NCBI RefSeq assembly: GCF_000312385.1
Contig: NZ_HE997626.1
Coordinates: 1,538,711 to 1,602,710 of the forward strand
From: Tsukamurella sp. 1534
Lineage (GTDB): Bacteria; Actinomycetota; Actinomycetes; Mycobacteriales; Mycobacteriaceae
Length of the DNA stretch: 64,000 nucleotides
Direction: 5' to 3'
Both the position numbers and the translations under genes were made by a program. Positions 1 to 64,000 of this stretch are shown in pieces (position 1 is the stretch's first letter; each line of letters begins with the position of its first letter). The notes under the pieces were generated by a model, which was not told the origin of the DNA, made no database searches, and saw only the letters and a list, made by a program, of their open reading frames with translations.

Positions 1-935
1 CCCCGGCGGCGTTCGAGCCGGCGCCCGCCGTCGAATCGGAGCCGGTGCTGCACCGCCGCCCGTCCGAGCCGGAGCCTGCCACGGAACCCGCGGCGCAGTC
101 GCCCTCGGCCCCGTCGGCGCCCGCGGAGGCCGCCCCCGCCGCCACGAGCCCCGAACCCGCGGCCCCCGCCGCGGAGGCGGTCACGGCACCCGAGCCGCGT
201 GCCCCGCAGCCGGAACAGTCTGCGCCGGAGCCGGTTCGGGCCGTGGCACCGGAGCCCGAGCGCCGGCCCGAGGCCCCGCCCGAACCCCAGCCGGCATCGC
301 CCGGACCGGCCGCCCAGGCCGCGCAGGCGGCGGGACCGTCGCTCGACGAGGTCCGCACGGCCTGGCCCAAGGTGCTGCGCGCCGTGAGCGGTCGCAGCAA
401 GGTCACGGCCACGCTGATGACCAACATGCAGGTGGCGGGGCTCGCCGGCGACACGTTGCATCTCGCGCTGCCGATCCCGGCGCTGCTCGGCCGGTTCAGC
501 GATCCGCAGCACGTGGGCAACGTCCGCGAGGCGGTGCGTGAGGTGTTCGGCACGCAGTGGAACGTCGAGGTGGGTGACGGCTCCGGCGCGCCGCAGCAGG
601 GCGCTCCGCAGCAGCCGCAGCGCGCGGCTCCCGAGCCGCAGCGCAAGGCGCCGCCCACTTTCGAGCGACGCAGCCGCGCGGGGGAGCAACGCGGCGGCCA
701 GCCGGATCCGCGCCCTGCCGGCCGGGAGAACCGCGCACCGTCGCACCACGACGACATCCCGCTGCCCCCGGAGCCCGAACCCGAGCCGGAACCCGCCGAG
801 GTCTCCGAGGAGGAGATGATGGCGGACGCGCACCGCGAGGACGCGACGGGCGGGGGCGGCAGCGCGCCGCGCCGCGACCCCGAGGAGGTGGCGCTGGAGC
901 TCCTCAAGAACGAGCTCGGCGCCCGCCCGATCTGA
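1..935 (+). CDS. dnaX: DNA polymerase III subunit gamma/tau, C-terminal part (5' end outside window)
   Basis: This is the 3' part of the clamp-loader subunit that assembles the replicative polymerase; the N-terminal AAA+ ATPase domain lies upstream of the window. The first ~110 visible residues are Pro/Ala/Glu-rich and probably disordered. A folded tau-type domain follows (from PSLDEVRTAWPKVLRAVSG to GTQWNVEV), then a charged tail with PEPEPEPEPAE. The reading frame is open from base 3, so the gene enters from the left. Identity rests on the tau-type domain and on its position: next to a CFA-type methyltransferase and upstream of ybaB-recR, as in mycobacteria. The stop TGA directly abuts the stop of the convergent methyltransferase gene, so there is no intergenic space. 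Confidence 0.85.
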   Translation, partial: PAAFEPAPAVESEPVLHRRPSEPEPATEPAAQSPSAPSAPAEAAPAATSPEPAAPAAEAVTAPEPRAPQPEQSAPEPVRAVAPEPERRPEAPPEPQPASPGPAAQAAQAAGPSLDEVRTAWPKVLRAVSGRSKVTATLMTNMQVAGLAGDTLHLALPIPALLGRFSDPQHVGNVREAVREVFGTQWNVEVGDGSGAPQQGAPQQPQRAAPEPQRKAPPTFERRSRAGEQRGGQPDPRPAGRENRAPSHHDDIPLPPEPEPEPEPAEVSEEEMMADAHREDATGGGGSAPRRDPEEVALELLKNELGARPI

Positions 936-2243
936 TCAGGCCTCCCACCACGGGCGCAGGGGCAGATCGCCCGCGCCGCCCTTGTCGTCCAGCTTCACCG
1001 CGAGCACCTGGTGCAGCTGAACCACGTTGCGCTCGAAGCCCAGTCGCGATCCGGCCATGTACAGGCCCCACACCCGCGCGGTGCCCAGGCCGACCTCCGC
1101 GACGGCATCGTCCCAGTGATCGACCAGGTTGCGTCCCCAGGCGGCGAGGGTCTTCGCGTAGTGCTCGCGGAGGTTCTCCTCGTGCCGCACCTCCATCCCG
1201 CCCACGTCCTGGATCGCGGCGATCACACGGCCGGAACCGGTGAGCTCCCCGTCGGGGAAGATGTACCGGTCGATGAACTGGCCGCCCTTGCCCGACAGCT
1301 TGTTGTCGTGCCGGGTGATCGTGTGATTGAGAAGCAGCCCACCGGTTTTCAGCTTTCCCCGCAGTGATGTGAAGTACGACGGGTAGTTGTGCACGCCGAT
1401 GTGCTCGGTGAGGCCGATGGAGCTGATCGCGTCGAATTCGCTCTCCGGCACGTCGCGGTAGTCGCTGAACCGCACCTCGGCGAACTCGCCGAGCCCCTCG
1501 GCCTCGATCGCCGCCTGCGCCCAGTGCGCCTGTTCCTTCGACAGGGTGGCGCCGATGGCGTGGACTCCGCGGCGGGCGGCGTAGAGCACCATGCCGCCCC
1601 ACCCGCAGCCCACGTCCAGCAGCCGGTCGCCCGGTTTGAGACGCAGCTTCTCGAACACGAGGCGGTACTTGTTCTCCTGCGCCTGCTCGAGCGTCGCGCC
1701 GGCGTCGGGGTAGCAGGCGCACGTGTAGGTCATCGACGGTCCGAGGACCATCTCGTAGAACCGGTTAGAGACGTCGTAGTGGTGGTGGATCACCTCGGCG
1801 TCGCGGGACTTGCTGTGCCGCAGTCCCTCCGCGATCCGGCGCCAGCGCGGGATGGCCTCCTGGGGCGGCGGCGGCACGGGGATCATCCGCTCGGCCCCCA
1901 CCGAACGGGCGATCTGCGCGATCAGCTTCGGCCCCGGCTTCGCGAACTGCAGGTCGTCCGACAGCGCCTTGAGCGCCGCGTACGGATCGCCGGGGTGGGC
2001 GCCCGTGAGCTCGAGATCGCCCGCGATGTAGGCGCGGGCGAGACCCATGTCGTTGGGGGAGGTCGCGAGGTAGGTGGTGCCGCGCGGGGTCATCAGGTCG
2101 AGCCCGTACTCCGCGTCGTCCGGCCCGGCCGACGAGCCGTCGTAGGCCTTCACCCGGATCGCGAGCCTTCCGCCGGCGGCCTTCTCGATGATCTCGGCGA
2201 GGGTCAGCTTCGGGAGATGCTCGGTATGTGTGTGGCGCGTCAT
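936..2243 (-). CDS. SAM-dependent methyltransferase of the cyclopropane-fatty-acid synthase family (BfaB/UfaA1-like)
   Basis: A 435-residue cytosolic enzyme of the CFA-synthase family, which adds a methylene carbon from S-adenosylmethionine to unsaturated acyl chains of phospholipids. The glycine-rich SAM loop LLDVGCGWGG lies near residue 210, and HHHYDVSNRFYEMVLGP just upstream is typical of the family. It follows a FAD-linked oxidoreductase by 3 bp, surely in one transcript. In mycobacteria this pair (Rv3719/Rv3720 order) corresponds to enzymes described as making 10-methylstearate (tuberculostearate): the methyltransferase forms the 10-methylene intermediate and the flavoprotein reduces it. 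That function is inferred from family and neighbour; a plain cyclopropane synthase is the alternative. Confidence 0.85.
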   Translation of the reverse strand: MTRHTHTEHLPKLTLAEIIEKAAGGRLAIRVKAYDGSSAGPDDAEYGLDLMTPRGTTYLATSPNDMGLARAYIAGDLELTGAHPGDPYAALKALSDDLQFAKPGPKLIAQIARSVGAERMIPVPPPPQEAIPRWRRIAEGLRHSKSRDAEVIHHHYDVSNRFYEMVLGPSMTYTCACYPDAGATLEQAQENKYRLVFEKLRLKPGDRLLDVGCGWGGMVLYAARRGVHAIGATLSKEQAHWAQAAIEAEGLGEFAEVRFSDYRDVPESEFDAISSIGLTEHIGVHNYPSYFTSLRGKLKTGGLLLNHTITRHDNKLSGKGGQFIDRYIFPDGELTGSGRVIAAIQDVGGMEVRHEENLREHYAKTLAAWGRNLVDHWDDAVAEVGLGTARVWGLYMAGSRLGFERNVVQLHQVLAVKLDDKGGAGDLPLRPWWEA

Positions 2244-2246
2244 TTT

Positions 2247-3692
2247 TCACTGCCTCCTGACTGTCTTGTCGTACAGGCCCAGCAGGCGTCCGGCCGGGTC
2301 GTAACGGGACTTCAACTGTTCCAAGTCCGGGCCGCCGTAGAGGGCGTCGAACTCGTCGCGCCCGTAGAAGGCTTCGGAGTAGAGCGATTTGTGCCCTCCG
2401 AGTTCCGAGACCCTCTTCTCGATCAGCCGGTTCGCGCGGCCGTCGATCTGGCCGGGCTGCTTGGGGACTGCGGACCAGAACCCCACGTTCACGTACGTCC
2501 TCCGGGGTTCCAGCGGGTAGAGCGGCCACGGCCGCTCCGGGTCGGCGCCGGCGGGCGCGGGTTCGCGGAGGCGCAACGGGCACAACCAGATCGGTTCGAT
2601 CGGGATCTCGTCGAGGAACCAGTCCAGGAAGTCGGTGATCTTGCCGATCTCCACCTCGATGTCCTGCACCACGCGCTCGCCGGGAGGCTCGCCCTTGCGC
2701 GCCGAGAGCTTGTCGCCGATGTCCCAGCGCCGGTCCAGCGCCACGAGCTTCCAGTAGAAGCTGCTGCGCAGCAGGTGTTTCGGCCACATCCGGCGGATCC
2801 TGGGGTTCTGTGCGCCGAAGGCTCGGGAGCACCAGAACCAGTCGGTGTCCCAGCGCCACAGGTAGTCGTGGGTCGTGAGCCGGTCGCGCAGCACCCCGTC
2901 GGCGTGCTGCAGCGACCGGTAGTAGACGTCCATCCCGGTGTAGTCGCTGACGGGGCCGTCGTCGTCGGTCTTCCGCCCCAGGGTGAGGTACGCCTCGTCC
3001 CGGGAGAACACCACGCCGTCGAGGTAGTCGACGGGTTCGCCGTCGTGGGCCCCGGCGCCGACGACGGCGTCCATCGTCGCCTGCAACTCGTGCAGGTCGT
3101 GGAAGCGCACGTGCCGCAGCTCGACGAACCGCCGGACGGGTTCCAGATCCACGGTCAGCCGCGTCGAATAGCCCAGCGTGCCGTACGAATTCGGGAAACC
3201 GAAGTACAGATCCGCGTTGGGTCCGTCGGGGGTCGCGGTCACCACCTCGCCGGCGCCGGTGAGGATGTCCATCGACCGCACCGCCTCGTGCGGGAGTCCC
3301 GCGCGGAACGAGCTGGACTCGATTCCCATGCCCGTGACCGCGCCGCCCAGGGTGATGGTCTTGAGCTGCGGCACCACGGTGGGCGCGAGGCCGAAAGGCA
3401 GTGTCGCGGCGACGAAGTCCTGGTAGGTGCACACGCCGCCGACGTCCGCGGTCCGCGCGTCCGGATCGATCGAGACCACGGCCCCCAGGCCGGAGACCTC
3501 CAGGCCCGGGGCGTCGGTCGCGGCCCTGGCGCGGAAGAGATTCGAGGTCTTCTTCGCGAGGCGGACCCGGGATTCGGCCGGAATGGCCCGGTAGCTGGCC
3601 TCCAGGCGGGCGAGGCCCTCGGCGTACGCGGCCTCGCCGCCGATCGGGACCGTGGTCGGTGTGCGGGCCTGCGGGTCGTTGCGAGCGCTCAC
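2247..3692 (-). CDS. FAD-binding oxidoreductase (BfaA / sterol-reductase-like), likely 10-methylene fatty acid reductase
   Basis: A 481-residue FAD-linked oxidase of the FAD_binding_4 type. The N-terminal half carries the flavin-binding region, including GAVVSIDPDARTADVGG and the stretch LKTITLGGAVTGMGIESSS. The C-terminal half is rich in aromatic residues. The start is GTG (3690-3692 on the plus strand). It is the first gene of a two-gene unit with the CFA-type methyltransferase 3 bp downstream. From family knowledge the partner pair makes 10-methyl branched fatty acids, so this protein probably reduces the 10-methylene acyl chain, likely with NADPH. It resembles DHCR24-type sterol reductases overall, so a sterol or other lipid substrate cannot be excluded. 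Confidence 0.8.
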   Translation of the reverse strand: MSARNDPQARTPTTVPIGGEAAYAEGLARLEASYRAIPAESRVRLAKKTSNLFRARAATDAPGLEVSGLGAVVSIDPDARTADVGGVCTYQDFVAATLPFGLAPTVVPQLKTITLGGAVTGMGIESSSFRAGLPHEAVRSMDILTGAGEVVTATPDGPNADLYFGFPNSYGTLGYSTRLTVDLEPVRRFVELRHVRFHDLHELQATMDAVVGAGAHDGEPVDYLDGVVFSRDEAYLTLGRKTDDDGPVSDYTGMDVYYRSLQHADGVLRDRLTTHDYLWRWDTDWFWCSRAFGAQNPRIRRMWPKHLLRSSFYWKLVALDRRWDIGDKLSARKGEPPGERVVQDIEVEIGKITDFLDWFLDEIPIEPIWLCPLRLREPAPAGADPERPWPLYPLEPRRTYVNVGFWSAVPKQPGQIDGRANRLIEKRVSELGGHKSLYSEAFYGRDEFDALYGGPDLEQLKSRYDPAGRLLGLYDKTVRRQ

Positions 3693-3785
3693 GATTACCG
3701 ACGCTATACCTCCCGGCCGCGACGCGCGCGCCCCGGACCCGATTGGTTAGGCTGAGTTCGAAACCCCGAGCAGAGGATAGGAACG

Positions 3786-4235
3786 TTGGCCCAGGTAACC
3801 GCCACCAAGTCCACCACCATCGCCGCCTCCCCGGAGACGGTGCGCGCCGCGATCGAGGATTACACCCGCCGTGGCGAGATCCTGCCGCCGAACTACCACG
3901 ACTATCGCGTGCTCGAGGGCGGCCAGGGCGCGGGCACCGTCGCCGCATGGACCCTGCAGGCCACCGAGAAGCGCTCGCGCGACGTCAAGGCCACGGTCAC
4001 CGTCGACGGCGACACCGTCACCGAGACGGACGCGAACTCGTCGATGGTCACCACCTACCGGGTCGTCGCCGCGGACGGTGCCGGTGACGGGACCTCGGTC
4101 ACCGTCACCACCACGTGGCAGGGCGCCGGCGGCATCGGCGGCTTCTTCGAGAAGACCTTCGCCCCCAAGGGGCTCGGCCGCATCTACGACGAGCTGCTCA
4201 CCAACCTCAAGGTGCAGGTCGAGTCCAACGGCTAG
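3786..4235 (+). CDS. SRPBCC (START-like) family protein, Rv3718c-like
   Basis: A 149-residue protein of the polyketide cyclase/START-like fold, a single small helix-grip domain with a hydrophobic pocket. No catalytic motif can be named. The start is TTG at 3786 behind AGAGGATAGGA, a reasonable ribosome site. The sequence begins with the usual strand (QVTATKSTTIAASPETVRAAIEDY). It stands divergent from the flavoprotein gene with about 90 bp between them, in the same relative place as Rv3718c. It may bind a lipid or isoprenoid, but nothing in the sequence shows a ligand. Confidence 0.75.
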   Translation: MAQVTATKSTTIAASPETVRAAIEDYTRRGEILPPNYHDYRVLEGGQGAGTVAAWTLQATEKRSRDVKATVTVDGDTVTETDANSSMVTTYRVVAADGAGDGTSVTVTTTWQGAGGIGGFFEKTFAPKGLGRIYDELLTNLKVQVESNG

Positions 4236-4281
4236 GCGCCACCGGAGGGCGCCCGTCCCGCCGCTGCCCCTGCGCGACGGG

Positions 4282-5199
4282 GTGGACGCCACCCGCCTCG
4301 TGATCGCGGAGGAGGAGGCGGGCCGGACGCTCGGCGACGTGCTCGAGGCCCGGTTCCCGGGCACCTCGGCGTACGTGCTCGCGGAGTGCGCGTCGGGCAC
4401 CGTCGTCACGTCCGACGGTGCGTCCCTGGCCCCGTCCTCGACGGTCGCGGCCCGGCAGGCGGTGTGGATGTACCGCGAACTGCCGTACGAGATCGACGTG
4501 CCGTTCGCCATGCCGATCCTGCACGCCGACGAGCGGATCGTGGTGGTGGACAAGCCGCACTACCTGGCCACCATGCCGCGCGGCGCGCGCGTGGTGCAGA
4601 GCGCGCTGGTGCGGTTGCGGCGCGAGCTGGGAGAGCCGCGCCTCTCGCCCGCGCACCGTCTGGACCGGCTGACTGCGGGTGTGCTGCTGTTCACCCGGGA
4701 CCCCGAGGTGCGAGGCGCGTACCAGCAGCTGTTCGCCACCGGGCGGGCGCGCAAGGAGTACGCCGCGCTGGCCCCGCTCCGCGCGGGCCTGGACCTGCCC
4801 GCCACCGTCGAATCCCGGATCGAGAAGACGCCGGGGATCATGCGCGCCTACGAGGTGGAGGGGCCCGTGAACGCGCGCTCGCACGTGGAGCTGGAGGCCG
4901 AGATCGCGACCGCGTCCGGCGCCGTCGGCAGGTACCGCCTGCGCCCGGAGACCGGGAAGACGCACCAGCTGCGCCTGCACATGGCGCGGCTGGGGATACC
5001 CATCCTGGGGGATCCGCTCTATCCCGAACAGCGCGACGTGGTGGACGGCGACTTCGCGGATCCGCTGCGGCTGCTGGCGCGGCGGCTGTCCTTCACCGAC
5101 CCGGTCGACGGCGCCGAGCGCGAGTTCACCAGCGCGCGGGAGCTGGCCGTCCCGCACGGTGCGGAATCCGGGTCCACCATCCCTCCACAGGGCTCGTAG
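4282..5199 (+). CDS. RluA-family pseudouridine synthase
   Basis: A pseudouridine synthase that isomerises specific uridines in rRNA or tRNA. The catalytic-Asp motif is clear: AHRLDRLTAGVLLFTR with the Asp of HRLDRLT. The conserved C-terminal motif ETGKTHQLRLHMARLGIPILGD follows. About 305 residues from the chosen GTG. The frame is open far upstream but overlaps the SRPBCC gene there, so the true start lies between about 4264 (CTG) and 4282 (GTG). The residues PLPLRDG just before the GTG may belong to the protein, and GGAGGG at 4244-4249 could serve an upstream start. Target nucleotide unknown. Confidence 0.85.
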   Translation: MDATRLVIAEEEAGRTLGDVLEARFPGTSAYVLAECASGTVVTSDGASLAPSSTVAARQAVWMYRELPYEIDVPFAMPILHADERIVVVDKPHYLATMPRGARVVQSALVRLRRELGEPRLSPAHRLDRLTAGVLLFTRDPEVRGAYQQLFATGRARKEYAALAPLRAGLDLPATVESRIEKTPGIMRAYEVEGPVNARSHVELEAEIATASGAVGRYRLRPETGKTHQLRLHMARLGIPILGDPLYPEQRDVVDGDFADPLRLLARRLSFTDPVDGAEREFTSARELAVPHGAESGSTIPPQGS

Positions 5200-5231
5200 T
5201 CCCGGGAAACGCCGCCCGCGGGGGCGGGGTG

Positions 5232-6050
5232 CTAGCGGGTCTGACCGCCGCCCAGGTAGGCGGCGAGGCCGGCGGCCACGGCCTGCGCCAGCCGCTGCTG
5301 CCCCTGCGGCGAGGCGAACGTCGCGGCCTCGGCCGGGTCCTTGAGGTTCCCGGCCTCGACCAGCACCGACGGGACGGTCGCGAGGTTCAGTCCGGCCAGG
5401 TCCGAGCGCGGGTACAGGCCGTCCTTGCCGATGTACGCGGCGGGCGTGAAGCCGCCCGAGACGAGGGCGTCGCGCAGGCTCTTGGCCAGGGCGGGGCTCG
5501 CGGTCGTCTGCGCGGGGTTCAGCGGCGGATCGGACAGATTCACGTGAAACCCGCGGTTACCGGGGGCGGAGCCGTCGGCGTGGATGGATACCGCGGCGTC
5601 GGCGCCCCACTTGTTGGCGGCCTCGGCCCGGGCGTCCACGCAGGAGCCGACCGACTTGTCGTCGTTGCGGGACATCATCACCTGCGCGCCCGCGCCGGTG
5701 AGCACCTGGTAGAGCTGGTAGGCCACGGCGTAGTTGAAGGTGTGCTCGGCCAGGCCGTTCACGCCGGTGGTGCCGGTGGTCTGGCAGTCCTTGGTGCCGC
5801 CGCGGCCGGTGGGCACCTGGCGGCTCAGCGAGCCGTCGTTCGCGCCGTTGTGTCCCGGGTCGAGGAAGATCTTCTTGCCGGTCAGGGAGCCGGCGGCGAG
5901 CGGCGCCGCGTTGTTCACCAGGCCCGGCTCGGAGAGCGATAGGCTGGTGGGTGCGGCCGCGTCCCGCCGCTGTCCGGCGTCACCGATGGTGCAGCCGGAG
6001 AGGATCAGGGCCGGGACCAGGCCCGCGGCCACGAGGACGGCGCTGCGCAT
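5232..6050 (-). CDS. N-acetylmuramoyl-L-alanine amidase (Ami1/Rv3717-like), putative lipoprotein
   Basis: A zinc amidase of the Amidase_3 family that cleaves the bond between muramic acid and the stem peptide in peptidoglycan. Visible zinc-site motifs are IFLDPGHNGAND (His plus acidic ligand), SIHADG (His) and LVEAGNLKD (catalytic Glu). The N-terminus MRSAVLVAAGLVPALILSGC is a signal peptide with a lipobox LSGC, so it should be lipid-anchored outside the membrane. This differs from a simple secreted form and deserves a check. The ATG at 6050 is chosen because the upstream in-frame extension is basic and unlike a signal. Position before ybaB-recR matches M. tuberculosis Rv3717. Confidence 0.88.
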   Translation of the reverse strand: MRSAVLVAAGLVPALILSGCTIGDAGQRRDAAAPTSLSLSEPGLVNNAAPLAAGSLTGKKIFLDPGHNGANDGSLSRQVPTGRGGTKDCQTTGTTGVNGLAEHTFNYAVAYQLYQVLTGAGAQVMMSRNDDKSVGSCVDARAEAANKWGADAAVSIHADGSAPGNRGFHVNLSDPPLNPAQTTASPALAKSLRDALVSGGFTPAAYIGKDGLYPRSDLAGLNLATVPSVLVEAGNLKDPAEAATFASPQGQQRLAQAVAAGLAAYLGGGQTR

Positions 6051-6146
6051 GTTCACGAGCGAAGCGTACCGCCTCAACCGCCGCAGTGGTAACACTAGTA
6101 ACAAGAATCGGACATGCGGGTCGATGACCGGCAGAGGGGAGACGGC

Positions 6147-6455
6147 ATGCAGCCCGAGGGCTCGATGGAAGACCTGATGGCCCAGGTCGGCGCCATGCAG
6201 CAGCAGCTGATGGCGGCACAGGCCGAGATCCAGGCCACCACGGTCGAGGGTCAGGCAGGCGGAGGCCTGGTGAAGGTGACCGCGACGGGTGACGGCCAGG
6301 TCCAGTCCGTGGTGATCGACCCCAAGGTGGTCGACCCGGAGGATGTGGAGACGCTGCAGGACCTGGTCCTGGGCGCGCTGACCGACCTGTCGAACAACAC
6401 CGCCGAACTGGCGCAGCAGAAGATGGGGCCGCTCTCGGGCGGCCTGCCGTTCTGA
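6147..6455 (+). CDS. YbaB/EbfC family nucleoid-associated protein
   Basis: A 102-residue DNA-binding protein of the YbaB/EbfC family, which coats the nucleoid. It shows the long N-terminal helix [21 protein letters not shown] and the core [34 protein letters not shown]. The ATG at 6147 is preferred over one at 6114 because GCAGAGGGGA stands at the right distance upstream. It lies 10 bp before recR, the usual dnaX-ybaB-recR arrangement, here with four genes inserted after dnaX as in mycobacteria. Confidence 0.9.
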
Positions 6456-6465
6456 CGGACGGCCC

Positions 6466-7113
6466 GTGTACGAAGGCCCAGTTCAAGAGCTGATCGACGA
6501 GCTCGCCAAGCTCCCGGGAGTCGGGCCGCGCGGCGCCCAGCGCATCGCGTTCCACCTCCTGGGGGTGCAGCCCGGCGACATCGACCGGCTCACCCATGCC
6601 CTCACCCGGGTGCGCAACGACGTGCGCTACTGCGAGGTGTGCGGCAACGTCGCCGCCGAGGAACGGTGCCGGATCTGCTCCGATCCGCGCCGCGACGCCT
6701 CCAAGATCTGCGTCGTCGAGGAGGCGAAGGACGTCCAGGCGGTGGAGCGCACCCGCGAGTACCGCGGGCTCTACCACGTGCTCGGCGGCGCCCTGAACCC
6801 GATCAAGAGCGTCGGCCCGGACAAGCTGCGGATCCGCGAGCTGCTCGTGCGGCTGGGCACCCCCGTCGACGGGGTGGACGTCGACGAGGTGATCATCGCG
6901 ACCGACCCCAACACGGAGGGCGAGGCCACCGCGGCGTTCCTGGTGCGCATGCTCAAGGACTTCCCGGGTCTCACCGTGACCCGGCCCGCCGCCGGCCTGC
7001 CGATGGGCGCGGAGCTGGAGTTCGCCGATGAGCTCACCCTCGGCCGCGCGATGTCCGGCCGCCGCTCCCTCGCCGAGCCCCCGCGGGTGCTCGAAGAGTC
7101 CCCGCCGAGCTGA
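6466..7113 (+). CDS. recR: Recombination mediator RecR
   Basis: RecR, 215 residues, acts with RecF/RecO to load RecA at single-strand gaps. N-terminal helix-hairpin-helix ([20 protein letters not shown]), then a C4 zinc site ([17 protein letters not shown]), then a Toprim domain (residues ~75-175: [14 protein letters not shown] ... [16 protein letters not shown]). The start is GTG at 6466. The last ~15 residues ([15 protein letters not shown]) extend slightly beyond the usual end. A P-loop kinase gene begins 4 bp after the stop, so the two are probably cotranscribed. Confidence 0.95.
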
Positions 7114-7116
7114 TCC

Positions 7117-7686
7117 GTGGACGCCGCGGAGGTGGTGCAGCGGCTGGGCGGCCGCGAGGGGACCGTCGCCGTCGACGGCCTGTCCGGGGCGGGGAAGTCG
7201 ACGTACGCCCAGGGCCTCGTCGAGGAGCTGCGCGCCGCGGGCGCGCGCACGGCCCTGGTCCGCACCGACGACTACGCCACCTGGGACGACCCCGTCGCCT
7301 GGTGGCCTCGCATGGTCGAGGAGATCCTGCTTCCCTTCTCGCGCGGCTGGGACGCGCACTACCGGCCGATGGTCTGGCGCGACGGTACGCCGCGGCCCGG
7401 CCCCGAGGTCCGGCTGCCGTGGGCGCCGCTCGTGGTGATCGAGGGCGTGTCCAGCGCGCGCCGCTCGTTCGCCCGCAGGCTCGGCCTCGCGCTGTGGCTG
7501 GAGGGCGGCACCGCCGCCGAGCGGCTGGAGCGGAGCGTGGCCCGCGACGGCGAGGCGGAGCGGGAGCACCTGCGTCGCTGGCAGGAGTTCGAGTCCGGCT
7601 GGTTCGCGGTCGACGGCACGCGCGAGCGCTGCGTGCCGATCGCGCCGTTCGCGAAAATGCACTCAGGAGGCGAGGCGCGGACATAA
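7117..7686 (+). CDS. Uridine-kinase-like P-loop NTPase (Rv3714c position)
   Basis: A 189-residue P-loop protein. Walker A is GLSGAGKSTYA near residue 23, followed by the acidic TDDY motif of nucleoside or phosphoribulokinase-like enzymes, then the strand VVIEGVSSARRS. C-terminal helices carry the basic residues of a lid (ERSVARDGEAEREHLRRWQEFE). It resembles uridine/pantothenate kinase-like ATPases, but no residue fixes the substrate. The start is GTG at 7117, 4 bp after recR. In mycobacteria a conserved gene also follows recR here. I would call it a small-molecule kinase, substrate unknown. Confidence 0.7.
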   Translation: MDAAEVVQRLGGREGTVAVDGLSGAGKSTYAQGLVEELRAAGARTALVRTDDYATWDDPVAWWPRMVEEILLPFSRGWDAHYRPMVWRDGTPRPGPEVRLPWAPLVVIEGVSSARRSFARRLGLALWLEGGTAAERLERSVARDGEAEREHLRRWQEFESGWFAVDGTRERCVPIAPFAKMHSGGEART

Positions 7687-7725
7687 TGGCCGCGTCGGGC
7701 CGCTGGAGCGAAGATTCGCGCGTCA

Positions 7726-7738
7726 TAGGATCGGGGCA
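7726..7738 (+). promoter_or_regulatory. Predicted leaderless promoter: -10 TAGGAT
   Basis: TAGGAT at 7726-7731 fits the actinobacterial -10 pattern TANNNT and ends 6 nt before the ATG at 7738. Transcription would start at or next to the ATG, giving a leaderless mRNA. There is no purine-rich ribosome site between them. Inferred from spacing only. Confidence 0.4.
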
Positions 7739-8232
7739 TGAGACTGCGCGACAACCCGATCATCGAGGTCACCCGCGCGGTGGCCTGCACGCCGGAGCGG
7801 GCGTGGGAGTTGGTCACCGACATCGAGCTGCCCACCCGCGTCGCCGGGGAGCTGCAGCGGGTCGAGTGGCTCGACGGTGCCACGGGCGTGGCGGTGGGGG
7901 CGCGTTTCCGCGGGCACAACCGCAACGAGGAGCTGGGCGACTGGACGACCGACTCCGTGGTCACCGATGTCGAGGACGGCCGCCGTTGGGTCTGGTCCGT
8001 CGGCCCCGAGGGTGAGGAGCCGTGGGCCACCTGGGGTTTCGAGGTCGATCCCGCCCGCGGCGGTGCGCTGGTCCGGCAGTGGGCGCGGGTCGGGGACGGG
8101 CGCTCGCCGTTCGCCGGCTTCGTCGCGGCGAATCCCGGGAAAGAGGCGCGGATCATCGACTTCCGGCTCGGCGTCTGGCGCACGGGCATGGAGGCCAACC
8201 TCGACGCGATCGCCGCGGCGGCCGCCCCGTGA
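7738..8232 (+). CDS. SRPBCC family protein (polyketide cyclase/dehydrase-like)
   Basis: A 164-residue START-like domain protein beginning IIEVTRAVACTPERAWELVTDIELPTRVAGELQRVEWLDG and ending in a long helix. No catalytic residues can be pointed out; the family binds or transports hydrophobic ligands. It probably starts leaderless (see the -10 just upstream). The stop overlaps the GTG of the downstream methyltransferase gene (GTGA), so the two are translationally coupled. What links a START domain with DNA alkyl repair is not evident. Confidence 0.7.
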   Translation: MRLRDNPIIEVTRAVACTPERAWELVTDIELPTRVAGELQRVEWLDGATGVAVGARFRGHNRNEELGDWTTDSVVTDVEDGRRWVWSVGPEGEEPWATWGFEVDPARGGALVRQWARVGDGRSPFAGFVAANPGKEARIIDFRLGVWRTGMEANLDAIAAAAAP

Positions 8233-8756
8233 CGCCGGGGTTCGCGCTCTTCGACACCGCCGTCGGGCGGTGCGGGATCGCCTGGGGCGCCGACGGTGCC
8301 GTCACCGCCGCCCGGCTCCCCGAGGCGTCGGACGAGGCGATGCGCGATCATCTCGCCGCCGGCGGATCGCCGGAATCCGAGCCGCCGGAGGAGGTCGGGC
8401 GGGTGATCGCCGCGGTGGTCCTTCTCGTCGCCGGTGCGAACCTCGACGACGACCTCTCCTGGGTGGCGCTGGACATGCAGGGCCTCAACGATTTCCAGCG
8501 CGCGGTCTACGACGTGGCGCGCAGGATCCCGCCCGGATCCACCCGGACCTACGGGGAGATCGCCACCGAGATCGGGCTCCCGGGTTCCGCCCGCGCGGTG
8601 GGGCGGGCGTTGGGGGAGAACCCCTTCCCGCCGATCGTGCCCTGCCACAGGATCACGGCGGCGGACGGGCGCACGGGTGGCTTCTCCGCGTCCGGCGGCG
8701 TCGCCACCAAGATGCGTCTCCTCGCGAACGAGCAAGCGGTGCTGGGCCTCTGGTGA
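8229..8756 (+). CDS. ogt: Methylated-DNA--protein-cysteine S-methyltransferase (Ogt/MGMT type)
   Basis: A suicide DNA-repair protein that moves the methyl group of O6-methylguanine onto its own cysteine. The active-site motif is IVPCHRI with Cys139. Around it stand the helix-turn-helix and arginine finger (TYGEIATEIGLPGSARAVGRALGENPFPP). The N-terminal domain FALFDTAVGRCGIAW matches the family. 175 residues from the GTG at 8229, which overlaps the previous stop by 4 bp. An open frame upstream is only the shadow of the SRPBCC gene. It converges on gatD with 19 bp between stops. Confidence 0.9.
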   Translation: MTPGFALFDTAVGRCGIAWGADGAVTAARLPEASDEAMRDHLAAGGSPESEPPEEVGRVIAAVVLLVAGANLDDDLSWVALDMQGLNDFQRAVYDVARRIPPGSTRTYGEIATEIGLPGSARAVGRALGENPFPPIVPCHRITAADGRTGGFSASGGVATKMRLLANEQAVLGLW

Positions 8757-8775
8757 CGCCGGGGAACTCTCCGGG

Positions 8776-9513
8776 TTACCTCCGGAGGCGCTCGCGGCGC
8801 AGGAGGTCCACGTCGGGGAGGTCCAGCGGCTCCAACGCGCGCCCCGTCGCCTTCTCCAGCAGGTAGTCCGCCAGCTCCGGGTTCCGGGCGAGCGCCGGTC
8901 CGTGCATGTACGTGCCGAGCACGCTGCCCTGGACGACACCGTCGACCGCGACGCCCGCACCGTTGCCCGTGCCCCGGACCACCCGCATGAGCGGTGCGGC
9001 GGCGGCGCCCAGGGCCGAGCCGCCGCGGTGGTTCTCGAAACCGGTGAGCGGCTGGGTGAGCCCGTCGAGCAGCGGCTCGCCCGCGATCTCGCCGATGGAC
9101 CGGGTCTGCTGGGGCGTGGTGGTCAGGTCGAACATCGAGATGCCGTCCACCCGTTCGCCCTCGGACGTCTCGTACCAGTGGCCGAGTACCTGGATCGCGG
9201 CGCAGATCGCCAGCACGGGGGCGCCCTTCGCGGCGGCCTCCTGCATCCCGGGGTGTTTGGTGAGGTGCCGCGTGGCCAGGCGCTGCGCGTAGTCCTCCGC
9301 GCCGCCCAGGGTGTACACGTCGCACGACGCGGGCACCGGATCGGCCAGGGTGATCGGCAGGACCTCGGCCTCGATGCCGCGCAGCCGCGCCCGCTGCCGC
9401 AGCACCAGGGCGTTGCCGCCGTCGCCGTAGGTGCCCATCACGTCCGGCAGCACGAGCCCGATGACGAGCGTGGATTCGCTGATCCGCGTTGTGGATCCGG
9501 AGAAGTCGATCAC
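8776..9513 (-). CDS. gatD: Lipid II isoglutaminyl synthase, glutaminase subunit GatD
   Basis: A class I CobB/CobQ-like glutamine amidotransferase, 245 residues. It supplies ammonia to MurT for amidating D-Glu of the peptidoglycan stem to D-isoglutamine. The catalytic Cys is in APVLAICAAIQVLG (about Cys104); the catalytic His is in TYMHGPALARNPELADY. The start is GTG at 9513, within the GTGA overlap with the murT stop, so the two subunits are made together. The pair and its order (murT then gatD) match M. tuberculosis Rv3712/Rv3713. Cytoplasmic, acts on lipid II. Confidence 0.9.
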   Translation of the reverse strand: MIDFSGSTTRISESTLVIGLVLPDVMGTYGDGGNALVLRQRARLRGIEAEVLPITLADPVPASCDVYTLGGAEDYAQRLATRHLTKHPGMQEAAAKGAPVLAICAAIQVLGHWYETSEGERVDGISMFDLTTTPQQTRSIGEIAGEPLLDGLTQPLTGFENHRGGSALGAAAAPLMRVVRGTGNGAGVAVDGVVQGSVLGTYMHGPALARNPELADYLLEKATGRALEPLDLPDVDLLRRERLRR

Positions 9514-10751
9514 GCGCGGCGCCCTTCCAGTGCGGTGTTCAGGTCCCGGAAGGCCGTGTAGTTGGCCAGCACCTCCACCCGCCCGGGCGGGCACGACGCG
9601 ATGGCCGCGACCGGATCGGCGACGAGGGAGTGCTCGGCGCCCGCATACGTGAGCCGCACCGCGAGGTCGGCGCCGCGCTCGCCGGACGCCACCACCTTCG
9701 CGTTGTCGAACCGCTCGAACTGCACGTCCCACAGCCAGGACAGGTCCTCGCCGTCGGGTACCTGCCCGTTCACGGCGATGACCAGGCCCTCGGCGGTGCC
9801 GTCGATCATCGACATGGCCTCCTGCCAGCCCGCGGGGTTCTTGGCCAGCAGCATGCGTACGGTGTGCTCGCCGACGGTCACCGTCGAATAGCGGCCCGCG
9901 ACCTCGCCGACGGTGCCGACCGCCTCGACCGCCTTCGCGGGATCCGCGCCCATGGCCACCGCCGCGGCCACCGCCTGTGCGGCGTTGCCGCGGTTGGCGC
10001 GGCCGGGCAGCTTGAGCACGAGGGGCGCGGTGAAACCGTCGGGGCCGTGGATGTTCTCGTCGTCCACCCACCAGTCCGGTGCGGGCCGGGAGAAGTCGGT
10101 GCCCGTCGAGTACCAGTGCTCGCCCTCGCGGACGATCGGCTCGCCCGAGCGGGGGCAGGAGACGGAGTCGCTCGTCCAGCCGCCGCCCGCTGCCACCCAC
10201 ACGACGTTCTTCGCGTCGTAGGCGACCGACGTCACGAGCACGTCGTCGCAGTTGGCCACGACGGTGAGCTCGGGGTGCGCGTCCACGCCGGCGCGCAGCC
10301 GGCGCTCGATGGCGTTGATCTCCCCGACGCGGTCCAGCTGATCGCGGGAGAGGTTGAGCAGCACCAGTGCCTCGGCGTCCACGGCGTCGAGCACGTGCGG
10401 CACGTGCAACTCGTCCACCTCGAGCGCGGCGAGCGGCGCCCGCTGGTGCGCGGTGAGCGCGGCGACGATCCCGGCGTCCATGTTGGCACCGTCCGCCTGG
10501 GTGGCGATCTCGCCGCCGAGCGTGGCGAGCGCGGCCGTCGTCATCCGGGTGGTGGTCGACTTGCCGTTCGTGCCGGTGACGACGGCGGTGCGCTTGCCGG
10601 CGGCGAGCCGGGTCATGAGGTTCGGCTCGATCTTGAGGGCGATGAGCCCACCGATCATCGAGCCCTTGCCCCGCCCGGCGCGTTGCGACGCCCAGGCTGC
10701 GGAGCGGGCGGCGAGCAGCGCCGTTCGGGCGCGGAGGGGGAGTCCGGGCAT
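9510..10751 (-). CDS. murT: Lipid II isoglutaminyl synthase, Mur-ligase subunit MurT
   Basis: The ATP-dependent subunit of the MurT-GatD complex, 413 residues. The Mur-ligase P-loop VVTGTNGKSTTTRM lies near residue 55, the central domain carries LNLSRDQLDRVGEI, and the C-terminal MurT domain has LLAKNPAGWQEAMSMI and the acidic DLSWLWDVQFERF. The ATG at 10751 is chosen because upstream sequence lacks family similarity. The Cys4 zinc ribbon known from Gram-positive MurT is degenerate here: only SCPRSGEP keeps one Cys, and the second pair reads WYSTGTDF. The gene overlaps gatD by 4 bp. Confidence 0.9.
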   Translation of the reverse strand: MPGLPLRARTALLAARSAAWASQRAGRGKGSMIGGLIALKIEPNLMTRLAAGKRTAVVTGTNGKSTTTRMTTAALATLGGEIATQADGANMDAGIVAALTAHQRAPLAALEVDELHVPHVLDAVDAEALVLLNLSRDQLDRVGEINAIERRLRAGVDAHPELTVVANCDDVLVTSVAYDAKNVVWVAAGGGWTSDSVSCPRSGEPIVREGEHWYSTGTDFSRPAPDWWVDDENIHGPDGFTAPLVLKLPGRANRGNAAQAVAAAVAMGADPAKAVEAVGTVGEVAGRYSTVTVGEHTVRMLLAKNPAGWQEAMSMIDGTAEGLVIAVNGQVPDGEDLSWLWDVQFERFDNAKVVASGERGADLAVRLTYAGAEHSLVADPVAAIASCPPGRVEVLANYTAFRDLNTALEGRRA

Positions 10752-10768
10752 GCGCTCCAGGATAGAGG

Positions 10769-11206
10769 TCAGGCCGCGGCCGGGTCCCGGAGCGTCGACG
10801 GTGCGCTCGCGGCCGCCGAATGCGCGGCCTGCGCGAGCCGGCCGAGGGCCAGGGCGCCGACCAGCAGGCCGAAGTCGCGGAGGGCCACGTCGTAGTAGTC
10901 GCCGAGGGTCAGGAGGTCGACGATGATCCCGGCCAGCCACGCCGCCACGACGTACGCGCCGAAGCGGGGCGCCACTGCGACGACGACGCCGGCGAGGATC
11001 TCGATCACACCGACCGCGTACATCGCCTGGGCGGCGGTGCCGGGCAGCAGGTCGTCGATCCACGGGGCCAGGTACCGGGGCCAGTCCGTCATGAGGTTGG
11101 TGAACTTGTCGAGGCCGAAGAGGACCGGGGCCACCGTGAACACGGTGCGGAGCAGTAGGTACGCCTGGAAGGCGGGGTCGCCGGTGCGGCGGGTGAGGGT
11201 GGTCAT
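10769..11206 (-). CDS. DoxX family membrane protein
   Basis: A 145-residue protein with about four hydrophobic helices (AYLLLRTVFTVAPVLFGLDKF, AMYAVGVIEILAGVVVAVAP, FGAYVVAAWLAGIIVDLLTL, FGLLVGALALGRLA), typical of DoxX-like membrane proteins. Some family members associate with redox or thiol stress complexes; nothing here fixes the function. Its start lies 18 bp from a long palindrome shared with a divergent HTH regulator, so it is very likely the target of that regulator. It lies just upstream of murT on the same strand with 17 bp between. Confidence 0.75.
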   Translation of the reverse strand: MTTLTRRTGDPAFQAYLLLRTVFTVAPVLFGLDKFTNLMTDWPRYLAPWIDDLLPGTAAQAMYAVGVIEILAGVVVAVAPRFGAYVVAAWLAGIIVDLLTLGDYYDVALRDFGLLVGALALGRLAQAAHSAAASAPSTLRDPAAA

Positions 11207-11223
11207 TTCCGGTTCCTCCAGAT

Positions 11224-11288
11224 CTAACGGTGAGTAATATTGACGTTAGAACCGCGGCGGTTCTTACGTCAATACTTTTCTCCGTTAG
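11224..11288. promoter_or_regulatory. 65-bp near-perfect palindromic divergent operator/promoter
   Basis: A near-perfect inverted repeat of about 32 bp per arm fills the space between doxX and the HTH regulator. The left arm begins CTAACGGTGAGTAATATTGA and the right arm, read on the other strand, begins CTAACGGAGAAAAGTATTGA. Both continue through ACGT(T/A)AGAACCGC to the centre near 11256. Each strand carries TTGACG, a -35-like hexamer, in the same relative place. So the same control sequence faces both genes. Confidence 0.7.
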
Positions 11289-11298
11289 AGGTGGAGTT

Positions 11299-11994
11299 GT
11301 GCTGTCCTTCCGCGACAGGGTGTCCCGCATCGGTGCACTCGACGATCCCGTGCGCCGTGAGCTGTACCTCTACGTGTGCGTGCAGCCCGGTCCCGTGGGG
11401 CGCGACGAGGCGGCGGCCGCGCTGGACATCCCGGTGCACAAGGCGAAGTTCCACCTCGACCGGCTCGAGAGGGAGGGGCTCCTCGACGCCGAATTCGCGC
11501 GGATCACCGGCCGCACCGGGCCCGGCGCCGGCCGCACGTCGAAGCTGTACCGCCGGGCGCCGGGCGAGGTCTCCGTCTCGCTGCCGGAGCGCGAGTACGC
11601 CCTCGCGGGACGGTTGATGGCCGAAGCGATCGCCGACTCGGTGCGGACCGGGGAATCCGCGGCGGCGGCCCTGGAACGGCTCGCCGCCGGCCACGGTCGG
11701 CGGCTCGGCGCGGCGGCGGCCACCGAGTTCGGCCGCCCGGCCGACGCCGCGCAGGCCCTCGACACGGCCCGGCGCGCCCTCGCCGGGTACGGCTACGAGC
11801 CGCGGGTCGACGAGGACGAGCTGACGCTGGTCAACTGCCCGTTCCACGCACTTGCGCAGGAGCAGACGGAGCTGGTGTGCGGCATGAATCACGCGCTGGT
11901 CGACGGGGTCGCGTCGGAGCTCGACGGCGAGCTTCTCGCCTGCGCCCTCGAGCCCGCGCCCGACCGGTGTTGCGTGGTGCTACGACCGGCCTGA
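11299..11994 (+). CDS. Helix-turn-helix transcriptional regulator (ArsR-like) with Cys-containing C-terminal domain
   Basis: A 231-residue regulator. The N-terminal winged helix (RRELYLYVCVQPGPVGRDEAAAALDIPVHKAKFHLDRLEREGLLDAEF) is of the ArsR/predicted-transcriptional-regulator type. A helical middle follows, then a C-terminal domain with the pattern NCPFHALAQEQTELVCGMNHALVDG, where two Cys and a His could bind metal, an Fe-S cluster or a ligand (inference). The GTG at 11299 behind GAGGTGG is preferred; a GTG at 11230 would put the large palindrome inside the coding region. It probably represses itself and doxX. Confidence 0.75.
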   Translation: MLSFRDRVSRIGALDDPVRRELYLYVCVQPGPVGRDEAAAALDIPVHKAKFHLDRLEREGLLDAEFARITGRTGPGAGRTSKLYRRAPGEVSVSLPEREYALAGRLMAEAIADSVRTGESAAAALERLAAGHGRRLGAAAATEFGRPADAAQALDTARRALAGYGYEPRVDEDELTLVNCPFHALAQEQTELVCGMNHALVDGVASELDGELLACALEPAPDRCCVVLRPA

Positions 11995-12031
11995 TGGCCT
12001 GTCATGCGCCGGCGTGAGGCACCCTGGGCCC

Positions 12032-12781
12032 ATGGCCGAACTGCACGAAGACCGGAACCGGGCCCTCTCGTTCGGGGCGATCGCCGCCGACTACGACCGC
12101 CTGCGCCCGCGTTACGCCGCCGCCACCGTCGACGCGATCGCCGACGGTGCGCGGACCGCCGCCGACATCGGGGCCGGAACCGGAATCCTCGCCCGGCAGC
12201 TGCGGGACCGGGGCGTCGACGTCCTAGCGGTGGAGCCCGACGGTGCTATGGCCGGCGTCGCGCGGGCCTCGGGCGTGCCCGCCGAGGTCGCGACGTTCAA
12301 GGAGTGGGACGCCGCGGGCCGCACGTTCGACCTGGTCACCTTCGGGCAGTCCTTCCACTGGGTGGACGCCGACCGCGCGATCCCGCGGCTGGCTGCGCTG
12401 CTCAATCCGGGCGGGCGGGTGGCGCTGCTGTGGAACAGGCTGCGGCCGACGCGCCCGGCGAACGAGGCGCTGCGCGCCGCGAGCCCCGATTACGTCAACG
12501 TCGAGGCCGCGGGCGCGGGCTCCCCGCACGACCAGATGTACCGGATGGCCGAACTCCGCGGCCGGTTCGAGGCGGACGGATTCACGGTGAGCGAGCGGGA
12601 GGACTCCTGGATCGAGACGCAGTCCGCCGGCCGCTGGTTGGACCTCGTCTTCACCTACTCCGCGCACTCGACCCTGCCGGAGGACCGCCGGGCCGCCCTG
12701 CGCGCGGCTCTCGCCGAGGTCATCGGCGACGGTGACGTCGAGCTCGTCGCCGGCACCACCACTCTCATCGCACAGCGCTAG
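12032..12781 (+). CDS. Class I SAM-dependent methyltransferase
   Basis: A 249-residue Rossmann-fold methyltransferase. Motif I is TAADIGAGTGILARQLRDRG, with the acidic end of strand 2 at VLAVEPDGAMA. Then comes DLVTFGQSFHWVDADRAIPRLAALLNPGGRVALLWNR, a pattern shared with UbiE/SmtA-like enzymes acting on small molecules. The substrate cannot be read from the sequence. The ATG at 12032 is used because the first residues after it (MAELHEDRNRALSFG) look like the family start; GTG 12014 is possible. Its 3' end overlaps the convergent EamA gene by 17 bp. Confidence 0.78.
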   Translation: MAELHEDRNRALSFGAIAADYDRLRPRYAAATVDAIADGARTAADIGAGTGILARQLRDRGVDVLAVEPDGAMAGVARASGVPAEVATFKEWDAAGRTFDLVTFGQSFHWVDADRAIPRLAALLNPGGRVALLWNRLRPTRPANEALRAASPDYVNVEAAGAGSPHDQMYRMAELRGRFEADGFTVSEREDSWIETQSAGRWLDLVFTYSAHSTLPEDRRAALRAALAEVIGDGDVELVAGTTTLIAQR

Positions 12782-13745
12782 TCCCGATCTTCGGTGCGTC
12801 CCTGCGGGGACTCGCCGCCTCGTCCCCGCCGGAATCCACCGAGGCTCCGCCGCGGGGGCCCGCAGGCGCCGGTCGCCGCAGCATCCCGAGGAGGCAGCCG
12901 CCGATCACGGTCGCGGCGCCGGCCAGGGCCAACAGCGTCGGGTGCTCGCCGAGCACGACGGCGCTCGCCGCGATCCCCACGACGGGAACCAGGAGCGTGG
13001 CCGGCGCAACGGTGGACGCCGGGTACCGCGCCATGAGCCCGCCCCACAGTCCGTAGCCGACGACGGTGCTCATCACCGCGATGTACGCGACACCCAGCAG
13101 CGCGAGCAGGCCGGGCGCACCGTCGAGACTGTGGGCCAGAGCATTCCAGCCGGTGGTGGGCCCCTCGACGGCGGCGCTGAGCGCCAGCATCGGGATCGGC
13201 GGGATCACCGACATCCAGAGGGTGAACCGGAACGGCTCCGACGGTGCCGCGAGCCGCTGGCCGATGTTGCCGAAGGCCCAGCTCAGCCCGCCGAGCAGGG
13301 TGAGCGCGACGCCGAGCACGCCGACGCCGGCCGCGGCATCCGCGCGGTCCGCGACGATCAACAGCATCCCGATGACGGCGATGCTGATCCCCGCGATCTG
13401 CCGGACGGCGAGCTTCTCGCGCAACAGGACGGCGCCCAGCAGCACGGTGAACGGCGCCGACGACTGCAGCACCAGGGACGCGAGCCCTGTCGGCATGCCG
13501 ATGCGCATCGCCGTGAACAACAGGCCGAACTGGAAGGTGCCCGAGCCGATCCCGTACAGCAGCAGCCACTTCACCGGACCCTTCGGCGGCCGCACGAAGA
13601 GCAACACCGGGACGGCGAGCACGGCGAACCGGAGCGCGCCCAGGAACAGTGGCGGGAAGTAGTCGAGCGCGTAGCGGATGGCGAGGAAGTTCAGGCCCCA
13701 CAGCACGACCACGGTGAGGGCGACGAGGCGGTGGCGCGGGGTCAT
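12765..13745 (-). CDS. EamA family (DMT) transporter
   Basis: A 326-residue membrane protein with about ten hydrophobic helices in two EamA repeats, as in drug/metabolite transporters. The first helix has WGLNFLAIRYALDYFPPLFLG, the mid-region GSGTFQFGLLFTAM, and ASLVLQSSAPFTVLLGAVLLREKL is characteristic. Substrate unknown; relatives export amino acids or other metabolites. The ATG at 13745 is preferred over 13769. A LysR regulator is divergent with about 110 bp between, and LysR regulators commonly control the adjacent divergent gene. Confidence 0.8.
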   Translation of the reverse strand: MTPRHRLVALTVVVLWGLNFLAIRYALDYFPPLFLGALRFAVLAVPVLLFVRPPKGPVKWLLLYGIGSGTFQFGLLFTAMRIGMPTGLASLVLQSSAPFTVLLGAVLLREKLAVRQIAGISIAVIGMLLIVADRADAAAGVGVLGVALTLLGGLSWAFGNIGQRLAAPSEPFRFTLWMSVIPPIPMLALSAAVEGPTTGWNALAHSLDGAPGLLALLGVAYIAVMSTVVGYGLWGGLMARYPASTVAPATLLVPVVGIAASAVVLGEHPTLLALAGAATVIGGCLLGMLRRPAPAGPRGGASVDSGGDEAASPRRDAPKIGTSAVR

Positions 13746-13841
13746 GGGCCCCACTCTTCCGCCCGCCATAACTCAGGACAATCGAATACTTCTGCAGCTA
13801 CCGTTCAGGATCGCTTAACTAAAGAGTCGGCCGGTCCGGCG

Positions 13842-13855
13842 TAACCTCAGGGCCA
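13842..13855 (+). promoter_or_regulatory. Predicted leaderless promoter: -10 TAACCT
   Basis: TAACCT at 13842-13847 fits TANNNT and ends 7 nt before the ATG at 13855, so the LysR mRNA probably begins at the start codon. No ribosome site is seen. Inferred from spacing only. Confidence 0.4.
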
Positions 13856-14760
13856 TGGACGTCCACCGGCTGCGGATCCTGCGCGAGCTCGCCGACCGCG
13901 GCACTGTCGCCGCGACCGCGCGCGCCCTGGACATGACCCCGTCGGCGGTGTCCCAGCAGCTCAAGGTCCTGGCTCGCGAGGCGGGCGTCGACCTGTTGGA
14001 GCCGGACGGCCGGCGGGTCCGGCTCACCGATGCGGGGCTCGCGCTCGTGGTGCGCGCGGAATCCGTTCTGGGCGAGCTCGACCGGGCGCGCGCGGAGATG
14101 GATCGCTACCGCTCCACGCCCGTCGGCGTGGTGCGGCTGTCGTTGTTCCCCTCGGCGGCGGAGCTCCTTCTGCCCGGCGTGCTGCGGCGGACGGCGGCGG
14201 CGGGTGTGCAGGTGGCCGCGTCGGACCCGGACCTGCCGGGCACCGACCTCCCGACGATGCTCGCCGACGCCGATGTGGTGGTCGCGCACCGCGACGAGCG
14301 CGCGGCGCCGCTGGGCGGCCCGCGCATCGCCTCCCGGGAGTTGATGCGGGAGCCCATCGATCTCGTGGTCCCGCTCGATCACCCACTCGCCGCCGCGGGC
14401 AGGGTCGAGGCGGAGCAGCTGTCCGGTCTCGACTGGATCAGCGTGCGCGACGGCTTCCCGGTGGACGACGTTCTCCGCTCGCTCGCGACGCTCACCGGGG
14501 TGCAGCCTCGGGTGATCCAGCGGATCAACGACTTCCACACCATCCAATCGCTCGTGGCGGGCGGCGTCGGGGTCGCGCTCGTGGCCCGGCACGCCGTCAC
14601 CCATCCGGGGGTGCGCGGGCTGGAGATCGCGGGTGTGCGCGCCGCCAGGATCCTGGAGGTCGCGACGCGGCCGGGCGCGCACCGTCGGCCGGCGGTGGCC
14701 GCCGTGCTGCGGGCGCTCGACGACGAGGTCGCGGCCGTCGCGTCGGTCACGGCCCGGTGA
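13855..14760 (+). CDS. LysR family transcriptional regulator
   Basis: A 301-residue LysR regulator. The N-terminal winged helix-turn-helix is MDVHRLRILRELADRGTVAA followed by TARALDMTPSAVSQQLKVLAREAGVDLLEPDGRRVRLTDAG. The C-terminal ligand domain (from about residue 90) has GVVRLSLFPSAAELLLPGVL and ends in VAAVLRALDDEVAAVA. It stands divergent from an EamA transporter and probably controls it. Its stop overlaps the 3' end of the convergent winged-helix protein gene by 14 bp. The inducer cannot be predicted. Confidence 0.88.
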   Translation: MDVHRLRILRELADRGTVAATARALDMTPSAVSQQLKVLAREAGVDLLEPDGRRVRLTDAGLALVVRAESVLGELDRARAEMDRYRSTPVGVVRLSLFPSAAELLLPGVLRRTAAAGVQVAASDPDLPGTDLPTMLADADVVVAHRDERAAPLGGPRIASRELMREPIDLVVPLDHPLAAAGRVEAEQLSGLDWISVRDGFPVDDVLRSLATLTGVQPRVIQRINDFHTIQSLVAGGVGVALVARHAVTHPGVRGLEIAGVRAARILEVATRPGAHRRPAVAAVLRALDDEVAAVASVTAR

Positions 14761-15931
14761 ACGCGACCTCCATCGCGGTCGCACCGCGCACCCGCCCGAC
14801 GGCGTGCGCCTCCTCCTCGATGACGGTGCGCGCCCGCCGCGGGAGCGGCGCGAACGTCTCGACGGTGAGCCCCAGGCGGTCTCCGCGTTTGCGCGGCCGC
14901 CAGGTGCCGGCGATCCGCCCGTCCAGCAGGAGCGCGCCGGGATCGCCGACGGTGCGCCACACCGCCCGCTGGTGCTCGGGCGCGACGATGGTGTCCCGGT
15001 CCGTGACCCGGGTGTAGGGGTCGTGCGGCGGGAGGAGCCGTGTCCCGGCGGGATCCGGTGCAGCGTCGAGGGATTCGGCGTCCGCGACGTGGACCCACGT
15101 GCGTCGGCCGTCCAGGTCGACGGGCTCGATCTCGTCGGCGAGGAGCGACCACCACGGTGCGGCGTCGCCGGACCGGACGCCGAGCCAGGCGGCGAAGCCG
15201 GCGCGGGTGGCGGGGCCGTGGCAGCGCAGGAAGCGCCGGACGAGTTCGGTGCGCGCGTGCCCGGTAGGGATCTCGGGGAGCGGGTGTCCGAGCCATTCGT
15301 CGACGAGTACGAACGGTGCCGTGCCGTCCTCGCGCGGCGCGAAGCACACGATGCCGCGCAGCGTGAGGATCCGGACGCAGAAGTGCACGATCGCCTCGCC
15401 GACGGGCTGCCCGGGGGCGTGCGGTCCCTCGGATTCCCACGTCTTCCGTTGCGCCGCGGTGAGTTCCGGAGCGATGGCCTGCGCCACCTCGGCGCCCAGG
15501 GCGCCGATGGCGAGGCGGCGGCCCCGTAGCACCCGCCGGACCGCGGCCGCCGTCGCCTCCACGGCCTCGTCGGCGGACATCTCCAGCGCGTCGAGCGACG
15601 GGCCCGCACCGAGGATGAAGTGCCGCGTCGCGGCGTCGCCCGCGGGCAGGACCCCGGTCGTGTACACGGCGGCACCGTCGGTGGGGATCAGGTACGGCGC
15701 GCCGCGCAGCGACCACGTGCGGAGCAGGGTGCGGCCCTCGAGAGCGTCGTCGACGGTGCCCGGGCCCACGCCGTCGGCGCGGGCGTGCAGGGCCAGCAGG
15801 CCCGACCCCGGTGGGCTGTCCTGCAGGCCGCACCGGGCGGACACGGCCGCAGGCGATTCGGCCCGCCGCTCGCGCAGTCCGTGCGCCTGCAGGCGGTACC
15901 CGATGACCTGATCCCTCGTGACGTGTCGCAC
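14747..15931 (-). CDS. Winged-helix DNA-binding domain protein (AlkZ/YcaQ-like, HTH_42)
   Basis: A 394-residue protein of the tandem winged-helix family that includes the DNA glycosylases AlkZ and YcaQ. It starts RDQVIGYRLQAHGL and has the conserved blocks LRTWSLRGAPYLIPT, LTLRGIVCFAP and PHDPYTRVTDR. In AlkZ the catalytic QxQ/QxD pair sits in the N-terminal helix after a conserved Gly-Leu. Here the equivalent stretch reads CGLQDSPPGSG, so the first Gln is present and the second position is Ser. It may therefore be a non-catalytic or altered glycosylase. No operon partner. Most likely cytosolic DNA-binding; activity uncertain. Confidence 0.7.
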   Translation of the reverse strand: MRHVTRDQVIGYRLQAHGLRERRAESPAAVSARCGLQDSPPGSGLLALHARADGVGPGTVDDALEGRTLLRTWSLRGAPYLIPTDGAAVYTTGVLPAGDAATRHFILGAGPSLDALEMSADEAVEATAAAVRRVLRGRRLAIGALGAEVAQAIAPELTAAQRKTWESEGPHAPGQPVGEAIVHFCVRILTLRGIVCFAPREDGTAPFVLVDEWLGHPLPEIPTGHARTELVRRFLRCHGPATRAGFAAWLGVRSGDAAPWWSLLADEIEPVDLDGRRTWVHVADAESLDAAPDPAGTRLLPPHDPYTRVTDRDTIVAPEHQRAVWRTVGDPGALLLDGRIAGTWRPRKRGDRLGLTVETFAPLPRRARTVIEEEAHAVGRVRGATAMEVAFTGP

Positions 15932-15955
15932 CGCTGTCCACGGTAGCGCGGCGCG

Positions 15956-16540
15956 TCAGCCGCGCAGCGCCGCCAGACCCGCGGGGACGAACCGGGTGAG
16001 CAGTTCGCGGGTGGCCGCGGCGTCGCCGTCCACCACGTTGCTCAACTGCGCCCCCTCGTAGAGGGCGACGGCGTACCGGGCGAGCAGGTCCGCGTCGTGC
16101 GGGGCCACGTCGAACCGGGCGAGCGCGTGCGAGAGCCGGTCGCGGATCGCCCGGTCCCGCTGGGCGAGGTGGTCGGCGGCAGCGGCGTTCCGGGCGGCGT
16201 GGATGGTGAACTCGGTGGATACCAGGAACCACCGGCGTTCCTCCGGATCGTCCGGGGCGGCGGCGTCCACCGTGGCCGTGATGGCGGCCTCGAGGGATCC
16301 GGCGGATTCGATCGCGGCGGCGATCCGGCCCACCTGGCGCTCGGCGTGGCGATCGAACAGGGCCAGGAAGAAGGCCTCCTTGCCCGCGAAGTTCGAGTAG
16401 AACGCGCCGCGGGACAGGCCCGCGCGGTGGCAGATGTCGTCCATGGAGGCGGTATGGAACCCGCGCTCCGCGAACACCTCCAGTCCCGCGTCGAGGAACG
16501 TCTCGACGGTGCGCGCCCGGGTCTGTTCGCCCTTGGCCAT
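15956..16540 (-). CDS. TetR family transcriptional regulator
   Basis: A 194-residue TetR regulator. The N-terminal DNA-binding domain is RARTVETFLDAGLEVFAERG then FHTASMDDICHRAGLSRGAFYSNFAGKEAFFLALF, followed by a helical ligand domain. The ATG at 16540 is chosen; an upstream extension in the frame crosses the intergenic promoter and is discarded. It is divergent from a flavin dehydrogenase/SDR pair about 100 bp away, with a palindromic site between them. It most likely represses that pair and itself; the ligand would be a substrate of those enzymes. Confidence 0.88.
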   Translation of the reverse strand: MAKGEQTRARTVETFLDAGLEVFAERGFHTASMDDICHRAGLSRGAFYSNFAGKEAFFLALFDRHAERQVGRIAAAIESAGSLEAAITATVDAAAPDDPEERRWFLVSTEFTIHAARNAAAADHLAQRDRAIRDRLSHALARFDVAPHDADLLARYAVALYEGAQLSNVVDGDAAATRELLTRFVPAGLAALRG

Positions 16541-16594
16541 CCTCACCTCGCATCCGTTGACCTGAGGGGGGCTGCGTGCCATGATAGCGATAAA

Positions 16595-16610
16595 TAGACG
16601 GGTTAGTCTA
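16595..16610. promoter_or_regulatory. Candidate TetR operator TAGAC-N6-GTCTA
   Basis: A perfect 5-bp inverted repeat, TAGAC (16595-16599) and GTCTA (16606-16610), with a 6-bp spacer GGGTTA. It lies between the tetR start at 16540 and the dehydrogenase start at 16642 in a locally AT-richer stretch. Size and place fit a TetR operator serving both directions. Confidence 0.5.
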
Positions 16611-16641
16611 CTTATGCGGAACTCGACGAGAGGGTGTGCGG

Positions 16642-18357
16642 ATGGCCGGGACGGCATCGACGGATTCGGCGGAGTTCCGCCCGGACGCGATCGTGGTGGG
16701 GGCCGGGCTCGCGGGCCTCGTCGCCGCGTACGAGCTCTCGCGCGTGGGGCGCCGGGTGCTGATCCTGGACCAGGAGAACCGCAACAACCTCGGCGGCCAG
16801 GCGTTCTGGAGCCTCGGCGGGCTGTTCCTCGTCGACTCGCCGGAGCAGCGCCGGCTCGGCATCAAGGATTCGTACGAGCTCGCGCTGCAGGATTGGATGG
16901 GCTCCGCGGGGTTCGACCGCGAGGAGGATCTCTGGCCCCGCCGCTGGGCGAAGGCCTACGTCGAATTCGCGACCCACCGCAAGCGGGACTACCTCCGCCG
17001 GCTCGGGCTCGGGATCACGCCGGTGGTGGGGTGGGCAGAGCGCGGCGGCGGCGCCGCCGACGGACACGGCAACTCGGTGCCCCGCTTCCACCTCACCTGG
17101 GGCACCGGGCCCGAGGTGGTCCGCGTGTTCCGGGAGCCGGTGGAGCGTGCCGAGCGCAGCGGATCGGTGCGCTTCGCGTTCCGGCACCGCGTGGACGAAC
17201 TGCTCCGCGACGGCGACGGCGCGATCGTCGGGGTGCGCGGAGCCGTCCTCGAGCCCACGGACCTCGATCGGGGCGTCGCCAGCTCGCGGGAGACCGTGGG
17301 CGGCTTCGAGTTCCGCGCACCCGCGGTCCTGGTCACCTCGGGCGGCATCGGCCACGACTTCGACCTCATGCGCAAGTACTGGCCGGCCGAGCGGCTGGGG
17401 CCGTTCCCGGAGACGATGATCGCGGGCGTTCCCGCGCACGTGGACGGCCGGATGCTGGGGATCTCGGAGGCGGCGGGCGCGAACATCGTCAACCGCGACC
17501 GCGTGTGGGCCTACACCGAGGGCATCCACAACTGGGACCCGATCTGGCCGAAGCACGCCATCCGCATCATCCCCGGCCCGTCGTCGCTGTGGTTCGACGC
17601 GAACGGAAACCGCTTCCGTGCGCCGAACTTCCCGGGTTTCGACACCAATTCCACGATGAAGGCGATCCTCGACACCGGCTACGACTACTCGTGGTTCGTG
17701 CTCACGGAGACGATCATCGAGAAGGAGTTCGCGCTCTCCGGCTCCGAGCAGAACCCGGACATCACGGAGAAGGACGTCAAGCTCGCGCTGGGCAGGGTGA
17801 AATCCAAGGGTGCGCCCGGCCCCGTGGAGGCCTTCAAGCAGCACGGCGAGGACTTCGTCGTGGCGGACACGCTCGCCGAGCTCGTCGAGGGCATGAACAG
17901 GATCGGGCGCGGCGGCCACGTCGACGAGGAGCACCTGCGGCGGCAGATCGAGGCGCGCGACCGGGAGATCGCCAACCCGTTCAGCAAGGACGCCCAGCTG
18001 CAGGCGATGAGCAACGCCCGGAACTACCTGGGCGACAAGGTGGTGCGGGTCGCGAAACCGCACCGCATCCTCGATCCCGAGCACGGGCCGCTGATCGCCG
18101 TCCGGCTGAACATCCTCTCCCGCAAGACGCTCGGCGGGCTCGAGACGGATCTCTCGGCGCGGGTCCTGGGGCCCGACGGTGCGCCCGTTCCCGGCCTGTA
18201 CGCCGCGGGCGAGGTCGCCGGCTTCGGAGGCGGCGGGGTACACGGGTACAACGCCCTCGAGGGCACCTTCCTCGGCGGCTGCATCTTCTCCGGGATGACC
18301 GCGGGGCGCGCCGCCGCCGCGGCGACCGGGATCACGACGACGGAGGGACAGGCATGA
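16642..18357 (+). CDS. FAD-binding dehydrogenase of the fumarate reductase/KstD superfamily
   Basis: A 571-residue flavoprotein. The N-terminal dinucleotide fold is AIVVGAGLAGLVAAYELSRV followed by NNLGGQAFWSLGGLFLV. The C-terminal FAD-contact region reads PGLYAAGEVAGFGGGGVHGY then NALEGTFLGGCIFSG. This is the layout of 3-ketosteroid dehydrogenase and fumarate reductase relatives; the family is annotated simply as FAD-binding dehydrogenase in mycobacteria. Substrate unknown, perhaps a steroid or other hydrophobic ketone. ATG 16642 is used; GTG 16636 is possible. Its stop overlaps the SDR start (ATGA), so they form one operon under the divergent TetR. Confidence 0.8.
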   Translation: MAGTASTDSAEFRPDAIVVGAGLAGLVAAYELSRVGRRVLILDQENRNNLGGQAFWSLGGLFLVDSPEQRRLGIKDSYELALQDWMGSAGFDREEDLWPRRWAKAYVEFATHRKRDYLRRLGLGITPVVGWAERGGGAADGHGNSVPRFHLTWGTGPEVVRVFREPVERAERSGSVRFAFRHRVDELLRDGDGAIVGVRGAVLEPTDLDRGVASSRETVGGFEFRAPAVLVTSGGIGHDFDLMRKYWPAERLGPFPETMIAGVPAHVDGRMLGISEAAGANIVNRDRVWAYTEGIHNWDPIWPKHAIRIIPGPSSLWFDANGNRFRAPNFPGFDTNSTMKAILDTGYDYSWFVLTETIIEKEFALSGSEQNPDITEKDVKLALGRVKSKGAPGPVEAFKQHGEDFVVADTLAELVEGMNRIGRGGHVDEEHLRRQIEARDREIANPFSKDAQLQAMSNARNYLGDKVVRVAKPHRILDPEHGPLIAVRLNILSRKTLGGLETDLSARVLGPDGAPVPGLYAAGEVAGFGGGGVHGYNALEGTFLGGCIFSGMTAGRAAAAATGITTTEGQA

Positions 18358-19160
18358 ACGGGCGTACCGCGCTGGTGACCGGCGCATCGTCGGGCATCGG
18401 CTACGAGGTGGCGAAGGCACTGGCGGCCAAGGGATACCGGGTTCTCGGCACCAGTCGCGACCCCGGCACGATCCCTGCGGACAAGCGGATCGCGGGCGTG
18501 GAGTACCTTGCGCTGGACCTCGCCGACCGGGACTCGATCGCCGCCTGCGCCGCGGCGGCCGGCGACGTGGACGTGGTGGTCAACAACGCGGGCGAGAGCC
18601 AGTCCGGTCCGCTCGAGGAGCTGCCCGCCGATGCCGTGGACCGGCTGTTCCAGACCAACGTGTTCGGGGCGGTCCAGCTCACCCAGAGGCTCCTGCCGGG
18701 CATGCGCTCGCGCGGCCACGGCCGGGTGATCATGGTGGGCTCCATGCTCGCGAGTTTCCCCCTGGCGTATCGCGGCTCGTACGTCGCCGCCAAGGCCGCG
18801 CTCAAGGGCTTCGCGTCCGCGGCGCGGCAGGAGTTGTCGCCGTTCGGTGTCTGGGTGTCCACCGTCGAGCCGGGATCGATCGCCACCGGGATAGGGGAGC
18901 GGCGCACGAAGTACGTCGCCGAGGACTCGGTGTACCGCAAGGACTTCGACACCATGATCGAGAACCTCGACGCGAACGAGAAGGCGGGGATCGCGCCGCA
19001 GAAGGTGGCCTCGGTGATCGTCGCGGCGATCGAGGCGGGCAAGCCCCGCGAGTTCTACGCGGTGGGCAGCAACGCCCCGCTCGTGTTCCTGCTCAAGCGT
19101 CTCGTCCCCGTCGAGGTGGTCTCCTCCATCGTCGCCCGCAAGCACGGACTCAGGCGGTAG
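18354..19160 (+). CDS. SDR family NAD(P)-dependent oxidoreductase
   Basis: A 268-residue classical short-chain dehydrogenase: cofactor motif TGASSGIG near residue 10, NNAG near residue 80, catalytic Ser in MVGSMLA and the active-site YVAAK. The C-terminus VSSIVARKHGLRR is basic, as in reductases acting on acyl or steroid substrates. The ATG overlaps the dehydrogenase stop by 4 bp, so the two enzymes are made together and probably act on one pathway, for example successive oxidation steps on a ring ketone/alcohol (inference). The 3' end overlaps the convergent MocR gene by 11 bp. Confidence 0.85.
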   Translation: MNGRTALVTGASSGIGYEVAKALAAKGYRVLGTSRDPGTIPADKRIAGVEYLALDLADRDSIAACAAAAGDVDVVVNNAGESQSGPLEELPADAVDRLFQTNVFGAVQLTQRLLPGMRSRGHGRVIMVGSMLASFPLAYRGSYVAAKAALKGFASAARQELSPFGVWVSTVEPGSIATGIGERRTKYVAEDSVYRKDFDTMIENLDANEKAGIAPQKVASVIVAAIEAGKPREFYAVGSNAPLVFLLKRLVPVEVVSSIVARKHGLRR

Positions 19161-20568
19161 CGGGCTCGGAGAGGGCGGAGCCGAGGATGCGGGCCGCCTC
19201 CTCGAACCGCTCCGGCTGCGGGCCGGCGTACGCCAGGCGCAGGTGGTTCGCCGTGGGCTCCGCGGGGAACCACTCGTCGCCGGCACCCACGATCAGGCCG
19301 TCCCGTCGGCACCGCTCCACGACGGCGGCGAGATCCGCGTCGTCGGGCAGCCGCGCCCACAGCGCGAGTCCGCCGCGCGGCACCGCCTCGATCGTGGCCG
19401 TGGGCGCGTGCTCCCGCAGCGATCGCAGCAGCAGGTCGCGGCGCTCGCCGAGCTGTCGGCCCACGCGCCGCACGTGCGAGCGCCACGCCGGTTGCGTCAC
19501 CACGTCGAGCGCGACGGACTGCAGGATCCCGCTGACGTACATCGAATCCGCCTGGGTGTCGGCGAGGATCCGGTCCCGGGCGGGCCCCCGGGCCACGATC
19601 GCCGCGACCCGCACGACCGGCGCGACGGACTTGCTCAGCGAGCGGATGTACACCACGTGGCCGGACCCGTCCCGGGTGGCGAGGGGCACCGGATCGGCGT
19701 CGATGCCGAAGTCCTTGGCGTAGTCGTCCTCGATGACGAACGCGCCGGCGGCGCGCACCACCTCGAGCACGCGCTCCGCCCGGTTGGCGTCCCAGCGGGC
19801 TCCGGTCGGGCTCGCGAACGTGGGCTGCGCGTAGAACGCGCGCGCCCCGGTCTCCGCCAGGATCCGTTCCAGCACGGCGGGATCGGGGCCCGACGGTCCG
19901 CTGGGCACCGGCACCATCTGCACGCCCGCCTGTCGCGCGGCGAGGATGGCGCCCCAGTACGTGGGCGATTCCACGAGGAGCGGGCGGCCCGCCCCGACGA
20001 GTGCCCGGAACGCCGTGAGCAACCCGCTCTGGCTGCCGGGCGTCACCACCACGTCGCGTGCGGCCGCGGGGGTGGTGCCCGCGGGCGTCGCGGCCTCGAG
20101 CTCGGCCGCGAACCAGGAGCGGAGCTCGGGCAGCCCGGCCGTGGGCGGCCTGCCGAGCAGCGCCTCGCCCCGGGCGGCGCGCGCGAACGCGGCACGGACC
20201 AGGCGCTCCGGCAACAGTTCCCGGTCCGGATAGCCGGAATGCAGGCCGATGGCGTCGCCGTCGGCGGTCTGCAGCGCGGAGGGGTGCGACGGTGCGCGGC
20301 GCCCCTGCACCCCGAGAGCCGCCGTCTGCCAGCCGAAGTCGACCGGGCTCGCGACCCGGGTCCCGCGGACGAAGGTGCCGACGCCGGGCCGGCTCTCGAC
20401 CACGCCCTGGGCGGTGAGGGCGCGCAGCGCCCGCTGCACCGTCACCGGGCTCACCCGGTGTTCCGCGACCAGGCTGCGCGTGGACGGCAGCTTCGCTCCG
20501 GGCGGGGAGGTGGCGATCCACGCCCGCAGGGCTGTCGCGAGCCGAGCGCCACTGCTATCGTCAGACAT
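19150..20568 (-). CDS. MocR-type regulator: GntR HTH fused to PLP aminotransferase-like domain
   Basis: A 472-residue MocR/PdxR regulator. The N-terminal GntR winged helix (LPSTRSLVAEHRVSPVTVQR then ALRALTAQGVVESRPGVGTFV) is followed by a fold-type I aminotransferase domain. The PLP lysine is in YIRSLSKSVAPVVRV, and FVIEDDYAKDFG carries the Asp that binds the pyridine nitrogen. These regulators sense PLP or amino-acid/PLP adducts. The divergent neighbour is an EamA transporter. The two start codons share the tetranucleotide CATG and sit inside a perfect palindrome, so self-regulation together with the transporter is very likely. Confidence 0.9.
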   Translation of the reverse strand: MSDDSSGARLATALRAWIATSPPGAKLPSTRSLVAEHRVSPVTVQRALRALTAQGVVESRPGVGTFVRGTRVASPVDFGWQTAALGVQGRRAPSHPSALQTADGDAIGLHSGYPDRELLPERLVRAAFARAARGEALLGRPPTAGLPELRSWFAAELEAATPAGTTPAAARDVVVTPGSQSGLLTAFRALVGAGRPLLVESPTYWGAILAARQAGVQMVPVPSGPSGPDPAVLERILAETGARAFYAQPTFASPTGARWDANRAERVLEVVRAAGAFVIEDDYAKDFGIDADPVPLATRDGSGHVVYIRSLSKSVAPVVRVAAIVARGPARDRILADTQADSMYVSGILQSVALDVVTQPAWRSHVRRVGRQLGERRDLLLRSLREHAPTATIEAVPRGGLALWARLPDDADLAAVVERCRRDGLIVGAGDEWFPAEPTANHLRLAYAGPQPERFEEAARILGSALSEPATA

Positions 20569-20584
20569 GAACCACTACGATAGC
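20554..20584. promoter_or_regulatory. Palindromic operator spanning two overlapping divergent start codons
   Basis: GCTATCGT at 20554-20561 and ACGATAGC at 20577-20584 form a perfect 8-bp inverted repeat with a 15-bp spacer. The centre contains CATG (20566-20569), which is the ATG of MocR on the minus strand and the ATG of the transporter on the plus strand. The repeat arms contain TATCGT on each outgoing strand, a TANNNT -10 placed 5 nt (plus) and 8 nt (minus) before the ATG. Both mRNAs are probably leaderless, and a bound MocR dimer would block both promoters. Confidence 0.65.
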
Positions 20585-21532
20585 GCTACTCTCTCTGAGG
20601 CGCGACCGATACCGCCGAATCGCTCCCGGTCCGGATTGCTGTGGGGCTTCCTCGGCGTGCTCGCCTTCTCGTTCACCGTCCCGTTCACGCGGGTCGCGGT
20701 GATGGACGGGGGCCTGCCGCCGCTGTTCGTGGGGGCCGGGCGCGCCGTCGTCGCCGCGGCGCTCGCGGCGGTGGCGCTGGTGGTCACCCGGCAGGCGCTA
20801 CCGCGCGGGGGTCAGTGGATCCGCGTCGCCGTCGTCGCCCTCGGGGTGGTGATCGGCTTCCCCGTGCTGACCTCCTTCGCACTCACCACCGCCTCCGCCT
20901 CGCACGCGGCCGTCGTGATCGCCGTGCTCCCCGCGGCGACCGCCGTCGCCGCGGTACGGCGGGCCGGGGAGCGGCCCCCGCCGGCGTTCTGGGTGGCGGC
21001 GGCGCTCGGCGCGGTGTGCGCGGTCGGCTTCGCCGCGGTCCAGGGCGGGGGAGTCGGTGCCGTCCGGCCGGCCGACCTGCTGCTGTTCGGCGCCGTGATC
21101 GCGGCCGCGATCGGGTACGCCGAGGGAGGTCTCCTCGCGCGCGAGCTCGGTGCGTGGCAGACGATCTCGTGGGCTCTCGTCGTATCGGCGCCGGTGATGG
21201 TGCTCCTCACGGCGGTCGCGGCGCGCGACGGACTGCCATCGGGAACGACGGCGGGCTGGGCCGCCTTCGCCTATCTCGGCGTCGTGAGCATGTATCTCGG
21301 GTTCTTCGCGTGGTACCGCGGGCTCGCGATCGGACCGATGACCACCGTGAGCCAGGTGCAGCTGACGCAGCCCGTGCTGGGGATGGACTGGGCGGCAGTG
21401 CTACTCGGCGAGCACATCGGATGGCCGACGGTACTGGGAGGTCTCGTGGTCGTCGCCTGCGCGGCGATCGCCGTGCGTTCGCGCAGCGCGGGGCCGGGCG
21501 TCACCGCAGCCGCAGCAGGTCGCCGACGGTGA
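20567..21532 (+). CDS. EamA family (DMT) transporter, probable MocR target
   Basis: A 321-residue membrane protein with about ten hydrophobic helices in two EamA repeats (GLLWGFLGVLAFSFTVPFTR ... SHAAVVIAVLPAATAVAAV ... AAFAYLGVVSMYLGFFAWYRGLA ... QLTQPVLGMDWAAVLLGEHIG). Substrate unknown; beside a MocR regulator a role in moving an amino acid or vitamin-like compound is plausible. The start ATG at 20567 overlaps the MocR start; the alternative is a TTG near 20637 with no ribosome site. The 3' end overlaps the convergent polysaccharide deacetylase gene by 32 bp. Confidence 0.82.
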   Translation: MNHYDSATLSEARPIPPNRSRSGLLWGFLGVLAFSFTVPFTRVAVMDGGLPPLFVGAGRAVVAAALAAVALVVTRQALPRGGQWIRVAVVALGVVIGFPVLTSFALTTASASHAAVVIAVLPAATAVAAVRRAGERPPPAFWVAAALGAVCAVGFAAVQGGGVGAVRPADLLLFGAVIAAAIGYAEGGLLARELGAWQTISWALVVSAPVMVLLTAVAARDGLPSGTTAGWAAFAYLGVVSMYLGFFAWYRGLAIGPMTTVSQVQLTQPVLGMDWAAVLLGEHIGWPTVLGGLVVVACAAIAVRSRSAGPGVTAAAAGRRR

Positions 21533-22223
21533 CGAAGCGGTATCCGTCCGCCCGGAGCCGGTCGACGATCCTCGGGAGGGCCTCGCGGTCGGCGCGACAT
21601 CCCTCCTCGCAGAACGGATGCAGGAGCACGATCGAACCCGGGCGAACACCGTCCAGCGTGTACCGCTCGATCGCGGCCGCGTCGCCGGCGTGGAACGTGT
21701 CCGGCTCCACGTCCCAGGTCACCGTCGTCGTACCGCGACGCGACAGTTCCCAGGGGAGCCCGAGGAGCTTCTTGCCGTTGGGCGGCCGGAAGGTGATGGC
21801 GCCGGAGTACCCGGCCTCTCGGATCCGGGCGTCGGTGCGGTCCAGCTGATCGCGGACGTAGCCGGGAGTCTCGTGGGTGCCCAGCATTCTCCGGTGGTCG
21901 TAGGTGTGGTTCCCGAGCTCGTGGCCGGCCCCGACGATCCGCCGGCCGAGGTCCGGGCGCTCTTCGAGGTTCCGCCCGATCGCGTAGAACGTGGCCGGAA
22001 CGCGCGCGGCCGCGAGCACGTCGAGGACCTCGGCGGTGCGCTCGGTGGGGGCGTCGTCGAACGTGAGCGCGACGACGCGCTGGTCCGTCTCGACCCGGTT
22101 CACGATCTCGCCGAAGAACTGGAACGATCGCGACTTGCTCACGGCCAGAAGGCCGTACAGCAGCGCGAGGACGCACGCGATCACCAGCGGAACGGCTACG
22201 AGGACCCTGCCGCGACGCGTCAT
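21501..22223 (-). CDS. Polysaccharide deacetylase (NodB, CE4) membrane-anchored enzyme
   Basis: A 240-residue carbohydrate esterase 4 protein that removes acetyl groups from GlcNAc or MurNAc polymers, probably at the cell surface. One N-terminal helix (VLVAVPLVIACVLALLYGLLAV) anchors it. All NodB motifs are present: TFDD (catalytic base and metal Asp), the H-x3-H metal site in GNHTYDH, FRPPNG, TWDVEPDTF and IVLLHPF. The ATG at 22223 overlaps the stop of the upstream TetR gene (ATGA), so they are one operon. Substrate (peptidoglycan or other glycan) not decided by sequence. Confidence 0.88.
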   Translation of the reverse strand: MTRRGRVLVAVPLVIACVLALLYGLLAVSKSRSFQFFGEIVNRVETDQRVVALTFDDAPTERTAEVLDVLAAARVPATFYAIGRNLEERPDLGRRIVGAGHELGNHTYDHRRMLGTHETPGYVRDQLDRTDARIREAGYSGAITFRPPNGKKLLGLPWELSRRGTTTVTWDVEPDTFHAGDAAAIERYTLDGVRPGSIVLLHPFCEEGCRADREALPRIVDRLRADGYRFVTVGDLLRLR

Positions 22224-22840
22224 CCGGCGCACGGCGGCACCCCGTCGACGGTGCGCGCCCGGAGCAGGGCGTCCGCGTGCCCGGCCATCGCCCGGCCGGC
22301 CGCGTGGAGCGGCGCGGTCGAGCGCAGCGTACGGCTGAGGATGAACGCGCCCTCCAGGGACGAGAGGACGGCGAGCGTGAACCGATCGGCGTCGTCCGGG
22401 GCGAGCCCGCGGGCCCGGAAGTACCGGGCCCCGCCGGCGCTCCACGCCGTCATCACCTCGGCCGCGACCTCACGCAACCGGGGCTCGCTGTCCGCGATCT
22501 CGCCCGCGACGGTGCCCACCGGGCACATGTTGATCCACCCCGTGCCCTCGATCTGCTCGGCGGCGGCCTCGAACGCGGCGGCGACCGCCGCGGGGAGGTT
22601 CGGCTCCTGGTCCAGCAGCATGGGCAGCAGCTCCATGTAGGCCGCGCCCGATGTGCTGAGGGCCGCGGCGGCGACGTCGGGCTTCCCGTTCGGGAAGTGG
22701 TGGTACATCGACCCGACCGTGACTCCCGCGCTCGCGGTGAGTTCTTTGACCGACGTGCCCGCATAGCCCCTCCGGCGCAGGCACTCGGTCATCGCGGCGA
22801 CCAATCGGTCGCGCGTGGTGGTTGACGTGCTCCCTTCCAT
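22220..22840 (-). CDS. TetR family transcriptional regulator (LmrA/YxaF-like)
   Basis: A 206-residue regulator. N-terminal HTH: TRDRLVAAMTECLRRRGYAG then TSVKELTASAGVTVGSMYHHFPNGKPD. The C-terminal domain is of the LmrA/YxaF type, with WINMCPVGTVAGEIADSEP in the usual place. It is divergent from an alpha/beta hydrolase gene, and two overlapping palindromic sites lie between them. It is translationally coupled to the polysaccharide deacetylase downstream. Likely represses itself and the hydrolase. Ligand unknown. Confidence 0.88.
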   Translation of the reverse strand: MEGSTSTTTRDRLVAAMTECLRRRGYAGTSVKELTASAGVTVGSMYHHFPNGKPDVAAAALSTSGAAYMELLPMLLDQEPNLPAAVAAAFEAAAEQIEGTGWINMCPVGTVAGEIADSEPRLREVAAEVMTAWSAGGARYFRARGLAPDDADRFTLAVLSSLEGAFILSRTLRSTAPLHAAGRAMAGHADALLRARTVDGVPPCAG

Positions 22841-22850
22841 GGCCCTAGCC

Positions 22851-22880
22851 TAGAGCAAACATTCTAGAACGAGCATTCTA
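22851..22880. promoter_or_regulatory. Two overlapping TetR operators TAGAN-N6-TTCTA
   Basis: Two 16-bp sites overlap by two bases: TAGAGCAAACATTCTA (22851-22866) and TAGAACGAGCATTCTA (22865-22880). Each is an inverted repeat TAGA(A/G)-N6-TTCTA; the second is perfect. Their centres are 14 bp apart. They sit between tetR and the hydrolase gene and run up to its ribosome site AGGAGG, so a repressor there would also block the start of transcription. Confidence 0.6.
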
Positions 22881-22893
22881 GGAGGTGGTGGCC

Positions 22894-23718
22894 GTGCCCA
22901 CCGTCGATCTTCCCGCCGGACGCGTGCACTACGCCGATGCGGGGGACGGCCCGCCGGTCGTGCTCCTGCACGGCCTGCTCATGAACCGCACCGTGTGGGA
23001 CCCGGTGATGGACCTGCTGCCCGACGGGTTCCGCTGGATCCGCCCGGACCTGCCGCTGGGCTCCCATCCCGAGCCGCTCCGGGCCGACGCCGACCTGAGC
23101 ATGCGCGGTCTCAACGCGCTGATAGCCGACTTCCTCGCGGCCCTCGACCTGCGGGACGTGACGCTGGTGCACAGCGACTGGGGCGGGGGACTGTTCCTCA
23201 CCGCCTACGGGCTGGATGAGCGGGTCGGCCGGATCGTCGCCCTGCCGTGCGAGGCCTTCGACAACTTCCCGCCCGGGCTCCCGGGGAAGACCGCGACCGT
23301 CGTCGCGTGGATACCCGGCGCCCTCTCCCTGGGGCTGCGCCAGATGCGGATCCCGTGGATCATGCGGCTGCCCCTGCTGTTCGGCCACATGGCCCGCCGC
23401 CCGCTGCCGGCGGAGCTCGTACGCGGATGGACGGAACCCGGTATCCGGCAGCGGGGTGTGCGGCGGGATCTGCTCAAGTACGCCCGCTCCCGCCGCCGCG
23501 ACCTGATCGCGAACACGGAGGCGCTGAGGAGGTTCGGCGGAGACGCGCTGATCCTGTGGTCCTCCGCGGGCAGGGTGATGCCCCGCGAACACGGCCGCAT
23601 GCTGGCGGACCTCATCCCGAACGCGCGCCTCGTCGAAGTCGACGACGCCTACGTCCTCTCGATGCTCGACCAGCCCCGCACTGTCGCAGCCGAACTCGCG
23701 GGCTTCCTCACGCGCTGA
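22894..23718 (+). CDS. Alpha/beta hydrolase of the haloalkane dehalogenase/epoxide hydrolase class, with atypical catalytic residues
   Basis: A 274-residue alpha/beta-hydrolase fold protein. The oxyanion-hole motif is VVLLHGLLMN; the nucleophile elbow reads VHSDWGGG with Asp as nucleophile, as in dehalogenases and epoxide hydrolases. The usual acid (WgedD) reads WSSAGRVMP and the usual catalytic His near the C-terminus is replaced: VEVDDAYVLSMLDQP. So two members of the triad seem absent. It is divergent from TetR with tandem operators between. GTG 22894 is chosen for its 8-nt distance from AGGAGG; GTGs at 22885 and 22888 are too close. Activity uncertain. Confidence 0.75.
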   Translation: MPTVDLPAGRVHYADAGDGPPVVLLHGLLMNRTVWDPVMDLLPDGFRWIRPDLPLGSHPEPLRADADLSMRGLNALIADFLAALDLRDVTLVHSDWGGGLFLTAYGLDERVGRIVALPCEAFDNFPPGLPGKTATVVAWIPGALSLGLRQMRIPWIMRLPLLFGHMARRPLPAELVRGWTEPGIRQRGVRRDLLKYARSRRRDLIANTEALRRFGGDALILWSSAGRVMPREHGRMLADLIPNARLVEVDDAYVLSMLDQPRTVAAELAGFLTR

Positions 23719-23740
23719 CCGTCGCCGCATTCCCTAGCGG

Positions 23741-23822
23741 GACGCGTTCTCCCCAGGCGCAGCGCTTCTCCCCATGTCCGCGGACATGGGGAGGAACGCC
23801 GGGGCCTGGGGAGAGGCGCTCC
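23741..23822. repeat. Nested palindrome with four copies of CTCCCCA/TGGGGAG between convergent genes
   Basis: The core is a perfect 26-bp palindrome at 23768-23793: CTCCCCATGTCCG followed by its exact reverse complement. Outside it lie CTCCCCAGGC (23749-23758) and GCCTGGGGAG (23804-23813), an outer inverted pair. On the left, the outer and inner copies read GCGTTCTCCCCA and GCGCTTCTCCCCA, so each arm also contains a direct repeat. No T-run follows. It lies between the hydrolase stop and the leuA stop, so it could be a bidirectional terminator, but the repeat structure is richer than a simple hairpin. Confidence 0.65.
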
Positions 23823-23852
23823 CTCTAGGGCGGCGACGGGGTTGGTGGGCGG

Positions 23853-26258
<2,406 letters not shown>

Positions 26259-29200
26259 GTGGAGCACGAGGTGCACTCCTTGACCGGAGCCCAGTACGGA
26301 ATGTGGCTCAGCCAGCAGATGTCGCCCGACGTGGCGTACACCGTTGCGCAGTACGTCGATTTCCACGGCGATCTGGACCTCGATCAGATGCGCGCCGCCA
26401 CCCGGGCCGCGTCCGACGAGTTCGTCTCCCCGTACATCCGGATCGACGTCGACGAGTCCGGGGCGCCCGTGCAGCGCGTGGACCGATCGATCGACGGGGC
26501 CGCGTCGATCGTCGAGCTCGACTTCGGCGACGCGTCAGAGGAGGAGCGCGTGGCGGCGGCGGTCGAGTGGATGCGCGCGGAGTACACCCGCCCGCTCGAC
26601 CTGGCCACCGACGACCTCATCATCAACAGCCTCATCCGGATCGGCGAGAAGCGCTGGTTCTGGTACGCGCGCGCCCACCACGTGGTGATCGACGGTTACG
26701 GCGCGTCCACGCTGCAGCGGCGCGTCGCCGAGCTGTACACGGCGTACGTCACCGGGGCCGAGGTGCCGCCGCTCCGGCCCACCCCGCTCGGCCCCGACGG
26801 CTTCGTCGCCGCCGAGAGGAAGTACCTCGATTCGCCGCGCTCCGAGGGGGACGGCGAGTACTGGGCCGGCGTGGTCGCCACCCTTCCCGAGGCCGCGGGC
26901 CTCGGCCGGAGGATCGCCGCGCCGTCGCCGATCAACCTGCGGCACAACGGGACCCCGTCCGCGGAGGCCGGCGCCAGGTTGGAGGCCGCGGCCGAGCGCC
27001 TGGGCACGAACCGCACGGGCCTCGTGATCGCCGCGTTCGGTGCGTACATCGCCGCCGTCGCGGGCCGCGACGAGATCTCGCTGTCGGTGCCCGTGGCCGC
27101 GCGCACCACCGCCGCGCTCCGCGGCTCCACGGGCATGACCGCCAACGTGCTCCCCGTGCCCGTGCGCGCGGGCGCGGGCGCCACCGTCTCGGACGTCATC
27201 GACGGCACCGGGCTCGACCTGCGCAACGGGCTGCGCCACCAGCTGTATCCGGCCGCCCGGATGGAGGCCCCGACGCTGCGCGACGGCGTCGTCGGCTCCA
27301 CCTTCGGCGACACCATCAACATCATGATGTTCTCCACCGCCATCACGCTGGGGGAGACCGAGGGACACCTCAACCTGCTCACCTCCGGGCCCGCCGAGGA
27401 CATCGCCGTCACCGTGTACGAGTCGGAACAGGGCGCTCTGCGCATCGACATGGAGGCCAACCCGGCCGGCCACTCCCTCGACGACCTGCACGCCCATCAC
27501 GCGCGCTTCATGGACTACCTCGAGCGATTCGCGGCCGCGGCGGGCTCCACGCCGCTCTCGGCGCTGGCCGTCGGATCCGAGGGCGAGGAGGCCGACTGGC
27601 TCCGGTTCGCCGGGGCGGACGAGGACGCGCGGGAGGCCGCGGGCCCTTCGGTGCCGCTGCCCGATCTGCTGCGCCGCGCCGCCGCCGACCATCCGGACGG
27701 CGTGGCGGTCGTCGACGGCGATCGCACCATCACCTACGCCGACCTGGACCAGTACAGCGACCGGCTGGCGCGCTACCTCATGACGGTGGGCGCGCGGCCG
27801 GAGGAGCGCGTCGCGCTGCGCATCCCGCGCTCGCTGGAGTCCGTCATCGCGGTCTGGGCCGTCGCCAAGACCGGTGCCGCGTTCGTCCCGATCGACCCGC
27901 GCCTGCCCGCCGACCGCGCCGCGCACATCGCTGCCGCCGCCGCGCCCGTGGCCACGCTCGCACCGTCGGACCTGGCCCGCGTGTGGGGCCCGGGAGCGAA
28001 CGCCGGCAGCAGCGACGCGGACTGGCCCGAGATCTCCCTCGACAACCCCGCGTACCTGATCTTCACCTCCGGCTCGACCGGCCGCCCCAAGGGCGTCAGC
28101 GTCACTCACCGCGGGCTGTCCGGCCTCGCGGCGGAACTCGTGTGCGCACACGGCCTGCGCGACGGCGCCCGCGTGATGCACTTCGTTTCGCCGGGATTCG
28201 ACGCGTCCGTGCTCGAACTGCTCATGGCGGTGCAGGGCGCATCGGCCCTGGTCGTGGTGCCGCCGGACGTGTACGGCGGCGACGAGCTCGGCGAGGTTCT
28301 CGAGAAGGGCGGCGTGAACGGCGGTTTCATCACCCCCGCCGCGCTCGCCACCCTCGAGCCCGGGCAGCTGCCCGAGCTCACCTCTCTCGGCGTGGGCGGC
28401 GACACCGTCCCGCAGGCGCTGGTCGAGAAGTGGGCACCGGGGCGCACCCTGGTCAACGTCTACGGCCCCACCGAGACCACGATCGCGGTGACCCTCGGCG
28501 CGCTGTCGGGCGACGGGCCCGTGCGCCTCGGCGGCCCGATTCCCGGCACCCGCCTGTACGTGCTCGATCCGTCGTTGCGCCCCAGCCCGATCGGCGTGGC
28601 CGGCGAGCTCTACATCTCCGGGCCCGGCGTCGCGCGCGGCTACCACGGCAACCCGCGGATGACGGCGGAACGCTTCGTCGCCGATCCCTTCCGTGCCGAC
28701 GGCAGCCGCATGTACCGATCGGGCGACCTCGTCCGCTGGGACCGCGACGGCGCCCTGGAGTTCCTGGGCCGCATCGACTCCCAGGTCAAGCTGCGCGGAT
28801 TCCGCATCGAGCTCGGGGAGATCGACGCCGCCGTCATGCGCGTTCCGGGCACCGAGCGCGCCGTCACCGTGGTCCTCGGCGACGACACCGCGACCGCCGA
28901 ACTCGTCAGCTACGTCACCGGCACCGCCGACGCCGTCGCGATCACCGCGGGCATCACGGCGGAGCTGCCCGCGTACATGGTCCCGGCCCACATCATCGTG
29001 ATCGACGAGTTCCCGCTCACGGTCAACGGCAAGGTCGACCACAAGCTGCTCCCGCAGCCCGACCGCGCCGTCGTCGCCGAGACGGCGGGACGCGCACCGT
29101 CGACCGACGCGGAGAGGCTCGTGGCCGCCGCGTTCGCCGAGGTGATCCCCGGCGTCGACAAGGACAACCTGAACGTCTCCACGACCCTGTTCGATCTGGG

Positions 29201-32200
29201 CGGGAACTCGCTGTCCGCCACCAGGATCGCCGCCCGCCTGGGCTCGGCCACCGGCAGCCGGGTCAGCGTGGCGACGGTGTTCGCCGGCCCCACGGTCGAG
29301 GGCCTCGCGGCCGCGATCGGCGGCACCCCCGTGCCCGCCGCGCAGGCGATCGCCTCGTTCGCGGGGGCCGAACCGGAGGCCGCCCCCGAATCCGCCGCGG
29401 CGGCACCCGACTTCGAGGAGGCGGCGGAACTGCTTCCCGCGCAGCACCAGATGTGGGTGCGCAACCGGGTGAGCCCCGACGGCTCCTACCACATTCCGGT
29501 CGCCCTGCACCTGCGCGGCGACGTGGACGTCTCCGCCCTGCGCCTGGCGCTCGGCGACGTGGTGGCGCGGCACACGCCGCTGCGCACCGTCTACCGCAAC
29601 GGCCCCACCTCGGGGGAACCGGAGGTGCAGGTGCTGCCCGCCGGCCCGAACCTGGTGCCGTTCACCGAGCGCACCCTGCCCCTCGACCAGCTCACCTCGG
29701 CCGCGACCGAGTACGCCGGGGATCCCTTCGATCTGGCGGCGGACGTGCCGATCCGGGCGCGGATCTACAAGATCGATCCGCGGCACCAGGTGCTGGTGCT
29801 GGTGATCCATCACATCGCGGCGGACGGTTGGTCGATGATGCCGCTCGCGGGCGAGCTCGCGATGGCGTACGCATCGCGGACGCGTGGGAAGGCGCCGAAG
29901 TTCCCGCCGCTGCCGCGCACCTACACCCAGCACGCGCGCATCTACAAGCACCGGCTCACCGGCGCCCCCCGTCACGCGCTGGACACCTTCTGGGCGAACA
30001 CCCTCGCCAACCCGCCCGCGGAATCGGTTCCGCCCGCTGCGGTCCCGCGTTCCGGCGGGGTGGTCTCGGGCGCCAAGACGATCGACACCCGCGTCGCGCC
30101 CGAGATCTGGGCCGGCGTCGCCGGCCTCGCGCGGGCACACACCACCACCCCGTTCATCGTGGTGCACGCGGCGCTCGCGGCGGCGATCTCGCGGCTGTCC
30201 GGCCAGGAGGACCTGGTGATCGGCACGGCCGTCGCGGGCCGCGGCGAGGCGGAGCTCGACGGGCTCGTGGGGATGTTCGTCAACTCGATCCCGCTGCGCA
30301 CCCGCACACCGCGGACCATGACGTTCGCCCAGCACCTCGCCGCCGTCAGCCGCGGCGACCTCGATGCGCTCGATCATTCGGACCTGCCGTTCGAATCGGT
30401 GCTGGAGCTGGTCGACCCGCCCCGCGCCGCCGGCCGGCACCCGATCTTCCAGGTGATGCTCAACCAGCGGCCGTTCGACACCCAGCACTTCCCGATGGCC
30501 GGGATCGACGTGGAGGTGGTGCCGGTCGACGTGCCCATCGCCCGGTTCGACCTCGAGGTCACCCTGGCCGGCGACGGCACCATCGAGCTGCGGTACGCGT
30601 CCGAGCTGTACCGCGCCGAGCAGGCCGAATCGATCCTCGACGCGCTGGTCTCCGTGCTCACCGCGGCGGGCCGCGATCCGCAGCTGACCATCGCCGACCT
30701 GCCGATCATGACGGAGGAGCGCTTCGCCGAGCTCACCCCGGTGCGGGGCGTCGACGCAGACTTCCGCACCCCGCTCGGGCAGCTCATCCGCGAGGCGGCC
30801 CGCACCTACGCCAACCGCCCCGCCGTCATCGAGGGCGACCGCGTGCTCACCTACCGCGAGCTGTACGCCGACGCCCGCACCGTTGCCGCGGCGGTCCTCG
30901 CCGCGGGATCGCGCCCGGGCGAGGCCGTGCTCACGGATCTGCCCCGCTCCATCTCGTCGGTCACCGCCTTCTGGGGCATCACGCTGGCCGGCGCCGCGGT
31001 CGCGCCCGTCGACCCGAAGTACCCGCAGGAACGCCGCGATTACATCGCCGAGGACGTCCGCGCCCGTGTGGGCGTCACCGCGACCGGCGGCGCTCCCGGC
31101 CTGAACTGGGTGGCCCTGGACCGCCTCGACGGAGACGGGTACGACCCGCAGATCGTGCCCAACCTGGACGACGCCGCGTACGTCATCTACACCTCCGGCT
31201 CCACCGGGAAGCCGAAGGGCACCGTGGTCACCCACCGCGGCCTCGCGAACTTCGCCGAGGAACTGCACGTGCGCCTGCAGACCGGCGCAGACACCCGCGT
31301 GATGGCCTTCGCGTCCACCGCGTTCGACGCCACCGTCCTCGAACACCTCCTGGCGATCCGCGTCGGAGCCCCGCTGGTCATCGTGCCTCCGGGCACCACC
31401 GGAGGTAGGGAACTGGAACGCGTCATCGCCGATCACGGTGTGACGCACGGTTTCCTGACGCCCTCCACGCTGGCCACCCTCGACCCCGCGGCCGTGCCGT
31501 CGTGGAGTCACGTACTCGCGGGCGGCGAGGCGATCAACCCGGGGCTCGCAGCCAAGTGGAGCGCCGGCCGGCGCCTGCACAACGGCTACGGGCCCACCGA
31601 GACCACGATCATGACCGCGATCTCGGACGCCCTCTCCGGGGACGGGCGGGTGCCGATCGGCCCGCCGGTCCGCGGCCAGGGCCTGCTCGTCCTCGACGAG
31701 GAACTGCGCCCCGTGCCCGTGGGCATGGCCGGCGAGCTCTACGTGGCGGGACCGCAACTGGCGCGCGGCTACCACCGCCGCCCGCAGCTCACCGCGTCGC
31801 GGTTCGTCGCGAACCCGTACGGCGCACCCGGTGATCGCATGTACCGCACCGGCGACGTGGTGCGCTGGACCCGCGACGACGCCGGCAAGCTGGTCGTCGA
31901 CTTCGTGGGCCGCAACGACTTCCAGGTGAAGATCCGCGGTATCCGGATCGAGCTGGGCGAGATCGATGCGACCATCGGCACGATGCCGGGCGTCGACTTC
32001 GTGACCACACAGGTCCGCCCGGGACCCGACGGAGAGCCCGCGCTCGTCGCGTACGTCAAGGGCGTCTCGATCGAACCGAACTCGGTGCGCGCGTTCGTGC
32101 GCACCCGCCTGCCGGGCTTCATGGTGCCCGCCGCGGTCGTCCCGATCGACGCGGTACCGATGGGCAGCACCGGCAAGCTCGACAACGCCGCCCTGCCCGC

Positions 32201-35200
32201 GCCGCGGTTCGGCGGCACCGGCGACACCGCCGCCACCCCGACCACTCCGGGCGAGGCGCGCGTTGTCGAGGCGTTCCGCAAGGTGCTGGGCAACAACGCG
32301 ATCGGCGTGGACGACGACTTCTTCGACCTCGGCGGGAACTCGCTCTCCGCCAACGAGCTCGTGGGGTTGCTGGGCAACGGTATCGAGGTGCGCACGGTGT
32401 TCGATCTGCGCACCCCGTCGGCCATCGCGTCGGCACTGACCGGAGATCCCGACCGGATCACCGATGAGGACGCCCTCGAGGACCAGGGCCTGCGCCGAGT
32501 GCAGCGCGGCGACCGGATGCCGCTGTCGTCCGCACAGGAGCGGATGTGGCTGCAGAACAAGATCGACCCGGGCCCGACCTACAACATCGGCGCCGCCTTC
32601 CTGGCCAGCCGCCCCGTCGACAAGGGCGTGCTCGACGCCGCGCTGCGCGACGTGCTCGCTCGGCACGAGAGCCTCCGGACCCGCTATCCCTCCGGCTCCG
32701 AGGGGCCGTACCAGGAGATCCTCTCCGCGAACTCCACCGAGGTGCAGTCCTTCGCGGCCGAATTCGGCACGGCGACGTCCGGCGTCGCGGGCCAGGAGGC
32801 CGCGATCGAGGAGTTCGTCGCGCGCCCGTTCGCGCTGAACCGCGATCTGCCGCTGCGAGTGATGACGGCACCCACCGGCAAGGGGTCGATCCTCGCCATC
32901 GCGGTGCACCACATCGCCGCCGACGGGGCCTCCGTGGTCCCGCTGACCCGCGACCTCATGACGGCCTACCTGGCGCGGACCGGCGGCGGCGAGCCGCACT
33001 GGGCGGAGCTGCCGTTGCAGTACGCCGATTACGCCGTGTGGCAACGCGGTCAGGTCGACAAGGACGCCGGCGCGGTGGACTACTTCGCCGAGCGCCTGGC
33101 GGGCATCCCCGAGGAGAGCTCGTTCCCCGCCGACGGGCCGCGGCCGACGATCGGCTCCACGGACGCGGGCGAGGTGGCCTTGGTGCTGCCGCAGGCGGAC
33201 CGGGATGCTTTGGCGGACTTCGCCGGCCGGCGCGGTGTCTCGATGTTCATGGTCCTGCACGCGGCCCTCGCCGCGTTGTTGCACCGCGTCAACGGATCCG
33301 ACGACGTGGTGGTCGGTACCCCGGTGATCGGCCGGACCGATCGCAGGCTGCGCGACGTGGTCGGCATGTTCGTCAACACGGTGGCGCTGCGGACCCGGGT
33401 CACCGGGACCGAGAGCTTCGGCGCGCTGGTCGACCGCATCCGGAGCGGCGACCTCGACGACCTCGTGCACGCGACCGCGCCGTTCGAGCGGGTCATCGAG
33501 GCCCTCGCACCGCCGCGCAGCCGCGACCGGCACCCGGTGTTCCAGGTGGTGCTGAGCCATCAGAACCTCGGTGACCCGCTGAGCGTGATCACGACCGACG
33601 GAGCCGGCGTCTTCGAGTTGGATCCGCTCCCGCTCGCCGCCGCGACCACCACCTTCGACGCCACCTTCGAGGTGCGCGAGGTGGAGGACGGCCTCCGGTT
33701 CAACCTGCGCTACCGCAGCGACCTGTACAAGCCGGGCACCGCGGAGGGCATCGTCGCCCGCCTGGTGCGGCTCGCCATGGCCGGCGTGGCCCATCCGGAC
33801 ACACCCGTCGCCGATCTGCCGGTACTGCTTCCCACTGAGGAGGAGCTGTTCCTCCGCGCCACGAGTTCGGTGGAGCCGCAGACGATGTCGGACATCCTGG
33901 CGCGTGCCGTGCGGCAGCGCCCGGCAGGTCCGGCCCTGCGCGACGGCACCCTCACGTACACCTACGCCGAGCTCGACTCCGCCGTCTCGGCGCTCGCGAA
34001 CCGCCTCGGCAGCCTCGGCGTCGGGCCCGGAACCAGGGTGGCCGTGGCCGTTCCGCGGTCCGCGGCCTCCGTCGTCGCGTTCTGGGCGGTCGCCCGGGCC
34101 GGCGCCGTGTACGTGCCGATCGACCCGAGCTACCCGGCCGAGCGGATCCGGTACATCCTCGACGATGCCCGACCCGCGCTCGGCCTGACGGTCCGCGAGG
34201 CGCAGGCGGGCCTGCCGGGGGACGTGGAGTGGGTGACGGTGGACCAGTCCACCTCCCGCGTCCAGCGCCCGTCGGCGGAACAGCCGGCCGTCGCGGTCGA
34301 CGACCCCGCCTACGTGATCTACACGTCCGGCTCCACCGGGCGCCCCAAGGGCGTCGTCGTGGCGCATCGCGGGCTCGCCGCGATGGCGGACACCCTGGTG
34401 CGCCGGCACGCCGTGGGCAACGGCGCGCGGGTCCTCCACTTCGCCTCGCCGAGCTTCGACGCGTCGATCCTGGAGCTCCTGCTGGCGACCTGGTCGAGGG
34501 CGGAGCTCGTGGTGGCGCCGACGACCCTCTACGGCGGCTCCCCGCTGGGGGAGTTCCTGGCGGAGAACGAGGTCACCCACGCGTTCATCACCCCTGCGGC
34601 CCTCGCCACCGTGCCGGAGCGGGACCTCCCGCTGCTCGAGGCGCTGAGCGTGGGCGGCGACGCCCTGCAGAGCGAGCTGGCGCGGCGGTGGTCGCACGGT
34701 CGCATCCTGATCAACGCCTACGGCCCCACCGAGGTGACGATCGCCGCCACCATGGGGCAGGTCGACCCCGACAACGTGGGCATCGGCAGCGCCGTCAGCG
34801 ATGCGCAGCTGATGATCTGCGATGAACGCCTCAACCTGGTGGCGCCGGGCACCGTCGGCGAGCTGTACGTCGCGGGACCCGGTGTGGCGCACGGCTACCT
34901 GGACCGCCCCGACCTCACCGCATCCCGGTTCGTGGCCAACCCGTACAACGATGCGCAGGGCTACAAGCGGATGTACCGGACGGGCGACCTGGTGCGCTGG
35001 CGCGCCGACGACGCCGGCGAGCCCGTGCTCGAGTTCGTCGGCCGCAGCGACGATCAGCTCAAGGTGCGGGGATTCCGGGTGGAGCCCGGCGAGGTCGCGG
35101 CGGCCGTCGAGAGCCACCCCGCGGTACGCCAGGCGGTGGTCGTCGTGGACCGCGGCGACGGTTCGCTCGCGGCGCAGGCCGCGGCCAGGCTGGTCGCGTA

Positions 35201-37667
35201 CTACGTGGCGGACGGCGTGCTCACCGCCGAGGCACTGCGCGAGCACGTCTCGGATCGCCTTCCGCGCCACATGGTCCCGACGGTGTTCCAGCGGATCGAC
35301 GAGGTGCCGCTCACCGCGCACGGCAAGACCGACCTCAAGGCCCTGCCGCCGGTGAGCGCGGAGCGCGCCGAGACGCGGGATTCGGCCGAGCCGGAGCTCG
35401 AGGTGCCGTCCTCGCTCGCCGGTCTGGTGTCCCTCGCCCCCGCGGAGCGCATCGCGCCGAAGCCGGACTCCGAGCCCGAACCCGAGCCGGAATCGGCGCC
35501 GGATCCGAAGCCGGGCCCGAAGGCGGAGCCCAGCACGCGGGCGGCGCAGGGCGCGAAACCCACGCCGCTGCGCGCGGTCCCGGCGCCGGCGTCGTCCGCG
35601 GGGCTCGAAACCGCCGTCGCGGAGATCCTGGCGGACGTGCTCGGCGCGGCGTCCCTCGCCCCGGAGGACGACTTCTTCGCGGCGGGCGGCACCTCGCTGC
35701 AGGCCGCGATCGCGGTGGACCGGCTGCGCGAGAAGTTCGACGCGGAGGACGCCAGCATCCGCTGGTTCTTCGAGGACGCCACCGTGGGCTCGATCGCGGC
35801 GCGCCTCGCCGGCGCGCCGGCGCCCGTCGAGACGACGGCCGTGATCACCGGGGTGGCGGCGGATTCCGACACCGCCATCACCGACCCGATCCTGCCTCTG
35901 CGCGCCGGAACCGCCGGCGTGGACCCCCTGTACTGCGTGCACCCCGCGGTCGGCCTGGCGTGGAACTACCTGGGGCTCAGCAGCAGCCTGGATCCGAGCA
36001 TCCCGATCATCGGGCTGCAGGCGCCGGGGATCTCGCACCCGATGCCGCCCGCGGACTCCATCAAGGAGCTCGCGCGCAACTACGTGCGCGCGATCCGGGC
36101 GAGCCGTCCCCACGGCCCGTACAACCTGCTGGGGTGGAGCCTCGGCGGGCTCATCGCGCACGAGATGGCGGTGGAGCTGCGGGGCCTGGGCGAGAAGGTG
36201 AACCTCGCGCTCATGGACGCGTACCCGCTCAACGACTACCGCGGTCCGCGCGAGGAGATGTCCATCGCGGCGCTGTTGCGCGAGTTCGTCGGCCTCGACG
36301 TCCCCGAGGACGCCGAGCTCACCGCCGACGACGCGCTGGACCTGCTGGCCACCGCCGGCGGCCCCGCGCGGGAGCTCTCCCGCGGCCAGATGGAGCGGCT
36401 GCTGTCGAATTACAAGCACAACACGCTGCTCGGCTACTCGCACCTCCCGCGTGAGTACGACGGCAACGTACTGGTGTTCCGCGCGACGCAGCAGCCCGTC
36501 GGCGGGCTGGTGCCGCAGCTGTGGCGCCCGTTCGTGACCGGCCTGGTGCAGGTGCACGACATCGAGGCGACGCACAACCAGCTGGGATCGGCACCCGCGA
36601 TCGACGAGATCGCGCGCACGATGAACGTGTTCCTCACGGGCAACTACACGGCCGTGGTCGCGTCGAAGAGCAAGACCATCGACGATTCCACGCCGCTGGT
36701 GAGCGTGCGCGGCCTCGCGCGCAAGTACGGCCGTGGCAAGAAGGCCGTCTACGCGCTCAACGGGGTCGATCTGGACATCGCGCCGGGCAGTGTGCACGCG
36801 CTGCTGGGCCCGAACGGCGCCGGCAAGACGACCACCGTGAAGATCATCTCGACGCTCATGAAGCCCTCGTCGGGCACGGTGACGATCGACGGTGTCGACG
36901 CGCTCGCCGACCCCCGCAAGGCCCGCTCGATCATCGGCCTCTCGGGCCAGTACTCGGCCGTCGACGAGAACCTCACCGGCCGCGAGAACCTCGAGATGTT
37001 CGCCCGGCTCTACGGTTTCGACAAGACGTCGGCGAAGGCGCGGGCCATCGAGCTGCTCAAGCAGTTCCGGCTCACCAACGCCGCCGACCGCCCGTCGGGC
37101 ACCTACTCGGGCGGTATGCGCCGGCGCCTGGACCTGGCGGGCGCGATCATCGCCCGGCCGCGGCTCGTGGTGCTCGACGAGCCCACCACCGGCCTCGACC
37201 CGCGCAGCCGCAAGGACGTGTGGGACGTGATCGCGCGGCTGAGCAAGGAGGACGGGATCTCCGTGCTGCTCACCACGCAGTACCTGGACGAGGCGGAGAT
37301 CCTCGCCGACCTGGTGACGATCATCGACCAGGGCCGGATCATCCGCAGCGGCACCGTCCCTGAGCTGAAATCGGCTGCGGCGGCGGACCTGATCCAGATC
37401 GGGTTGCGGGAACGGGATCGCGTCACCGCGTGGCCGATCCTGGCGCGGCACGCGATCGACGGCACCGCGATCCGCGAGGCCTCCGGGCTGTGCGCGATCC
37501 GCGTGGCGGACGGGCAGCACAAGCTGGTCGCCGTCCTGGACGACCTGCGCGAGGCGGGTGTCCAGGCCGAGACCGCGATGGTCCGCGAGGCCACCCTGGA
37601 CGACGTGTTCTTCGCCCTCACCGGCGAGGACGCGAACAAGTCGAGCTCGGAGGAGTCGAACCGATGA
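26259..37667 (+). CDS. Three-module nonribosomal peptide synthetase with thioesterase fused to an ABC-transporter ATPase
   Basis: One 3802-residue open frame with no stop. Domains in order (approximate residues): C1 5-430 (HHVVIDG at 140), A1 465-930, T1 (GGNS, Ser984), C2 1057-1490 (HHIAADG at 1184), A2 1504-1975, T2 (GGNS, Ser2028), C3 2087-2520 (HHIAADG at 2217), A3 2542-3030, a Pro/Glu-rich linker, T3 (GGTS, Ser3146), TE 3205-3460 (GWSLGG Ser3294, Asp3320, His3439), then a DrrA-like ATPase 3485-3802 (Walker A Lys3523, YSGGMRRRLDLAGA, VVLDEPTTGLD at 3640). All A domains keep the YTSGSTG/FTSGSTG core. No epimerase. C1 resembles EntF/DhbF-type starters (inference). A tripeptide-length product is expected, possibly siderophore-like; identity unknown. 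The permease gene overlaps by ATGA and mbtH follows. TTG 26256 is an alternative start. Confidence 0.93.
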   Translation: MEHEVHSLTGAQYGMWLSQQMSPDVAYTVAQYVDFHGDLDLDQMRAATRAASDEFVSPYIRIDVDESGAPVQRVDRSIDGAASIVELDFGDASEEERVAAAVEWMRAEYTRPLDLATDDLIINSLIRIGEKRWFWYARAHHVVIDGYGASTLQRRVAELYTAYVTGAEVPPLRPTPLGPDGFVAAERKYLDSPRSEGDGEYWAGVVATLPEAAGLGRRIAAPSPINLRHNGTPSAEAGARLEAAAERLGTNRTGLVIAAFGAYIAAVAGRDEISLSVPVAARTTAALRGSTGMTANVLPVPVRAGAGATVSDVIDGTGLDLRNGLRHQLYPAARMEAPTLRDGVVGSTFGDTINIMMFSTAITLGETEGHLNLLTSGPAEDIAVTVYESEQGALRIDMEANPAGHSLDDLHAHHARFMDYLERFAAAAGSTPLSALAVGSEGEEADWLRFAGADEDAREAAGPSVPLPDLLRRAAADHPDGVAVVDGDRTITYADLDQYSDRLARYLMTVGARPEERVALRIPRSLESVIAVWAVAKTGAAFVPIDPRLPADRAAHIAAAAAPVATLAPSDLARVWGPGANAGSSDADWPEISLDNPAYLIFTSGSTGRPKGVSVTHRGLSGLAAELVCAHGLRDGARVMHFVSPGFDASVLELLMAVQGASALVVVPPDVYGGDELGEVLEKGGVNGGFITPAALATLEPGQLPELTSLGVGGDTVPQALVEKWAPGRTLVNVYGPTETTIAVTLGALSGDGPVRLGGPIPGTRLYVLDPSLRPSPIGVAGELYISGPGVARGYHGNPRMTAERFVADPFRADGSRMYRSGDLVRWDRDGALEFLGRIDSQVKLRGFRIELGEIDAAVMRVPGTERAVTVVLGDDTATAELVSYVTGTADAVAITAGITAELPAYMVPAHIIVIDEFPLTVNGKVDHKLLPQPDRAVVAETAGRAPSTDAERLVAAAFAEVIPGVDKDNLNVSTTLFDLGGNSLSATRIAARLGSATGSRVSVATVFAGPTVEGLAAAIGGTPVPAAQAIASFAGAEPEAAPESAAAAPDFEEAAELLPAQHQMWVRNRVSPDGSYHIPVALHLRGDVDVSALRLALGDVVARHTPLRTVYRNGPTSGEPEVQVLPAGPNLVPFTERTLPLDQLTSAATEYAGDPFDLAADVPIRARIYKIDPRHQVLVLVIHHIAADGWSMMPLAGELAMAYASRTRGKAPKFPPLPRTYTQHARIYKHRLTGAPRHALDTFWANTLANPPAESVPPAAVPRSGGVVSGAKTIDTRVAPEIWAGVAGLARAHTTTPFIVVHAALAAAISRLSGQEDLVIGTAVAGRGEAELDGLVGMFVNSIPLRTRTPRTMTFAQHLAAVSRGDLDALDHSDLPFESVLELVDPPRAAGRHPIFQVMLNQRPFDTQHFPMAGIDVEVVPVDVPIARFDLEVTLAGDGTIELRYASELYRAEQAESILDALVSVLTAAGRDPQLTIADLPIMTEERFAELTPVRGVDADFRTPLGQLIREAARTYANRPAVIEGDRVLTYRELYADARTVAAAVLAAGSRPGEAVLTDLPRSISSVTAFWGITLAGAAVAPVDPKYPQERRDYIAEDVRARVGVTATGGAPGLNWVALDRLDGDGYDPQIVPNLDDAAYVIYTSGSTGKPKGTVVTHRGLANFAEELHVRLQTGADTRVMAFASTAFDATVLEHLLAIRVGAPLVIVPPGTTGGRELERVIADHGVTHGFLTPSTLATLDPAAVPSWSHVLAGGEAINPGLAAKWSAGRRLHNGYGPTETTIMTAISDALSGDGRVPIGPPVRGQGLLVLDEELRPVPVGMAGELYVAGPQLARGYHRRPQLTASRFVANPYGAPGDRMYRTGDVVRWTRDDAGKLVVDFVGRNDFQVKIRGIRIELGEIDATIGTMPGVDFVTTQVRPGPDGEPALVAYVKGVSIEPNSVRAFVRTRLPGFMVPAAVVPIDAVPMGSTGKLDNAALPAPRFGGTGDTAATPTTPGEARVVEAFRKVLGNNAIGVDDDFFDLGGNSLSANELVGLLGNGIEVRTVFDLRTPSAIASALTGDPDRITDEDALEDQGLRRVQRGDRMPLSSAQERMWLQNKIDPGPTYNIGAAFLASRPVDKGVLDAALRDVLARHESLRTRYPSGSEGPYQEILSANSTEVQSFAAEFGTATSGVAGQEAAIEEFVARPFALNRDLPLRVMTAPTGKGSILAIAVHHIAADGASVVPLTRDLMTAYLARTGGGEPHWAELPLQYADYAVWQRGQVDKDAGAVDYFAERLAGIPEESSFPADGPRPTIGSTDAGEVALVLPQADRDALADFAGRRGVSMFMVLHAALAALLHRVNGSDDVVVGTPVIGRTDRRLRDVVGMFVNTVALRTRVTGTESFGALVDRIRSGDLDDLVHATAPFERVIEALAPPRSRDRHPVFQVVLSHQNLGDPLSVITTDGAGVFELDPLPLAAATTTFDATFEVREVEDGLRFNLRYRSDLYKPGTAEGIVARLVRLAMAGVAHPDTPVADLPVLLPTEEELFLRATSSVEPQTMSDILARAVRQRPAGPALRDGTLTYTYAELDSAVSALANRLGSLGVGPGTRVAVAVPRSAASVVAFWAVARAGAVYVPIDPSYPAERIRYILDDARPALGLTVREAQAGLPGDVEWVTVDQSTSRVQRPSAEQPAVAVDDPAYVIYTSGSTGRPKGVVVAHRGLAAMADTLVRRHAVGNGARVLHFASPSFDASILELLLATWSRAELVVAPTTLYGGSPLGEFLAENEVTHAFITPAALATVPERDLPLLEALSVGGDALQSELARRWSHGRILINAYGPTEVTIAATMGQVDPDNVGIGSAVSDAQLMICDERLNLVAPGTVGELYVAGPGVAHGYLDRPDLTASRFVANPYNDAQGYKRMYRTGDLVRWRADDAGEPVLEFVGRSDDQLKVRGFRVEPGEVAAAVESHPAVRQAVVVVDRGDGSLAAQAAARLVAYYVADGVLTAEALREHVSDRLPRHMVPTVFQRIDEVPLTAHGKTDLKALPPVSAERAETRDSAEPELEVPSSLAGLVSLAPAERIAPKPDSEPEPEPESAPDPKPGPKAEPSTRAAQGAKPTPLRAVPAPASSAGLETAVAEILADVLGAASLAPEDDFFAAGGTSLQAAIAVDRLREKFDAEDASIRWFFEDATVGSIAARLAGAPAPVETTAVITGVAADSDTAITDPILPLRAGTAGVDPLYCVHPAVGLAWNYLGLSSSLDPSIPIIGLQAPGISHPMPPADSIKELARNYVRAIRASRPHGPYNLLGWSLGGLIAHEMAVELRGLGEKVNLALMDAYPLNDYRGPREEMSIAALLREFVGLDVPEDAELTADDALDLLATAGGPARELSRGQMERLLSNYKHNTLLGYSHLPREYDGNVLVFRATQQPVGGLVPQLWRPFVTGLVQVHDIEATHNQLGSAPAIDEIARTMNVFLTGNYTAVVASKSKTIDDSTPLVSVRGLARKYGRGKKAVYALNGVDLDIAPGSVHALLGPNGAGKTTTVKIISTLMKPSSGTVTIDGVDALADPRKARSIIGLSGQYSAVDENLTGRENLEMFARLYGFDKTSAKARAIELLKQFRLTNAADRPSGTYSGGMRRRLDLAGAIIARPRLVVLDEPTTGLDPRSRKDVWDVIARLSKEDGISVLLTTQYLDEAEILADLVTIIDQGRIIRSGTVPELKSAAAADLIQIGLRERDRVTAWPILARHAIDGTAIREASGLCAIRVADGQHKLVAVLDDLREAGVQAETAMVREATLDDVFFALTGEDANKSSSEESNR

Positions 37668-38503
37668 CCGCGATCACCTTCCCGCAGGAGCGGCAGTCCT
37701 CGCTCGCCGGTTTCGTCAGCGACTGCGCCGTGATGACCCGGCGCAACCTCACGACGCTGGTGCGCATCCCGCAGCTGCTGCTGGCGGCCACCGTGCAGCC
37801 GATCATGTTCGTGCTGCTGTTCAGCTACGTGTTCGGCTCCGCGCTGGGCGGCGAGGTGGGCGGCGCCCACTACCGGGAGTTCCTGCTCGGCGGCATCCTG
37901 GTGCAGACGGTCGCCTTCGCCTCCGCGACCACCGCGATCGGCGTCGCGTCCGACATGAAGAACGGCATCATCGACCGGTTCTGTTCGCTGCCCATGTCCC
38001 GCCTGTCGATCATGGTGGGGCGCACCGTCTCCGACCTCGTGGTCAACGTGATCAGCATCGCCGTGATGCTCGGCGTCGGACTCATCGTGGGCTGGCGGAT
38101 GCGCGGCGACTGGGGCGACGCGTTGCTCTCGCTGGCCGTGCTCCTGCTGTTCGGTTTCGCGATGTCCTGGCTGGGTGCCCTCATCGGGCTCATGGTGTCG
38201 ACGCCGGAGTCCGCGCAGGCCGCCCTGATGATCGTGATGTTCCCCATCGCCTTCATCTCCTCGGCGTTCATCGCCGCGGGCGACCTCCCCGGACCGCTGC
38301 GCACCATCGCGGCGTGGAATCCGGTGACCGCGATGGCCCGCTCCCTGCGCGAGGCGTTCGGAAACCCGCTGAGCCCCAAACCCGTGATGGACGAGCCCAT
38401 CAACTGGGCGTCGGAGCACGCGACCGCGTACGCGGCCATCAGCTCCGTCGCGATGATCGTCATCCTCGTGCCGCTCGCCGCCCGCGCCTACATGCGGCAC
38501 TAG
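37664..38503 (+). CDS. ABC-2 type transporter permease, DrrB-like
   Basis: A 279-residue membrane protein of the ABC-2 (DrrB) family with about six helices. It starts with a cytosolic segment ([20 protein letters not shown]) and contains the family signature [26 protein letters not shown]. The end [19 protein letters not shown] is also typical. The ATG lies in the ATGA overlap with the stop of the NRPS gene, whose C-terminus is the matching ATPase. Together they should form the exporter of the peptide; ABC-2 pumps act as dimers of permease and ATPase, so each synthetase would carry one ATPase to the membrane. Confidence 0.92.
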
Positions 38504-38555
38504 CGGCCCACAGACCACCCGTCCCCATATCCCTCCGAACAAGGAGTCACGAAAA

Positions 38556-38759
38556 ATGAACAACCCCTTCGACAACGAATCCGGCGAGTTCCTCGTCCTC
38601 GTCAACGACGAGGGCCAGCATTCGCTGTGGCCGACGTTCCGCGAGGCGCCGAACGGATGGACCGTGACCTTCGGGGAGGGCGGCCGGTCGCGCACCGAGT
38701 GCCTCGAGTACATCGAGAACGCCTGGACGGACATCCGCCCGCTCAGCCTGCGCGCCTGA
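38556..38759 (+). CDS. MbtH-like protein
   Basis: A 67-residue MbtH-like protein, a small partner that binds adenylation domains and is often needed for their folding or activity. It contains the family residues: [20 protein letters not shown], then [31 protein letters not shown] at the end. It begins 52 bp after the permease stop behind AAGGAGTCACGAAAA. Being the last gene of the locus, it should serve the three A domains of the large synthetase. Confidence 0.95.
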
Positions 38760-38908
38760 CCCGCAGCCGCTCACGCCACAGGGCGCGCCCGCGCCCGACC
38801 GACGCCGGCCTCCCCGTCGCCCCCTCGTGCCGCCTCACCGGGCGCGACGGTGCGCCGCGGGAGGCCGTCGTGCGCCGGGGCCGCGGACGCCCGCTGGGTA
38901 CCGGCCCG

Positions 38909-40141
38909 TCACACGGCGTGCGGGTACACGCTGACCATGTGCGCGCCGTACCAGCAGGTGACCGTCACGATCCCGACGCACGTCCAGGCTCTGGCGGGCT
39001 TCGACGTACGCGCGAGCGCGACGGCGATCGGCACCAGGAGCACGAACGCGGGCAGCAGGAGCCGCGGCCGCGACATCATCAGCCCGCCGGAGCCCAGCAG
39101 CGAGATCACGACGAGCGTCCCGTAGAGCGTGACGGGCCACGGCATGCGCGCGCGGATCGCGATCACGATGAGGACGATCGACGCGGCGAGCAGCGCGACC
39201 ACCGAGAGATCGGCGATGTCGGAGCCGTTGATGAGGGTGTAGTTGACGAACTGCCACGTCTGCACCCCCAGGTCGAACGTCGTGCCCCAGCCGTCCGTCT
39301 GGACGCGGAACCACCCCGTGAGGCTTCCCGTGTGTTGCGCGACGATGAGCAGGTACGTCACCCATCCCACCGGCGTGAGCAGGATGCACAGGCCGGCCCG
39401 GATCCGCTCGGCGCCGCTCGTCGTGATCACCGCGAGCAGTGCCGCGAGCGCGACCACCCCGATGAGCACGATCGACGTGGGACGGCAGAACCCGGCGAGC
39501 AGCGTGCAGATCCCGGCCACGATCCACTTGCGCTCCAGGACCCCCACCAGCGCCCAGCCGGCGAGGGCGCAGTACAGGGCCTCGGTGTAGGCCATCGTGA
39601 GCACGATCGACATCGGGGCCGCGGCGAACAGCACCGTCGTCATCAGGCCGGCGCGCTCGGCGTACCGATCGGAGATCTGCGGCATGTACTCGACGCACAA
39701 CCGGCCCAGCCGGTAGGCGGCCACCGCCGCGGCGCAACCGAGCAGCAGGTTCACGGTGAGGGCGGCGCGGTAGGCGTCGAAGCCGGGCAACTGGGCGACG
39801 GCCCGCACCAGCATCGGGAAACCGGGGAAGAAGGCGTACGCGGTGTCGGCCGTGTGTTCGCCGCGCGCGTCCACGAACCGCCACGGCATGTCGTTGTAGC
39901 CGTAGGTGGCCAGGCCGATCATCCACTTGCCGTCCCACGCGGTGAGCAGGTCGGCGAGGTTCTGGTTGCGGAGCTGAGCGAACCGCGCGAGCACGGCCAG
40001 CCCGATACCGCGGATCGCGAGGTAGTAGGCGATGGGCACCCAGACCGAGCGGGTGCGGTCGATCAGGGTGCGCGGCGCCGCATCGGCCTGGGCTTTCGCG
40101 TCGGCTTCGGCGAGGTCGGGGGCGGTCGGCACGCGTTGCAT
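38909..40141 (-). CDS. GT-C type membrane protein, PIG-V-like mannosyltransferase family
   Basis: A 410-residue protein with about ten hydrophobic helices. The motif LLTAWDGKWMIGLATYGYND near residue 70 corresponds to the WD..WY..IA..GY pattern of the PIG-V family; ADTAYAFFPGFPMLVRAVAQ follows. Such enzymes use polyprenyl-phosphate sugars and act on the outer face of the membrane, in actinobacteria probably on glycolipids or lipoglycans. Substrate unknown. ATG 40141 is used; the longer open frame upstream overlaps the MmpS-like gene region. It faces the mbtH gene tail to tail, with 149 bp between that hold no recognisable gene. Confidence 0.78.
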   Translation of the reverse strand: MQRVPTAPDLAEADAKAQADAAPRTLIDRTRSVWVPIAYYLAIRGIGLAVLARFAQLRNQNLADLLTAWDGKWMIGLATYGYNDMPWRFVDARGEHTADTAYAFFPGFPMLVRAVAQLPGFDAYRAALTVNLLLGCAAAVAAYRLGRLCVEYMPQISDRYAERAGLMTTVLFAAAPMSIVLTMAYTEALYCALAGWALVGVLERKWIVAGICTLLAGFCRPTSIVLIGVVALAALLAVITTSGAERIRAGLCILLTPVGWVTYLLIVAQHTGSLTGWFRVQTDGWGTTFDLGVQTWQFVNYTLINGSDIADLSVVALLAASIVLIVIAIRARMPWPVTLYGTLVVISLLGSGGLMMSRPRLLLPAFVLLVPIAVALARTSKPARAWTCVGIVTVTCWYGAHMVSVYPHAV

Positions 40142-40191
40142 CGTACCGAGGCGCCGGCGCGGAGCCGCGGGACGACGCGCGCCGGCGGCGG

Positions 40192-40920
40192 TCACGGGGC
40201 GGCTTTGCGCACGATCCCGCACGTGACCCGGTCGGTGCCGGTCCGGTTGCTCAGCTCCTTGCCGTCCACGGAGATCGAACAGGACACGGGGCCGGTGCCG
40301 TTGACCTCCATCGTCATCTTCTCTCCCAGGTTCAGGCTGCCCTGCCATTCCCACGGCAGCCCGCCGACCGCGGGGATCTGCTCGGCCGGGACGCCGCCGA
40401 ACGCGATGACGCCCGGTCCGCTGCCGGTCGCCTTGAGCTTCACCGGCACGGACGTCGTGCCGCCCGCCGCGGCGGTGGTCGGCGGGGTGGTGGTGACGAA
40501 CCCGTCGGACTGCGGGGCGGGCGTCGTGCTCGCCGGCGCCGGCGAGGTGCTGGTGGGCGCGCCCGAGGTCGGCGGTGCCGTCCCGAACGTGACGGGCGAG
40601 GCCGTCTGGGCGTCGTCGTCGCGCAGCGCCAGGCCGGCGCCGACCGCGGCGGCGACCGCGAGGACCGCGACCACCGTGGTCAGGACGATCACCAGCCCCT
40701 TCTTCCCGCCGCCACCCGGCGGGCCCGGGGGAGGCCCGGGCTGCGGGCCGAACCCCTGGGGCCCCGGCTGCTGTCCCGGCGGATACCAGCCCTGCTGGTA
40801 GCCGGGCTGCTGCGCCGGTTGCTGCACGGTGGGCTGGTACGGCCCGGGCTGCTGGTACGGGCCACCGGGGTGCTGCCCGGGGTGCTGCCCGGGGCTCTGG
40901 CCTCCGCCGTACGGGTTCAT
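40192..40920 (-). CDS. MmpS-like membrane protein with Pro/Gln/Gly-rich N-terminus
   Basis: A 242-residue single-pass protein. The first ~70 residues are Pro/Gln/Gly repeats ([20 protein letters not shown]), followed by one membrane helix ([22 protein letters not shown]), then a Thr/Ala/Pro stalk. The C-terminal ~85 residues resemble the MmpS/periplasmic beta domain: [25 protein letters not shown] and [12 protein letters not shown], with a Cys pair. MmpS proteins accompany MmpL lipid exporters, but no mmpL is in the window. It is 50 bp upstream of the PIG-V-like gene on the same strand, so they may be cotranscribed. Confidence 0.7.
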
Positions 40921-41127
40921 CGGTTCTCCTCGCGTCGCCGTCCCGCCGATTATCCGCATCCGCGCTGAACGGCGGGTTGCGCACCGCTTGGACGCCGCCT
41001 CCCGCGCGGTCGTCGCCGGGCACCGTCGAACGGCGGGAATCGGGAGGCCCGGACGACACCCTGGGGACGAAGAAACCCTGGTCGGTAAGATCGAGGGGCA
41101 ACTACGCGCGCAACGGAAAGGTTTCCA

Positions 41128-43422
<2,295 letters not shown>

Positions 43423-43428
43423 CAGAAC

Positions 43429-43475
43429 GGAACGAACGGCCCACGGAGAGCGCTCCGTGGGCCGTTCGTCGTTCC
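43429..43475. terminator. Strong stem-loop terminator between asd and fahA
   Basis: CGAACGGCCCACGGAG (43433-43448) pairs perfectly with CTCCGTGGGCCGTTCG (43453-43468) around an AGCG loop; GGAA and TTCC extend it with a small bulge. No long T-run follows, as usual in high-GC actinobacteria. Placed between convergent asd and fahA, it can end transcripts from both sides. Confidence 0.85.
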
Positions 43476-43481
43476 CCCGGG

Positions 43482-44678
43482 TCAGGCGGGCGACGGGGCG
43501 ATCCGCCCCGTCACCTCGCCGAGATCGATGCGCCCGCCGCCGGGCGCCGGCGCGGTGGCGCGGAGGGTGACGGTGTCACCGTCCTCCAGGAACGTGCGCT
43601 CGGTCCCGTCGGCCAGGCGGAGCGGCTCCGCGCCGTTCCAGGTGAGCTCGATGAACGAGCCGCGCTGATCGCGCTCGGGGCCGGAGATCGTGCCGGAGGC
43701 GAACAGGTCGCCGGTGCGGAGCCGGGCGCCGTTCGACGTCATGTGCGCGAGCATCTGCGCGGGGGACCAGTACATCTGCCCGTACGGTGGGCGGGAGACG
43801 ATCTGGCCGTTGAGCTCCACCTCGAGAGCGATGTCCAGGCCCCACGGCTCCTCGTCGACCAGGTGCGGCAGCGGGGCCAGGTCCTGCGCGGGAGTCGCCG
43901 TGCGCGCGGCGCCGAGCGCCTCCAGCGGCACGACCCACGGTGAGACCGAGGTCGCGAAGCTCTTGCCCAGGAACGGGCCCAGCGGCACGTACTCCCACGC
44001 CTGGATGTCGCGGGCGGACCAATCGTTGACCAGGCACACGCCGAACACGTGCTCGGCGAAACCGCCGGTGCCCACGGGCTTTCCGGCCTCGCTCGGCGCG
44101 CCGACCACGAAGCCGAGCTCCGCCTCGATGTCGAGACGCACGGAGGGCCCGAACACCGGCGCTTCGTCCGACGGTGCCTTCCGCTGCCCGGCGGGCCGGA
44201 CCACCGGGGTCCCGGAGGAGACGACAGTGCCCGCGCGGCCGTGGTAGCCCACGGGCAGATGCTTCCAGTTCGGTAGCAGCGCAGCGGCATCCGGCCGGAA
44301 CATGCGTCCGAGGTTGGTGGCGTGCTGCTCGCTGGCGTAGAAGTCCACGTAATCGGCGACCTCGAACGGAAGCCGGAGCGCGACGTCCGCGAGCGGGTGG
44401 AGGGCCGCGGCGTGCGCCGCCTCCCCGGCGGGATCGGTGAGCAGCGCGACGATCTCGGCGCGTACACCGCGCCACGCGGCGGGACCGAGCGCGAGGAACG
44501 GGTTGAGCGAGTCCGCCGAGAATACCGGATCATTCAGCGCCGCGGCGAGATCCAGGACGTGGTCGCCGATCCGCACGCCGACGCGCGGGTCGCCGCCGGC
44601 GGGCGTGAACACGCCGTAGGGAAGGTTGTCGACGCCGAATCCGGAGCCGGCGGGGACGGGGGCCCAGGTGGTGGTCAC
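43482..44678 (-). CDS. fahA: Fumarylacetoacetase
   Basis: Last step of tyrosine/homogentisate catabolism: hydrolyses fumarylacetoacetate to fumarate and acetoacetate. 398 residues, the two-domain FAH form. N-terminal SH3-like part (GFGVDNLPYGVF ... VGVRIGDHVLDL), then the catalytic FAH fold: DFYASEQHATNLGRMFRP (catalytic His), YHGRAGTVVSSGTPV, DIEAELGFVVG (metal Glu), NDWSARDIQAWEYVPLGPFL. The start is GTG at 44678; the longer open frame upstream belongs to no protein. Downstream gene of the hpd-hmgA-orphan-fahA operon. Confidence 0.95.
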   Translation of the reverse strand: MTTTWAPVPAGSGFGVDNLPYGVFTPAGGDPRVGVRIGDHVLDLAAALNDPVFSADSLNPFLALGPAAWRGVRAEIVALLTDPAGEAAHAAALHPLADVALRLPFEVADYVDFYASEQHATNLGRMFRPDAAALLPNWKHLPVGYHGRAGTVVSSGTPVVRPAGQRKAPSDEAPVFGPSVRLDIEAELGFVVGAPSEAGKPVGTGGFAEHVFGVCLVNDWSARDIQAWEYVPLGPFLGKSFATSVSPWVVPLEALGAARTATPAQDLAPLPHLVDEEPWGLDIALEVELNGQIVSRPPYGQMYWSPAQMLAHMTSNGARLRTGDLFASGTISGPERDQRGSFIELTWNGAEPLRLADGTERTFLEDGDTVTLRATAPAPGGGRIDLGEVTGRIAPSPA

Positions 44679-44706
44679 AGTGTGGTCCTTGATCAGTGGT
44701 GTGCGG

Positions 44707-45570
44707 TCAGAGGGATGCGGGGTCGATGGTGCGAGGGCGGCCGTGCGCGGCGGCGCCGACCGCAGGGGAGAGGCCCAGTGCGGCGGCCTCATCGACCGGG
44801 GTCGCGGTACTGCAGGATCCGTACGCGACGAACAGGCTCCGGGTCGCGGCCGTGGCGTCGGGACCGAGCGCGGCGGCTTCCGAGGCCAGGGCCTCACCGT
44901 CGGTGACGAGTACGGCTGCGGCGACCTCGGCCGCTCCGGCGCCGGCGGCCGCGCGCGCCGCGGCGACCACCAGGTTGAGGTATCCGTGGTGCAGGAATCC
45001 GGTGGCCGGATCCGTGTGCCGCACAGCGTGATGCAGGCCCGCCGTGGCCTTCACCGGCACGCCCGCCTCCGCGGCGGCCACCAGGGCCGCCGCGATCAGC
45101 TCAGCGGAGGGGAAGAGCTCGGCGCGGACGCCGCCGCACCGGATCTTCAGCCCGGCAGAGGTACCCGCGAGCGCGGCGGCGAGGCGCGGTCCCTCGTCCC
45201 GATCGGCCGCCTCGACGTAGACGGGGACGCCCGGGGCGGTGGCGGCGTACACCACGCGGTCCACGGCGGCGAGCGTGCACGGCGTCTCGATGAGTGCCAG
45301 GCGCAGCCGCGGATCCGCGTCGACGACCGCGGCGCAGTCGTGCGGCGCCCCGTCGGACAGGATGACCCCCACGCGGATCCGGTCGTCGGCCGTGAGCAGC
45401 CCGCGGAGCTCGCCGAGCCGGGCCGCGGGGCACAGGAACCGGTGCGTGAGCATCGGATCCCCGGCCGCGAGGTCGGCGCGGTGCCGTTCCAGGGCCGCGG
45501 CCATCGGCAGCGCGGTCGGCGGGAACAACCCGGCATCATCCACCAGGTCCGCCAGCAGCGCCCCGGTCAC
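44707..45570 (-). CDS. Uncharacterised conserved protein in the tyrosine catabolic operon
   Basis: A 287-residue cytosolic protein without a recognised family. Alternating hydrophobic strands and Ala-rich helices suggest a TIM-barrel-like alpha/beta fold. The best-looking conserved stretch is LKIRCGGVRAELFPSAELIA, followed about 25 residues later by VKATAGLHHAVRHTDPATGF and LHHGYLNLVVAAA, rich in His, Lys and Arg that could form an active site. GTG 45570 lies in the GTGA overlap with the hmgA stop, and fahA follows after 28 bp. Position between homogentisate dioxygenase and fumarylacetoacetase makes a maleylacetoacetate isomerase role attractive, but this is only inference. Confidence 0.6.
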   Translation of the reverse strand: MTGALLADLVDDAGLFPPTALPMAAALERHRADLAAGDPMLTHRFLCPAARLGELRGLLTADDRIRVGVILSDGAPHDCAAVVDADPRLRLALIETPCTLAAVDRVVYAATAPGVPVYVEAADRDEGPRLAAALAGTSAGLKIRCGGVRAELFPSAELIAAALVAAAEAGVPVKATAGLHHAVRHTDPATGFLHHGYLNLVVAAARAAAGAGAAEVAAAVLVTDGEALASEAAALGPDATAATRSLFVAYGSCSTATPVDEAAALGLSPAVGAAAHGRPRTIDPASL

Positions 45571-46763
45571 AGCGACCAGCTGCGGTAGTAGACACCGTCG
45601 TCCGTGGCCCGCGCTCCCTCGCCCAACTGCAGCGGCGCGAAGGTGTCCACCATGACGGCGAGTTCGTCGAAGCTCTCGCGACCGATGCTGCCCTCCATCG
45701 CGCCCGGCTGCGGGCCGTGCGCGTGGCCGCCCGGGTGCAGCGAGACCGAACCGGGGCCGATGCCGGTGCCCTTGCGCGCCTCGTAATCGCCGGCCACGTA
45801 GAACATGACCTCGTCGGAGTCCACGTTGGAGTGGTAGTAGGGCACCGGGATGGACAGCGGGTGGTAATCGACCTTGCGCGGCACGAAGTTACAGATCACG
45901 AAGTTGTGGCCCTCGAACACCTGGTGCACGGGCGGGGGCTGATGGATCCGGCCCGTGATGGGCTCGAAGTCCGCCACGTTGAAGGTGTACGGGTACAGAC
46001 ACCCGTCCCAGCCGACCACGTCGAACGGATGCGAGGGGAGCACGTACCGGGTGCCGGCCACGCCCGTCCCGCCCCGGTGCTTCACCAGGAGCTCGACGCC
46101 GATTCCCTCGCGCAGCAGGGGCTCCGACGGGCCGTGCAGGTCGCGCTCGCAGTACGGCGAGTGCTCGAGCAGCTGGCCGTATCGCGACAGGTACCGCTTC
46201 GGTGGCGCGATGTGCCCGCCGCCCCCGCCGCACGCCTCGATCACATAGGCGCGCACGGTGGTTCCCTCCGACGGGACCCAACGGTGGGTGGTGGCGCGGG
46301 GGATGAGCACGTAATCCCCGGACCGGAAGTCGAGGGTGCCGAACACCGTCTCCACGGTGCCCGCGCCCTCCTCGACGTACACGCACTCGTCGCCGATCGC
46401 GTTGCGGTACAGGGGTGACGGGGCCCCGGCCGCCGCGTACGAGATGCGCACGTCGGCGTTGCCCAGCACCAGGCGGCGGCCGGTGACCACGTCGGCGGCG
46501 GAGGCCGCCGCGCCGTCGAACAGGTCGTGCAGGCGCAGGTGCCGGGGCAGCAGCGGCGCGTTGGGCTCGAGGCTCAGGTCGCCCGGAGTCCACGGTGCGG
46601 CCTCCGTGATCGCCGACGGGATGCCGCGGTGGTAGAGCAGCGAGGAGTCGCTGGAGAAGCCCTCCTCGCCGACCAGTTCCTCGTAGTACAGCTCGCCGGT
46701 GTCCCGGCGGAACTGGGTGTGGCGCTTGGGCGGTACCTGCCCGACGCTGCGGTAATGGGCCAT
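45567..46763 (-). CDS. hmgA: Homogentisate 1,2-dioxygenase
   Basis: Ring-opening iron dioxygenase turning homogentisate into maleylacetoacetate. 398 residues, somewhat shorter than the ~435 of classical HmgA. Cupin-like blocks: YVEEGAGTVETVFGTLDFRS then GDYVLIPRATTHRW; the C-terminal iron site reads YYHSNVDSDEVMFYVAGDYE, with SLHPGGHAHGPQPGAMEG following. The ATG at 46763 lies 26 bp after the hpd stop, and the 3' end overlaps the next gene by GTGA. Second gene of the operon. Confidence 0.93.
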   Translation of the reverse strand: MAHYRSVGQVPPKRHTQFRRDTGELYYEELVGEEGFSSDSSLLYHRGIPSAITEAAPWTPGDLSLEPNAPLLPRHLRLHDLFDGAAASAADVVTGRRLVLGNADVRISYAAAGAPSPLYRNAIGDECVYVEEGAGTVETVFGTLDFRSGDYVLIPRATTHRWVPSEGTTVRAYVIEACGGGGGHIAPPKRYLSRYGQLLEHSPYCERDLHGPSEPLLREGIGVELLVKHRGGTGVAGTRYVLPSHPFDVVGWDGCLYPYTFNVADFEPITGRIHQPPPVHQVFEGHNFVICNFVPRKVDYHPLSIPVPYYHSNVDSDEVMFYVAGDYEARKGTGIGPGSVSLHPGGHAHGPQPGAMEGSIGRESFDELAVMVDTFAPLQLGEGARATDDGVYYRSWSL

Positions 46764-46789
46764 GGGAAATCTTCCTCGAATCGGCGGTG

Positions 46790-48709
<1,920 letters not shown>

Positions 48710-48852
48710 TCAGCTGAGCGGCCCGCGGGTGTGCATCGGGTGCGCATTCTGCGATCCGGGCCGGCCGATCGTTGCGCGGATCACGTGATGCGCCACACAG
48801 TGATCGGGTTCACACCCCCTCCGCGCTCGGCGCGGCCAGCCCCAGGAGCGAT

Positions 48853-50079
48853 ATGAAGCAGCTGCTCACCCGGTTCGAATCGAAGGCACCCGAGGTCGTC
48901 TTCGAGTGGCACGACTCGGAGACGTCCGCCCGCGGATGGACCGTGATCAACTCGCTGCGCGGGGGAGCCGCCGGCGGCGGGACCCGCATGCGCCGCGGCC
49001 TCGACCGGCGCGAGGTGGAATCGCTCGCCAAGACCATGGAGGTCAAGTTCACGGTGGCCGGCCCGGCCATCGGCGGTGCCAAATCAGGGATCGACTTCGA
49101 CCCCACCGACCCGCGTAAGGAGGAGGTGCTGCGCCGCTGGTTCAAGGCGGTCACCCCGCTGCTCAAGGCGTACTACGGCACGGGCGGCGATCTCAACGTG
49201 GACGAGAAGCTCGAGGTCGTCCCCATCACGGAGAGCTACGGCCTGTGGCATCCGCAGGAGGGAGTCGTCAACGGGCACTTCGCTTCCGACGGCCGCGATC
49301 ACGTGCAGCGCGTGGGTCAGCTGCGGCTCGGCGTCGCGAAGATCGTCGAGGACGCGCGGTTCACCCCCGACCACGGCCGCCGGTACAGCGTGGCCGATCT
49401 CATCACGGGGTGGGGCGTCGCCGAATCCGTACGGCACTTCTACCGCGTCTACGGCGGGACTCTCGAGGGCAAGCGCGTCGTGGTGCAGGGCTGGGGCAAC
49501 GTGGGTGCGGCGGCCGCGTACTACGCGGCGCAGGCCGGCGCCCGCGTCGTCGGGATCCTCGACCGCGACGGCGGTCTGGTGCGGCCCGAGGGCATCAGCG
49601 CCGACGAGATCACCGACCTGTTCCTGGCCAAGCGCGGCAACCAGCTGGTCGCCGACGACGTGCTCCCCTTCGAGGAGGCCGCGGAGCGGGTGTGGTCCGT
49701 GGGCGCCGAGGTCTTCCTGCCCTGCGCCGCATCGCGTCTGGTGACCCGCGAGCAGGTGGACGCACTCATCGGCGCCGGCCTCGAGGTGGTCGCGTGCGGC
49801 GCGAACGTGCCCTTCGCCGATCCCGAGATCTTCTACGGCCCGGTGTACGAGCACGCCGACCGGAACGTGGCCGTGGTCCCCGATTTCGTCGCCAACTGCG
49901 GGATGGCGCGCGCCTTCGCGATGCTCATGGAGGGCGAGGTCGAGGTGTCCGACGAGGCCATCTTCGGCGACGTGTCGCGGACCGTCGGGGCCGCGCTGGA
50001 GCGCTGCCACGCCCGCTCGGCGCAGCGGACCCTGGTGGCCGCCACCGCGTTCGAGATCGCACTCGACCAGCTGGTCTGA
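48853..50079 (+). CDS. Glu/Leu/Phe/Val dehydrogenase family protein
   Basis: A 408-residue amino-acid dehydrogenase of the Glu/Leu/Phe/Val family, which oxidatively deaminates an amino acid to its keto acid. The substrate domain has the catalytic-lysine region TVAGPAIGGAKSGIDFDPTD and YYGTGGDLNVDE. The Rossmann domain begins VVVQGWGNVGAAAAYYAAQAG, then LPCAASRLVTREQVD and VACGANVPFADPEI. The ATG at 48853 is behind AGGAGCG. Located next to tyrosine catabolism and 11 bp before a permease, it may handle an aromatic or branched amino acid; specificity cannot be read. Confidence 0.85.
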   Translation: MKQLLTRFESKAPEVVFEWHDSETSARGWTVINSLRGGAAGGGTRMRRGLDRREVESLAKTMEVKFTVAGPAIGGAKSGIDFDPTDPRKEEVLRRWFKAVTPLLKAYYGTGGDLNVDEKLEVVPITESYGLWHPQEGVVNGHFASDGRDHVQRVGQLRLGVAKIVEDARFTPDHGRRYSVADLITGWGVAESVRHFYRVYGGTLEGKRVVVQGWGNVGAAAAYYAAQAGARVVGILDRDGGLVRPEGISADEITDLFLAKRGNQLVADDVLPFEEAAERVWSVGAEVFLPCAASRLVTREQVDALIGAGLEVVACGANVPFADPEIFYGPVYEHADRNVAVVPDFVANCGMARAFAMLMEGEVEVSDEAIFGDVSRTVGAALERCHARSAQRTLVAATAFEIALDQLV

Positions 50080-50090
50080 GGGGAGTGGAG

Positions 50091-51518
50091 ATGACGCTCG
50101 CGGAGAAGCCGGGGACGACGGTGCGCGGCGGCGCGGCGGGGGACCGACCCGCGGGGACGCACCTGCGGCGGGGGATGAAGCCGCGTCAGCTGATCATGAT
50201 CAGCCTGGGCGGCGCGATCGGGACCGGGCTGTTCGTCGGCTCCGGTGCCGCCGTCGGCGTGGCGGGCCCGGCGGTCGCCGTGTCGTTCCTCATCGCCGGC
50301 CTCGTCGTGGTGCTGGTCATGCGCATGATGGGCGAGCTGGTGGCCGCGGACCCCGCCAGCGGCGCCTTCTCGGTGCACGCCGAGAAGGCGCTGGGCCCCG
50401 TGGCGGGCAGGACGATCGGCTGGCTGTACTGGGTGCAGGTGGTCGCCGTCGTGGCCGCGGAGGCGACGGCCGCCGCGGCGATCGTGGGCGCCGCCTTCCC
50501 CGCGGTGCCGCAGTGGGCGGCGGCGTTCGGGTTCATGGTGCTGTTCACGGCGATCAACCTGGTGGGTGTCGGCACGTTCGGCGCCTTCGAATACTGGTTC
50601 GCCGCCATCAAGGTGGTCGCGGTACTCGCCTTCCTCGGCGTCGGCCTGGCGCTGCTGTTCGGGTGGCTGCCCGGCAGCACATCGCCCGGGGCGTCGAACC
50701 TGTTCGAGCACGGGGGATTCGCGCCCACCGGCGTCACCGGCGTCGCCGCGGGCCTGCTCATCGTGATCTTCGCGTTCGGCGGCACCGAGATCGTGGCGAT
50801 CGCGGCGGCGGAGACCGCCGACCCGCGCCGCAACACGGGACGCGCGATCCGCACCATCGTGTGGCGCATCCTCGTGTTCTACGTCGGCTCGGTCGTGCTC
50901 ATCGTGGCCGTGGTGCCGTGGAACTCACCCTCGCTCGCGACGGGCCCGTTCGTCGAGGTGCTGCGGACGGCACACGTCCCCGGCGCCGCCGGGTTGATGT
51001 CGCTGATCATCGTCGTGGCCCTGCTGTCCTCGCTCAACGCGATGCTGTTCAGCGCCTCCCGGATGATCTACTCGCTGTCCGAGCGGGGAGCGGCGCCGCG
51101 AGTGTTCTCGGCGCTCACCCGGAGGTCCGTTCCGCGCAATGCGGTGCTCGCCTCGGTGGCTTTCGGTTTCCTCACCGTGGTGCTCAACCACCTCGCGCCG
51201 GACAAGGTGCTCCCGCTGCTGCTCAACGTGGTCGGCTCCACCATCCTGGTGCTCTGGACCTTCGTGGGCGTCTCGCAGATCCGGCTCCGCAACCGCGCCC
51301 GGCGCGAGGGCACCGAGGACGCGCTGCCCCTGAAGATGTGGGGCTTCCCGTACCTGTCCTACCTCGCGGTGGCCCTGCTCGCGGGCGTAGCGATCCTCGC
51401 GATGTTCGACACCGCAGCCCGCAATCAGCTGCTGGCCACGGGGGCGCTCACCGCGGCGATCGCCGCGGCGAGCTGGGTCTCGTTGCGCCGCAGCGGCGCC
51501 GGTCGACAAGCGGGGTAG
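50091..51518 (+). CDS. Amino acid permease (AAT/APC family)
   Basis: A 475-residue transporter with about twelve helices. The family signature starts the first helix: QLIMISLGGAIGTGLFVGSG. It also has VMRMMGELVAADPASGAFSV and IFAFGGTEIVAIAAAETADP. Such proteins import amino acids by proton symport; aromatic or aliphatic substrates are typical. It begins 11 bp after the amino-acid dehydrogenase, so uptake and deamination are probably made together. ATG 50091 follows GGGGAGTGGAG. The substrate is a guess from context. Confidence 0.9.
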   Translation: MTLAEKPGTTVRGGAAGDRPAGTHLRRGMKPRQLIMISLGGAIGTGLFVGSGAAVGVAGPAVAVSFLIAGLVVVLVMRMMGELVAADPASGAFSVHAEKALGPVAGRTIGWLYWVQVVAVVAAEATAAAAIVGAAFPAVPQWAAAFGFMVLFTAINLVGVGTFGAFEYWFAAIKVVAVLAFLGVGLALLFGWLPGSTSPGASNLFEHGGFAPTGVTGVAAGLLIVIFAFGGTEIVAIAAAETADPRRNTGRAIRTIVWRILVFYVGSVVLIVAVVPWNSPSLATGPFVEVLRTAHVPGAAGLMSLIIVVALLSSLNAMLFSASRMIYSLSERGAAPRVFSALTRRSVPRNAVLASVAFGFLTVVLNHLAPDKVLPLLLNVVGSTILVLWTFVGVSQIRLRNRARREGTEDALPLKMWGFPYLSYLAVALLAGVAILAMFDTAARNQLLATGALTAAIAAASWVSLRRSGAGRQAG

Positions 51519-51525
51519 CCCGGGG

Positions 51526-53049
51526 TCACATCCGGCGGAGCTGCGGCCACTGCTGTGACCAGGGGGCGCGCGGCGTGCACAGGCGGATGTCGACGTCCGT
51601 GGAGGCGGTGGGCATGCCGATCCGGTGGTGCACCTTCCCGAGTACGCGCGATCGTGTGCACATGTCGCCCGGCTGCTCCGCCTCGGACGCGACGACCCAC
51701 AGTACCGTCGTCGCGGAATCATCGGGCTGCCCGAAGAATCCGTACCCCCGGCTCGGGCTGAACACGGGTGGCAGCCCGCGGCCGTAGTAGTCGAGCGCAC
51801 CCGCCTGCCAGTAGGAGCTGGTGACGATCGCCTGCGGCCGTTCGGATTCGGGGAGCGCCGCCACGGCCCGCTGCACCTGGTCCGTCAGCTCGGGCCAGCC
51901 GAACTGTCCGTACACGCTGATCTGCATCCCCGCCTCCTTGATCGACTGCGGCTCCTCGATCTCCGATTCCGGCGCGAACGGCAGGCTCACCAGGATGGAG
52001 GCGGCCGCGAGCAGGGAGAGCGGGGCCGCGATCCAGCGGGTACGGGGCCACCGGGTGCCCTCGAACGCGACCGCGCCGGCCGCGATGATCACCGGCAGCA
52101 TGCCGCCCGGGTAGTACGGGCGGCCCGCGGTGACCACGAAGACGATCACCAACAGCACGAACGCCGGGGCAAGGAATCGGTACGGCCGCAGCTTCGGTGA
52201 CCGGAGGAGGGCCCACAGCCCGCCCAGCAGCAGGGGTGCGCCCAGCACGCCGGCGGTGAGCAGCATGATCGGCACGAACAGCAGCCGCCCGCCCGCGTAC
52301 TGGCTCTCCTCCGCGACCTGGCCGGTCAGCTGCAGGTAGGGCCAGCCGCGGTCGGCCTGCCAGAGTAGCGCCGGGATCATGGTGACCACGGTGAACACGC
52401 CGCCCGCCCACAGGGCGGGCCTGCGGATCAGGTCGCGCGGGCCCCACACCAGCGATGCGGCGATCGCGCATACCCAGAACACCGGGATGAGCCATTTGAC
52501 CTGCATGTCGAGCGCCGTGACGACGCCCGCGGCGAACAGCAGCCAGTCCTGCCGGGTGCGCACCCAGCGCACCACCAGCCAGGTGGTGGCCACCCACAGC
52601 GGGGTGTCGATCGCGTTCGTCGCGAGCAGCGAGGACTGCAGGAGCAGGAACGTCGACGTGGCGTACGCGGCCGCCGTGAGCGTCTGTGCGAACCGCCCGC
52701 CGCCCAGCTCCCGCGCGATGAGTGCGGCGAGCAGGACGCCGACGACGGTGACGAGGAGGGACGGGAGCCGGAACAGGATCAGGGAGTCGCCCGGCATCGC
52801 GTCGCCGAGGAGCGCGAGCAGCGGCAGGATGGGGCCCTGATCGGCGTAGCTCACCGAGAGGTGGTGCCCCGCGCCGATGAAGTACAGCTCGTCGCCGAAC
52901 AGGTGGTAGCGGCTCGCGCCGAACGCGGCGGCGACGGCACTGAGGATCATCACCGGAACGACCAGCGACCAGGCGACGGGCGCGGGGCCGTCCCGCCCGG
53001 GCGATTCGACGGGCGGGGCGGACGGGGTGTGGGGTGCGGTCTCAGTCAT
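51526..53049 (-). CDS. Glycosyltransferase family 39 (ArnT/PMT-like) membrane protein
   Basis: A 507-residue integral membrane protein with about eleven helices and a C-terminal soluble part (from about residue 380, with several Cys and His). The GT-C signature SRYHLFGDELYFIGAGHHLS near residue 48 contains the catalytic Asp-Glu; then LLATNAIDTPLWVATTW. These enzymes transfer a sugar from polyprenyl phosphate to a lipid, glycan or protein outside the membrane. The acceptor is unknown. It is preceded by a TetR gene that overlaps its start by 8 bp, so the regulator probably controls it. Confidence 0.8.
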   Translation of the reverse strand: MTETAPHTPSAPPVESPGRDGPAPVAWSLVVPVMILSAVAAAFGASRYHLFGDELYFIGAGHHLSVSYADQGPILPLLALLGDAMPGDSLILFRLPSLLVTVVGVLLAALIARELGGGRFAQTLTAAAYATSTFLLLQSSLLATNAIDTPLWVATTWLVVRWVRTRQDWLLFAAGVVTALDMQVKWLIPVFWVCAIAASLVWGPRDLIRRPALWAGGVFTVVTMIPALLWQADRGWPYLQLTGQVAEESQYAGGRLLFVPIMLLTAGVLGAPLLLGGLWALLRSPKLRPYRFLAPAFVLLVIVFVVTAGRPYYPGGMLPVIIAAGAVAFEGTRWPRTRWIAAPLSLLAAASILVSLPFAPESEIEEPQSIKEAGMQISVYGQFGWPELTDQVQRAVAALPESERPQAIVTSSYWQAGALDYYGRGLPPVFSPSRGYGFFGQPDDSATTVLWVVASEAEQPGDMCTRSRVLGKVHHRIGMPTASTDVDIRLCTPRAPWSQQWPQLRRM

Positions 53050-53689
53050 CGTGATCCTCCGGCCCGGGGGCGTTCTCGGAGCTGGGCGGCGCCGTCTTCA
53101 CCGCGGAGAGGTAGACGCGGACCATCTGCTCCGCGTGGGCGTCCAGATCGTGCTCGGGGTTGCGCGCGGCGTGGCCGGCGGCGCCGTCGATCGAGTCCCG
53201 GATGAGGTGCGCCATGATCAACGGGTCGAATTCGCCGAACTCGCCGGCCTCCTGTCCGGCGCGGAGGATATCGAGAAGTGGTGCGACCATGGCCTTTTCG
53301 CCGTCGTCCGGGCCGAAGGCCAGGGTGCCGTCCGGATCGCGCAGGTTGACGACGACCTCGATCATGGCGGCGAGGAATCGGCGGTTGGTCTTGAGGTACT
53401 CGAGATTTCCCGCGATGTAGGTGCGCAGAGTGTCGGTGGAGGAGCGCGCCTCGGCGAGGAGCGGCGCCATGAACTCCCCGCCCGAGACGAACAGCTGCAC
53501 GACCACCTCGCGCATGAGCTCGTCCTTGCCGGCGAAGTGGTACGAGATGACGCCTTTGGAGATCCCGGCGTGACGGGCGATGCGCGCGAGCGTCGCGCGG
53601 CCGTAGCCCTCGTCGGCCAGCACCTCGACCGCCGCGGCGATGATCTGCCGGCGGCGGGCCTCCTCGATGAAGGACCGGGGCTGGTCCAT
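53042..53689 (-). CDS. TetR family transcriptional regulator
   Basis: A 215-residue TetR regulator: RRQIIAAAVEVLADEGYGRA then TLARIARHAGISKGVISYHFAGKDELMREVV, followed by a helical ligand domain. The ATG at 53689 is preferred; one at 53710 sits in the middle of a palindrome that looks like the operator. It is the first gene of a two-gene unit with the GT39 membrane protein. The likely mechanism is self-repression through that palindrome. Inducer unknown. Confidence 0.88.
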   Translation of the reverse strand: MDQPRSFIEEARRRQIIAAAVEVLADEGYGRATLARIARHAGISKGVISYHFAGKDELMREVVVQLFVSGGEFMAPLLAEARSSTDTLRTYIAGNLEYLKTNRRFLAAMIEVVVNLRDPDGTLAFGPDDGEKAMVAPLLDILRAGQEAGEFGEFDPLIMAHLIRDSIDGAAGHAARNPEHDLDAHAEQMVRVYLSAVKTAPPSSENAPGPEDHDD

Positions 53690-53695
53690 CGTCTC

Positions 53696-53721
53696 ATTTT
53701 CTGGCCGCATGGTCAGAAATT
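53696..53721. promoter_or_regulatory. Operator palindrome upstream of the GT39-linked tetR
   Basis: ATTTTCTGGCC (53696-53706) and GGTCAGAAATT (53711-53721) are near-perfect reverse complements around GCAT. The site is only 6 bp upstream of the chosen tetR start, in an AT-richer stretch, and contains the other possible ATG. Typical of TetR autoregulation. Confidence 0.55.
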
Positions 53722-53757
53722 AGCACAACGGGTCATTCCTGGGAAGTCCCCGCATGA

Positions 53758-53793
53758 GAACGGGGCCGCTCCCAGGAGGGAGCGGCCCCGTTC
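53758..53793. terminator. Stem-loop terminator downstream of the ferritin gene
   Basis: GAACGGGGCCGCTCCC and GGGAGCGGCCCCGTTC pair perfectly (16 bp) around the loop AGGA. It lies 17 bp past the ferritin stop and upstream of the tetR operator, so it ends the ferritin transcript. No long T-run, as is common here. Confidence 0.88.
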
Positions 53794-53810
53794 CGGGCTG
53801 CAGAGGTGGT

Positions 53811-54320
53811 CTACTTCGCGTTCTCGGTGGTCCGCGCGGGGCGGGACGCCAGCTCCTCGTCGAGGCGGAGCAGGCCCGGGCCGTCACCGTCGATCAGCTT
53901 GAGGCGGCCGACGATCTCGCTGACCGTCGCCTCCTCCTCGACCTGCTCGTTGACGAACCACTGGATCAGGGCCTTGGAATCGATGTCGTCGTTCGCGGCG
54001 CGGTAGAGCTCGCGGATCGACTCCGAGACGCGCTGCTCGTGCTCCAGCGCGGCCTCGAACACGTCGAGGACGGTGGACACGTCGAGCTTCGGCGCCGCGG
54101 AGGCGCCGATCTTCGGGTGGTTACCGCGGTCCGACAGGTGGTCGATCCACTTGTTGGCGTGCACGATCTCCTCGTCGGCCTGATGGCGCAGCCATCCGGC
54201 GATGCCGGGCAGGTCCCGGATCTCCATCTCGATGGCGAGCTGGCGGTACACCAGCGACGCCTCGAACTCGAGGGTGATCTGGTCGTTGAACTTCTCTTCG
54301 AGGGCGTCCGTGAGCTTCAT
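53811..54320 (-). CDS. ftn: Ferritin (non-heme, Ftn/BfrB-like)
   Basis: A 169-residue four-helix ferritin that stores iron. Ferroxidase ligands are visible: DQITLEFEASLVYRQLAIEM (Glu of helix A), HQADEEIVHANKWI (Glu-x2-His), then AALEHEQRVSESI and VNEQVEEEATVSEIVGRLKL. No heme-binding Met is apparent, so it is the ferritin rather than bacterioferritin form. The start ATG at 54320 is preceded by TACAGT 7 nt upstream. A weak iron-box-like element lies about 80 bp upstream, consistent with IdeR-type control. A perfect hairpin ends the gene. Confidence 0.92.
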   Translation of the reverse strand: MKLTDALEEKFNDQITLEFEASLVYRQLAIEMEIRDLPGIAGWLRHQADEEIVHANKWIDHLSDRGNHPKIGASAAPKLDVSTVLDVFEAALEHEQRVSESIRELYRAANDDIDSKALIQWFVNEQVEEEATVSEIVGRLKLIDGDGPGLLRLDEELASRPARTTENAK

Positions 54321-54327
54321 GCCTTCG

Positions 54328-54333
54328 ACTGTA
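54328..54333 (-). promoter_or_regulatory. Ferritin -10 element TACAGT (possibly leaderless)
   Basis: On the minus strand TACAGT (TANNNT) ends 7 nt before the ferritin ATG at 54320, so the message may start at or near the start codon. No -35 was identified with confidence; the activator-type iron box further upstream would fit a promoter without a good -35. Confidence 0.4.
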
Positions 54334-54383
54334 AGTCCGCGGGACCTGCCCCGCAACGCAGGCAAGGCGACCCTTTGTGCAGG

Positions 54384-55835
54384 TCAGGGCCTATTTATTA
54401 GGCTAGCCCTACCCCTCTTAGCCACGCCTATCGCAAGGTCGAGGACCACGAAGGCGAGCAGCGAGACGCCCAGCACGGGAAGGAACCAGCCCACGAACAC
54501 GACCGCCAGTACGGCCGGAATCGCCTGCGACGGTTCGATCCTCCGCCACGTGCCCCGCGCGGGCGGCGGAGCGAGCCCGCCGCCGCGCGGCCTGCGCTGC
54601 CACCACATGAGGTAGCCCCGCACGATCACGGACGTGAGAAGTGCTGCGAATGCAACCAATCCGATCTGGTTGATCAGACCGAACTGCCATCCCATGTGGG
54701 TGTTGATCAACAGCTCCGTCGCCTTCGCCAGGAGTGGCCACGACGCGAACGCGAGTACCGACACCACGTCGCCGGAGCGTGGATCCACCGTCGCCGAATC
54801 GATCCCGAACCGCCACGGTTGCCGCGTCTGGGCCACGGTGATCGCCGTGCCCGGATCGGCCGGTACCGAAACCTGCACCGCCCCGTCGACTCCCCGCGCC
54901 GTCGCCGCGGCCACCGCGCGATCGAGCTGCGCGATGTTCCGCGCGCGGGTCTCGTCCGCGACGGCCGGCTCGACCTCGGGCGCGGCCGCGGCCGCGCCGT
55001 GCCCGGCGTGCTCGTCGGCGGAACCACCGGCACCGTCGGGCGAGAGGGACGTGGACTGCGTGGGTTTCGTCCACCCGAGCTCCGCCCGCAACTGCCCGAC
55101 GTTCTCGCCCGCGTACTTGGACCACGTGAGCCCCGTCGCGGAGAAGAACAGCAGACCCAGCAGGAGCCAGGTGCCGATCACGGCGTGCCGGCTCATCCGG
55201 CCGCCGCGGCCCCCGGCCCGCCGGTCGTACGCGAGCATCCGTTTCACGTTCCCGCGGCGGCTGCGCCACCACAGGTACAGGCCGCCGAGCGCGACCACCC
55301 ACAGCCAGGACGCCGCCAGCTCGCTGTAGAAGCGGCCCACCGCGCCCAGGTGCAGGTCGACGTGCAACCTGTCCACCCAGAACCGGATCGGCAGCGCCTC
55401 GATCGAGCCGTACACGGGGAGGGCGCCCTGCACCCGCGCCGACGCCGGGTCGACGAAGACGGCGAGCTGCCGCCCGTCGGTGAGCGACGGGTCGTCGAAC
55501 AGCACCCGCGTGGTGCGATCGGGCCCGTCGCCCGTGCGCACCGCCGCCACCGGGAGGCCGGGCCGCGACTGTTGAGCGGCGGCGACCTGTGCCGTGAGCG
55601 GTTGCGGCGCACCGGCCGTCGAGGCCTCGAGCTGATCGGCGTACACGAACCGCTCGACGGTGGGCGCCGCCGCGTAGAGCCCGCCGCTGATCGCCGCGAT
55701 GAGGATGAACGGGCCCACCAACAGGCCCGCGTAGAAGTGCAGCCGCATGATCGCGGCCCTCCAGCCCGCGCGTCTGGGCGGGCCGGGGTCGTTCGCCGAC
55801 GACGCATCGTCGGCGGTGGATTCCAACAAGGACAA
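54384..55835 (-). CDS. PepSY-associated TM helix membrane protein
   Basis: A 483-residue membrane protein of the PepSY-TM family: four main helices (LHFYAGLLVGPFILIAAISG, WLWVVALGGLYLWW, VIGTWLLLGLLFFSATGLTW, LINQIGLVAFAALLTSVIVR) and two extracytoplasmic PepSY-like domains. His in the membrane helices (RLHFYAG, DRLHVDLHLG) are typical of relatives that reduce metals or move electrons through heme. A linker holds DEHAGHGAAAAAPE. The start is TTG at 55835 behind GAGGTGAAAA. A His/Met-rich membrane protein lies 70 bp upstream on the same strand and ferritin downstream, so a role in copper or iron handling is likely. Confidence 0.8.
   Translation of the reverse strand: MSLLESTADDASSANDPGPPRRAGWRAAIMRLHFYAGLLVGPFILIAAISGGLYAAAPTVERFVYADQLEASTAGAPQPLTAQVAAAQQSRPGLPVAAVRTGDGPDRTTRVLFDDPSLTDGRQLAVFVDPASARVQGALPVYGSIEALPIRFWVDRLHVDLHLGAVGRFYSELAASWLWVVALGGLYLWWRSRRGNVKRMLAYDRRAGGRGGRMSRHAVIGTWLLLGLLFFSATGLTWSKYAGENVGQLRAELGWTKPTQSTSLSPDGAGGSADEHAGHGAAAAAPEVEPAVADETRARNIAQLDRAVAAATARGVDGAVQVSVPADPGTAITVAQTRQPWRFGIDSATVDPRSGDVVSVLAFASWPLLAKATELLINTHMGWQFGLINQIGLVAFAALLTSVIVRGYLMWWQRRPRGGGLAPPPARGTWRRIEPSQAIPAVLAVVFVGWFLPVLGVSLLAFVVLDLAIGVAKRGRASLINRP
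54398..54411. promoter_or_regulatory. Weak DtxR/IdeR iron-box-like element
   Basis: TTAGGCTAGCCCTA contains the 8-bp palindrome GGCTAGCC and shares the core TTAGGCTA with the DtxR/IdeR consensus, but matches only about 12 of 19 positions. It sits ~80 bp upstream of ferritin, where IdeR is known to activate mycobacterial bfrB, and overlaps the 3' end of the PepSY gene. Confidence 0.3.
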
Positions 55836-55905
55836 GAGTTTTCACCTCACGTGGATAGAGCCCGGGCGGCGGTGCCGTCCGAGCGGGAAGAAGAGATGCG
55901 TGAGG

Positions 55906-56601
55906 TCAGGCGGGCGGGGCGCGCAGGGCACCGTGGCAGGTGACCACGGGCAGGGGTGCGGCGCGGAACGTCCAGTCCCGCTCGACGACGGTGCGCCGCA
56001 CCACCGTTGCGGTGCGACTGATCGGGCGGAGCGCCGCGAGGGCCAGGCGCAGCGCGGCCTCGGCGCCCGCGATCGCCGCCCCGGCCACCGCCGCGGCGGC
56101 GACGTGCGCCAGCGCCATGGCCGGCGTGATCCCCAGGTGCCCCATCGTGACGCCGAGCGCGAGGTGGCCCGCGCCCTGACCGGCCAGCACCAGCGCACCC
56201 GCGGTGGCGGGGCCGGCGGCACGGGGGCGGGCCGCGAGAACCCCGAGGAGGGCGCAGACGGCGGCGAGCAGGAGGATCGAGGTCGACGGGATCGCAGGGA
56301 TCAGCGTGGAGGCGGGGCCCGCGGGAATCGGCGCCGCCCCCGGCATGGCGTGCCCGGCCATCGCGTGCCCCATCGCGGCGTGATCCATGGCGCCGCCGGT
56401 CATCGCGTGCCCGGGCATGGCGTGAGTCCCGTGCGCCGCGCTGCCGGGATCCCCGGTGCCCGCGGGCATCGAATGGCCCGCCGTTCCTCCCGCGGTCGCG
56501 CCCGCCATCGCGGCGGCGTGCGCCGCGAGGCTCGCCCCGAACGACACCAGCCCGACCATCGCGCCACGAACCGTGGCGGGCGGGCCGGCGGGGGTGCGCA
56601 T
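55906..56601 (-). CDS. His/Met-rich membrane protein, putative copper-binding
   Basis: A 231-residue protein. After an N-terminal hydrophobic segment comes a region of repeated His and Met: HSMPAGTGDPGSAAHGTHAM then PGHAMTGGAMDHAAMGHAMA, about ten His and eight Met in ~60 residues, a pattern seen in copper- or silver-binding loops. Then two or three helices (STSILLLAAVCALLGVLAA and others) follow, and the C-terminus ends with one Cys-His pair (VVTCHGALRAP). Probably faces the outside and hands metal to the PepSY protein downstream. No enzyme motif. The start ATG at 56601 has TAGTAT 6 nt upstream. Confidence 0.6.
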   Translation of the reverse strand: MRTPAGPPATVRGAMVGLVSFGASLAAHAAAMAGATAGGTAGHSMPAGTGDPGSAAHGTHAMPGHAMTGGAMDHAAMGHAMAGHAMPGAAPIPAGPASTLIPAIPSTSILLLAAVCALLGVLAARPRAAGPATAGALVLAGQGAGHLALGVTMGHLGITPAMALAHVAAAAVAGAAIAGAEAALRLALAALRPISRTATVVRRTVVERDWTFRAAPLPVVTCHGALRAPPA

Positions 56602-56607
56602 GGGCGA

Positions 56608-56628
56608 ATACTACTCCCTGTAGGGGAT
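56608..56628. promoter_or_regulatory. Possible metal-responsive promoter/operator before the His/Met-rich gene
   Basis: On the minus strand TAGTAT (56608-56613) lies 6 nt before the ATG, giving a leaderless start. The adjacent CCCTGTAGGG (56616-56625) is a short palindrome in a G/C block that resembles CsoR-type copper operators only loosely. Confidence 0.3.
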
Positions 56629-56661
56629 CGGTTCCCGGCGCGGAACCGGCTGGTCAGACGG

Positions 56662-57264
56662 TCAGGTGCGCGCCGCGCGGACGAACGCCCGGATGCGTTC
56701 CGGATCCTTCACCCCGCGCGCCGATTCCACGCCGCTGGAGACGTCCACGCCGGACGGGTGGAACGCGGCGATCGCCTCGGCGGCGTTCTCGGGGGTGAGC
56801 CCGCCCGCGAGTAGCCAGAAGGTTCCGGGCGGCGCGGGGAGGTCCGCGGGGTCGAACGGCTCTCCGGACCCCGGGCGGGTGGCATCGATGAGGAGCCGTT
56901 GCGGCCGCCCGTCGCCCGCCGTTCCGCGGGTCGCGGTGTAGCGCGCGGCGGAGACCGCGCGGATCGTCGCGAACCCCGCGTCGGCCGCGCGGACGAAGTC
57001 CTCGTCGGGCTCGTCGCCGTGCAGTTGCACCGTCCCGATCCCCGCCGCGCGGGCCAGGCGCAGCACCTCGTCGATCGGCTGCTTGCGGAACACTCCGACG
57101 GTCTCCACGCCGGTGGGGACCCGCGCGACCAGGGCGGCCGCGGCCCCGGCGGTGATCTCGCGGACGCTGCCGGGCGCGAACACGAAGCCCACGGCGTCGA
57201 CGCCCGCGCCCACCGCGGCGTCCACCGTGTCGGCTGTCCGGAGGCCGCACACCTTGATGAACAT
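56662..57264 (-). CDS. trpF: Phosphoribosylanthranilate isomerase, free-standing
   Basis: A 200-residue TIM-barrel enzyme for the third step of tryptophan synthesis. Clear family motifs: FIKVCGLRTADTVDAAVGAG (catalytic Cys), VGVFRKQPIDEVLRLARAAG, VQLHGDEPDEDF, LIDATRPGSGEPFD (catalytic Asp region), WLLAGGLTPENAAEAI and GVDVSSGVESARGVKDPERI. It is not near other trp genes; the neighbours are a secreted protein and the metal operon. Many actinomycetes lack trpF and use PriA for both His and Trp synthesis, so a separate gene is notable. ATG 57264. Confidence 0.95.
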   Translation of the reverse strand: MFIKVCGLRTADTVDAAVGAGVDAVGFVFAPGSVREITAGAAAALVARVPTGVETVGVFRKQPIDEVLRLARAAGIGTVQLHGDEPDEDFVRAADAGFATIRAVSAARYTATRGTAGDGRPQRLLIDATRPGSGEPFDPADLPAPPGTFWLLAGGLTPENAAEAIAAFHPSGVDVSSGVESARGVKDPERIRAFVRAART

Positions 57265-57298
57265 GCAGGTGAGCTTAGGTGCTCCGGTCAGGCTCCGG

Positions 57299-57574
57299 TC
57301 AGAAGGGCGTACCGGGGATCGCGCCCGGGGCCGTGGGTACCGGCGCCGGCGGCGCCGTGGGGATCGGCATGGTGCACGGCGGGAACGTGGGGTTGTACGG
57401 CGGCGTGCACAGCTGCATGACGCAGTTCTTGCCGTTCCAGAACGGGGTCTGGCCGGGCGGGCAGGGCTCGAGGGCGTTCGCGGCGCCGCCCGGAAGGATG
57501 AGGCCCGCGCCGATCAGGCCGAACGCGGCGGCGGTCGCGGCGCCGAGGCGGCGGGCGGTGAGACGGGTGGACAT
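57299..57574 (-). CDS. Small secreted Cys/Pro-rich protein
   Basis: A 91-residue protein with a signal peptide (RRLGAATAAAFGLIGAGLIL, cleavage probably after GGAANA). The mature part is only ~55 residues: EPCPPGQTPFWNGKNCVMQL then CTPPYNPTFPPCTMP and a Pro/Thr/Ala tail. Four Cys could form two disulfides. I do not recognise a family, though CPPGQTPFWNGKNCV resembles short repeat units in secreted actinobacterial proteins. The ATG at 57574 has a very good ribosome site, GGAGGTGTCC. Function unknown. Confidence 0.7.
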   Translation of the reverse strand: MSTRLTARRLGAATAAAFGLIGAGLILPGGAANALEPCPPGQTPFWNGKNCVMQLCTPPYNPTFPPCTMPIPTAPPAPVPTAPGAIPGTPF

Positions 57575-57639
57575 GGACACCTCCATTAAATCGACGCTTT
57601 ACTGTATCGATATTCGGAGAGTTTTTCATCCGCACCGGA
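57575..57639 (-). promoter_or_regulatory. AT-richer promoter region of the secreted protein gene
   Basis: The 65 bp between the penicillin-binding protein stop and this gene are locally AT-rich and contain the 8-bp palindrome TATCGATA (57605-57612). On the minus strand TACAGT (57599-57604) could be a -10 with the start point about 20 nt before the ATG; GGAGGTGTCC is the ribosome site. Confidence 0.35.
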
Positions 57640-59388
57640 TCAGGGCAGGTCGCCACCTGCGCCGCGCAGGAACGCGCCGCTCACGGTGACCGCCGGGCCC
57701 GAGCTGTCCCCGGACTCCACGAACGTGGCGAAGGCCAGGTCGCCGACGATGCCCGCGAACCAGCCGTGGGCGTGCTCGTTGTTGCCGAACTCCGCGGTGC
57801 CGGTCTTGCCGCCCAGTCCGTCGATGTCCTGCAGCGCCGTGGCCGTCCCCGAGGTGACGGTCTCCCGCATCGCCGAGCGCAGCGCGTCGGCGACGCCGGG
57901 GTCGATGGGCAGCGCCGGGGCGTCGGCCTTGGCCCGCTCACCGTCGAACAGCGAGGGCTGGGCGGTCCGGCCGGCGGCGAGGCTCGCCTCGACCACCGCG
58001 AGCCCGAACGGCGAGGCGGTGACCCGCCCCTGGCCGATGGACTCCTCGACCCGCTCTGCGGGCGTGCGGGCGGCGGGCACGTTGCCCGTCACGGTCGTGA
58101 CGCCGGGGATCTCGAAGTCCACGCCCAGCCCGAACGCCCGGGCCGTGTCCGTGAAAGCGGTGTCCCCGAGTTTGGTGCCCAGCCCGGCCATCGTGGTGTT
58201 GCAGGACTTGGCGAACGCGGTGTGCAGCGGCACGGTGCCGAGCGCGAACTCGTTCTCGTTGGGGATGCTGCGGTCGCCGAAGGTCGCCTTCCCGGGGCAC
58301 GGCAGTTCGGCGTCGGGGGTGGTCACACCCGCCTGCAGCGCGGCCGCGGTGGTGATCGTCTTGAACGTCGAACCGGGCGCGTACAGCCCGGTCAGGGCGA
58401 CGGGGCCCTGGCCGTCCGCGGCCTTGTTCTGGGCCACGGCCAGGAGCCCGCCGGTCGACGGGCGGATCGCGACGAGCATCGTGGGCCGCTTCTCCCCGGC
58501 GACCGCCGCGTTCGCGGCGCGCTGCAGGCCCGCGTCGAGGGTGGTGCGCACCGGCTGCGGCCGCTCGCCGCCGATGGTGTCCACCAGCCGGACGGGCTTG
58601 TTCGCCGCGTCGACGATCGTGATGTTCGCGCCCGCGGCGGCGTCCACGTCGCTGCGCCACCGCTCATCGAGCGCACCGTCGACGGGGGAGCGGAGCGCGG
58701 GCGACGCGGTGAGCAGGCGGCCCTCCTCGCGGGTCGAGACGCCGGCGATGCCGGCGAGCGGCCCCACCTTCTTCGCGTCGGCGGCGCGCAGCGAGATGAC
58801 CGCTGTCGGGGCCGGTTTGTCCTTGACCGCCGCGCGCAGGCTCGCCGCGGTCACTGAACGATCGGCCACGGCCAGCTTCGCCGCGAGCGCGTCCGCGGAA
58901 TCGGCGCGAGCGGGGTCGAGGGAGACGACGGTGACCGTCTGCCAGGTCATGAGGGGCGCGTTCTTCCGATCCACGACGGGGGTGTCGTACGCCTTCTCGT
59001 CGGAGTACAGCAGTCGTGAGCCCGGCGTCGCGTCCGGATGGACGACGGTGGGCTTCCACGTCAGCTTCCCGCCGCCGGCGACGACCGGCGCGGTGTAGCT
59101 GATCGGCTTGGAGTGCCGTGGCAGGTTCCACGACCAGGTGAGGGTCTGCTCCTCGCCGTCCTTGCCGGCGGTGACCTTCGGGGTCGCGTCGCCCATCCCG
59201 TCGAAGTTGGCCTGCAGCGCCTCTGAAGCGCCCTCGGGGTCGGAGGTGAGGGCGCCGGCCCCGGTCGCGTCCCGTTCGGACACCGCGGCCGCGAACTTGG
59301 AGACGACGTCGTCGGAAGAGCAGGCGACGAGGGAGGCCGTGAGGGCGCCGCTGAGGGCGAGCGCCACGGCCGCGGGACGGATGTGCAT
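57640..59388 (-). CDS. Penicillin-binding transpeptidase lipoprotein (Rv2864c-like)
   Basis: A 582-residue class B penicillin-binding protein that cross-links peptidoglycan. The N-terminal signal has a lipobox (LTASLVACSSD), so it is lipid-anchored outside. An NTF2-like MecR1/PBP2a-type domain follows (residues ~30-150), a dimerisation region, then the transpeptidase domain: SxxK in YAPGSTFKTITTAAAL, SxN in FAKSCNTTMAGL, KTG in LGGKTGTAEFGNNEHAHGWF. The layout matches M. tuberculosis Rv2864c. The divergent/upstream 70 bp hold its promoter. No divisome neighbour here. Confidence 0.9.
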   Translation of the reverse strand: MHIRPAAVALALSGALTASLVACSSDDVVSKFAAAVSERDATGAGALTSDPEGASEALQANFDGMGDATPKVTAGKDGEEQTLTWSWNLPRHSKPISYTAPVVAGGGKLTWKPTVVHPDATPGSRLLYSDEKAYDTPVVDRKNAPLMTWQTVTVVSLDPARADSADALAAKLAVADRSVTAASLRAAVKDKPAPTAVISLRAADAKKVGPLAGIAGVSTREEGRLLTASPALRSPVDGALDERWRSDVDAAAGANITIVDAANKPVRLVDTIGGERPQPVRTTLDAGLQRAANAAVAGEKRPTMLVAIRPSTGGLLAVAQNKAADGQGPVALTGLYAPGSTFKTITTAAALQAGVTTPDAELPCPGKATFGDRSIPNENEFALGTVPLHTAFAKSCNTTMAGLGTKLGDTAFTDTARAFGLGVDFEIPGVTTVTGNVPAARTPAERVEESIGQGRVTASPFGLAVVEASLAAGRTAQPSLFDGERAKADAPALPIDPGVADALRSAMRETVTSGTATALQDIDGLGGKTGTAEFGNNEHAHGWFAGIVGDLAFATFVESGDSSGPAVTVSGAFLRGAGGDLP

Positions 59389-59460
59389 GACGTCCAGTTG
59401 ACCCGCGCACCGTGATACCCGGCAAAGAGCGAAACGGGGGTGGACGATAGCGATTCGATA

Positions 59461-60354
59461 TCAGTGCTGGTAAGAGGGGATGCGTAGGGCGTTGACCGCG
59501 ATCGCGGCCACCTCCCCGATGGCCGAGTCGACCCGCGGCAGGCTCGGGTCGCTGCGCGCCGCGTGGGTGAACACCGCGACCGCGACGGGATGCTCGTCCG
59601 GGTACGCGATCACGGCGGCCTCGTTCCGGAGCGCGCCCAGCGTGCCCGTCTTCCCCGCGATCCGGGCCGCCGAGCCGAACCCGGAGGCGACCCGGTGCCG
59701 GAACGTCTGCCCGGCCAGGGCCGAGCGCACGAAGGCGCACTGCTCGGGCGACGCCGCCGCGTCCGACCACACCGCCGCGAGGAGGGCGGTGGCGTCGGCG
59801 GCGGTGGTCGCGCTGCCGAACGACGGGTCGTAGGCGTGCACGGGGCGGGACAGGTCGTCGTCCGCGAGCACCGCGAAGGCCTCGGCGACGGTCCGCGTGC
59901 CCGTCTCGTCCATGAGCGCGGCGTACAGCTCGGCGTCGCCGCCCGTGATGCGGGTGTCCGCGAGCCCCAGCGCCGTCGCGGTCGCCTGCACGGCGTCCAG
60001 GCCCACGCGCCGCAGCAGCGTTCCCGCTGCGGCGTTGTCGGACACCGCGACCATGGTGCGCAGCAGATCACGCAGCGTCATCTCCACCGGATCGTCGAGC
60101 GCGGCGATGCCGGTGGGGCCGGGCGTGGCGGTCCGCGGGTCGACGGTGACGCGCTCCAGCGGATCGAGCCGTCCCGCGTCGAACGCGCGCGCCGCGGCGA
60201 CGAGGAGCACCAGTTTGTACACCGAGGCCGGGACGACCGGCTGCTCGCCGCCCACCGACAGCCGGGCCGGGTGACCCACCACCCGCGCGTGCAGCCAGCC
60301 GTTGCAGCCGGCGTCCGCGAAGACCGCGGCGATCTCCTCGGCGGGCCCCGTCAC
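59461..60354 (-). CDS. Serine hydrolase of the class A beta-lactamase fold, without signal peptide
   Basis: A 297-residue protein with the serine beta-lactamase motifs: SxxK in VVPASVYKLVLLVAAA, SDN in MVAVSDNAAAGTLLRR and KTG in ARIAGKTGTLGALRNEAAVI. The Glu of the omega loop (ExxLN), needed for deacylation in class A enzymes, is not evident. No signal peptide precedes it when started at GTG 60354, which overlaps the stop of the LysR gene (GTGA). So it may be a cytosolic hydrolase or peptidase rather than a secreted beta-lactamase. Coupled to LysR upstream on the same strand. Confidence 0.8.
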   Translation of the reverse strand: MTGPAEEIAAVFADAGCNGWLHARVVGHPARLSVGGEQPVVPASVYKLVLLVAAARAFDAGRLDPLERVTVDPRTATPGPTGIAALDDPVEMTLRDLLRTMVAVSDNAAAGTLLRRVGLDAVQATATALGLADTRITGGDAELYAALMDETGTRTVAEAFAVLADDDLSRPVHAYDPSFGSATTAADATALLAAVWSDAAASPEQCAFVRSALAGQTFRHRVASGFGSAARIAGKTGTLGALRNEAAVIAYPDEHPVAVAVFTHAARSDPSLPRVDSAIGEVAAIAVNALRIPSYQH

Positions 60355-61196
60355 CGGCCCAGCTTCCACAGCACCGATTCCAGGCGCGCCACATCGGGAT
60401 GGTCGCGGCGGCCGAGCACCCGCACCCGGAGCGGGAAGTCGGGCGCGGGACGCCGGGCGGTGCCCGCGGGCGTCTCGCCGCCCGCCGGGGCGAGGGTGAA
60501 CGCGAGCCCCGCGGCCACCGCGGCGTGCGCCGCGGCCTCCGTCTCGGTGGGGCGGACGGCCGACGTGATGCCGCGCTCGGTCAGCCGGTCCAGCAGCAGA
60601 TCCGCGGCGGGCGGGTTCGCCGACCGCGGGGGCAGCGCCACCGCGAGGGCCGACAGGTCCCGCAGCCGGGTCGACCGCAGGTCCTCGGGCACGAGGAAGT
60701 CCCGGGGCAGGGCGATGACGGGGCCCGACGGCGCACCGTCGGCGAGTACCGGATGCTCGACGACGGCCGCGTCGAGCAGATCCTCGGACACGGCGCGCGC
60801 GAGCTGGGGCGAGGCACCCGCGGAGAGGGTGACGGGCGGGCCGCCGTTCCCGCGGGCGAGCGCGGCCGCGCACACCGCGGACGTCGCGGAGCCGAGGGCA
60901 TCGCACAGCGCCACCCGCCGCTCGCCCGTGCCCGCACCGAGCCGGGCGGCCTCGGCCACGAACCGGTCCGCGTCGCCCACCATCACCCGCGCGCGGGGCA
61001 GCAGCTCCCGCGCGGCCGGGGTGAGATCGGCGCCCCGCCGGCTGCGGTCGATGAGCGTGACGCCCAGCGCCTCCTCGAGGCGGCGCAGCCCCGCGGACAC
61101 CGGTGGCTGCGTGATCCCCAGCCGGTCCGCGGCGCGGCCGAAATGCTGCTCCTCCGCCACCGCGACGAAGAACCGCAGGTGGCGGATCAGGTCCAT
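60351..61196 (-). CDS. LysR family transcriptional regulator
   Basis: A 281-residue LysR regulator. HTH: DLIRHLRFFVAVAEEQHFGR then AADRLGITQPPVSAGLRRLEEALGVTLIDRS. The ligand domain follows from about residue 85. The ATG at 61196 is chosen; the longer upstream frame is Arg-rich non-coding. It is translationally coupled to the beta-lactamase-like gene and divergent from a PucR-type regulator about 100 bp away. It probably controls its own operon, perhaps also the divergent gene, through the direct repeats in the gap. Confidence 0.85.
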   Translation of the reverse strand: MDLIRHLRFFVAVAEEQHFGRAADRLGITQPPVSAGLRRLEEALGVTLIDRSRRGADLTPAARELLPRARVMVGDADRFVAEAARLGAGTGERRVALCDALGSATSAVCAAALARGNGGPPVTLSAGASPQLARAVSEDLLDAAVVEHPVLADGAPSGPVIALPRDFLVPEDLRSTRLRDLSALAVALPPRSANPPAADLLLDRLTERGITSAVRPTETEAAAHAAVAAGLAFTLAPAGGETPAGTARRPAPDFPLRVRVLGRRDHPDVARLESVLWKLGR

Positions 61197-61228
61197 GCTG
61201 CGGAGTCTAACGGCGGCCGCGCCGGTCA

Positions 61229-61277
61229 CGCGTCCGCGAACGGATCGTGTGCGCCCGTGAATTCGCGTCCGCAAACG
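61229..61277. repeat. Direct repeat CGCGTCCGC(G/A)AACG, 35-bp period, between two regulator genes
   Basis: CGCGTCCGCGAACG (61229-61242) and CGCGTCCGCAAACG (61264-61277) differ at one base and start 35 bp apart in the 100-bp gap between LysR and the PucR-type gene. Repeats separated by three to four helical turns suit cooperative regulator binding. Confidence 0.45.
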
Positions 61278-61296
61278 CGGCGGGGCGTCCACAATC

Positions 61297-62532
61297 GTGG
61301 CTGTGAGTCACGCCGCACGCAGACCGGTCGACGCGGATGTCCTGTGCATCCGCGACGAGCTGTACGCGCGGCTGGACCCCATCACCGACGCCGCGGTGGC
61401 CGGCATCCGCGCCGGCGTCCCGTTCTACGCGACCGACGCGGTGATCTCCGACGAGCTGCTCCGCACGACGGTCCACGACAACCTCCGGTTCGTCGTCGAC
61501 GCGCTCACCGAGCCCGCCTTCGACACCGCCCCCGCCGCGACGACCGGGCGGACCCGTGCCGAGCTCGACGTGCCGCTCGCCTCGGTGATGCACGCCTACC
61601 GGATCGGGATGCACCGCCTGTGGTCCGAGGTGTCGGTGATCGCGGAGCGGCATCCCGAACTGAGCAAGCGGTCGTTGCTCTGGTCGGCGCAACACATCTG
61701 GGAGGCGCAGGACGTGTTCGTCGACGCGATGGCCGACGCGCACCGCGAGCGCACCACCGAGCAGGCGCTCGACGACGCGGCCGAGCGGGCGGCGCTCGCG
61801 GAATATCTTCTGCAGGGCCGTATCCCGACGGACCAGAGCCTGTGGGAGATCGCCGCGATGCTGCACATCCCCACCACGGGGCCGTACCTCGCCGTGGCGG
61901 CCGCGGCGTCCGAGATCGGCCGGCAGCCGCTGCCCGGTATCGCGGACCGGCTGCGCGCGCTGGACGTGTACTCCGCCTGGCGTCTCCTGCCGGACCAGCA
62001 GATCGGGATCGTGCACGCCCCGACCGCGGCCACCCGAGGCCAGGTCATCGACCTGTTCCGCCGTGTCGCCACGGGCCGGGTCGGCGTGAGCGCGCCGTTC
62101 TCCGAGTTGCGCGACACCCCGCACGGGCTGACCTTCGCCCGGCGCGAGCTCGTGGGGCCCGGCACCGGCGTCTCGGTGTTCGACGGTTCCGTGCTCGGCA
62201 CCGCCGCGATGGCCGCGCCGGAGACCACCGTCGACCTCGCGCGGAGCGTGCTCCAGGGGCTCTACCGGCTGCCCGCCGACGACTGCGGGCCGCTGATGGA
62301 AACCTTCCGCGCGTGGGTCGCCCACGACGGGAACGTCAAGGACGTGGCGGCGGAGCTCTACGTGCACCCGAACACGGTGCGGCACCGTCTGCGCCGTGTG
62401 GAGCAGCTGACGGGCAAGGCGGTGGGCTCCCCGCGGGAGCTCGCGGAGCTCTGCCTCGCGTTCGAGGTGGACGCCCGCATCGGCGTGATGCCCGACCGCG
62501 GCGCCGGCGCACCGTCGTCGCACCGTCGGTGA
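61297..62532 (+). CDS. PucR/CdaR family transcriptional regulator
   Basis: A 411-residue regulator. The N-terminal ~160 residues are helical (RsbRD/GGDEF-like sensor region of many actinobacterial PucR proteins, with MHAYRIGMHRLWSEV). The C-terminus has the PucR HTH: FRAWVAHDGNVKDVAAELYV then HPNTVRHRLRRVEQLTGK. Such proteins regulate catabolism or fatty acid metabolism. Start GTG 61297; GTG 61303 is possible. The acyl-CoA ligase gene follows 140 bp downstream on the same strand and is the likely target, by position only. Confidence 0.85.
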   Translation: MAVSHAARRPVDADVLCIRDELYARLDPITDAAVAGIRAGVPFYATDAVISDELLRTTVHDNLRFVVDALTEPAFDTAPAATTGRTRAELDVPLASVMHAYRIGMHRLWSEVSVIAERHPELSKRSLLWSAQHIWEAQDVFVDAMADAHRERTTEQALDDAAERAALAEYLLQGRIPTDQSLWEIAAMLHIPTTGPYLAVAAAASEIGRQPLPGIADRLRALDVYSAWRLLPDQQIGIVHAPTAATRGQVIDLFRRVATGRVGVSAPFSELRDTPHGLTFARRELVGPGTGVSVFDGSVLGTAAMAAPETTVDLARSVLQGLYRLPADDCGPLMETFRAWVAHDGNVKDVAAELYVHPNTVRHRLRRVEQLTGKAVGSPRELAELCLAFEVDARIGVMPDRGAGAPSSHRR

Positions 62533-62558
62533 CCTGCCCGGACGCACCCCATTGTGCT

Positions 62559-62574
62559 CCGTGACACGTCACGG
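62559..62574. promoter_or_regulatory. Perfect palindrome CCGTGAC-AC-GTCACGG upstream of the acyl-CoA ligase
   Basis: CCGTGAC (62559-62565) and GTCACGG (62568-62574) are exact inverted repeats around AC, in the 140 bp between the PucR-type gene and the ligase. The position fits an operator for the ligase gene. It is not a good match to the GlxR box TGTGA-N6-TCACA. Confidence 0.45.
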
Positions 62575-62672
62575 CCCGGAACGTTGTTCTGTCACCATTC
62601 CCGGCGGCGGGTGTTCGGGGTCACTGTTGTAGCAGACGACCGAACCACCACCGCCGCGAAGGACACCACCCG

Positions 62673-64000
62673 ATGCCGAACCTCGCCGAGAACCTCACCG
62701 CCGCAGCCGCCGCGCGCCCCGACGCGCTCGCGCTGAAATGCGACGACCTGGAGTACACCTACGCCGCCTTCGATGAGGCCGCCGCCCGCTTCGCCGCGTA
62801 CCTCGCCGACCAGGGCATCGGCCCCGGCGACCGGGTGGGCGTCATGCTGCCCAACACGCCCGCCTTCGCGATCGTCTTCTACGGGATCCTGCGCCGCGGC
62901 GCGGTCGCCGTTCCGATGAACCCGCTGCTCAAGTCCGCGGAGATCGAGTACTACCTCGCGAACACCGCCGCCAAGGCCCTGTTCGCCACCCCCGTCTTCG
63001 CCGCCGACGCCGAGGCCGGCGCGAAGGCCGCCGGAGCCACCTGCCACTTCGGCGACGACGCCGCCCTCGCGGCGCTGCTCTCCCGCTTCGAGCCGCTCAC
63101 CGCGGTCGAGCCGCGCGCCGACTTCGACACCGCGGTCATCCTGCACACCTCGGGCACCACGGGGAAGCCCAAGGGCGCCGAGCTCACCCACGCCGGCCTG
63201 AACCGCAACTGCGAGATCGCCGGACGCACGCTGTTGCACCTCACCGGCGACGACGTGGTCATGGGCTGCCTGCCTCTGTTCCACGTGTTCGGCCTCACCT
63301 GCGGGCTCAACACGGCCGTGCTGTTCGGCGCCGCGCTCACCCTGATCCCGCGGTTCGACCCGCGCAAGGCCATCGACGTGATCGGCCGCGACCACGTCAC
63401 CGTGTTCCTCGGCGTCCCCACCATGTACGGCGCCATGGTCGCCGCGATCCAGCCCGGCGACGACGTCTCCTCGCTGCGGGCCTGCTGCTCCGGCGGCGCG
63501 GCCCTGCCGTTGCGGGTGATCTCCGACTTCGAGGAGGCGTTCAACGCGATCATCATGGAGGGCTACGGCCTCTCCGAGACGTCGCCGGTCGCGTCCTTCA
63601 ACCACCCCGACAAGCCGCGGAAGGCCGGGACGATCGGTACGCCCATCGAGGGCGTCGAGATGCGGGTGATCGGTGACGACGGTAAGCCCGTCCCGACCGG
63701 CGAGCGCGGCGAGATCCAGGTGCGCGGCCACAACATCATGAAGGGCTACTGGAACCTGCCCGAGGCCACCGCCGCCGCGATCGACGCCGACGGCTGGTTC
63801 TCCACCGGCGACATCGGGATCGTCGACGAGGAGGGCTACTTCTCCATCGTCGACCGCAAGAAGGAGCTGATCATCCGCGGCGGCTTCAACGTGTACCCCC
63901 CGCGAGATCGAGGAGGTGCTCTACGGGCACCCCGAGATCGCCGAGGCCGCCGTCATCGGGCTCCCGCACGACTCGCTCGGCGAGGAGGTGGGTGCCGCCG
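62673..64000 (+). CDS. Long-chain fatty acid--CoA ligase (AMP-binding), incomplete at the edge, with +1 frameshift
   Basis: An acyl-AMP/CoA ligase that activates fatty acids. ATG 62673; core motifs [33 protein letters not shown] and [20 protein letters not shown], then [13 protein letters not shown]. At 63896-63901 there is a run of six C. With five C the frame continues correctly as [20 protein letters not shown] then [12 protein letters not shown] to the window edge; with six it goes into an unrelated frame. So one base is extra: either a sequencing error or a real inactivating mutation. The C-terminal domain is cut by the edge. Regulated perhaps by the upstream PucR-type gene. Confidence 0.88.

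Follow-up and report, generated by a model that had tools for sequence, protein, structure and literature searches.

A nonribosomal peptide synthetase joined in frame, through its thioesterase, to an exporter-type ABC ATPase in Tsukamurella

Are assembly-line enzymes physically tied to the exporters that serve them? Few experiments bear on the question (CesCD; MmpL7-PpsE, as cited in PMC7527721). It is raised by a gene in the window, the 64,000-nucleotide stretch of Tsukamurella sp. 1534 analysed here, which reads from a three-module nonribosomal peptide synthetase (NRPS) through its thioesterase (TE) into the ATPase of an exporter.

The gene is a single stop-free frame with a GTG start, preceded by good Shine-Dalgarno pairing (−7.3 kcal/mol), and its translation has a predicted mass of 402.9 kDa (Table 1). 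Pfam found three Condensation, three AMP-binding and three PP-binding domains, one Thioesterase (residues 3223-3456) and one ABC_tran domain (3500-3644). The uninterrupted run from three C-A-T modules through the TE into the ATPase, proposed in the first-pass annotation, was thus borne out by translation, Pfam and NCBIfam. The TE has its GWSLGG motif at 3292 (Ser3294) with Asp3320 and His3439, so the triad is intact, and the ATPase has Walker A at 3517, YSGGM at 3616 and VVLDEPTTGLDP at 3637. The modular C/A/T layout, the carrier serine motifs and the Ser-Asp-His triad are those of a type I multimodular NRPS, except that the TE does not end the chain, as the ATPase follows it in frame. When the 622-aa TE-ATPase stretch was used as the query, the ATPase was assigned to TIGR01188 drrA (315.6 bits; curated cut-off 312.45). 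DrrA-type ATPases are usually free-standing subunits of about 300-350 aa, whereas this frame runs from NRPS to ATPase without a stop. A TE-ATPase query gave 84 matches in its own genome, which holds many other ABC ATPases. Two side features of the gene are a Pro/Ala-rich, fast-evolving A3-T3 linker (35349-35633, residues 3031-3125; dN/dS 0.46) and an antisense open frame of 3661 codons (minus strand, 26535-37520) opposite the NRPS, which GC-rich codon use probably explains.

Table 1. Features of the locus, in window coordinates. Limits within the fusion gene were read around the Pfam matches and are not Pfam borders as such; adenylation-domain residues follow GrsA numbering, with the final K assumed; transmembrane (TM)-like stretches are a simple hydropathy count.
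Feature	Coordinates	Strand	Remarks
NRPS-exporter ATPase fusion gene	26259..37667	+	layout (C-A-T)x3-TE-DrrA, 3802 aa, 403 kDa
C1 condensation domain	26259..27578	+	nearest solved structures 7c1k, ObiF1, CDA peptide synthetase I, EntF
A1 adenylation domain	27636..29093	+	specificity residues DALFGGVIA(K), identical in 13/13 Tsukamurella genomes
T1 carrier domain	29121..29318	+	Pfam; GGNS at 981
Module 2, C2 + A2	29421..32228	+	A2 residues DALFLGGIM(K) in 12/13 genomes
T2 carrier domain	32259..32453	+	Pfam; GGNS at 2025
Module 3, C3 + A3	32514..35348	+	A3 residues DALFSGAIA(K) in 13/13 genomes
T3 carrier domain	35634..35828	+	Pfam; GGTS at 3143
Type I thioesterase	35925..36626	+	triad Ser3294/Asp3320/His3439
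TE-ATPase linker	36633..36698	+	about 22 residues, low model confidence
DrrA-type ABC ATPase domain	36699..37628	+	Pfam, NCBIfam; Walker A 36807-36830
ABC-2 permease	37664..38503	+	279 aa, ABC2_membrane, six TM-like stretches, Shine-Dalgarno −9.5
MbtH-like protein	38556..38759	+	Pfam, 67 aa

What does the synthetase make? The four structures nearest to C1 are of what we take to be first or starter C domains, and there is no loading module beside C1 within the window; because of these two points our guess is an N-acylated tripeptide. Across the 13 Tsukamurella genomes with the gene, the codes of A1 and A3 are invariant and that of A2 differs by one residue in one genome, so the product is probably alike in all of them. 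Near the window end lies a second adenylation-like stretch (62733-63899), 25-27% identical to the A domains and perhaps an acyl ligase.

The probable partner of the ATPase is encoded immediately downstream. The permease start lies inside the fusion stop (ATGA, 37664-37667), an overlap already noted in the first-pass annotation, and the permease is next after the fusion in 13/13 genomes, overlapping by ATGA in nine and by TGATG in four. This conserved overlap makes ATPase and permease look translationally coupled. The permease scored 100 bits against ABC2_membrane (cut-off 26.9) and 74.6 bits against TIGR01247 drrB, whose cut-off is 223.05. In the window, as in a T. tyrosinosolvens record, the gene order is leuA, NRPS, permease, MbtH, mannosyltransferase, aspartate kinase and aspartate-semialdehyde dehydrogenase.

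A frame error or missed stop at the TE-ATPase junction would undo the fusion. This was ruled out in practice: the reading frame also runs through the junction in 12 other genomes and in a named RefSeq record that annotates it as one CDS. Altogether the fused frame is present in 13 of 16 genomes of the genus (our own and 12 of 15 others). The 12 relatives are 86-92% identical over the TE-ATPase stretch, and their stop-to-stop frames, all without a stop, span 3754-3844 aa, apart from one cut by a contig end at 3583. The catalytic triad, Walker A, YSGGM signature, VVLDEPTTGLDP motif, Walker B and switch region, the motifs among them as first described, are identical in 13/13. The RefSeq protein, WP_074850851.1 of T. 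tyrosinosolvens NCTC13231 (3757 aa, same neighbours), is 92% identical over TE and ATPase and carries only the name 'non-ribosomal peptide synthetase'; it is a 14th sequence, not counted as independent, since its ATPase part is identical to that of genome G005. The T. tyrosinosolvens record that encodes it, labelled 'plasmid 27' (NZ_LR134469.1, locus L118), shares leuA and the genes for aspartate kinase and aspartate-semialdehyde dehydrogenase with the window and may be a piece of chromosome.

As far as the assemblies show, the other three genomes of the genus (G014, G008 and G007) have no ortholog of the NRPS start; the G014 assembly is 83% complete and that of G007 is in 890 contigs. At E 1e-60 the NRPS start had matches of 32-41% identity in G008 and G014, and none in G007. 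Leaving the NRPS site out, leuA and the mannosyltransferase gene are separated by about 0.3 kb in G014, by about 0.8 kb on one contig in G007 and by about 3.8 kb in G008, and a tblastn search of these intervals (E 1e-8) with NRPS, permease and MbtH gave no match. In G008 (locus L140, 2417-6178) the site of the congeners' NRPS is taken up by about 3.8 kb of other DNA.

How did the fusion arise? We compared 16 loci outside the genus together with their surroundings. A TE lies just upstream of the ATPase in 12, and the fetched stretch of the other four held no TE. In all 12 (L119, L120, L133-L136, L143-L145, L147, L149 and L151, from the same family and Streptomyces) the gene order is that of Tsukamurella, with the ATPase 43-54% (L143 apart) and the permease 23-62% identical, but a stop in the TE frame separates TE from ATPase where in Tsukamurella they are fused. 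Five of the 12 carry an MbtH sequence after the TE and before the ATPase, whereas MbtH follows the permease in Tsukamurella. A full counterpart in architecture is in genome G020, which has the identical ten-domain order (C-A-T x3-TE; stop-to-stop 3528 aa; domain identities 36-53%) and an A1 code, DALFGGVVA against DALFGGVIA, that differs at one of the nine positions read. There the two genes are separate and share an ATGA overlap of NRPS stop and ATPase start, so their co-translation was already tight. In G062 a single stop separates TE and ATPase, both in the same frame.

Some of these loci have peculiarities of their own. At L143 (G062, about 4897) separate ATPase matches fall in two frames (query codons 3-178 and 179-317; 65% and 41% identical over the two pieces), and this ATPase is therefore broken or mis-assembled. 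L151 (G029, 6567-7611) has MbtH within the TE's own open frame, beside a separate ATPase, and from its sequence may carry an NRPS-TE-MbtH fusion. L119 and L120, on Streptomyces plasmids, have a TE-ended NRPS and separate ATPase and permease genes near lasso-peptide genes.

A quick tree built from 55 ATPases put the fused ones in one clade (SH-aLRT 100), and the rows nearest to it were the unfused ATPases of G027 and G020 (supports 82 and 93). Given one ATPase clade and the same gene order in unfused loci, the simplest account is that the separate ATPase gene of such an operon was joined to the NRPS once, either at the base of Tsukamurella or inside the genus. An apparent independent fusion in G027, in a 5024-aa open frame, was rejected, as stops and an MbtH gene lie between its TE and ATPase.

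This origin also fits a fusion of convenience, in which the stop between two coupled genes was lost once, giving equal expression with no benefit from docking, hand-over or fixed stoichiometry, while the ATPase domain would go on serving the exporter. Co-transcribed neighbours, once fused, can persist with no gain from coupling, and the single clade, the adjacent yet separate genes outside the genus and the ATGA overlap in G020 all agree with such a history. So does the TE-ATPase linker (residues 3457-3476), which with a dN/dS of 0.37 evolves faster than the domains. Among the parts compared the ATPase (residues 3477-3790) has the lowest dN/dS, 0.087, and the C, A, T and TE domains (T2 left out) lie at 0.107-0.182; these values are averages over pairs of the 13 genomes, which share history, and are descriptive. 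Yet in the 13 genomes with the locus there is no re-split gene, even though pS in the domains averages about 0.31-0.39. The fusion therefore looks as if it is kept by purifying selection, and we hold a neutral fusion to be unlikely, though a contender to be taken seriously.

Would the cell make one chain or two? In a structure model the last TE helix spans 3447-3458 and the first ATPase strand begins at 3481, leaving a linker of about 22 residues, close to the 25 or so of the first-pass annotation. TE and ATPase were each modelled with good confidence, residues 3465-3476 of the linker fell below pLDDT 50, and with a pTM of 0.49 the relative orientation of the two domains is not reliable. Foldseek matched the ABC ATPase 4yer (36% identity) and the NRPS thioesterase 7crn, which merely confirms the two folds. 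A separate ATPase could be freed, besides or instead of the fusion, by proteolysis in this linker, which the model renders as disordered, or by translation from Met3455 (36621) as an internal start; residues 3430 to 3494 contain no other in-frame ATG. The Met3455 codon is present in 13/13 genomes, in 10 of which GAGG lies 11 nt upstream (−6.6), and the codons preceding it (3432-3443) show low synonymous variation (3.5th percentile). However, in the window its Shine-Dalgarno pairing is −3.0 kcal/mol, which is background level, as 211 internal ATG/GTG codons have the same median; where NRPS, MbtH and permease start, the values are −7.3, −7.8 and −9.5. The six in-frame GTG codons within residues 3430-3483 gave +0.3 to −4.0. 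Moreover, the GAGG falls on Glu-Val codons in the tail of the TE, so protein constraint alone could explain it, and Met3455 sits within the last TE helix. The original statement that no ribosome site precedes an internal start thus holds for this window but may not hold for the 10 genomes with GAGG, and production of a separate ATPase seems quite improbable.

Is the arrangement found elsewhere? No uninterrupted TE-ATPase frame was detected outside the genus in 61 relatives' genomes. Nor was one found in 397 genomes of the order, 394 of the class and 356 of the phylum (sets that overlap with one another and with the relatives), or in 378 genomes around a Rhodoferax and 378 around a Paenibacillus; these negatives are weak, as only the best three candidates per genome were considered, at strict E-values. 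Among the 80 loci listed, picked because they resemble the linker and the beginning of the ATPase, the longest stop-to-stop frame round the best ATPase match was 794 aa, so no ATPase among them is fused to an NRPS. A search of 72,556 plasmid records gave six matches covering at least 80% of the query: the one from Tsukamurella is fused, and the five on Streptomyces plasmids list two features under the match (H2 and H6 were examined in the record). In the open-access literature, including work on Tsukamurella NRPS clusters and siderophores, we did not find an NRPS-TE-ABC ATPase fusion described, which is weak evidence that none has been. The first-pass annotation had called the locus a candidate for an undescribed system. 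That no such fusion was found described agrees with this, but the locus is a variant within a known operon type. We rate the operon and the families as known and, judging from sequence, the covalent NRPS-ATPase link as new.

What might the fusion do? The arrangement suggests that peptide making and export are physically coupled, and the pump probably exports the peptide made by the NRPS fused to it. The account we favour, and hold to be fairly probable, is that NRPS, TE and exporter ATPase are made as one chain, docked at the membrane via the permease, and that the acyl-tripeptide is released beside the pump. The three modules, TE and ABC-2 exporter ATPase would be translated as one 403-kDa chain. 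DrrA-type ATPases work as a pair on ABC-2 permeases; two ATPase domains would thus pair on two permease copies, and the permease assembly would thereby hold the synthetase at the membrane. On its flexible leash of about 22 residues, the TE would free the N-acylated tripeptide next to the pump, allowing local hand-over of the product. A stronger version, in which ATP-driven ATPase pairing unites two NRPS chains, the cycle times TE release and the product passes straight to the permease, bypassing the cytosol, strikes us as rather improbable.

Docking of the synthetase through its ATPase is plausible by analogy with cereulide. According to PMC7527721, CesC, the ATPase, binds to a CesA condensation domain, CesA reaches the membrane only with both CesC and CesD, and mutating Walker A of CesC disturbs the interaction and abolishes cereulide synthesis. 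That paper reports binding of CesC to C domains and no detected CesC-TE interaction, and thus gives no support to TE-ATPase contact; the hand-over from TE to pump is our inference. The first-pass annotation further proposed that release and export are coupled and that pump number follows synthetase number; such ties may be looser, as the permease has its own gene, the genome offers many other ABC ATPases and a free ATPase could arise by internal initiation or proteolysis. The loss of cereulide in the Walker A mutant also allows a reading in which the Tsukamurella ATPase serves synthesis more than export, keeping the NRPS in a productive conformation as CesC might, so that loss of ATP binding would halt synthesis. 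Against this, the permease adjoins the ATPase in 13/13 genomes, and we consider it highly improbable.

Coupled synthesis and export, as we favour it, would make the fusion a natural template for tying an enzyme of biosynthesis to an exporter. Because a natural fusion, covalent by its sequence, can be set against the unfused counterpart from another genus of the family as a control, the question can be tested directly. The nearest known systems each share part of the arrangement. The DrrA of the daunorubicin exporter DrrA/DrrB is free-standing. Like that exporter, the Tsukamurella pump is of the two-protein ABC-2 kind, with an ATPase above the drrA cut-off, but its permease falls far below that of drrB and its ATPase is fused. 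CesAB-CesCD, as described in PMC7527721, likewise has a TE-ended NRPS adjoining an ABC ATPase/permease pair; there the proteins are separate and meet in trans through C domains, whereas in Tsukamurella the link, judging from sequence, would be covalent and run through the TE.
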